From positions 1 through 28,805 of the IMG/VR virus record IMGVR_UViG_3300042141_000103: a stretch of 28,805 bases of DNA. One strand, given 5' to 3'. This document shows, piece after piece, positions 1 to 28,805 of the stretch (within the stretch, counting starts at the first letter, position 1; each line of letters begins with the position of its first letter). A model generated the notes under the pieces. That model was not told the DNA's origin. It did no database searches and was given only the letters and a program-made list of their open reading frames with translations. The stretch is from a virus. The translations under genes were made by a program, and so were the position numbers.

Positions 1-550
1 CGTCCTTGCAACTCTCGACGACGCTCATGCCATGCACGCCGTCGTCGCTCGGCCCACGCATGTGCAGGATCGCATCCTGCGAGTACACCGTCTCGCGGCC
101 GTTCTCCTCGCGGTACTTGTAGCGGAGTCGCCCGTTCTCGATCCGCTCCACCGTCATGCGGGACGGGTGCAGCGGAATGAGTTGATCGACCGCACCCGAC
201 GCCCCCGAGCGGATCTCGCTGTAGGCGTCGCCCCATAGCCCGACGTGGAAAACCGCCTGCTCACGCCACTCGAAGCTCGTCTGCCATTCGTTCGGCTGCT
301 GGTGGAGACGACGATACAGCGGCAACTCGACGGCACGGCGAGTCCCGCGAGCCATGCGTTCGAGCACGTGGAGCGGCAGGCTCGCGACGCTCTCCGACAG
401 GATTCGCAGGCACGCGAACACCGCCGACACTTGCAGGGCGTTGCTCGCGTCGATGCGGATTCCTGCGGCCGAGCGGGACGAGTACTCCTCGTCCCACATT
501 CGCTCCTCACCGGGAAGCCAGAGAATGCGATGCTGTGCGTTGGCGATCAT
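1..550 (-). CDS. HK97-type phage portal protein, N-terminal part (runs off left edge)
   Basis: Portal proteins form the dodecameric ring at the capsid vertex through which DNA is packaged. The frame is open from the ATG at 550 to the window edge, giving 183 residues. It contains the segment SAVFACLRILSESVASLPLH (about residues 42-61), which is typical of the HK97/Phage_portal family N-terminus, then a motif around WGDAYSEI and the LIPLHPSRM strand. The start is fixed by a TGATG overlap with the large terminase stop at 550-552, so the two are translationally coupled. The order terS-terL-portal is canonical for siphovirus-like phages. The C-terminal part, and presumably the protease and major capsid genes, lie beyond position 1. 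The family call is from recognised motifs, not a search. Confidence 0.93.
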   Translation of the reverse strand, partial: MIANAQHRILWLPGEERMWDEEYSSRSAAGIRIDASNALQVSAVFACLRILSESVASLPLHVLERMARGTRRAVELPLYRRLHQQPNEWQTSFEWREQAVFHVGLWGDAYSEIRSGASGAVDQLIPLHPSRMTVERIENGRLRYKYREENGRETVYSQDAILHMRGPSDDGVHGMSVVESCKD

Positions 551-2224
551 CAGACGAAAAAGATCTCAGGGGTGCCCGAGGGCTTTTGCTCCTGCTCGGA
601 TCGCATCCACGAGCCGATGCCCTGGCAGAGGGCGACGATGCCGTCGATACGCTCCGTGCTGGCGGTCTTGCTCGGGTAGATGTTGCCGTGCCGGTCCTCG
701 TGAACAGCGACGTTACCTGCACACCACGTGAGCACTGGATGCCCGCCGTGCCGCACCATGCCGCTCAGCACGAGGTTCTCCAGCGTCTTGGCGGGAGCCG
801 ACATTCCGGGGCCGCCTTGGGGATATCCTCGCACGTCAAGCCCGTCCCCTTGCAGTAAGTTTGCCAACATCTGAGCGTTGAACTTCATATCGACCGCCAA
901 CTGACGCACCCGGTAGCGGTCGCAGATTGCCTTGATGTCGGCGTGGAGCCGGGTGTAGTCGGTGACGTTGCCGTCGGTCACCCGGATCTGCCCGTCGCGA
1001 ATCCACCCGAGGTAGTCCACCTTGTCGCGCTGAGCCCGCTCGACGGCGTTCGCCTCGGGAATCCAGAAGAACGGCAGCACGTCGATCGTGTTGTCCTCGG
1101 GATCGGGGCAGACGAGCACCAAGGCCGAGAGGTCATACGTGCTCGCGAGATCGAGCCCGGCGTAGACGGGACGGTCCCCGAAGTCCCGCAGCGGATTCGC
1201 ACAGCGAGCCCACGCCGCCGGGGCGATCCACCGCGTGTCCTGCGTCGTCCAGACGTTGAGCCGGTAGCGGAGGAATGAGTTGAGCTTCGTCGGCGACTGC
1301 TCGGCCTCGCGGGCGTCGGCCGCGAACGACTCCTCGGTGATCGTCTCGCCGAGCGACGGGTTCGCCTGCCGCCAGACCTTCGGGTCTTTCCACGAACCGT
1401 CGGTCGCACAGTCTGGCGGTGCCGCGTAGATGCAGCCGTAGAATGTCGGATCGTACGCCGGGTCGGCGATGCACTTCTCCGCGTAGGAGTGCTGCTCCCA
1501 GCAGATGCTGCGACGGTCATAGCCAGCCGTGGTGATCGACAGGATGAGCGGTTGACGCCGGGCAGCGCCGCCGTACCGCAACGCATCCCAGAGGCGACGG
1601 TCCCGCTGGGCGTGGAGCTCGTCGAAGAGGAGCATGTGGATGTTGAGACCCTCGGCCCGGAACGCATCCGCCGAGAGCACCCGGTAGAACGAGTTCGTCT
1701 GGCGATCGACGATCGTCTTTCGCGAGTCGATCACTTCGAGCCGCTTCGACAGCGACGGCGACGCACGCACCATCGACGCCGCCTCGCGGTAGATGATGCC
1801 CGCCTGCTCGCGGTCACTGGCAGCGCCGTAGATCTCGGCACCTGGCTCGTTGTCGCAGACGAGGCCGTAGAGGGCGACGCCTGCGAGGGTCGTGCTTTTG
1901 CCCTGTTTCTTCGGAAGCTATTTTCTGGAGCGTGCCCCCGAGCCATTACGGCCCGAGGGCACACCCCAGTTCTATGTATGCGGTGCGGTATTGCCGCGCC
2001 CCGTCCTGTCTCACTCTCGCGAACACATCGGACAGCATCTTCCGCTGCCACTCCAAGAGCAGGAACGGCTGGCCCGCCTTCTGTCCCTTGCTGTGCCGAA
2101 GAATCTCCTCAAAGAACCGACGCACGAGCGTCTCTTTCCTCGGGTCGATCGGCGGGATCAGATCAGCCGTGCGACTTGAGGAGTTCCGCGAGGTCGTCCT
2201 TTGGCGCTTCGTTCTTTTGACCAA
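550..2224 (-). CDS. terL: Terminase large subunit, frame interrupted by a 52-nt hairpin (candidate translational bypass)
   Basis: This is the packaging ATPase/nuclease. Two frames encode it. The upstream part (2224-1967, 86 codons) ends in YIEL. The downstream part begins CCG at 1914 with PKKQGKSTT, the Walker A loop. Walker B is LLFDE near 1630. Nuclease-fold acidic residues lie in AGLDLAS (near 1150), LAVDMKF (near 880) and TERIDGI (near 640). The order and total length (about 540 residues) fit the Terminase_1 family. Translated without recoding, the upstream part adds GCALGP and stops at TAA 1948-1946. Removing 52 nt (1969-1918, or equivalently 1966-1915) gives YIELPKKQ with no other defect. 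The start at 2224 overlaps terS by 62 nt; no better start was seen. Alternatives are a true inactivating insertion or an assembly error, but everything else in the gene is intact. Confidence 0.88.
1918..1969 (-). other. 52-nt hairpin element inside terL, candidate ribosome bypass (byp/hop) sequence
   Basis: On the coding strand, bases 1969-1950 pair with 1944-1925 to form a 20-bp stem without a mismatch. Sixteen pairs are Watson-Crick and four are G-U (1965:1929, 1963:1931, 1956:1938, 1953:1941). The loop is GTAAT (1949-1945). The stem begins exactly on Leu codon CTG (1969-1967). After the stem come AAAATAG and Leu codon CTT (1917-1915), then CCG in the terminase frame. TAA lies in the loop in the incoming frame, and TAG sits directly before CTT in the outgoing frame. 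The interruption shifts the frame because 52 is not a multiple of three. T4 gene 60 has a 50-nt bypass with a takeoff-site hairpin; this layout is similar by inference. No U-tract follows on the coding strand, so a terminator is unlikely. Confidence 0.75.
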
Positions 2225-2627
2225 GTCGCACCCTGCTACTCGGAGTGAGCCCGAACTCAGTCATCAGCGACGCCTGGAGCGAGACGAGCCCGCGATAGAG
2301 CGAGCCCGCCGGGTTCGGCTTCACGCCGCCGAGGTTAGTGTGAATCACCGATCCACTCGCCCGGAGTTCGAGCAGACAGGACTGCGCCGCCGCGTGAACC
2401 TCGCACAGAGTCGCGAGCGCCTCGCCGTCGCCGAGCGTCAGCACGCCCATGCCCGAGAGCAGCGACGCGAGCTCGTTCCACTTGGCAACGGCGACCGGTT
2501 CGACCGCGAGTCGCTCGGGCATCGGCGGCACGCCGAGAGGAGCCGACGGTTCGCGGAGCGAACCACGCGCGGTGCCGTCTGCGATCTTCAGCGCGGTCGG
2601 CTTCGGCTTGCGGCCACGGGTCGCCAT
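2163..2627 (-). CDS. terS: Terminase small subunit, P27 family
   Basis: The small terminase recognises phage DNA and loads the large subunit. The protein has 154 residues, normal for the P27 family, and begins with the characteristic basic segment GRKPKPTALKIADG (residues 5-18), followed by a proline-rich stretch with PPMPERL. A helical middle (about residues 48-90) carries KWNELASLL and the GDGEALATLCEV segment that recurs in this family. The C-terminus, ending LAELLKSHG, overlaps the large-subunit start by 62 nt. The ATG at 2627 is preceded by a short possible micro-ORF and an HNH gene. The combination HNH, terS, terL, portal is common in HK97-like phages. Confidence 0.93.
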   Translation of the reverse strand: MATRGRKPKPTALKIADGTARGSLREPSAPLGVPPMPERLAVEPVAVAKWNELASLLSGMGVLTLGDGEALATLCEVHAAAQSCLLELRASGSVIHTNLGGVKPNPAGSLYRGLVSLQASLMTEFGLTPSSRVRLGQKNEAPKDDLAELLKSHG

Positions 2628-2630
2628 GTT

Positions 2631-2705
2631 TCACGCGGCAAAAACGCCGTTCCTATTCCTCAATTCGCGCACGTGGCGGCAACGGATGGCTTTCGTCATC
2701 GCCAT
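2631..2705 (-). CDS. Possible 24-residue micro-ORF upstream of terS
   Basis: Between the HNH stop and the terS start there is one short frame from ATG 2705 to TGA 2631-2633, encoding a basic peptide beginning MAMTKAIRCRHV. A second in-frame ATG at 2699 has GGTGG seven bases upstream, a usable ribosome-binding site. The stop lies only 3 nt before the terS ATG, which would allow coupling. It could be a leader peptide or chance; nothing in the peptide is recognisable. The same gap also has a weak inverted repeat (CGGC-GTTTTT-GCCG) close to the terS start. Confidence 0.25.
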   Translation of the reverse strand: MAMTKAIRCRHVRELRNRNGVFAA

Positions 2706-2722
2706 GCCACCTTGGCAGGGGG

Positions 2723-3070
2723 CTATGGGGTGCCTTTCGCACGCGCCGCCGTCTCGTTTGCCGTCTTCCGGCTGTGACACGAATGGCACAAGCACTGACC
2801 GACATCCACGTCATACCGAGAGCGTCCATCGACGCAGACCTTCGTGCCCGGCACGACCGGCGACACGTGGTCCGCGTGGGCGTTGCCCTTCTCGCCGCAC
2901 ACGTGGCCGCACGCCCGGCACGTCCAGTTGTCACGCAGTAGGACAGCACGTCGCCACGCCGAGTGACGCCTGTCGCTGTAGCCCCGCTGGTATCCGTTGG
3001 GGCGATTCTCTTTCCGCTTGATCCGGTAGTTCGGCCGGGCCGCCCGGATGAACTCGATGCGCTGCGGCAT
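2723..3070 (-). CDS. HNH endonuclease next to the terminase
   Basis: The protein has 115 residues. A basic N-terminal region (RIKRKENRPNGYQRGY) precedes a complete HNH module: CRACGHVC (zinc Cys pair, about residues 52-59), the catalytic strand NAHADHVSPVVPG (about 64-76), and the second Cys pair with His, CLCHSCHSRKT (about 93-103). Stand-alone HNH proteins next to terminase genes cut DNA during packaging in HK97-like phages, which is the simplest role here. Because the neighbouring terL carries a possible mobile bypass element, a homing-type role is also worth considering, although nothing in this sequence alone supports that. Stop TAG at 2723-2725. Confidence 0.93.
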   Translation of the reverse strand: MPQRIEFIRAARPNYRIKRKENRPNGYQRGYSDRRHSAWRRAVLLRDNWTCRACGHVCGEKGNAHADHVSPVVPGTKVCVDGRSRYDVDVGQCLCHSCHSRKTANETAARAKGTP

Positions 3071-3074
3071 GACT

Positions 3075-4027
<953 letters not shown>

Positions 4028-4043
<16 letters not shown>

Positions 4044-4954
4044 CGATCCCTCCACCATGCGACCGTCTCCGCGATTCCGTCCTTGAGCGTGACCTTCGGC
4101 TCCCATTCGAGGAGCGTGCGTGCCCGCGTGATGTCCACCGCACGCCTCGGCTGGCCGTCGGGCTTCGATGAGTCCCAGCGAATCTCGCCCATGTATCCGC
4201 ACTCGCCCGCGATCATCTCGGCCAACTTCCTCATCTGCACTTCGCCGCCACCACCCAGGTTGATCGGATCGGGCGTCGTCACAGTCTCCGCTGCTCGCAC
4301 AATTCCCTCGGCAGCGTCATCGACGTGCAGGAACTCGCGCGACGCGCAGCCCGTGCCCCAGAGCGTGACGGGATCGGTGCGGCAGAATCGGCGGATCATC
4401 GCCGGGATAACGTGCGACGATGCCGGGTCAAAGTTGTCGTGCGGGCCGTACAGGTTCGTCGGAATCACTACAGCGCCCGGTAGGGAATACTGCTGGTGGT
4501 ACTGCTTGAGCAGTTCGTAGATCGCTCGCTTCGCAATCCCGTACCCGGCGTTCGTTGGTTCGGGGTAGCCGTTCCACAAGTCGCTCTCGACGAACGGCAC
4601 GGGCGGGTCGAGCGGGTAACTGCACACCGTACCGACGACGACGACCTTCTCGACCTCGAACCGTCGGCACTGCTCGACGACGTTCACGCCCATCGCCAAG
4701 TTCGCGTACGTGAACCGTCCCGGCGTCTTCATGTTCGCGCCGATGCCGCCGACCTCGGCCGCGAGGTGCAGCACGACCTCGGGCCGGTGGTCGTCGAATA
4801 GGTCGATCGTGTCCTCTTCGCTGGTCAGGTCGCACGCGACCCTGCGAGGCACGATCACGTGACGGCATCCGCGACCGTGCAGCACGCGGCAGACCGCCTT
4901 GCCCAGAAACCCGGCACCGCCCGTGACGAGGATTCGCTTCGTGTTGAGTTCCAT
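4028..4954 (-). CDS. fcl: GDP-L-fucose synthase (epimerase/reductase)
   Basis: This enzyme makes GDP-L-fucose from the Gmd product by 3,5-epimerisation and NADPH reduction. The 308-residue SDR protein has [14 protein letters not shown] at the N-terminus (about residues 8-21), [14 protein letters not shown] (about 60-73), the Ser strand VGTVCSYP, and YGIAKRA with the catalytic Tyr and Lys (about 136-142). These are followed by [10 protein letters not shown], typical of this enzyme, and VIPAMIRRF. The cofactor and catalytic residues I can see are all present. It lies directly upstream of gmd in transcription order and overlaps it by 16 nt. Together they supply the donor that a neighbouring fucosyltransferase-like enzyme could use, but no fucosyltransferase is proven here. 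Confidence 0.95.
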
Positions 4955-4980
4955 GCCCGCATGGTGCCGGGCGTGTCAAC

Positions 4981-5916
4981 TCAGCCGTCCTCGTTTCGGC
5001 TGGCGAAGTAGCCCCGCACCCACTCAACCAACTCAGGAGGTGCCGAGTCCGTCCAGCGCAGCAGCCCGTTCTCGTCCACCTCGACGTGCGTCGCAGGGTC
5101 ATAGCCGCCGTTGACGACGGGAAACCACCGGGAGTGATACTGCCGATCGGCGAGGCTTCCGTGGTGCAGGTGCATCGCGTCACCGGGCAGGCACGCGACC
5201 TCCCCTCGGACCTTCGCGTACGCCACCTCGCTCCACTCGCGGAAGTGCCTTGCCATCGGCTCGTTCATCATCCGCAGGCAGCGCTTCACTTGGTGGTTCG
5301 TCCATCCCTCGACCATCATCGAATCGCCGCTGCCGACGATGTGCCGATCGTAGAGCGGCCAGATGTCGCGTCGTGCCGCCCACGCACCGCCGGGACAGCA
5401 GTTTTGCTCGCTCAGGTATCGCTCGCAGCGATGCCCGACGCAGAGCTTCGTGCTCTCGATCTGCCCGTCAGGACCGGCGCAGTGCCACTCGTTCCAGCAC
5501 TGCACGACCGGCCACTCTTCGAGCGTGCGGCACAGTCGCTCGGGCCACTGGTGGTCGAGGAAGATCATGTCGGCGTCGATCCACGCGACCTTGTCGAACC
5601 GATCCGGCAGTCTCTCGACCGCGAGGTTGATCAGCCGCTCCTTCTGCCATAGCACGTTGCGGTCGCCGCCCCGGACCCTGAGCCAGGCGTCGTCGCACGT
5701 GAACGCTTGCCCTTCGTAGGCGAGCTCGACGTTGAACGTCGGCACGCCCCACCACTTCATCTCGTGCAAGAACCGGAGGTAGTTCCTCCGCAGCGATCGC
5801 CACCCAGCAGGGTTCCAGAACACGCACACCACGGCGAGATCGCCGGGTAGCGGCACCCGCTCGCGTCGCTCGCGTTGCGGCTCTTCGCGACGCAGGATCG
5901 ACGACAGGACGACCAT
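4981..5916 (-). CDS. GT-A-type glycosyltransferase-like protein
   Basis: The 311-residue protein begins with a basic N-terminus and then the Rossmann-like strand LAVVCVFWNPAGW (about residues 27-39), a feature of phage-encoded sugar transferases. The metal/sugar-nucleotide DxD motif is AWIDADMIF (Asp114, Asp116). Downstream are several Cys residues (CVGHRCERYLSEQNCCPGG) and a late MHLHHGS segment that could supply a metal-coordinating His. Donor and acceptor cannot be read from the sequence. Its position directly upstream of fcl and gmd suggests use of GDP-fucose or another GDP-sugar, as inference. The stop and the previous gene's start are contiguous (TGAATG at 5919-5914). Confidence 0.78.
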   Translation of the reverse strand: MVVLSSILRREEPQRERRERVPLPGDLAVVCVFWNPAGWRSLRRNYLRFLHEMKWWGVPTFNVELAYEGQAFTCDDAWLRVRGGDRNVLWQKERLINLAVERLPDRFDKVAWIDADMIFLDHQWPERLCRTLEEWPVVQCWNEWHCAGPDGQIESTKLCVGHRCERYLSEQNCCPGGAWAARRDIWPLYDRHIVGSGDSMMVEGWTNHQVKRCLRMMNEPMARHFREWSEVAYAKVRGEVACLPGDAMHLHHGSLADRQYHSRWFPVVNGGYDPATHVEVDENGLLRWTDSAPPELVEWVRGYFASRNEDG

Positions 5917-6231
5917 TCACTCGCCCGCCGCCACCACGCCCTGCTCAACGCCCACCTTCGCCACGTAATTCATCAACGCCCCCACCGCCGCCGCGAGGTC
6001 GGGATCGGAGTCGGCCCCCGCGAGCAGGTCGCGCACGTGCAGCCGCACCGGCTCGGCGGGTGCCTCTTCGACGCCGGTCTCGGTGGTGCGAAACCGCACC
6101 AACGTCACGCGGGCTTCGGCCTCGCCGCCTGTCACGGATGACAGGACGATTTCTCTAATCCACCACTTGTCGAATACCTTCGCAGGAACGTCCAACGGTT
6201 CAGCACAGTACAGCGTGGGGATGTCAGGCAT
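5917..6231 (-). CDS. Small unknown protein between tail fibre and glycosyltransferase
   Basis: I do not recognise this 104-residue acidic protein. It starts [12 protein letters not shown], has a beta-rich first half ([23 protein letters not shown]) and a helical, Ala-rich C-terminus ([19 protein letters not shown]). The start at 6231 overlaps the fibre stop by 8 nt, so it is translated with the fibre. Small genes following fibre genes often encode fibre assembly factors or structural accessories, but that is only a positional inference. Confidence 0.72.
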
Positions 6232-8434
6232 GGCTCAGTCGCTCCTCTAGTGCGGCGATGCGTGCGTTCGACTCTTGCAGTGCCCGGATCAGTACTGGCA
6301 CCAGTTTCTCGTAGGCCAGCCCAAGATGGTCGCCGCACTGTGCGACGACGCTGTCGGCGTAGTCGGTGCCCGCCAGCGCCGCCTGAGCCTCTTGCGCGAT
6401 CAGTCCCACCTGACGCTCGGTGGCGAAGTTGCGGTCGCTCTGCGGAATGAAGTCAAACGCGACGGGCCGCAGCGATTCGATGACGCTGGTGGCGTCGGTC
6501 AGCGATTCGACGCGAGTCTTGAAACGTGCGTCGGATGTGGCGATGGTCGCGTTGGTTGCGTAAATCTGGGAGTTGACTTGGAGGAGGTAGGCACCGTTGT
6601 CGGTGGTGCTGCCGATTAGGACTTCGCCGCCCAGTGCCTGCATATATATTGGATACGCAAGCGACGATCCGAACGACTGGCACTGTATGTACGTTCCGCC
6701 AGTGCTGGTATTGACGCCGCCGATCCCTAGTCCGTAACCAGCCGAAAAGTTTTCAATTGTGAGCGGATAGTATGTTTTCGCACCTAACGCTGGCGTTCCG
6801 TTGGCTGACTGATATAGAGACGTAACGCCAACAACATTTAGTCGATCTGCCGTCGTCGTCGTCCCAATCCCCACATTCCCGCTCGCATCCACCCGCACCC
6901 GCTCGGTGCCGTTGGTGACAAACGTCAGAATGTCGGCCCCAGCCCGTCCGACTCCGGTGTTGGTGTCACCGTCGAACCCGTAGACGACGCTGTTCGATGT
7001 GGTGAGGTCGTCCGCGAGTATCTGCCCCGTGAACGTGGCGGTGCCGGTGGAGGAGATGGTGAGGCGGGTGGTGTTGTTTGTGTCGATGTAGAGCGGCTTG
7101 TTGACCTCAACGCGGATCACGCCCTCTTCGTTGCCGTTGAGGCCAAGCAGCAACCCGGCACTGCTGCCAGAGTCAGTGTTGGTGATGCGCGCGTATACGT
7201 CAGCGCCGGACCCCTCATGAACGTGCAGTCTCTGCGTAGGCGTTACGTTGATGCCGACGCTGCCGGTGAACGCCGGACTCGCCGTCGGCTGCACTGAGAG
7301 CGTGGTCCTCGCCGCTGCGGCGTCGGCGTCGTCGATCAGCGAGCGACCGAACGAAGTGCAGGTGATCTCCTCCACGTCGCCTGCACCCGCAGACGAGCGA
7401 CCGAGCAAGCGGTCGGTGGCGGAGACGTTCTGAAGTTTGGCGTAGGTGACGGCGTCGTTGGCAAGTTTCGCCGTCGTCACGCTGCCATCGGTCGGCGTGC
7501 GGGTGTCGCTCAGGCGGGCGTCGTTGCCCTCGCAGAACGACGACGCCGACGTGCCGAAGGTGCCCGTCGTCAGCACGCCCGACGTTGTGGTGATGACCGG
7601 CAGGTTCGCGGTCGATCCGATCGCACCGGCGTTGCTGATGTTGCCGTGGGAGTGACTTGTCGGCGTCCTCGCATCCGATAGCCGCGAGTCGTTGCCCTGA
7701 CACGCAGTGCCGCCACTGGTCCCGTACGTCACGCTCACCGTGCCCGACGACACGCCGAGGCCCGTGCCGACAATGATCGCACCGGCGGCACCCGTCGTCG
7801 CAAGAGGCAGGCGGGCGGCGTCCAGTGTGCCGGAGGTGACCGCACTGGCCGCGATGGCGATCGTCGTGTTCGACGCCGCCGTCAGGCGACCGTCAGCGCC
7901 GACGGTGAACGTGGCGACCTGCGTTGCCGAGCCGTAGGACGCTGCTGACACACCGCTGGCGGCGATCGTCGGATTCGGGTATGTCCCTGCGAGCGAGCCG
8001 CCTGCGCTTCCTGTCGGTGCGCGTGAGTCGGAGAGCCTCGCGTCATTGCCGATGCACACGGTGCTGGACGTGCTGCCCGTCGGGATGCGGGCGATGTCCA
8101 GCGTGCCGGACGTGATGTCCGACGCTGCGTGCGTGTGCGACGACGACGCCTTGCCGTCGAGCGCCGTCTGCAAGCCGGTCACGTCCGAGATCGAATGCGT
8201 GTGGCTGCTTGACGCCTTGCCGTCGAGGGCGGTTTGCAGCCCCGTTACATCCGAGATCGAGTGCGTGTGCGACGCGAGGGCGTAGCTCTGGAACGTGAAC
8301 GACGTGATCACGTTCGAGGCGTTCTTCCAGAACACCTTGCCGTCGGCGTAGTTGATCGCGATCTCGCCGTGCTCGAGCGACGACGGCGTGGCCGATGCTG
8401 TGCCGCTGCGGCGAATCTTGACTGTCGTGGGCAT
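6224..8434 (-). CDS. Tail fibre with C-terminal peptidase S74 intramolecular chaperone
   Basis: The 736-residue fibre begins with [11 protein letters not shown] and a [17 protein letters not shown] segment, an N-terminal module shared with the next fibre gene. Two 22-residue repeats with [18 protein letters not shown] follow (about residues 53-96), then further HxH sites (SHTHAAS, SHSHGN). The last roughly 105 residues are an S74 chaperone: [14 protein letters not shown] contains the expected Ser-Asp at its start, and the end is a coiled coil ([19 protein letters not shown]). S74 domains drive trimerisation and then cut themselves off. The region just before it (6600-6860 in DNA) is AT-richer than its surroundings, as if a receptor-binding tip had been exchanged. 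Stop at 6224. Confidence 0.92.
8145..8276 (-). repeat. Two tandem 66-bp units in the fibre gene encoding HxH motifs
   Basis: The plus-strand text GACGCCTTGCCGTCGAG recurs at 8145 and 8211, a period of 66 bp (22 codons). Both copies encode [20 protein letters not shown] with only a few base differences, mostly silent. HxH repeats in trimeric fibres such as the T4 gp37 tip bind iron along the fibre axis; a similar role is inferred here. The tandem form suggests a recent duplication that can expand or contract. Confidence 0.85.
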
Positions 8435-8437
8435 GCG

Positions 8438-9514
8438 TCAGAACGTCCCGCCGTCGATGGTCGTCGCCCAGGCGATCGTGTCGCTCGATGCCGTGTAGGC
8501 GAGGAGTCCATCGTTCGTACCGCCGCCGTCAAGCGCGGTGATCGTGTTCGTGTCGTTCGCCACGAGGACCGTGCCTTTCGCGACGCTGGTCAACCCAGTG
8601 CCGCCGTAGGCGACGCCGACCGCCGTGCCCTGCCAGACGCCAGTGCCGATAGTGCCGACGCTCGTGAGCGAGGACGACACGACCGTGGAGCCCAACGTCG
8701 TCTTGCTCAGCACCGACACGCCGTCGATCCGGTAGGCGTAGCCCGAGGTGAGCTCGATGTTCTGGTTGTAGGTCCACGAATCGGTCGAGTTCGTCCAAAG
8801 GATCGTCTTATCGGTCGATCCCTTGAGCGTGATTCCGCCACCGTCGGCGGTCGTGTCCGTCGGGCTGTAGACGCTGCCGAGCTCGATGTTCTTGTCATCG
8901 ACCGTGACCGTCGTCGAGTTGACCGTCGTGACCGTGCCGTTGACCGTGAGGTTGCCGGTCACCGTGAGATCGCCGCCGACCGTCGCGTTGCCGCTGGTGG
9001 TGAGCGTCGTCGCTGCGATCTGCCCGGCCGAGCCGTAGATCACCGCCTTCGAGTTCACGACCGTGTTCGCGATCGAGCCGTCCACGAGGTTCAGTTCGGC
9101 GGCCGAGGACGTGACGGTCGTCGAACCAAGTTGGAACGTGCCCGTGACGTTGACCGTGCCCGAGAACGTGTACGTGCCGGTCGGCGTCGCCGTGCCGGTC
9201 ATCGGGATGTACACGCCCGACAGCGACGGAATGTCGTCGGCAGTCAGTGACCGGAACGTCGGTGCGGCAGCGGCACCGCTCGTCGGACCAGCGAGGACCG
9301 TGTTCGCAGCGCGCACTTCGGTGATCGAAACGAACGCGCCCGACCCACCGATCGCGATGACGCTGGTAGCCGAGCCGCCAGCGCCGCCGGTGCCTGTACC
9401 GTAGTAGAGGATGTTGCTGTTCTCGTTGAACGCGAGCTCCGCGTTCGCGAGCGAGCTCGGCGCTCCGGCACCGCCAGACGACGCGCGACGCTTGATGCGG
9501 ATTGTGTTGGGCAT
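8438..9514 (-). CDS. Tail fibre / structural protein with repetitive beta-rich shaft
   Basis: The 358-residue protein begins MPNTIRIKRRASSG and continues with PSSLANAELAFNENSN, the same N-terminal module as the 736-residue fibre next to it. The rest is rich in Gly, Ser and Thr: TATPTGTYTFSGTVNVTGTF, then GDLTVTGNLTVNGTVTTVNS and VTVDDKNIELG (a segment I associate with fibres of aquatic phages), then AYGGTGLTSVAKGTVLVAN. It ends WATTIDGGTF, a tail also seen in the preceding small protein. No enzymatic motif is visible, so it is a shaft or collar protein. Start ATG at 9514 overlaps the previous stop as TGATG. A gap of only 3 nt separates its stop from the next ATG. Confidence 0.85.
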   Translation of the reverse strand: MPNTIRIKRRASSGGAGAPSSLANAELAFNENSNILYYGTGTGGAGGSATSVIAIGGSGAFVSITEVRAANTVLAGPTSGAAAAPTFRSLTADDIPSLSGVYIPMTGTATPTGTYTFSGTVNVTGTFQLGSTTVTSSAAELNLVDGSIANTVVNSKAVIYGSAGQIAATTLTTSGNATVGGDLTVTGNLTVNGTVTTVNSTTVTVDDKNIELGSVYSPTDTTADGGGITLKGSTDKTILWTNSTDSWTYNQNIELTSGYAYRIDGVSVLSKTTLGSTVVSSSLTSVGTIGTGVWQGTAVGVAYGGTGLTSVAKGTVLVANDTNTITALDGGGTNDGLLAYTASSDTIAWATTIDGGTF

Positions 9515-9795
9515 CAGAAGTTCCCTCCGTCAGTGAGTTGAATCTCAGCGTAGTCGGCCCACTTCGAGCCGTTGTATCGAAGCACGTCACCATCGGCGGC
9601 CGACGTGATCTGCACGTCCGTGAGCCCGGCGAGCGTCGATGAGCCGACCTCGCCGCCAGCGCCCGCCGGTCCCTGCGGCCCGATGCCCGCGAGCACGGTC
9701 GCCGAGATCGCCACGGGCGACACCGCGACGCTCGCGCCGCTTTCGGTCACGCTTGCCGTGATCGGTGATCCCGAGACGCTCGCCGTAATGCTCAC
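9514..9795 (-). CDS. Small fibre-like structural protein with short collagen-like segment
   Basis: The 93-residue protein is proposed to start with GTG at 9795, because GGAGG lies eight bases upstream and the GTGA overlap couples it to the previous gene; the longer frame to 9867 has no such site. It has a Ser/Val/Ala-rich beta N-terminal half, a collagen-like GIGPQGPAGAGG (about residues 39-50), and a C-terminal DGDVLRYNGSKWADYAEIQL ending in LTDGGNF. The last segment is common in phage fibre and spike proteins. Collagen-like Gly-X-Y is only a few triplets, enough for a hinge or trimer register. Confidence 0.78.
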   Translation of the reverse strand: MSITASVSGSPITASVTESGASVAVSPVAISATVLAGIGPQGPAGAGGEVGSSTLAGLTDVQITSAADGDVLRYNGSKWADYAEIQLTDGGNF

Positions 9796-10127
9796 CGTGT
9801 CACCTCCAGTACGCCGGATAGTGCGGTGCGAGTGACCGCACCGGGTGCGATCCACCGCAACGACCAAGCATAGGAACCAGATGCAAGCGCCGAGGTTTCG
9901 TTCTCTTGAAGCGAGATCGACACCGTGCCCGCAGTCGCCGAGACGACCGAGCAGGTGAAGTCGTCCACGCTGGTGCCGTCCACGAGCGACGTGATGCCCG
10001 CCGTGACCGTGTAGCCGGTGAGGCTGAACGCCGCCGTGCCCTGCGAGAGCGTGACGGTGGCCGAGAACTCGTCGCCCTGGCGAGTCTTCAACGCGAGCTG
10101 ACCGGGGAGCAGGCTGAATTCGGCCAT
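9792..10127 (-). CDS. Small baseplate/adaptor-like protein
   Basis: The 111-residue protein begins MAEFSLLPGQLALKTRQGDE and continues with FSATVTLSQGTAAFSLTGYT, a pattern resembling the N-terminal beta domain of BppU-like baseplate upper proteins, in which a short beta-sandwich anchors receptor-binding proteins. The remainder is also beta-rich and ends GVLEVTR. ATG at 10127 has GGAGA nine bases upstream. It is just upstream of the fibre genes, consistent with an adaptor role. Confidence in the family is moderate because no catalytic or invariant residues are available to test it. Confidence 0.72.
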   Translation of the reverse strand: MAEFSLLPGQLALKTRQGDEFSATVTLSQGTAAFSLTGYTVTAGITSLVDGTSVDDFTCSVVSATAGTVSISLQENETSALASGSYAWSLRWIAPGAVTRTALSGVLEVTR

Positions 10128-10128
10128 G

Positions 10129-10398
10129 TCACTTCTCCTGCACCGGGGCGGCGACCTTGTACTGCGTCTCGCGTGCGTTCGGCTGCAAGGCATAGAGCAG
10201 GCGGGTCTGCTCTTGCACCGCCGAGGCGATCTCCCGCTGCGTCTCGCCGAGTTGCGTGAGGAACTGCCGATGAGCCTCGACGAGCGGAAGCAGAACGTCC
10301 TGTCGCATGACGTAGCCGACCGCCACGGCCACGAGCACCGGGAAGCCCCAGCGCTCCATGATCGAGTGCAGGCTCGTCGTGACTTCCTCTCGCGTCAT
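10129..10398 (-). CDS. Small membrane protein, holin-like
   Basis: The 89-residue protein begins MTREEVTTSLHS and has one hydrophobic segment, WGFPVLVAVAVGYVM (about residues 17-31), followed by a long charged helix (LLPLVEAHRQFLTQLGETQR) that looks like a coiled coil. Class III-like holins and holin-associated proteins can have a single membrane segment and a charged tail, so a lysis role is plausible from size and position between a membrane protein and the tail genes, but is not proven. Start at 10398 is preferred over a longer one because GGAG lies about nine bases upstream and the ATGA overlap couples it to the preceding gene. Confidence 0.6.
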   Translation of the reverse strand: MTREEVTTSLHSIMERWGFPVLVAVAVGYVMRQDVLLPLVEAHRQFLTQLGETQREIASAVQEQTRLLYALQPNARETQYKVAAPVQEK

Positions 10399-10754
10399 CG
10401 AGTCAACTCCTGTTGCCACGCCGCCATGAGAACGCGATTGACACTACGTTCGAGCCACCATTTCACGATGATTTGCACGATCGCATTGACGATCGCACCG
10501 AGCATGAGCGTCCAGAAGAACCCGTATTCCTGCGGCTCGCGGCCCGACTGCCACTGGTGGGCTCGCTTCACCTTCCCGGCGATCGACATCGCCACGATGT
10601 CGCGGCCCTCCTCGCTCTCGGCGTGGCCCAGGTACTCGCCCTCCCAGTTCTCGATCGCGAGCGTCGTCAGGTCGTGTACGGTCTCTCTCCCCACCATGTA
10701 TTTCCGCATGGGGAGTCGCTTCCACACGTGTTCGTAGAGCTCGTCGCGGGTCAT
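10395..10754 (-). CDS. Unknown protein with C-terminal membrane segment
   Basis: I do not recognise this 119-residue protein. It starts MTRDELYEHVWKRLP, with a soluble charged part up to about residue 80. A hydrophobic segment near FFWTLMLGAIVNAIVQIIV (about residues 83-101) is followed by a basic, amphipathic C-terminus (KWWLERSVNRVL). GGAG is five bases upstream of ATG 10754. It is coupled by ATGA overlaps on both sides, to the lipoprotein gene and to the holin-like gene, which suggests a membrane-associated lysis or envelope function. Nothing more specific can be claimed. Confidence 0.65.
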   Translation of the reverse strand: MTRDELYEHVWKRLPMRKYMVGRETVHDLTTLAIENWEGEYLGHAESEEGRDIVAMSIAGKVKRAHQWQSGREPQEYGFFWTLMLGAIVNAIVQIIVKWWLERSVNRVLMAAWQQELTR

Positions 10755-11005
10755 AGGACTCCGTCTCCACCGCACGGCTGACACGGGACGCGAACCCTCC
10801 CGTCACCGACGTACCCGCGCCCGTCGCAGTTCGAGCACTTGCCGCCCGGCGTTGGCGGCACGGGCGTCGGTGCGACCTCATGACGCAGGCGGATCACCTC
10901 GCGTGCCGTCTCGGCTGCGAGGTCCGCAGTGATCGCGGCATCGTCACGCGGCAGCGATGCCACGCATCCCACGAGCACGATCGTGAACGCGACGAGCCAT
11001 CTCAT
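10751..11005 (-). CDS. Small lipoprotein with DnaJ-like zinc-knuckle tail
   Basis: The 84-residue protein begins with a signal peptide, MRWLVAFTIVLVGC, where LVGC is a lipobox with Cys14 as the lipidation site. A helical middle (about residues 22-42) is followed by a Pro-rich linker (TPVPPTPGG) and a terminal CSNCDGRGYVGD...CQPCGGDG, two CxxC pairs like half of the DnaJ zinc domain. Small outer-membrane lipoproteins of similar size are spanin components (Rz1-like), but Rz1 proteins do not usually end in zinc knuckles, so I only note the parallel. Start ATG at 11005 overlaps the upstream stop as ATGA. It lies between the protease gene and membrane protein genes. Confidence 0.72.
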   Translation of the reverse strand: MRWLVAFTIVLVGCVASLPRDDAAITADLAAETAREVIRLRHEVAPTPVPPTPGGKCSNCDGRGYVGDGRVRVPCQPCGGDGVL

Positions 11006-11934
11006 CCGAGGATGTCTCCGGTCCAGTTGGGGATCTGCGTCTTCTTGAACCCGCTGTACCCGGCGTAGACGTAGCTGTCGCGACCCGAGAGCATCCGGGT
11101 GCACACCTCGGCGTCGATGTAGAATGAGCAATTCCGCACCGCCGTCGGCATGTTCTCGGGGTAGTGCTTGCCGGTCGTGTTCGAGTCGCCCCATGAGTTC
11201 ATGCAGAGCAGCCCCGGACGACTGCCCCACCTGACCGCAGCCAGGCACATGCAGTGCCACCACGTCCCGCCGGGTTTGCAGAACCCATCGGCGTCGCGGG
11301 ACATCGAGAAGCCCTGTCCGCTGCACACGACGACGGGATAGCCGTTCTGGATCGCCGCTGCCGCCTGCTCGAAGTCCACAGCGAGCGTAACCTCGGAGCA
11401 CCGCCGCTCCTTCGCGAACGGTTCGAGCTCATTCGGCACGCCGTTGCGGCCCCACGAGCGATCGCGTTCTGCCTTGCCGCTCTCGGCGATGACGACCGAG
11501 CCGTACTCGACGCCGTAGTGCAGGCACCCGAGCTCGCGGATCGCCTTGGCAGCGTGGAAGCCTGTGGACCCGTCGCCGCCGTTGTTCACGGTCTTGCCGC
11601 GAGCCTCGACGCGAGAGAACCCGTACAGAGAACTTTCGATCGTGCGACCACGCCAGACCTCGGGCTCGCGTCGGTAGACGATGTCGCAAGCGCTCGTGAG
11701 ATCCACCGCGAGGCTCGCACCCCAGCCGACGCACGAGCCGACCATGCCTTGCGAGCCACGCTTCCAGTTCGGCGAGCACTGGAGCAGGGCGGGCCAGAGG
11801 TGCGTCTCGGTCTTGCCGTCAGCGATTAGGTCCGGTCCCGCCTGGGCGAGCGTCGGACGCGGCAGCGTCGAGGCGAACGCCTCGGCACCGGCCGGATCGG
11901 GGTCGTACCCGAATGCGTGAGCGTCGAGTGCCAC
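11002..11934 (-). CDS. Papain-like (C1 family) cysteine peptidase
   Basis: The 310-residue protein has the papain active-site set: oxyanion Gln62 in the SQGMVGSCVGWG motif with catalytic Cys68, catalytic His227 in GGTWWHCMC, and Asn246 in CMNSWGD. No signal peptide is evident and no prodomain beyond about 50 residues. Papain-fold enzymes of phages may be structural proteases, prohead-type proteases, lysis enzymes or effectors; the position next to membrane proteins and a lipoprotein favours lysis or envelope use by inference. GTG at 11934 is the start; the preceding gene's stop lies 3 nt upstream, so it is tightly coupled. The final segment ends WTGDILG. Confidence 0.85.
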   Translation of the reverse strand: MALDAHAFGYDPDPAGAEAFASTLPRPTLAQAGPDLIADGKTETHLWPALLQCSPNWKRGSQGMVGSCVGWGASLAVDLTSACDIVYRREPEVWRGRTIESSLYGFSRVEARGKTVNNGGDGSTGFHAAKAIRELGCLHYGVEYGSVVIAESGKAERDRSWGRNGVPNELEPFAKERRCSEVTLAVDFEQAAAAIQNGYPVVVCSGQGFSMSRDADGFCKPGGTWWHCMCLAAVRWGSRPGLLCMNSWGDSNTTGKHYPENMPTAVRNCSFYIDAEVCTRMLSGRDSYVYAGYSGFKKTQIPNWTGDILG

Positions 11935-11937
11935 GTG

Positions 11938-12540
11938 TCACCTCGCAGCCCACGCCAGAGCACGCACGAGAGCCACGTACCGCTCACGCAGCGACGCATC
12001 GACCGCCACGTCATCGAGCCCGAGCACCTCGGCGAATGCCGCCTCAACGCCGTCCTTCAGCCCCGGATACTTGCCGGGCGCGACGCCAGCGATGCGACGC
12101 CACGCCACGTCGAGTGCGACGACTTGAAACGCACGCAGCGCCCGCACGTCCGCGAGCACGGGCGTCGAGTGGACGTTGTCGGCCGCGACGACGATGCCCG
12201 ACTTCAGCCACGTCTCGGCCCATGTCGCACGGTCACGCATCGACGCCGACGCGAGGGCGGTCTTGACGGGTGCGACGAGCCGCCGTAGTTCCGGCGTGGG
12301 CTCCTCGACCTCGATCACGACCTGGGCCTCGGGCGTCGGCAGCATCGGCATCGGCACTTTGCCCCACGCGGCGGCGATGAGCAGCCCAGCCGCAGCGACG
12401 CGGGTCAGGTAGCCGCTGTGCTGCCTGACGGCTTCGGCGGCTGCGGTGGCCGCAGCGCGGATTTGCCCAGCGTACGGCGCAGCGATGAGAGCAACCGCAG
12501 CAGCGACGGCGAGGATGCGTAGAAGTGCATCGTGGTTCAT
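11938..12540 (-). CDS. Unknown membrane-anchored protein
   Basis: The 200-residue protein starts MNHDALLRILAVAAAVALIA, an N-terminal hydrophobic helix, with a second hydrophobic stretch around residues 48-59 (VAAAGLLIAAAWG). The rest is a soluble Ala-rich helical domain ending LVRALAWAAR. The two helices suggest anchoring in the host membrane. There is no recognised catalytic motif. Start ATG at 12540 overlaps the previous stop as ATGA; longer in-frame starts add only out-of-character sequence from the upstream gene's other frame. It is the first gene of the putative lysis/envelope cassette, just upstream of the papain-like peptidase. Function unassigned. Confidence 0.72.
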   Translation of the reverse strand: MNHDALLRILAVAAAVALIAAPYAGQIRAAATAAAEAVRQHSGYLTRVAAAGLLIAAAWGKVPMPMLPTPEAQVVIEVEEPTPELRRLVAPVKTALASASMRDRATWAETWLKSGIVVAADNVHSTPVLADVRALRAFQVVALDVAWRRIAGVAPGKYPGLKDGVEAAFAEVLGLDDVAVDASLRERYVALVRALAWAAR

Positions 12541-12842
12541 TTGACGCCCACTTGGAACAGGCAGAACCGGACCAACGCCTCGCCTTCGCTCGTCTTCAGG
12601 ACCGCTGCAACGTGCCGCACGAGCTCGTCGTCGAGCTTCGCGTCGGTCTGCTGCGCGATCCACTCGCACGCGTCCGCTACGACCAACCCCTTTTTGTACG
12701 GGTCGATCTCGCTGATGAACGCACGGGCGTAGTTCACGACCGGCGAATACTTCTGGAGAAGGCGAAGCGCATCCCAGAACGACAGCGTCGCGCCGTACTG
12801 CGTGATCTCGTCGGGCGTGGCACCGAGCTCGCGAGCGTCCAT
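12537..12842 (-). CDS. Small unknown phage protein
   Basis: I do not recognise this 101-residue protein. It begins MDARELGATPDEITQYGATL, is mainly helical, and has a central segment (SEIDPYKKGLVVADACEWIA) and an end FCLFQVGVK. No transmembrane span, signal or catalytic motif is visible. ATG at 12842 is preceded by GGAG about eight bases upstream, in a leader that also contains a GGGGAATCCCCC inverted repeat at about 12852-12870, so the ribosome site may be partly sequestered. It is coupled to the next gene by ATGA. It sits in the late region downstream of a small HTH-like gene. Confidence 0.72.
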   Translation of the reverse strand: MDARELGATPDEITQYGATLSFWDALRLLQKYSPVVNYARAFISEIDPYKKGLVVADACEWIAQQTDAKLDDELVRHVAAVLKTSEGEALVRFCLFQVGVK

Positions 12843-12886
12843 AGCACGATCTCCGGGGGATTCCCCGAGTCTGCCACGCTATCCCC

Positions 12887-13282
12887 CTAGCCTTGCAGTT
12901 CGTCTCGGACGAACCTCTGGACGATGTCCTTCGCTTTGATCCACCGAAGCATCCCCTCGCTCGGCGTCGTCGCCATCGTGCGATCGAGGCGTTGCTGCTC
13001 GGTCCACATCGCCTGCACGCACGTCGCACGGGCGGCGATCTGCGGAGCCAGCGACAGGCTCTCGCGGCTCGCCCGTTCCTCCTCGTCGTCGGGGCCGGGA
13101 TCACGGGGCGGCTTGTAGCGGAGCGAGCGGTCGTGACGCTTCGGTAGATGCCACACGTCGCGCAGCCGGATCAGTTGATCTTTTGCGATCGTCCAGTGCG
13201 TGCAGATTTCCGCCATCGGCATCTGCGACTCCCACTGCACGCGGAGGATCGCGGCGTCAATTGTCGCCGTGTTGCCGGGCAT
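12887..13282 (-). CDS. Small protein with GcrA/HTH-like N-terminus
   Basis: The 131-residue protein begins MPGNTATIDAAILRVQWESQ, followed by MPMAEICTHWTIAKDQLIRL, a pattern like the short helix-turn-helix of GcrA-type or small phage terminase/HTH proteins that pair a W-rich helix with a recognition helix. The middle is charged and acidic (PRDPGPDDEEER) and the end helical (EGMLRWIKAKDIVQRFVRDE). A regulator or DNA-binding role is a guess from this pattern only. The start at 13282 overlaps the preceding glycosyltransferase-like gene by 26 nt, more than the usual 4 here. A 44-nt gap with an inverted repeat follows. Confidence 0.68.
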   Translation of the reverse strand: MPGNTATIDAAILRVQWESQMPMAEICTHWTIAKDQLIRLRDVWHLPKRHDRSLRYKPPRDPGPDDEEERASRESLSLAPQIAARATCVQAMWTEQQRLDRTMATTPSEGMLRWIKAKDIVQRFVRDELQG

Positions 13283-14126
13283 CGCGTGGTGTCCAGTAGG
13301 AGACGCAACGGCTCGATGGGTTCAGCCCGAATCGCCAGCCGGGTCGCTGAATGCTGCGATGCAGAACGACGTGCTCGCAGTCGTCGCCGCCGTACGTCCC
13401 CCTGAGATATTCACGTGCGTCATACACGGCGAGTTGTCCGAACGCCGACCGCATCTCGACCGGCGGCGAGCCGACCGGCGGGTGCCAGTGATGCACCCAA
13501 GTCTGGTCACGCCTTCTCCAGTGATTGAGCCTCATGGCGAATGCGTCGTACTGGATCGCGTGCCCGTTGTGCTCTGCCCACGAGTAGCTCGCGAGCCCGT
13601 ACCACGACTCGTCGTCCTCCATGTGTGCGATGCTCGTCGCCACGCCGTCAATGCTCCAGCCGCCCCAAGCGTCGGAGTCGAACGCCACGACGTAGTCGCA
13701 CGGCTCGCCGTGCCTCACCCACCACTGGCACTGCGTGCGGTACTCGGCAAGGGCGATCGTCCGCTCCGTGGCGATCGTGTGCGAAAGGTGCGGCCGGTGG
13801 TTGACGTTGAGCGACACCTGCCGCTGGGTGCCGTCGGCCCACGCCGCGAGCACGTCCTTCGTCTCGTCGGTCGAGTCGTTCTCGAAGATGTACGCCGACC
13901 ACGAGCGGAACATCGCGCCCGTCTCTTCGACGAGCGAGAGCGTCTGCGGGAGCCAGGGCATCGAGTTTCTTGCGATGGCGACGAGTGAGACTGTCCGCTC
14001 AGCGGCGATCCGTCTCCCGGCCGCCACGTCGAGTGCATACTGCTCCGCGAACTCCTCGTCTGGCGGGAGCAGCACGTCGGGCCGGTGAGCCTCGATGTCG
14101 GCGGCGGTGATGGTGAAGGTCGTCAT
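13257..14126 (-). CDS. GT-A-type glycosyltransferase-like protein
   Basis: The 289-residue protein has an N-terminal IAARNS-like strand (SLVAIARNSMPWLP, about residues 47-60), the nucleotide-binding FENDSTDETK (about 81-90), and the DxD motif AFDSDAWGG (Asp150, Asp152). Downstream it carries HWHPP and RWGF-like segments with several Trp and His residues. The acceptor could be the host envelope glycan or virion protein; neither is shown. It is the last of a row of four transferase-like genes plus a methyltransferase. ATGA couples it to the next gene (stop at 14123). Confidence 0.78.
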   Translation of the reverse strand: MTTFTITAADIEAHRPDVLLPPDEEFAEQYALDVAAGRRIAAERTVSLVAIARNSMPWLPQTLSLVEETGAMFRSWSAYIFENDSTDETKDVLAAWADGTQRQVSLNVNHRPHLSHTIATERTIALAEYRTQCQWWVRHGEPCDYVVAFDSDAWGGWSIDGVATSIAHMEDDESWYGLASYSWAEHNGHAIQYDAFAMRLNHWRRRDQTWVHHWHPPVGSPPVEMRSAFGQLAVYDAREYLRGTYGGDDCEHVVLHRSIQRPGWRFGLNPSSRCVSYWTPRDARQHGDN

Positions 14127-14896
14127 ATCCCCACGTCATCCGCCGTCGCCCCGATGGCGAACGGGAAGAACTCCTGTAAGTTCACCGGCCCGCTCGTCGT
14201 TTGCAGCCGATGCCACGCATCGGTCAAGCCCGTGTACCCGTAGTAGTCCTGCTTCATCGCGATCTGCTGCTCGGTCGTGTAGGCGTAGTGGTCGAACACG
14301 AGCCCCGCAGCCTCGGTGCTTTCGATCGTGACGCACCGGTCAAACCCGGTGACGATCGGCGGCTCGTGTCGGAGGAATCGCATGCCCGGCCCCCAGCGCC
14401 ACGCCCGCAGCCATTCGAGGTCGCCGCGAGCCCAGCCGCTCGTCGATGTCAGGAGCTTCGACGGCCCGACCCAGTAGCGGCACGCGAACCGTGCGGCGGT
14501 CGCCACGGGTTGCTGAAGCATCAGCCGGTAAATCCGCTCAAGTTGCCACGCCTGCCAGATCTCGTCGCTGTCTACCTGCATGACGACGCCGCCCTCGACG
14601 CCTTCGAGGGCTCGGGCGATCATCGCGATCTTGCCGTCCCACGGTGAGTGCCGCCACGAGCAGGTGACGCCGGGCGTGTTGTTCACGGCCCGCACGTACT
14701 CATGCGTCCCGTCCACGCTGACGTAGTCCCGATGCCAGCGATCCGGCATCGTCTGACACCACGCGGTGCAGTGCGTCGGTGCAGCGACGCCTTCGACGAT
14801 CCGCCACTGCCACGGGATCGACAGTTGACGAAGCGTCGCGAGGTGCTGCTCGATGTACGGCTCGCCGTTCAAGACGAGCGTGAAGAGCGTCAGCAT
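14123..14896 (-). CDS. GT-A-type glycosyltransferase-like protein
   Basis: The 257-residue protein starts MLTLFTLVLNGEPYIEQHLA, a typical family-2 style first strand and helix. The second half of the N-terminal domain ends at VVMQVDSDEIW (Asp109, Asp111), the expected DxD. WRHSPWDGKI and WGPGMRFLRHEPP segments follow. A start at 14896 is chosen because translation from further upstream gives basic low-complexity sequence in another gene's frame. It overlaps the preceding gene by 7 nt. Substrates cannot be deduced. It is closely packed with the neighbouring transferases, which suggests they act on one glycan. Confidence 0.78.
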   Translation of the reverse strand: MLTLFTLVLNGEPYIEQHLATLRQLSIPWQWRIVEGVAAPTHCTAWCQTMPDRWHRDYVSVDGTHEYVRAVNNTPGVTCSWRHSPWDGKIAMIARALEGVEGGVVMQVDSDEIWQAWQLERIYRLMLQQPVATAARFACRYWVGPSKLLTSTSGWARGDLEWLRAWRWGPGMRFLRHEPPIVTGFDRCVTIESTEAAGLVFDHYAYTTEQQIAMKQDYYGYTGLTDAWHRLQTTSGPVNLQEFFPFAIGATADDVGI

Positions 14897-15495
14897 TTCC
14901 AGAGCGGCGATCGCCGCCCCTCCCAGTTGACCGCCTCGACGCCGCAGTGACCGACCGTCATCGGCAGCACGACGCACGACGCGAACTGCTGTGCGAACGA
15001 CAGGTCGCAGAGCTCGGCCGTGCGTGACCACTCTGGGTAGAGCACGTGCCGCCGGTAGAGCTGGAAGAATCCGGCGAACATCGAGGCGTATGCCTTGTTC
15101 GGCTTGCCGTCCATGAGCCGCTCGGGCGTGTGGAAATCCACGCGCCTCGCACCGTAGAGCGTCTCTGGATTCGTCGCGTCCTGCTCGATGATCTCGCGTG
15201 CGTTCGTCGGCACCATCACGTCGGCGTCGATGAGCAGATACCACGCATCAGGGTACGCGGCGTGAAGGTGCTCTTGGGCGAACCGGATCGCGCCGGACTT
15301 GTTGAACGCTGCGCCGTCGGCGTGCCACCCGTCATAGATTAGCGCAGTCGCCTCAGCTTTCTCGGCAACAGCGATGCTCGCGTCGTTCGTCTCCGTGACA
15401 ACGCAGACGCCCGTGACCTGACCGGCAAGGCAGTTGAGTGAAATCGCCAGGTAGTCGGCGTAGTTCACGCTGGTCGTGATCGCGTAGATGTCCAT
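14890..15495 (-). CDS. Small glycosyltransferase-like protein
   Basis: The 201-residue protein starts MDIYAITTSVNYADYLAISL with a Rossmann-like first strand. A WYLLIDADVMVP motif carries DxD at Asp90 and Asp92, typical of nucleotide-sugar transferases. A short alpha-beta fold fits a compact GT-A enzyme. The start at 15495 follows the TGATG overlap with the methyltransferase stop. Substrate unknown. Confidence 0.75.
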   Translation of the reverse strand: MDIYAITTSVNYADYLAISLNCLAGQVTGVCVVTETNDASIAVAEKAEATALIYDGWHADGAAFNKSGAIRFAQEHLHAAYPDAWYLLIDADVMVPTNAREIIEQDATNPETLYGARRVDFHTPERLMDGKPNKAYASMFAGFFQLYRRHVLYPEWSRTAELCDLSFAQQFASCVVLPMTVGHCGVEAVNWEGRRSPLWKC

Positions 15496-16064
15496 CACTC
15501 GCCCCGCTTCACGGCGATGACTTGCCACTCACGATGCAAGACCTCGACGCACTCGCCGTAGAGCGCGAGGAACGAGTCGATCGCGGGCTTCGGCGTCGGC
15601 AGATGCTGCCGGTGCGGGTGCGGGTCGCGCCATTCGTAGTCGTCCCACACGATGACAGCGCCGACCTTGAGCAGCCGCCACGCGAGGACGGTGTCTTCGA
15701 GGACCGTGCGGCCCTCGTGCCCGCCGTCGATGTAGATGCCGTCGAACATCCGATGCTCGGCGAGAGCACGGGCGAGGAACACGTGCGAGCGTCCGCGAAA
15801 CTTCTCGGCACGCCCGGCGAGGTTGGCGTCGAACCGACCCTCGGGATTCTCAGAGGAGTAGCCGTCGAACGGGCCGCCCCAGGTATCGACGCACGTGATC
15901 ACGTCGCCGGACTTCAGTGCCTCATCGAGCATCCAGCACGCGGAGCGGCCCTCGTGCGAGCCGATCTCGAGCCAGCGGCACGGGTGCGGCAGGCGTGGCA
16001 GCACGTGCTCGCGCCACGAATTCGTGCGCATCGAGAACCAGTCGTGCGTGAACTGGTAGCTCAT
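15495..16064 (-). CDS. Class I SAM-dependent methyltransferase
   Basis: The 189-residue protein has the SAM-binding motif LEIGSHEGRSACWM (about residues 32-45), the acidic strand VITCVDTWGG (about 55-64), the MFDGIYIDGGHEGR stretch (about 106-119), and VGAVIVWDDYEW (about 134-145), the pattern of O-methyltransferases such as Methyltransf_24. Glycan methylation is consistent with its place between transferase genes. The start at 16064 comes from the ATGA overlap; upstream residues of the frame are low-complexity. The acceptor is unknown. Confidence 0.85.
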   Translation of the reverse strand: MSYQFTHDWFSMRTNSWREHVLPRLPHPCRWLEIGSHEGRSACWMLDEALKSGDVITCVDTWGGPFDGYSSENPEGRFDANLAGRAEKFRGRSHVFLARALAEHRMFDGIYIDGGHEGRTVLEDTVLAWRLLKVGAVIVWDDYEWRDPHPHRQHLPTPKPAIDSFLALYGECVEVLHREWQVIAVKRGE

Positions 16065-16657
16065 GTGACCACCCGCCCCAGGTGCTCGCGGATCAACTCG
16101 CATCGGATGTCGGGCGGATTGCCGCACGGGTGGTACACAAAGTCGCCGTGCTGCCAGTGGTTCGTCTGTCCGAGATGCACTGAGTTGAAAGCCCGTTTCG
16201 GCGCGATCGTCATGCGATCCGCCAGCCGCTCGCGGTGCTTCATCAGCCACTGCTGGACGTTCCACTCCATCGAGCGCCACTCGTCCTCTGCCGCGACAAT
16301 CTCGGCGAGCAGCGACCGCGTACCGTCAGTTGCACACCACACGATCGACCCGCCGTTCACAAGGGCGTGAGCGCCGATGCCCTCCTCGCAGATCGTCATG
16401 TGCGGCCCGAGCTCGGGCACGTCCTCGATCCTGGTCGTCAGGTTCGTGATGACGCAGTCGGCATCGAGCGTCCACACGAGGTCATGGTGCTCGAGCAGTT
16501 GCCCGATCCGCCAGAAGTTCGCAAGCGACTGCGAGTACGCCTCGCATCGCCACACCATCGTGTAGTCGTGCCTCACGCAGTACGCGAGACGGTTCGCGAC
16601 GGTGAGCTCTGCCCACGGCGTGCCGACGCCAGCGCTCGTGAAGATCGCCACGCTCAT
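16061..16657 (-). CDS. Glycosyltransferase-like protein (GT34-like pattern)
   Basis: The 198-residue protein starts MSVAIFTSAGVGTPWAELTV and has HDYTMVWRCEAYSQSLANFW (about residues 30-49), then DLVWTLDADCVITNL (Asp65, Asp67). The arrangement of an early W/Y-rich segment before a WxLDAD motif resembles galactosyl/mannosyl transferase families such as GMA12/MNN10. HLGQTNHWQHGDFVYHP near the end provides the late His often involved in metal binding. ATGA overlaps at both ends couple it to RusA and the methyltransferase. Substrate unknown. Confidence 0.76.
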   Translation of the reverse strand: MSVAIFTSAGVGTPWAELTVANRLAYCVRHDYTMVWRCEAYSQSLANFWRIGQLLEHHDLVWTLDADCVITNLTTRIEDVPELGPHMTICEEGIGAHALVNGGSIVWCATDGTRSLLAEIVAAEDEWRSMEWNVQQWLMKHRERLADRMTIAPKRAFNSVHLGQTNHWQHGDFVYHPCGNPPDIRCELIREHLGRVVT

Positions 16658-17052
16658 GTGATTCGCACCGTCGTGCGACCTTCTGTGCCCCACGATTTCT
16701 CGACGACGAGCCGTGCGACGTGCGTGTCGTCGCCCATCACGTCCTGCAATGCGTCGAGCACCGCCTTGCCCAGGTTGTCCACGTCGGGACGCGGCAACGC
16801 CGGTGCGGTTGCTTTGACGCCCGACTTCGTGAGGTGCGACTTCGGTCGTGCGAACACCGCGTCGATGACGACGCTGACGGGTCGCGACTGCTCGCGGAGC
16901 CCGGCGACGCTCGCCGCCAGGGCGATCGCTTGTCGGTAGGCGTGGACCGGGTGGCTCTTCGGCACGTACGCGCGAGCGAACCCGCCAGCGGTGGACACTC
17001 GCGGGCGCGGCTGCGGCACTGGGTCGCCGAGGATTGAGAGCGTGATGGTCAC
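16654..17052 (-). CDS. rusA: RusA-family Holliday junction resolvase
   Basis: RusA-type endonucleases cut branched DNA, in phages often before packaging. The 132-residue protein begins VTITLSILGDPVPQPRPRVS (GTG start at 17052). It contains the RusA signature PDVDNLGKAVLDALQD (about residues 88-103), in which Asp89 and Asp91 are expected metal ligands, and a second conserved part MGDDTHVARLVVEKSWG. The length matches the family (about 120-140). The GTG start is chosen because GTGA couples it to the upstream gene and the ILGDPVPQPR strand begins there; longer in-frame starts give basic low-complexity sequence. Confidence 0.92.
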   Translation of the reverse strand: MTITLSILGDPVPQPRPRVSTAGGFARAYVPKSHPVHAYRQAIALAASVAGLREQSRPVSVVIDAVFARPKSHLTKSGVKATAPALPRPDVDNLGKAVLDALQDVMGDDTHVARLVVEKSWGTEGRTTVRIT

Positions 17053-17270
17053 AGCAAGTCGAGCCCGTGCTCCGCACACTGACTCCGCAGCCACTCGCGG
17101 AGCTCTTGGTACGCCACCTCGACATCGTGGCCGAGCTCGCCGCCCTTGATCTCGGTCGCGAGGTGGTCGTCGAGCAGGATCACGATGCTCTTCGCACGCG
17201 ACCCCTCGACGGCGTCGCGAAAGTCGCCCTCGTCCTCGGGCAGGCGGAATCTCAGTGTGGCGGTTGGCAT
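17049..17270 (-). CDS. Small acidic phage protein, tandem paralogue 1
   Basis: The 73-residue protein begins MPTATLRFRLPEDEGDFRDA. A common phage pattern follows: a beta strand, an LP-E/D-E turn, R-A-EGS and a helix with D-H (LDDHLATEIK). It is similar to the next gene, with the matching order MPTATL, LP, E, R-A-EGS and D-H. Similar small proteins occur in many tailed phages without known function. It is coupled to RusA (GTGA) and to the paralogue (TGATG). It may pack with nucleic-acid or replication proteins by context, unproven. Confidence 0.78.
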   Translation of the reverse strand: MPTATLRFRLPEDEGDFRDAVEGSRAKSIVILLDDHLATEIKGGELGHDVEVAYQELREWLRSQCAEHGLDLL

Positions 17271-17482
17271 CAGTCGAGCGTGACTCCATCCGCCTCGTGG
17301 ATCATGCGGCGGATCGCTTCGGCGAGCCGTCTCGTCTCGGGGTGCGGATCGCCGTGCTTCATGACCGACCTGCAGTGCTGGTCGATGTCCCAGAGCAGCA
17401 ATCGGGCGGCGCTGCCTTCGAGGGCGGCGCGGTGCTCGCTCTCCTCATCCGGCAGCGTGTAGGTCAGCGTGGCGGTTGGCAT
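17270..17482 (-). CDS. Small acidic phage protein, tandem paralogue 2
   Basis: The 70-residue protein begins MPTATLTYTLPDEESEHRAA, sharing its layout with the neighbour: MPTATL, LP, E, R-A-EGS, then DIDQHCRSVMKHG where the neighbour has DDHLATEIKGG. The C-terminal half, RRLAEAIRRMIHEADGV, differs. Sequence identity is clear by eye over the first 45 residues but low overall, so the duplication is old. The start at 17482 (rather than the upstream 17497) gives the shared MPTATL N-terminus. The first 19 nt overlap the end of the serine protease gene. Confidence 0.75.
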   Translation of the reverse strand: MPTATLTYTLPDEESEHRAALEGSAARLLLWDIDQHCRSVMKHGDPHPETRRLAEAIRRMIHEADGVTLD

Positions 17483-18255
17483 CCCGGCATCGTGCATGGC
17501 TCGTCAAGTTCGCCGACCACGCTGCGAATCCAATCGAGGTAGAGCACCACGCGGGTGTGACCCGACTCCTCGCCGAGGACGTACTTCGTCTTCCCGCCGA
17601 CCCTCGCGACGTAGGAGTTGACGCCCACGAGCCTCGTGCTGCCGTCGATCGCCGTCGCCCAGAGCGGGCCGCCCGAGTCGCCCGGCGCGATGCACGCCGG
17701 GAGCGGGCCCGCGTCTGGCGTCCTGCGAATCGGGCAGACGTACACGCCGTGCTCGATCGACCCGAGGACGCACGTCCCGGCTCGCAGCCGCTGGTCGCCT
17801 CCCGTGAGCCCGCGAGTCAGGCTCCCGGTCATCCCGTACCCCGCAGCCGCAGCGACGCTGCCGAGACGCTCGGTGCCGTCGGCGAGCCTCGGGTAGACCT
17901 CGGAGTGCCGATGCCGCCCGAGCCGCACCAGGGCGATGTCGTGCCACCCGTGGATGCCAGTCCATTCGGGATGCCGCACGACGCGGTCGCACGCGATCCT
18001 ATCGCCGCCGATGACGACCGTCACCGCCGTCATCTCGTGCGGGACGTGGGCCGCCGTGAGCACCCAGTGCGGCGAGATGAGCGTGCCAGACCCGGCGAGC
18101 GGGACGCCATCGGCGTTGTTGCCGACGACCCGCACGACGTAGCCCGAGAACGTCGCACCGTAGTCGAGGTAGCGTGAGTCGCCCTTCGAATCGTCAATCG
18201 TGGCGGCAGATGCCGCGAGCGCCGACACGGCGATGAGCGTCGCCACGAGTCGCAT
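17464..18255 (-). CDS. Secreted trypsin-like serine protease
   Basis: The 263-residue protein has an N-terminal signal peptide (MRLVATLIAVSALAASAA). The chymotrypsin-fold triad is present: His70 in LTAAHV, Asp106 in HDIALVRL and Ser194 in APGDSGGPL. Several Cys residues in the C-terminal half (CDRVV, TCVLG, VCPIRR, ACIAPG) could form disulphides. No membrane anchor follows, so it should be released. Such proteases are unusual cargo for a tailed phage; it could be a lysogenic conversion gene acting on host or community proteins, or a virion/lysis factor. A candidate operator (18318-18334) lies upstream. Confidence 0.9.
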   Translation of the reverse strand: MRLVATLIAVSALAASAATIDDSKGDSRYLDYGATFSGYVVRVVGNNADGVPLAGSGTLISPHWVLTAAHVPHEMTAVTVVIGGDRIACDRVVRHPEWTGIHGWHDIALVRLGRHRHSEVYPRLADGTERLGSVAAAAGYGMTGSLTRGLTGGDQRLRAGTCVLGSIEHGVYVCPIRRTPDAGPLPACIAPGDSGGPLWATAIDGSTRLVGVNSYVARVGGKTKYVLGEESGHTRVVLYLDWIRSVVGELDEPCTMPGCQPPR

Positions 18256-18317
18256 GCCCGATCATGGCACGCGAGGCTAGCGGCCTTGCAGTTAGCGTGA
18301 TACACGGAAGCGGCGGG

Positions 18318-18334
18318 TTATACGGACCGTATAA
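18318..18334. promoter_or_regulatory. Perfect 17-bp palindrome, operator-like, upstream of the serine protease gene
   Basis: TTATACGGACCGTATAA is an inverted repeat of 8 bp arms around one central base, 62 bp upstream of the protease start. TATAAC on the minus strand overlaps its left end and could act as a -10 box, although a convincing -35 is not seen. The region 18256-18349 otherwise has no gene. Confidence 0.55.
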
Positions 18335-18349
18335 ACACAAGTTAGCCGA

Positions 18350-18568
18350 CTACTTGCGGCCCCTTCGTTTCTTCCACCGTGCCTTTGCCCCGGCCTCTGC
18401 CTGCTCGCCGATGTTCGGGTTGCCCGGCGTCATCTCCGGTGCCTCCACCCGCAGCATCCGCGACAACGCCAGCCGGATGGTGTCGCTCGGCGTGGTGCCG
18501 TGCCGTTCGCAGTAAGCCGCCAGCGGCCCCGCGAGCGGGCCGAGGCGGAAGGTGATGCGGTCGTTCAT
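18350..18568 (-). CDS. Small ribbon-helix-helix-like protein
   Basis: The 72-residue protein begins MNDRITFRLGPLAGPLAAYC and continues ERHGTTPSDTIRLALSRMLR, a ribbon strand followed by two helices, as in CopG/Arc-type DNA-binding proteins. The C-terminus is strongly basic (ARWKKRRGRK), as in a nucleic-acid contact tail. Its ATGA overlap with the neighbouring gene suggests a pair. It could regulate the nearby operator at 18318-18334, an inference from proximity only. Confidence 0.7.
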   Translation of the reverse strand: MNDRITFRLGPLAGPLAAYCERHGTTPSDTIRLALSRMLRVEAPEMTPGNPNIGEQAEAGAKARWKKRRGRK

Positions 18569-18777
18569 GCGAGCGACGCCTCAAACTCCTTCATCTGCCG
18601 CTTGACGTAGCGGATGCCGTGCTCGACCAGCCCGCAGGCGATGCTGTTGATCCGGTCGCAACCGACCCGGCGGTACTTGAGCCACACCACGCCACGGTCG
18701 TGGTCGTGCGTGCCGATCTCAACCGTGGCTTCGTTGATGTCGAGCGTGTCGGCGAAGGCTTGGAGCTTGGCGAGCAT
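18565..18777 (-). CDS. Small unknown protein of the early region
   Basis: The 70-residue protein beginning MLAKLQAFADTLDINEATVE has no recognised domain; it contains VGCDRINSIACGLVEHGIRY and ends KEFEASLA. I chose ATG at 18777 because AAAGGGG lies six bases upstream. An in-frame ATG at 18813 is the alternative start, predicted to be right at the transcription start. The leader between the two, CACGAAAGG-containing, matches leaders of other genes here. Coupled to the RHH-like gene by ATGA. Confidence 0.68.
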   Translation of the reverse strand: MLAKLQAFADTLDINEATVEIGTHDHDRGVVWLKYRRVGCDRINSIACGLVEHGIRYVKRQMKEFEASLA

Positions 18778-18819
18778 TTCGTCCCCTTTCGTGTTGTTGT
18801 CGTTCCGCGTCATGCCCTA

Positions 18820-18847
18820 AGTATACCTAACGTCGGACGGAAGGCAA
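18820..18847 (-). promoter_or_regulatory. Promoter for the 18777 gene
   Basis: On the minus strand, TTGCCT (18847-18842), a 16-bp spacer and TATACT (18825-18820) make a good sigma-70-like promoter. Transcription would begin near 18813. The spacer contains CGTCCGACG, a motif that occurs at 18831, 18910 and 18942, so an activator or repressor may control it. Confidence 0.6.
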
Positions 18848-18951
18848 GCCCCAATCCAGAAAAAATCTTTTTCCGGGGTTTTCCGGGGAAAATCGGGGGT
18901 TCCGGCCCCCGTCGGACAGTTGGCATCGTGAGAATCCGGGGCGTCGGACAG
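18831..18951. repeat. Three copies of a CGTCGGACrG motif in a promoter region
   Basis: CGTCGGACGG occurs at 18831-18840, and CGTCGGACAG at 18910-18919 and 18942-18951. Distances are 79 and 32 bp, the latter about three helical turns. The first copy lies in the spacer of the 18820-18847 promoter. This arrangement suits protein-binding sites. Confidence 0.5.
18856..18892 (-). terminator. Terminator-like stem-loops after the 19028 gene
   Basis: Two inverted repeats lie next to each other: TTTTCC-GG-GGAAAA at 18879-18892, and the A/T-rich CCAGAAAAAATCTTTTTCCGG at 18856-18876 with six T on the minus side. They would stop transcription entering from the sliding clamp block, and possibly act in both directions. 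A related structure is at 28112-28150. The rest of the 19028-18814 gap contains the CGTCGGAC repeats and the promoter. Confidence 0.5.
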
Positions 18952-19027
18952 GCTCCTGGGGGCGTCGGCGAACCAGGCGCTGGAGCGGACGGCCAGGGGC
19001 CGCCGCTCAGCTTCAGCGTTCTCAACC

Positions 19028-19171
19028 TCACCTCGTCATCCACATCAGCCCCCAGTTCGCCATCCCGTAGCTCGCCCACACGACAAACCCGGCTGGCGAG
19101 CCCTTCCACCACTGCTCGATCGCGACGCCCCAGTAGATCAGCGAGACGATGAAGAGGAGCGGTGCGCTCAC
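19028..19171 (-). CDS. 47-residue membrane protein
   Basis: The frame from GTG 19171 to the stop at 19028 encodes MSAPLLFIVSLIYWGVAIEQ, then a short loop (WWKGSPAG) and a second hydrophobic stretch FVVWASYGMANWGLMWMTR. It is a two-span membrane peptide. The start is given by GTGA overlap with the preceding gene (stop 19168-19170). An upstream in-frame ATG would overlap that gene by 76 nt and is unlikely. It could be a small lysis, superinfection exclusion or membrane-modifying protein; no family is recognised. Confidence 0.65.
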   Translation of the reverse strand: MSAPLLFIVSLIYWGVAIEQWWKGSPAGFVVWASYGMANWGLMWMTR

Positions 19172-19512
19172 GAGTACACCCCGCCGTAGCAGATCGGCTG
19201 AATCTTCTGGACGCGACGGTGATACCGCTCGTCCTCGCTCCACCCGTCGCGGATCGGGCGTGCCCGCTCTTCGGTCCAGGCGTCGAGACGAAGATCGACC
19301 ACCGTCGAGTCGTCCTCGGCGTCTTCGATCGCCTTACGCTCGCGGATCTCGCTCACGACGCGACTACGGTTCGCGAGCCCGAACCGCTGTGCCGTGCGCG
19401 TCACGGTGTTCGGCGTCACGCGCAGCCGATCAGCGATGTCTTCGACACGAAGCGTCTCGTCATGCCACAACCGAAACAACAGGGCAGCGTCCGTGATCCT
19501 GCGGTGTCCCAT
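19168..19512 (-). CDS. Small helix-turn-helix protein
   Basis: The 114-residue protein starts MGHRRITDAALLFRLWHDET and has the HTH LRVEDIADRLRVTPNTVTRT (about residues 21-40), followed by AQRFGLANRSRVV. The C-terminus (about residues 60-114) is charged, with many Glu, Asp and Arg, and ends ICYGGVYS. The protein is likely a DNA-binding regulator or transposase-like HTH. GGAGG is seven bases upstream of ATG 19512. It is coupled to the 47-residue membrane protein. Confidence 0.75.
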   Translation of the reverse strand: MGHRRITDAALLFRLWHDETLRVEDIADRLRVTPNTVTRTAQRFGLANRSRVVSEIRERKAIEDAEDDSTVVDLRLDAWTEERARPIRDGWSEDERYHRRVQKIQPICYGGVYS

Positions 19513-19523
19513 CTCGCACCTCC

Positions 19524-20645
19524 TCAGTCGTTCGACAGTGGCATGATCACGCCGGTGTAGACGCCGCCGTTGCGCAGAACGCACGCGGACTGCGCGTCCA
19601 CGAGCTCGACCGTGATGTGCGGCCCCTCGTCCGTCGCGATGCCACGGAGCCACTCGACGACGAATACGGGATCGAGCTTGACCTTCACCGGGTCACCGCC
19701 ACTGACGACCTCGATCGTCACGTCGCTCTGCCCGTACTCCGCGCTCTGCCCGTGCAGCGTCACGCCGTCGGCCGAGAACGTGAAATCCACGCCCTTCGAC
19801 TGCTCGCTGGTCACGATCGCCGCCGCCCTGGTCGCCGCCATGAGCTCGTCCCGATCGACTACGGTCTCGATCGCACCGGCCCGGCCCGTCGGCAGCACGT
19901 CACGCCAGCGAGGGAACCGACCGGCGATCTGCCGTGCCGTCACGACGCACCCCGGCAGCGTGGCGACGAGCTCGTGCTCGCTCGCCTCCAGTTGCACCGC
20001 GTCGTCGCCTCGGGCCGCCACGCTCGCGAGCGACGCGAGCACCCTCGCCGGGACGAGGGCCGAGCCGTCGTCCACCGCCTGGTCGTGCTCCACCGCCACG
20101 TGCGAGAGACGACGCCCGTCGGTCGCCACGAACGAGCAGTCGCCGCCGAGCACCTCGATGAGCACCGCGCCGAGGGCGTAGCGGCTCGAGTCGCTGTCAG
20201 TCGCGTAGACGCACGCCTTCACCGCACGGGCGAACTGGTCGCACGGGACACGCACGAGCGTCCTGAGCGGCTCGTGGTTCCACGTCGGCCACTCGGCGGC
20301 GCTCTCGACCGGGAGCCGCCACGTGCCACGCCCGGCGGTCACGACGCACGACGTGCCGTCTGGAGTGATCGTCACCTCCTCGGAGCGAGCCTCGGCGAGG
20401 ATCGCCCGCAGCCGCGCGAACGGCAGCAGGATCGGCTCGCCGTCATACGGCACATCGACCGCGATCTGGAGTTCGAGGTCAGTCGCCGTCAGCGTGCCCC
20501 GGCCAAGCAGCACGCACGCGAGAATCGGCTTTGCCGGTCGAGTCGGCACCGCTGCCGCCACGTCCGCGAGTGCCTGCTTGAGAGTCGGCGTTGACAGCAC
20601 GATGCCAGTACTCCTTCGCCGCTTCGTAGCCGTTGCCGTCGTCAT
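19524..20645 (-). CDS. dnaN: DNA polymerase III beta sliding clamp homologue
   Basis: This 373-residue protein matches the length of bacterial clamps (366-378). Three repeat domains can be traced: the first starts GIVLSTPTLKQALADVAAAV, containing PAKPILACVLL; the second starts near VPCDQFARAVKACVYATDSD and has ALGAVLIEV and CSFVATDGRRLSHVAVE (the usual clamp TDGHRL position); the third starts near ETVVDRDELMAATRAAAIVT. The C-terminus VYTGVIMPLSND resembles the clamp ending in which the client pocket sits. GGAGGAG precedes ATG 20645. Phages usually rely on the host clamp; no phage polymerase is seen in this window, so it probably works with host Pol III, by inference. Confidence 0.93.
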   Translation of the reverse strand: MTTATATKRRRSTGIVLSTPTLKQALADVAAAVPTRPAKPILACVLLGRGTLTATDLELQIAVDVPYDGEPILLPFARLRAILAEARSEEVTITPDGTSCVVTAGRGTWRLPVESAAEWPTWNHEPLRTLVRVPCDQFARAVKACVYATDSDSSRYALGAVLIEVLGGDCSFVATDGRRLSHVAVEHDQAVDDGSALVPARVLASLASVAARGDDAVQLEASEHELVATLPGCVVTARQIAGRFPRWRDVLPTGRAGAIETVVDRDELMAATRAAAIVTSEQSKGVDFTFSADGVTLHGQSAEYGQSDVTIEVVSGGDPVKVKLDPVFVVEWLRGIATDEGPHITVELVDAQSACVLRNGGVYTGVIMPLSND

Positions 20646-20742
20646 GTCCTCTCCTCCTGAGTGACGCACCAACAATGATTCCGACGGCGAACGTCGCCGA
20701 CTGAATCACGATCCCGATTGCGATGAGGGCGAGCTCGGTCAT
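20479..20742 (-). CDS. Small membrane protein overlapping the dnaN start
   Basis: From ATG 20742 the frame encodes MTELALIAIGIVIQSATFAV GIIVG, a clear membrane span, then RRRG and a charged, Gly-rich tail. The tail (20645-20479) is entirely embedded in dnaN in another frame and probably carries little function. The start is supported by an ATGA overlap with the upstream gene. The first 35 residues look real. Confidence 0.5.
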   Translation of the reverse strand: MTELALIAIGIVIQSATFAVGIIVGASLRRRGHDDGNGYEAAKEYWHRAVNADSQAGTRGRGGSGADSTGKADSRVRAAWPGHADGD

Positions 20743-20984
20743 GCCGCGCCGCCTTTCTGCTCGCCGAACGCCGCGCGACGCATGATCTCGGCGTCGAGCT
20801 CGGCCCGCTCCAGGTGCAACGCCTGACGAGCGAGACGCTCTCGAAGGTCACGCACGCGACGACGCAACTCGCCGATCGCGTCGCCCGCACGTTCGAGCAC
20901 GAGCCGCGAGGCGTCGTCGGTCGAGTCATCCCACGAGCGGCGACGACACGCGGCGTGAGCGGCGGTGATCTCTCGATCAGTCAT
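20739..20984 (-). CDS. Small helical (coiled-coil) protein
   Basis: The 81-residue protein starts MTDREITAAHAACRRRSWDD and is a long charged helix (LVLERAGDAIGELRRRVRDL, then HLERAELDAEIMRR), ending AFGEQKGGAA. GGAGG lies seven bases upstream of ATG 20984. Such proteins often dimerise; no function is assigned. It overlaps the preceding gene by 8 nt. Confidence 0.7.
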   Translation of the reverse strand: MTDREITAAHAACRRRSWDDSTDDASRLVLERAGDAIGELRRRVRDLRERLARQALHLERAELDAEIMRRAAFGEQKGGAA

Positions 20985-21228
20985 CGGATGCCTCCAGCGA
21001 TTCGAGCGTCGGGATGATCGTGTTCGCCCGGCCGTCGCGCCACTCGACCCAGCCGCGCTTCCGCAGCGGTCGCAGGTGGCACAGAGCGCCCTCGGGCGAC
21101 AGGAAGCCGAACGCACGGCAGATGTCGCGGACGCCGCATCCGATGCGCTCGCGGGCGTGGTGATCGCGCACCCACTGCCAGACCTCGCGCTGGCGGTCGG
21201 TGATGGGCGGTAGCGTGGTGGCGGTCAT
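20977..21228 (-). CDS. LexA-like winged-helix N-terminal protein
   Basis: The 83-residue protein begins MTATTLPPITDRQREVWQWV, where the LT-xRQ-x-V-x-x-V helix resembles the LexA DNA-binding domain. The recognition region RDICRAFGFLSPEGALCHLR is followed by a wing PLRKRGWVEWRDGRANTI. No LexA protease part is present. A small phage regulator that may bind SOS-like or operator sites is inferred. It is coupled to the replication-organizer gene by ATGA. Confidence 0.78.
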   Translation of the reverse strand: MTATTLPPITDRQREVWQWVRDHHARERIGCGVRDICRAFGFLSPEGALCHLRPLRKRGWVEWRDGRANTIIPTLESLEASDD

Positions 21229-22079
21229 GTGCGAGCCTCCTCCTTGAGTCTCCTCGTCTTGTCCAGCATCGCCCGGCGTGCAATCTCGGCCGGGCCAGAC
21301 CAGACGGCAGGCGGTCGCGGTGCGTCGGCGAAGTCGCCGCGGCCAGTCGCAGCCGTCTTGTCGTCGAACTCGCCGCCGAGGAGGCGGTCGAGGAAGCGGC
21401 CCTTCGTCGCGTCCATCGAGCAGAACTGCCGCAGCGATACGGGCGTGCGGAAGTAGCCGACGGTCGCGAGCTTCGCGATCCCGGCCTGGTACGCCTCGAC
21501 CCAGTCAGGCTCCGAAAGCCGATCGACAGCCGGAGGCGGCGGGTTGGTCATCTTCCACGTCTTGCCCGGCCCGGCGTTCCACGCCTTGCGGAGGGCACGC
21601 CACGCATCGACTGCGAAGCCCTCGCGCGGAAGAGGAGGAAGTTCTTCTCTCGTCTTCGTCTCGTCTCGTCTGGTCCGGCGCGGTGCCGGACACGGGTCTG
21701 GAGGTCTGTCCGGCACGATGCCGGACACGACCGTTTCGTCGCGGGCCGCAGCCTTGCGGGACGCATCGAGCGCCCGCTGTTTTGCGGTCTCGGAGTTGTG
21801 CCGATCCCAGTTCGGAATAACGATTCCGCCTTGGTCTTCGGCGAGCCACCCGACACTCACAAGTGCCTGGGCGAACCCCGAGAGTCCCACGATTTCGTCC
21901 ACGAGCTCGCCGGTCTCGTCGGCCACGTGGCCGTTCCGCGAGTGCCGGTCGAACCAACTCCATAGCCGGAAGAGCTTGCCGTAGATGTCGTCCTTCGTGA
22001 CTCCACACGCCCGCGAGAGCCGCCGGATTTCCGGGGCGTCGATGAGGTCGTGTCGCATCTTGAGCCACGAACCGGCCAT
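21225..22079 (-). CDS. Replication-organizer-like protein (helical N-terminus)
   Basis: The 284-residue protein begins MAGSWLKMRHDLIDAPEIRR, the W-K-x-x-x-D-L-x-x-x-PEI start of phage replisome organizers and DnaT/DnaD-like proteins. The first about 95 residues are a winged-helix-like domain (LFRLWSWFDRHSRNGHVADE, WLAEDQGGIVIPNWDRHN); the second half has a proline-rich linker and a domain with PDWVEAYQAGIAKL and GRFLDRLLGGEFDD, typical of DnaD-like C-termini. It probably loads host helicase at the phage origin, by family inference. AGGAGG precedes ATG 22079. No repeated origin iterons were recognised within it. Confidence 0.78.
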   Translation of the reverse strand: MAGSWLKMRHDLIDAPEIRRLSRACGVTKDDIYGKLFRLWSWFDRHSRNGHVADETGELVDEIVGLSGFAQALVSVGWLAEDQGGIVIPNWDRHNSETAKQRALDASRKAAARDETVVSGIVPDRPPDPCPAPRRTRRDETKTREELPPLPREGFAVDAWRALRKAWNAGPGKTWKMTNPPPPAVDRLSEPDWVEAYQAGIAKLATVGYFRTPVSLRQFCSMDATKGRFLDRLLGGEFDDKTAATGRGDFADAPRPPAVWSGPAEIARRAMLDKTRRLKEEART

Positions 22080-22092
22080 CCTTGGCCTCCTG

Positions 22093-23001
22093 CTACTTGA
22101 TCGATACAGAGTTGGCTTCAACCGCGAGGCAGTCTCCGTGACACCGCTGCGGGTAGCAGTGACACACGAGCACCTTTCCGGTTAGTTCCCCAGCCTCGAT
22201 CCGCTCGGCGATTGATGGCTTGTTTGGAAGGTAGTGACGTTCGTATGCGTCGCACACTTCGTCACGGTCGCCGTCTTCGTCAAGCACAAACGGGTTGCCG
22301 TACCTTGTGCTGCGGTCAATGCGAACAGCTAGCCGCTCGCGCTCAGCCCAAGCGATTAGGTTCTTGTCGGCTGAGGCATTGGCTACCACGGTGAGGCCAG
22401 ACTTCACCTCGGCTTGGCGGTCGCGCTCGTCCTGACGCCAGTCGTCGGTTGGCTTCTTAGCGACTTCGCGCTTGGCGTCCTGAAGAGTGATCTTTCCGGC
22501 CTTGAGACGCTCGAACACCTCCGGGGCTTCGGCTTTCACCTTCTTAGCGTCCGCAACGTACTGGCGATTTACACCGACAGATGTCGCCGCCTCTGAGACT
22601 GCCTTGCGGCCGTTTGCTGGAATAGCTTGTTCAACTTTTTGAACAACCTTTTGGCCGCGGCCGTGCTCCTTGCCTGCCTCCCGTTGCCGCCGCTTCGCGT
22701 CGGCTGCGAAGAACGGCTCCAGTTCGGCCGCAACGGCCGCCAGCGCGCCCTTGTTCATATGTCGCCGGCGGTCATTCATCGCCACGGCAAAAGCCGTCGG
22801 CTCGTCGCCCGTGTATTCCTTCGTATTCGGCTCAACGCCTGCTATCTGGCAGGCCGCCCAGCGGTTGCGGCCGTCAAGAATCTTGCCCTCGTACAGCCAG
22901 ACCGGCACGAGCTGCCCATTCTTGCGGATGTCGTCGGCTAGCTCTTGGAGCTTGGCCTCGTCCATCATGGGCCAAACGTCGGCAATCGGGTGGTGCTTCA
23001 T
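22093..23001 (-). CDS. ParB-like nuclease domain fused to DUF4326
   Basis: The 302-residue protein begins MKHHPIADVWPMMDEAKLQE. The ParB/Srx core is about residues 5-95 with ILDGRNRWAACQIAG, the GRxR box of ParB and sulfiredoxin-like enzymes. A helical HTH region follows (NGRKAVSEAATSVGVNRQYV, about 128-147). The last about 85 residues form a DUF4326: STRYGNPFVLDED, then ELTGKVLVCHCYPQRCHGDC with a Cys/His set. ParB proteins of phages have been linked to DNA processing, and DUF4326 is uncharacterised. Both in one polypeptide is notable. The coding sequence is AT-richer than its neighbours. Start at 23001 overlaps the HNH stop as ATGA. Confidence 0.85.
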   Translation of the reverse strand: MKHHPIADVWPMMDEAKLQELADDIRKNGQLVPVWLYEGKILDGRNRWAACQIAGVEPNTKEYTGDEPTAFAVAMNDRRRHMNKGALAAVAAELEPFFAADAKRRQREAGKEHGRGQKVVQKVEQAIPANGRKAVSEAATSVGVNRQYVADAKKVKAEAPEVFERLKAGKITLQDAKREVAKKPTDDWRQDERDRQAEVKSGLTVVANASADKNLIAWAERERLAVRIDRSTRYGNPFVLDEDGDRDEVCDAYERHYLPNKPSIAERIEAGELTGKVLVCHCYPQRCHGDCLAVEANSVSIK

Positions 23002-23297
23002 CTTCTGTGAATCCTTTCGTGACAGGCTCGGCAAACAAGGAGGTAGTCGGAGTCGTGATACTCCCACGGCTCTAAATCAGCGTCATATCTCACGTGGTGA
23101 ACAACAGTTGCTGCCCCGTCGATTCCGCACGCTTCGCACTTACGCCCGCGAGCGTTGAATAAGGCCATCCGTCTGGCTTGCCATCTACGATCAGCGAGCT
23201 TGAGTCGATAAGTGGCGGGGTCGTTTTTTTTAGACGATGTATGTGAACAACGAGCCACGCCGTCCGATGAGTGCTCGCCGTTCCAATGAGAAGCCAC
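22998..23297 (-). CDS. HNH nuclease domain, probably made as a -1 frameshift extension of the upstream gene
   Basis: The reading frame from the A-run at 23224-23231 to the stop at 22998 encodes NDPATYRLKLADRRWQARRM (a basic helix), then CEACG, TVVHHV (the HNH His pair) and CRACHERIHRR, a complete small HNH domain. Residues read upstream of the A-run in this frame look unlike protein (shadow of the other gene), so the listed ATG at 23297 is doubtful. The stop overlaps the ParB ATG as ATGA, which supports translation of this frame. A -1 slip at A AAA AAA would join it to the upstream protein (302 residues in total). A sequencing indel in the A-run is the alternative. Confidence 0.75.
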   Translation of the reverse strand: MASHWNGEHSSDGVARCSHTSSKKNDPATYRLKLADRRWQARRMALFNARGRKCEACGIDGAATVVHHVRYDADLEPWEYHDSDYLLVCRACHERIHRR

Positions 23298-23905
23298 TTG
23301 TCAAAGTCGATGTTTGTGACTTGGAGGTTGTCCCACAGGCCACCGTGACGAGATGGGTTCTTTCGCAAGTACTCGTACACTTCGTGGGCCGCTACCTGCT
23401 GGCGATGAGTCTTGCCCTGCTGGCTTTGCCACTGCAAAAAAGGCTTTTGCGGCGTCTCGCACTGAGTAGTCAGCCAGTCAGGAGAATCATCAAATTCTCG
23501 GATCTCCATTCCGTAGCCAAGATTGGCTTGCTGCGGCTTTACGATGGCAATGCTTCTGCGTTCTCGATTGAATACATCTATCGGGTCGTCGTCGCCGGTT
23601 TGTCGGACGCAGGAATCTAGGATTGCGCGCTTTTCCTGCGAGCTAGAAACCTTTCCAATCACCATCGCATCGAGCATCTTCCAACTCTCAAATCGAGTGT
23701 CCTTTGGCGTGGCTTGGACAAGAAGCGAGCAACGATCCCAAAGGCTCAACCTGTCCATACCGTTCGCGTAGTCGCAGAACACGCGAACCAGTCCAATAGC
23801 GTCGTCTAGGACAATCGCGCACTGAACGACACGATCGTCCTTCTTGACTCGATTCGGCGCCCCTACGCCGATAACAACTCCAGTGATGTCCGTTCCTGCT
23901 GCCAT
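23090..23905 (-). CDS. Uncharacterised phage protein with OB-like N-terminal domain, ends at a slippery site
   Basis: The 271-residue protein starts MAAGTDITGVVIGVGAPNRV with a beta-rich N-terminal domain (OB-like pattern, about residues 1-70), a middle with ILDSCVRQTGDDDPIDVFNR and SIAIVKPQQANLGYGMEIRE, and a C-terminal domain with VYEYLRKNPSRHGGLWDNLQ and HRTAWLVVHIHRLKK (to residue 227), where related proteins of my recollection end. Beyond residue 227 the zero-frame continuation is probably spurious, because the HNH frame is the protein-like one there. The start at 23905 is preceded by a TGATG overlap with the small HTH gene. AT content is higher than in the neighbours. Confidence 0.72.
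   Translation of the reverse strand: MAAGTDITGVVIGVGAPNRVKKDDRVVQCAIVLDDAIGLVRVFCDYANGMDRLSLWDRCSLLVQATPKDTRFESWKMLDAMVIGKVSSSQEKRAILDSCVRQTGDDDPIDVFNRERRSIAIVKPQQANLGYGMEIREFDDSPDWLTTQCETPQKPFLQWQSQQGKTHRQQVAAHEVYEYLRKNPSRHGGLWDNLQVTNIDFDKWLLIGTASTHRTAWLVVHIHRLKKTTPPLIDSSSLIVDGKPDGWPYSTLAGVSAKRAESTGQQLLFTT
23225..23231 (-). promoter_or_regulatory. Candidate -1 ribosomal frameshift site A AAA AAA
   Basis: On the coding strand, CTA AAA AAA ACG (23233-23222) contains the heptamer A AAA AAA in the zero frame, the classic X XXY YYZ arrangement. Slipping back by one base continues into NDPATYRLK and the HNH domain. No obvious strong hairpin or pseudoknot follows in the next 60 bases, so efficiency may be low; I could not fold it. 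Confidence 0.55.
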
Positions 23906-24243
23906 CACACCACCCTCCACACCGTCGCCCACCGTCCACTGCTCGTCTTCCGCGTCCCATCCGCCACGACGAACCCGCGCCTCGCGAGCTCGATCCGCCT
24001 GGGCCGCTGCGTGCTCGGGTTCATAGCGAGCCGCCGCTGCATCTCCTCGTCCGTCAGACCGCCGGGCGTCGCCTGGAGCAGGGCCAGCACGCGACGCTGC
24101 AGGGCGTTGAGCGTGTCGGCGTCGAGCGAGTCGGCCGCCGCCGCCGATGTCACGCTGCCGCGAGCCGATGGCGGTCGCGGGGCGAAGAGCGGCAGGTCGG
24201 CGCACCGCGAGATCGTGTCGAGGTGGTAGGCGTCGTTGCTCAC
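23905..24243 (-). CDS. Small winged-helix-like protein
   Basis: The 112-residue protein begins MSNDAYHLDTISRCADLPLF, followed by a Ser/Ala-rich linker and a winged-helix-like C-terminal part: LNALQRRVLALLQATPGGLT, DEEMQRRLAMNPSTQRPRRI, ELARRGFVVADGTRKT. This is the arrangement of small phage regulators acting on DNA ends or operators. Start ATG at 24243 overlaps the HTH gene stop as ATGA. Confidence 0.75.
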   Translation of the reverse strand: MSNDAYHLDTISRCADLPLFAPRPPSARGSVTSAAAADSLDADTLNALQRRVLALLQATPGGLTDEEMQRRLAMNPSTQRPRRIELARRGFVVADGTRKTSSGRWATVWRVV

Positions 24244-24401
24244 TTCGCAGCCTCCGTGCGTGCGTGCCGATACCGTCCGTTCGCGATGCAGTTGATGACG
24301 CTCAGCGACACGCCGAGCCGCTGTGCGATCTGCTTCTGACGCACGCCACGGGCGAGGAGCTCGCGGATGCGGTCGATCGGGACGCGGTCACGTGGCGGCA
24401 T
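24240..24401 (-). CDS. 53-residue helix-turn-helix peptide
   Basis: The frame from ATG 24401 encodes MPPRDRVPIDRIRELLARGV, then RQKQIAQRLGVSLSVINCIA, a complete HTH (helix, turn at LGVS, recognition helix), and ends NGRYRHARTEAAK. GGAGG is six bases upstream. A small Cro-like regulator is likely. It lies between a structured leader and the winged-helix gene, coupled by ATGA. Confidence 0.78.
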   Translation of the reverse strand: MPPRDRVPIDRIRELLARGVRQKQIAQRLGVSLSVINCIANGRYRHARTEAAK

Positions 24402-24420
24402 GGGAAACCTCCGTGTTTCG

Positions 24421-24437
24421 GCCCCGTGACGTGGGGC
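24421..24437. promoter_or_regulatory. GC-rich inverted repeat in the leader of the small HTH gene
   Basis: GCCCC and GGGGC flank a seven-base loop (GTGACGT on the plus strand), 20 bp upstream of the small HTH gene start at 24401. Together with a larger inverted repeat at 24471-24526 it gives the leader a folded character. Confidence 0.35.
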
Positions 24438-24470
24438 ATCCGGTCGAGTCACCGCCAGAAGCAAGCGGCC

Positions 24471-24526
24471 TCGGCTGCACTGATACAACGCCTCTGAAGT
24501 GCTCAACTGGCGACCCATGCAGCCGA
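24471..24526. repeat. Long inverted repeat in the 24402-24569 gap
   Basis: TCGGCTGCA (24471-24479) is the exact reverse complement of TGCAGCCGA (24518-24526). Between them CGCC and GGCG form an inner pair. The gap of 168 bases holds no convincing gene; this could be a folded leader or small regulatory RNA. Confidence 0.4.
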
Positions 24527-24569
24527 TGGTTGCAGCCGCTGCGGCCAGGGCGGGCCGGTGTGTCTCCTG

Positions 24570-24827
24570 CTAGCCGTCGCTCATCTCCGTTGGCTTGCCG
24601 TTGCGATGTTCCGTCCGCTCCTTCGGCAGCGGCTCGTACACCCGCAGCCTCTCGACGAGCCTGTCCTGCGCTGACTCGGCGGCCCTCGCTCGGAGGTTTG
24701 CCTTCGCCACGCCGTTGCCCAGGTCGCGCACGAACCCAGCCATCCGTTCGCATCCGTGCCGCTCCAGCTCGCGAGCGACCACTTCTGCGTCGATGTAGAG
24801 CGGCTCCTCACGCTGGCTACGTCGCAT
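24570..24827 (-). CDS. Small unknown protein
   Basis: The 85-residue protein begins MRRSQREEPLYIDAEVVARE, continues LERHGCERMAGFVRDLGNGV with two helices, and ends KPTEMSDG. It has no recognised domain. It overlaps the preceding gene by 11 nt and is part of the same early transcript as RecT. Confidence 0.62.
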   Translation of the reverse strand: MRRSQREEPLYIDAEVVARELERHGCERMAGFVRDLGNGVAKANLRARAAESAQDRLVERLRVYEPLPKERTEHRNGKPTEMSDG

Positions 24828-25095
24828 CTGCCACCTCCTCGCTCACGGCGAACCGCAGCCGCCTCGCCTGCTTGTTCATCGCCAGCGCGATCGCCTCGAT
24901 CCGGTCGGCGAGCGACGCGAGCGCCGCCGCCTCGGTCTCGTGCCACGTGTCGTCGCGACGCCACCGGGTTTGACCTTGCTCAACCCACTCGCCGCACTCG
25001 GTGACGGTGCCGTACCACGACAGCGTCGAGTGACCGGTCTTCGCATTGACGCTCGTCCCGAGCTCGGCGCGGTAGAGACGTTTCGGTTCGCTCAC
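24817..25095 (-). CDS. Small unknown protein
   Basis: The 92-residue protein begins MSEPKRLYRAELGTSVNAKT and has a beta-rich first half (STLSWYGTVTECGEWV) followed by a helix (AALASLADRIEAIALAMNKQ). No domain recognised. Start at 25095 overlaps the RecT stop as ATGA, so it is expressed with RecT. Confidence 0.66.
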   Translation of the reverse strand: MSEPKRLYRAELGTSVNAKTGHSTLSWYGTVTECGEWVEQGQTRWRRDDTWHETEAAALASLADRIEAIALAMNKQARRLRFAVSEEVADAT

Positions 25096-25928
25096 GACGC
25101 CACCTCCTGACCGCTGACGATCTCAAGCTTCGTGTCGATCAGCGCGAAGAGCTCATCCGCCTGGGCGTCGCTATAGAAGCCCTCGTCGATGAGCCGCTTC
25201 TCGACGGTCCCGCGAATCGAGCGGAGCCGCTCCTCGGTCTTCGCGCCCTGCACGGCGTGGCGAGCCTTGACCATGTCCTCGGACGTGGCACGGGCCGGGG
25301 CGTCGGGCACCTCGGGCTCGGCGTCCGGTGGCGTGGCGTCGAACTTCGGCCGCACCTGCACGGGATCTCGCGGTAGCGTCGGCGTCGTCGGGTAGTCCTG
25401 TGCCTCCTCGGCGGTGATCAGCCCACGCAGGGCGTCGGCGAAGGCGTTCCGCAACGCAAACCCGCGAGCCCTGAGAGCCAGCATCCGCGTCGGGTACTGT
25501 TGCCAAGGGCCGCTCTTGCCCCACAGCGACGCCTTCTTCGCGTCGGCGACCGAGAACCGCACGACCGTCGGGGCAGGGTAGCCGCGACGCTTCGCCTCGC
25601 AGACCGCCACGAGGTTCTCGCCGTCGCCCTCGACGTACTCGCGGACGTACTCGCAGACCGGGCTGGCCTGCACGAGCGCCATCGCGGCATCGCCCCAGAT
25701 CGACGGGCGGCCGTTGATTACCGCGATGCTCTGGAGCGACTGCATCGGGCTCAGCCCGACCTCGCTGCCCGCCTGGATGGCGAGCAGGCAGCTTTCCGGC
25801 TTCCCCCGGAAGTCCTTCGGGGCAAACTCGCTCGCCGCGACCATCTTGGCGAACCGGTAGGCGTCATCCATCGAGGCGAGAGCCAACCCTCTCGCTGGTG
25901 CCGTGTGTGTCGAGATCTCCGTCGTCAC
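25092..25928 (-). CDS. recT: RecT-family single-strand annealing protein
   Basis: RecT-type proteins bind single-stranded DNA and promote strand annealing for phage recombination. The 278-residue protein has the typical core: YRFAKMVAASEFAPKDFRGK, then SCLLAIQAGSEVGLSPMQSL, AVINGRPSIWGDAAMALVQA, and GPWQQYPTRMLALRARGFAL with RNAFADALRGLITAEEAQDY. The C-terminus (about residues 190-278) is acidic and Pro-rich, then helical. GTG at 25928 is the start; the leader contains CACGAAAGG and a GGACACG site. No exonuclease partner is recognised next to it. Confidence 0.93.
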   Translation of the reverse strand: MTTEISTHTAPARGLALASMDDAYRFAKMVAASEFAPKDFRGKPESCLLAIQAGSEVGLSPMQSLQSIAVINGRPSIWGDAAMALVQASPVCEYVREYVEGDGENLVAVCEAKRRGYPAPTVVRFSVADAKKASLWGKSGPWQQYPTRMLALRARGFALRNAFADALRGLITAEEAQDYPTTPTLPRDPVQVRPKFDATPPDAEPEVPDAPARATSEDMVKARHAVQGAKTEERLRSIRGTVEKRLIDEGFYSDAQADELFALIDTKLEIVSGQEVAS

Positions 25929-25956
25929 GTGTCGTGTCCTTTCGTGTGGTTGTCGT

Positions 25957-26427
25957 TCAGTTCATTTCGTCGTTGTTCATGTCTCGCCAAGAGCCGACGG
26001 CTTCGTGGTGCTTCGACTGCTGCTCTGCCAGTAGCTGGACGGCTGCGGAGAGATCGCGCAGCGTCTCTCCGATCAGCGCTATTCCATCCTTGATTTCGTG
26101 CAGGACGTGTATCGCGTCATCGACGCTGGCACGTTCGGTCGAGCACTTGGTGTTTTGCAGACTAGAGGCAGACTTTGACTGCTCAGCCGCAGCAGAAATT
26201 TCTCGATCGGCTGCCGATGGACACACGTAGATAGGCCCGCGCGGGTCAGTGTCTGTTGCTTGAAACTTGATGCACTCGTCGTCAGTGATTCGGCCGGAAT
26301 GAATCGCTCGATACACGGCCTCGTATCGAACGTCCGACTTTGATCCAAACGAGCTCAACCGAACCCACTCTCGCGGGATATCCCTTGCATCAAGGGTTTT
26401 TCGGAGTTTCTTTCTGGCAGTCGTCAT
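25957..26427 (-). CDS. Unknown protein, AT-richer than neighbours
   Basis: The 156-residue protein begins MTTARKKLRKTLDARDIPRE and has RYEAVYRAIHSGRITDDECI, a helix-turn pattern that could bind DNA, then a Ser/Ala-rich linker and a long helix (LHEIKDGIALIGETLRDLSA). No family is recognised. Base composition is lower in GC than adjacent genes, which suggests later acquisition. Leader contains CACGAAAG. It is 28 nt upstream of RecT. Confidence 0.66.
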   Translation of the reverse strand: MTTARKKLRKTLDARDIPREWVRLSSFGSKSDVRYEAVYRAIHSGRITDDECIKFQATDTDPRGPIYVCPSAADREISAAAEQSKSASSLQNTKCSTERASVDDAIHVLHEIKDGIALIGETLRDLSAAVQLLAEQQSKHHEAVGSWRDMNNDEMN

Positions 26428-26457
26428 CTGCTCCTCGCTTTCGTGCGTTGTCGATCC

Positions 26458-26526
26458 TCAGTCAAAACCCGCCGCGTCCCCGTCCTGCGTCAGCGGCGAT
26501 CTGCCTCCCTGCGACCCCGGTTCCAC
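26458..26526 (-). CDS. Possible 22-residue micro-ORF
   Basis: In the 26428-26542 gap a GTG at 26526 has AGGAG six bases upstream and opens a frame of 22 codons ending at TGA 26458. The peptide (beginning MEPGSQGGRSPLTQ) is Gly/Asp-rich and not recognisable. An ACCCGG...CCGGGT hairpin overlaps its start. Likely weak or non-functional. Confidence 0.22.
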   Translation of the reverse strand: MEPGSQGGRSPLTQDGDAAGFD

Positions 26527-26542
26527 CGGGTCTCCTCGTGAT

Positions 26543-26836
26543 TCAGAACGCCGCGATCGCGTCCACGTCGATCGCGTAGTGCTCGCGGCCACCGCCGGGC
26601 TTGTGGTGGACGACGTGGTACGTCGTGTCGGTCAGCACCTCGATGACCGTGCAGCGACGGTGACCGTCGGGAAACGCGACGTTCACCGAGTCGCCGACGG
26701 CGTAGGTCGAGACGAGGCGACCGTTGACCCAGCGGCCCTCGCCCTGGGCTGGCGAGCCGTAGAGCTCGGTCATCGCGACGCCTGCGGCGTGGGCTTCGGC
26801 GTCGCCGGGGTGGCGGATTGACTCGATGATCGACAT
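26543..26836 (-). CDS. Small unknown beta-rich protein
   Basis: The 97-residue protein begins MSIIESIRHPGDAEAHAAGV (helix) and then has GRLVSTYAVGDSVNVAFPDG, CTVIEVLTDTTYHVVHHKPG, an SH3/KOW-like beta pattern. Function is unknown; such folds often bind RNA, DNA or proteins. A consensus-like promoter at 26865-26892 precedes it, with a start about 22 nt upstream of the ATG. Confidence 0.72.
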   Translation of the reverse strand: MSIIESIRHPGDAEAHAAGVAMTELYGSPAQGEGRWVNGRLVSTYAVGDSVNVAFPDGHRRCTVIEVLTDTTYHVVHHKPGGGREHYAIDVDAIAAF

Positions 26837-26864
26837 GGGGGATGCTCCTGTTCGTGGATGGGTG

Positions 26865-26892
26865 ATGGTATACGGGCGTTCACTAGGGTCAA
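26865..26892 (-). promoter_or_regulatory. Promoter for the 26836 gene
   Basis: TTGACC (26892-26887), a 16-bp spacer and TACCAT (26870-26865) on the minus strand. Transcription would begin near 26858, leaving a leader with AGGAG before the ATG. Repeated CCGCTAGC-type sites lie just upstream (26909-26948). Confidence 0.55.
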
Positions 26893-26925
26893 GCGGCGTC
26901 CACCAAATCGCTAGCGGTAGTTCGG

Positions 26926-26948
26926 CTGTAGGCTAGCGGTATTTGGGT
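26926..26948. repeat. 23-bp operator-like repeat, copy 1
   Basis: CTGTAGGCTAGCGGTATTTGGGT differs in only two positions from the copy at 28076-28098. A related shorter site CGCTAGCGGTAGTT is at 26909-26922. A promoter-like TTGACC...TACAGC with a 15-bp spacer overlaps it on the minus strand. Confidence 0.7.
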
Positions 26949-27019
26949 CAATCAGCAAGTCCCGCCGCGAGAATGCGGAGCAGGACGATTGCGAGCTCGA
27001 TCCAGATCGTCGGGTTCAT
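26948..27019 (-). CDS. 23-residue membrane microprotein
   Basis: ATG 27019 with AGGAGG eight bases upstream opens 23 codons to TGA 26948-26950: MNPTIWIELAIVLLRILAAG followed by LAD. The peptide is one hydrophobic helix with a single Arg. The strong ribosome site and its composition argue that it is real, and it is too short for a usual gene list. It lies downstream of the 167-residue gene in the same transcript. Confidence 0.5.
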   Translation of the reverse strand: MNPTIWIELAIVLLRILAAGLAD

Positions 27020-27071
27020 GGCGTGGGCCTCCTTGCCCGGTGGTGGTCGTCCCTGACCGGCGACGTGCCGA

Positions 27072-27575
27072 TCAGCCGTCGATTCCGGCGTTGATGTTGC
27101 GACCGGCGGCGTTGAGCACATACCACTCGCCGTCGTGGTTCGCCTCGGCGTAGGCGTTCGCGTCGGCGTCGCTCGCAGCCCGAAAGGTTTCGACGACCTC
27201 GAACTCGCCGGTCGCCTCGATCATGTAGGCGATGCTGTAGTCGGCAGGCTCGTCGTCGCGATGCCCGGTGCCGACGACTCGATCAAGCTCCTCATTGCGC
27301 GTCAGCTTGTGGGCGATCAGTTTCTCGCCGGGGCCGACGATGCAGTCGGCCGGATCGCCGTGCTCGGTGCCGAGAGTCCATCTGTCCGCCCAGCCACGGA
27401 GTCCATCGGCGTCGATCGTGTCAGTCGCGTCCGTCGGGTCATGGTCCGCCACGATATAGCCGTCTTCATCTACGTGGCAGACCTGCGAGTACAGCCGCAG
27501 CGTGCCGTCCTCGCGTCGCGTGATGTAGTCGTAGGCGTATCCGTCGCCAGCTTTGTCTCCAGAAATTCGCGCCAT
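27072..27575 (-). CDS. Unknown acidic protein
   Basis: The 167-residue protein begins MARISGDKAGDGYAYDYITR and is acidic and beta-rich (QVCHVDEDGYIVADHDPTDA, GEFEVVETFRAASDADANAY, EWYVLNAAGRNINAGIDG). No catalytic motif was recognised. The start at 27575 follows GGAGGACAGGACA; longer in-frame extensions are out of character. A GCCCC-TCGC-GGGGC hairpin (27596-27609) is in its leader. Confidence 0.68.
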   Translation of the reverse strand: MARISGDKAGDGYAYDYITRREDGTLRLYSQVCHVDEDGYIVADHDPTDATDTIDADGLRGWADRWTLGTEHGDPADCIVGPGEKLIAHKLTRNEELDRVVGTGHRDDEPADYSIAYMIEATGEFEVVETFRAASDADANAYAEANHDGEWYVLNAAGRNINAGIDG

Positions 27576-27595
27576 TGTCCTGTCCTCCGGGTTGT

Positions 27596-27609
27596 GCCCC
27601 TCGCGGGGC
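27596..27609. promoter_or_regulatory. Small GC hairpin in the leader of the 27575 gene
   Basis: GCCCC and GGGGC flank a TCGC loop, 21 bp upstream of the ATG; on the minus-strand transcript the loop is GCGA, a GNRA-type tetraloop. It may slow ribosomes or protect the message; no clear U-run follows. Confidence 0.3.
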
Positions 27610-27633
27610 GGGGTGTTGAGTCTATCTCTGCGC

Positions 27634-27804
27634 TCAGACGGTCGCCGCTCGAATCTGGGCGATAGCCTCGCGGGCCTCGTCCCGTGTGTCGTAGGTGCCG
27701 ACGCTCCAGCGGTCGTCGCCGCGTTGCGCGAGGATCTCGAACCAGTAGCACGTGCCACGGCTGCGAGGGTCGGAAATCTTCACGATGCGGTAGGTCGTGT
27801 TCAT
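27634..27804 (-). CDS. Small unknown protein
   Basis: The 56-residue protein begins MNTTYRIVKISDPRSRGTCY and has WFEILAQRGDDRWSVGTYDT followed by the helix RDEAREAIAQIRAATV, a compact beta-beta-alpha pattern seen in many tiny phage proteins. The start at 27804 is supported by the leader CACACGAAAGG with a CAGCCCC spacer. Function unknown. Confidence 0.65.
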   Translation of the reverse strand: MNTTYRIVKISDPRSRGTCYWFEILAQRGDDRWSVGTYDTRDEAREAIAQIRAATV

Positions 27805-27825
27805 GGGGCTGCCTTTCGTGTGGGC

Positions 27826-27845
27826 CGCCGGCCATGGTGCCGGCG
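27826..27845. terminator. GC hairpin after the 28023 gene
   Basis: CGCCGGC (27826-27832) pairs with GCCGGCG (27839-27845), seven bp with a CATGGT loop. It lies 10 bp after the stop of the 55-residue gene. There is no U-run, so it may be an attenuator or processing site rather than a true terminator. Confidence 0.3.
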
Positions 27846-27855
27846 GGCGAGTCAA

Positions 27856-28023
27856 TCATCGGCACCAGTAGTCGTGCGAAATCTTCAGAGCAACGTCCCA
27901 GACGTAGCCGATGGCATGCAGGCGCCTAGCCTCATCAATCGCTGACTCCCAAAAGCCGCTCTGCCGCATGGCCTTCAGCATCTCGTCGCATCGCTGCTCG
28001 AGCAGCTCCATGCTTCCGTTCAT
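27856..28023 (-). CDS. 55-residue helical protein
   Basis: The frame from ATG 28023 to TGA 27856-27858 encodes MNGSMELLEQRCDEMLKAMR, then QSGFWESAIDEARRLHAIGY and VWDVALKISHDYWCR. It is predicted helical with conserved-looking Trp and Tyr at the end. GGGAG lies upstream of the ATG, and a promoter-like TAGACA/TACAGT at 28075-28103 precedes it. It is shorter than 60 residues and easy to miss. No family recognised. Confidence 0.55.
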   Translation of the reverse strand: MNGSMELLEQRCDEMLKAMRQSGFWESAIDEARRLHAIGYVWDVALKISHDYWCR

Positions 28024-28074
28024 CGTTCGTCTCCCGGTTCGTGGTGCGTCAGGTCACATCCGCCTGACACTCGT

Positions 28075-28103
28075 ACTGTAGGCTATCGGTAGTTGGGTGT
28101 CTA
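28075..28103 (-). promoter_or_regulatory. Promoter for the 28023 gene, overlapped by a repeated operator-like motif
   Basis: On the minus strand, TAGACA (28103-28098), a 17-bp spacer and TACAGT (28080-28075) form a plausible promoter. Nearly the whole spacer is copy 2 of the 23-bp repeat, an arrangement typical of repressor sites. Confidence 0.55.
28076..28098. repeat. 23-bp operator-like repeat, copy 2
   Basis: CTGTAGGCTATCGGTAGTTGGGT matches the copy at 26926-26948 at 21 of 23 positions. A shorter related element, AACTAGCGGCTTTTCGG, is at 28439-28455, inside the promoter of the excisionase-like gene. Confidence 0.7.
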
Positions 28104-28111
28104 GCCCTCTA

Positions 28112-28150
28112 CAAAAAGATTTTTCCGGGGCGGTTTTCCCGCAGGAAAAC
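28112..28150 (-). terminator. Terminator after the excisionase-like gene
   Basis: GTTTTCC and GGAAAAC (28133-28150) form a seven-bp stem with a four-base loop just after the stop at 28153, followed by an A/T inverted repeat AAAAAGATTTTT (28113-28124). On the minus strand a T-run follows. A similar pair of structures is at 18856-18892. Confidence 0.6.
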
Positions 28151-28152
28151 GC

Positions 28153-28428
28153 CTACTTCCGACGCTTGGCGGTCTTTTTCTTCGCCCGCTTGGCGGCGGG
28201 ACGCTTGGCGAGGTGCCGTTTCCCGGCCGCCCTGGTGGTCAGGGCGTCACGCTGCTCCGTGGCCGAGCTCACCGAGACGAGCCAGAGCCGCTCCCCGAGC
28301 CGCCGCCCGCGAAGCTTGCCCTCGCGGAGAAGGGCTCGAACCCACCCGTCGGTGCAGCCCATGTAGGCGACCGCCTCCGCGATCGTCATGTGCGGTTCAC
28401 CGTCAATATTGTGAGCCATCGAAACCAT
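28153..28428 (-). CDS. Excisionase/MerR-like helix-turn-helix protein with lysine-rich tail
   Basis: The protein (about 91 residues from ATG 28428) has an HTH of the excisionase/MerR type: MTIAEAVAYMGCTDGWVRAL, then LREGKLRGRRLGERLWLV with the wing. The last about 25 residues are a Lys/Arg/Ala-rich tail (KRPAAKRAKKKTAKRRK), which resembles histone-like DNA-binding tails. Divergent to the integrase, so Xis-like control of excision or transcription is plausible. Promoter -10 ends only 6 nt before the ATG, so the message may be leaderless. Later ATGs could also serve. Confidence 0.8.
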   Translation of the reverse strand: MVSMAHNIDGEPHMTIAEAVAYMGCTDGWVRALLREGKLRGRRLGERLWLVSVSSATEQRDALTTRAAGKRHLAKRPAAKRAKKKTAKRRK

Positions 28429-28434
28429 GCCCAA

Positions 28435-28462
28435 ATGATAACTAGCGGCTTTTCGGGGTCAA
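28435..28462 (-). promoter_or_regulatory. Promoter for the excisionase-like gene
   Basis: TTGACC (28462-28457), 16-bp spacer and TATCAT (28440-28435) on the minus strand. Expected transcription start falls on the A of ATG 28428. CTAGCGGC in the spacer resembles the other repeated sites. CAAATTGCCGC at 28460-28470 overlaps the -35. Confidence 0.65.
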
Positions 28463-28495
28463 ATTGCCGCCGACCCGAGCCCCCCAAATTGCCGC
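28460..28495. repeat. Two direct CAAATTGCCGC repeats between divergent genes
   Basis: CAAATTGCCGC occurs at 28460-28470 and 28485-28495, 25 bp apart. They lie between the divergent integrase and excisionase-like genes and could be integrase arm sites or operator sites. Confidence 0.5.
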
Positions 28496-28599
28496 ACCGG
28501 GCACGCGCGGCGATCATTCAAATGGAACTTTTCCAATGGAGGATAGGGGCGTGATACGGGTGTACACTACTCGTCCTCCGACAGCCGAAGGAAGCGACC

Positions 28600-28805
28600 A
28601 TGACTCTGCGACATCTGCTCGACACCGAGTACGCGATAATCCGGTCTTTGAAGCCGACCGCAGCGTACCAATTCCGCCTCTCGCTGAGCCGGTACGGCGA
28701 GTACCTCGGCCACGAGCCGACGCTCGAAGACCTCGACCCGATCCGCGCCCAGGCGTGGCTCGGGCACCGGAAGACCCAAGTGTCCGCAGCGACCGCCCGG
28801 AAGGA
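28600..28805 (+). CDS. int: Tyrosine recombinase/integrase, N-terminal part (runs off right edge)
   Basis: ATG 28600 preceded by AAGGAAG opens a frame to the window end, 68 residues: MTLRHLLDTEYAIIRSLKPT, then AAYQFRLSLSRYGEYLGHEP and LDPIRAQAWLGHRKTQVSAA. This is the core-binding (SAM-like) N-terminal domain of phage integrases, with the RYGEYLG and LDP.. Q.W pattern; the catalytic domain is beyond the edge. It is the only clear plus-strand gene here, divergent to the excisionase-like gene, as in lambda-like and other lysogeny modules. Confidence 0.85.
   Translation, partial: MTLRHLLDTEYAIIRSLKPTAAYQFRLSLSRYGEYLGHEPTLEDLDPIRAQAWLGHRKTQVSAATARK

Follow-up and report, generated by a model that had tools for sequence, protein, structure and literature searches.

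How can a phage make a complete large terminase subunit from a terL gene whose reading frame is broken, at the Walker A motif, by a short and very stable hairpin? The question is raised by a freshwater phage, IMG/VR virus record IMGVR_UViG_3300042141_000103 (28.8 kb), of which the stretch analysed here, called the window, covers 28,805 nucleotides. A first-pass annotation of this DNA had proposed a ribosome hop from one leucine codon to another across the hairpin, in the manner of T4 gene 60. Comparison with related phages supports much of this proposal, and places the hairpin in a family of apparently mobile elements that the ribosome probably skips.

The interrupted terminase gene

In the window, terL is encoded on the minus strand and is interrupted by a 52-nt block at YIEL^PKKQGKST. 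The 5′ part (1970..2224, minus strand) ends with RTAYIE in the incoming frame; its upstream limit is set at the first TTG, and the 5′ part of a near-identical record (L002) matches residues 1–86 of the uninterrupted TerL of L005. The 3′ part (550..1914, minus strand) opens with PKKQGKST in the outgoing frame and continues to the stop codon. It corresponds to protein P0001, which matches the Pfam families TerL_ATPase (6.6e-23) and TerL_nuclease (7.5e-39), and an alignment of uninterrupted relatives matches the solved terminase large subunit 6z6d (1.5e-105).

The block itself (1918..1969, minus strand) is missing in the nearest relatives, and those without an insert have GAR CTN CCN contiguous at this point. 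Read on the minus strand from 1969 to 1918, its sequence is CTGGGGTGTGCCCTCGGGCC-GTAAT-GGCTCGGGGGCACGCTCCAG-AAAATAG. The first 45 nt (1925..1969, minus strand; CTGGGGTGTGCCCTCGGGCC-GTAAT-GGCTCGGGGGCACGCTCCAG) form a hairpin, identified by its fold, by covariation in the family and by model R2 (61.8 bits). The remaining AAAATAG (1918..1924, minus strand) is a single-stranded tail that would space the stem from the landing codon; relatives also have such tails. As RNA, the block adopts a stem of 20 bp with no interruption, closed by the 5-nt loop GUAAU, at –42.5 kcal/mol against –26.3 for the opposite strand (z = –9.3; none of 200 shuffles folds equally well). The four non-Watson–Crick pairs of the stem are all G-U, and this holds for the mRNA strand only. 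No other stem in the window comes close in length, the next having 13 bp. The incoming frame reads YIELGCALGP and ends at a TAA within the loop (1946..1948, minus strand), which closes ORF 1946-2224, while the outgoing frame has TAG immediately upstream of CTT. The frame break, the stem–loop–tail layout, the two stops and the otherwise intact terminase of the first-pass annotation are thus all borne out. The assembly error considered there is not, as an identical insert occurs in a second metagenome record, IMGVR_UViG_3300042111_000074 (L002 above), with 99.74% DNA identity across 2.7 kb.

In a predicted structure of the L005 TerL (mean pLDDT 84), strand 1 spans residues 81–85, a helix follows the P-loop at 92–106, and the window's insertion point is L86/P87. 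Therefore, extra residues translated from the insert would be expected to disrupt the ATP site. A second terL is found neither in the window nor in the contigs of two other carriers of an insert at this position, L031 and L041.

The closest TerL proteins among genome records come from Planctomycetota assemblies (57–72% identity), which is suggestive, and no more, of planctomycete hosts for the carrier phages. Adjoining the terminase genes, the window encodes a GDP-mannose 4,6-dehydratase and a second sugar epimerase (3075-4954), and this suggests that the phage has a nucleotide-sugar metabolism. Elsewhere it encodes a trypsin-like serine protease (17464-18255; Pfam Trypsin, 9e-14), a homologue of the DNA polymerase III beta sliding clamp with three Pfam domains (19524-20675), and a protein with a C-terminal DUF4326 and an N-terminal half that looks ParB-like by eye (22093-23067).

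A family of elements at five sites

The first 80 TerL relatives are mostly uninterrupted, including ones about 99% identical in protein. At the window's site, different hairpins occur in L031 and L041 (83–84% identical); L030 is a near copy of L031 (99.98% identical) with the same element. In L027, L054, L055 and L056, a 51-nt hairpin lies elsewhere in terL, at RRLW^DALRYGG. A search pattern built from these two groups of elements, at sites A and B respectively, matched 58 contigs in IMG/VR. Taken together, the IMG/VR scans give an element in terL in 42 contigs from 36 metagenome datasets. Four insertion sites are used in this gene: A (YIEL^PKK, four contigs), B (RLW^DAL, 35), C (DEL^HAQ, three) and D (EGL^NIH), the last in L224, whose single terL carries elements at both B and D. 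A fifth site is found in L268, where a gene other than terL, glycosyltransferase-like as read from its sequence, is broken exactly at GAFW^DQ; L243 has its uninterrupted homologue. The total is about 22 distinct elements. Pattern searches with the left and the right flank of site A brought no further members, and searches of isolate phages gave no match to site B or to the gene interrupted in L268. The search of related terminases for similar hairpins, advocated in the first-pass annotation, has therefore been productive; the single element that it described is real, but is one member of a family.

All members share one layout, with a 20-bp stem, a 4–5-nt loop and an A-rich tail of 4–12 nt. 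The skipped lengths are 52, 52 and 49 nt at site A, 50 and 50 at C, 50 at D and 50 in L268; at site B they are 50 nt in six forms, 51 in seven and 52 in two, one site B sequence being common to 14 contigs. TerL alignments stop and restart at the same residue (e.g. 195 then 196) in differing frames, so that native frames flank a non-coding gap, as in T4. Since site B alone has lengths of 50, 51 and 52 nt (0, 1 and 2 modulo 3) between native flanks, a fixed frameshift is excluded. To judge from these comparisons of sequence, the block has to be left out whole.

Conservation and specificity of the stem

Across an alignment of 11 diverse elements, 99.1% of the cells are paired, and 10 of the 20 pairs show two-sided compensatory changes. 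The covariation score is 0.576 versus 0.246 after shuffling, a value that none of 500 shuffles reaches, and slid partners score far lower. In 91 uninterrupted relatives (0.52 Mb), model R2 has no match, and hairpins of at least 17 bp in 1.35 Mb of the loci studied here are mostly the family's elements. In 392 Planctomycetota genomes, R2 gave no match among candidates scored after a pre-filter (16 per genome), and the search pattern gave three matches, not above the reversed control; therefore, chromosomal copies are not indicated.

Other structures were considered and set aside. Model R1 matched GGGGTCAGACCCC repeats in one planctomycete genome, a dispersed chromosomal palindrome that resembles the elements in size only. 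Dispersed palindromes in the Planctomycetota genome G055 (e.g. L205–L214; CTGGGGTCAGACCCCGTTCCGAAGCGGAACGGCGTCAGACCCCAG) have the size of the phage hairpins but a different sequence. A strong hairpin of the form CTGGG...CCCAG in the mycobacteriophages Omnicron, Rando14 and Larva (L223, L253 and L255) is ordinary and unrelated; it is flanked by two genes for minor tail proteins. An intrinsic terminator does not account for the window hairpin, a U-run being absent downstream on both strands. Finally, an upstream mini-stem, GCGGCAATACCGC, is identical in the three site A carriers and recalls the T4 5′ stem-loop, but similar folds in uninterrupted relatives deprive it of evidential value.

Mobility and neighbouring endonucleases

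In the TerL tree, the three site A carriers are separated by uninterrupted kin, which forces three changes. Around the insert, the window has a tract of local exchange (1895..2033, minus strand) that resembles the insert-bearing L031 and L041, not the otherwise nearest terL genes. Compared with ten uninterrupted near relatives, private substitutions number 14 in 87 nt around the insert versus 20 in 1448 nt elsewhere (p 7e-10), and those matching L031 or L041 are 11 of 14 in the tract versus 4 of 20 elsewhere (p 0.0013). For site B, divergence between carriers in the 30 nt preceding the element is 0.063, versus 0.209 in uninterrupted controls. Flanking DNA has thus been co-converted with the element both in the window tract and in the 30 nt adjacent to site B.

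Candidate agents of transfer adjoin some of the terminase genes. In L031, a free-standing gene separates terS from terL, lying directly upstream of the latter, and its product resembles HNH/endonuclease VII proteins; no further relatives of it were found in IMG/VR. A different HNH type is encoded close to terS/terL in L041 and L222, the L041 type being present also in some phages without an insert. No endonuclease of the L031, L041 or L222 type was found in the window, whose only HNH gene is a short one that lies upstream of terS (2723-3070); L031 and L041 have genes of this kind too. Collectively, the patchy distribution, the conversion tracts in the flanks and the presence of HNH genes beside terL in some of the carriers point, at the level of sequence, to mobile elements.

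Proposed take-off and landing codons, and two other possible routes to an uninterrupted protein

The codon at the base of the stem is CTG at sites A, C and D, where it occupies stem nucleotides 1–3, and TGG at site B and in L268, where it occupies nucleotides 2–4. The stem therefore begins at the putative take-off codon or one nucleotide before it, and the stem-loop includes this codon throughout the family. In the window, the proposed take-off codon is the CTG (Leu) at 1967..1969 (minus strand), the first codon of the stem, and the proposed landing codon, suggested by the native TerL frame LPKKQGKST, is the CTT (Leu) at 1915..1917 (minus strand); translation would then resume at CCG (1914-1912). 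This CTG-to-CTT parse is one consistent parsing. The triplet preceding the resume codon matches the take-off codon exactly at site C (two forms), at site D and in L041, where it is CTG, and synonymously in the window; it does not match in L031 (CCG) or in L268 (TGC). At site B, TGG is paired with AGA, CGC, CGA or TGA, and none of the 15 distinct elements has a matching landing codon. Consequently, the leucine-to-leucine hop of the first-pass annotation fits the window and sites C and D, but fails as a rule for L031 and all of site B. Part of the CTG match may even reflect a preference for insertion before a Leu CTG, because the native residue at A, C and D is leucine.

Site B has regularities of its own. 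An Arg codon (AGA, CGC or CGA) precedes GAY in 14 of the 15 distinct forms, and GGC stands at –12 in 11 of them. The site B element of L239 (3021-3075) has TGA before the resume codon, either a natural variant or a sequencing error.

The codon that follows the take-off codon is GGG, GGT, GGC, GCT or GTC, and no consistent stop or rare codon was found there across the family elements, unlike in T4. The upstream peptides differ among the five sites; therefore, a shared nascent-peptide signal of the T4 type is unlikely, and the element looks self-contained.

These same features bear on the possibility that the hairpin is excised from the mRNA and the ends joined before translation, as a minimal structure-guided intron. 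Excision would tolerate any insert length and need no codon match, which suits site B and L031. It is nevertheless unlikely: the 52 nt make up a single hairpin, in which a group I/II catalytic core is not found and could not fit, and the implied 5′ junction would follow stem nucleotide 3 at A, C and D but nucleotide 4 at B and in L268, with a 3′ junction 7–12 nt beyond the stem. Such junctions would be odd for an endonuclease because they track codon phase and not a fixed structural position, and this tracking argues for the ribosome over a structure-specific nuclease. We know of no matching RNA-processing system in bacteria.

Alternatively, the ribosome might leave from a codon inside the hairpin, before the loop, and residues would be added to TerL. 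Matching codons can be found for such a route, from CCG-TAA to CCG in the window, from CCA to CCA in L041 and from GGC-TGA to GGC in the 11 site B elements with GGC at –12, where another GGC precedes the loop; a stop following the take-off codon would also resemble T4. The scheme is improbable, more so than excision, since it breaks down in several members. L222 has AGC and AGA in place of GGC; in L227 and L268, an in-frame stop comes two codons after the one at the stem base, with no matching landing site; the resumed frame of L239 would hit TGA; and CTG to CTG is an exact fit at sites C and D. Moreover, five residues would be added at the junction of strand and P-loop in the window, and eight at site B.

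Selection on the interrupted gene

Outside the elements, the TerL flanks are stop-free, the sole stop in some alignments being taken as the in-frame loop TGA of 51-nt forms. For 27 site B contigs, median dN/dS is 0.09 on the 3′ side and 0.08 on the 5′ side (median dS 0.9 and 0.66), values that are approximate, as they were computed pairwise on short, ungapped fragments. Conservation of the flanks partly predates insertion, because the elements spread by conversion. Between the window and L002, the 3′ part of terL differs by five synonymous changes and one non-synonymous change.

Two further explanations fare poorly. With a +1 frameshift or stop read-through, the hairpin would be translated as 16–17 extra residues, and the +1 frame is indeed open across the inserts of L031 and L041. 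A programmed frameshift of this kind, with one fixed shift and an open shifted frame, does not describe the family: the outgoing frame of the window has its TAG just before CTT, site B members need all three shifts, and the residues would be added at the junction of strand 81–85 and the P-loop in the L005 model. It is very improbable, and a dead or split gene, inactivated by the insertion in a decaying or helper-dependent phage, has an equally slight chance. Both frames of the window do stop absent recoding, but the 42 carrier contigs in 36 datasets, the stop-free flanks with low dN/dS, the compensated stems, the presence of up to two elements in one gene, the mainly synonymous differences from L002 and the lack of another terL all speak against decay. 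An assembly or sequencing artefact, conceivable at short palindromes, has a negligible chance given the same element in independent datasets (the window and L002; L030 and L031; the 14 contigs with one site B sequence).

A portable element probably skipped by the ribosome

The explanation that best accommodates these data, with a probability of roughly 0.7, is that the hairpins are portable, mobile translational-bypass elements, which would be tolerated in essential phage genes through ribosome bypass. The ribosome would decode up to the stem-base codon (CTG in the window, CTG or TGG in the family) and leave it while the stem re-forms and sequesters this codon. With the hairpin looped out, the peptidyl-tRNA would re-engage just beyond the stem, and coding would resume 7–12 nt past it in the native frame, regardless of insert length. 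The element would pass between phages by recombination, together with short flanking DNA, and HNH homing-type endonucleases adjoining the terminase genes plausibly drive this transfer in some lineages. It is somewhat less assured, though still favoured, that the elements form a third family of utilised bypasses, in which the hairpin alone would suffice and neither a gene-specific peptide signal nor strict codon matching would be needed.

If true, utilised bypassing would have a third system besides those of T4 gene 60 and yeast mitochondria; it would be the first large system among bacteria, and its landing rule might be new. The approximately 22 distinct elements, varied in length, loop, tail and landing triplet, provide comparative data on the requirements of bypass, and could distinguish the necessary features (stem, take-off codon, tail) from the dispensable ones (stop codon, peptide, codon match). 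On the practical side, terL and other essential phage genes come out of gene callers in pieces, and packaging genes are consequently mis-annotated. Should the skip occur at the RNA level instead, a minimal hairpin removed from mRNA would represent a new kind of intron.

Comparison with known systems

To our knowledge, T4 gene 60 is essentially the one well-proven case of utilised bypassing among bacteria and bacterial viruses. A full-text literature search, outside which most subscription papers lie, gave no report of a hairpin family such as the present one. The first-pass annotation, which knew of no such element in a terminase gene, was not quite right: the terminase of Streptomyces phage Hau3 has been proposed to be decoded by bypassing, although, going by a review (PMC5009743), not as the skip of a deleterious insert. 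The Hau3 proposal, as presented there, rests on a UUA codon and a KGWG context. A possible bypass has also been described at the tape-measure gene of Corndog, beside an HNH insertion (PMC4351075).

Inteins at the TerL Walker A motif are likewise mobile and reside in the same gene. In L022, L057, L058 and L269, the intein terminates (...HN^S) at the P-loop, with a few residues between its end and site A; the terL of L269 also contains a hairpin at site B. Inteins are translated and then spliced as protein, whereas the hairpin contains stops and displaces the reading frame.

The mitochondrial byps of Magnusiomyces capitatus (81 inserts, some with unmatched take-off and landing codons; PMC5009743) resemble the family in being many short related inserts at many positions, proposed to be tolerated at translation. 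They differ from it in that the phage elements occur on phage contigs, would be handled by a bacterial host ribosome and share one conserved, covarying 20-bp stem.

The nearest parallel is T4 gene 60 itself, with its 50-nt coding gap from GGA to GGA. Both systems have a gap of about 50 nt in an essential phage gene, a hairpin at the take-off codon and out-of-frame ORFs to be joined, and in some carriers of the family a putative homing endonuclease gene lies nearby, like mobA in T4 (PMC5009743, PMC2988022). In T4, ribosomes slide with high processivity over gaps of as much as 56 nt (PMC11194080). Unlike in T4, the take-off codon here marks the start of a 20-bp stem and is not directly followed by a stop, landing codons are often unmatched, and the five contexts have no obvious common peptide signal. 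Collectively, about 22 elements at five sites, lengths of all three classes modulo 3, compensated stems and native frames strongly support the T4-like translational skip of the first-pass annotation, while its codon rule and its uniqueness are to be amended: where T4 gene 60 is a single case, here a family of elements inhabits two genes in many phages.
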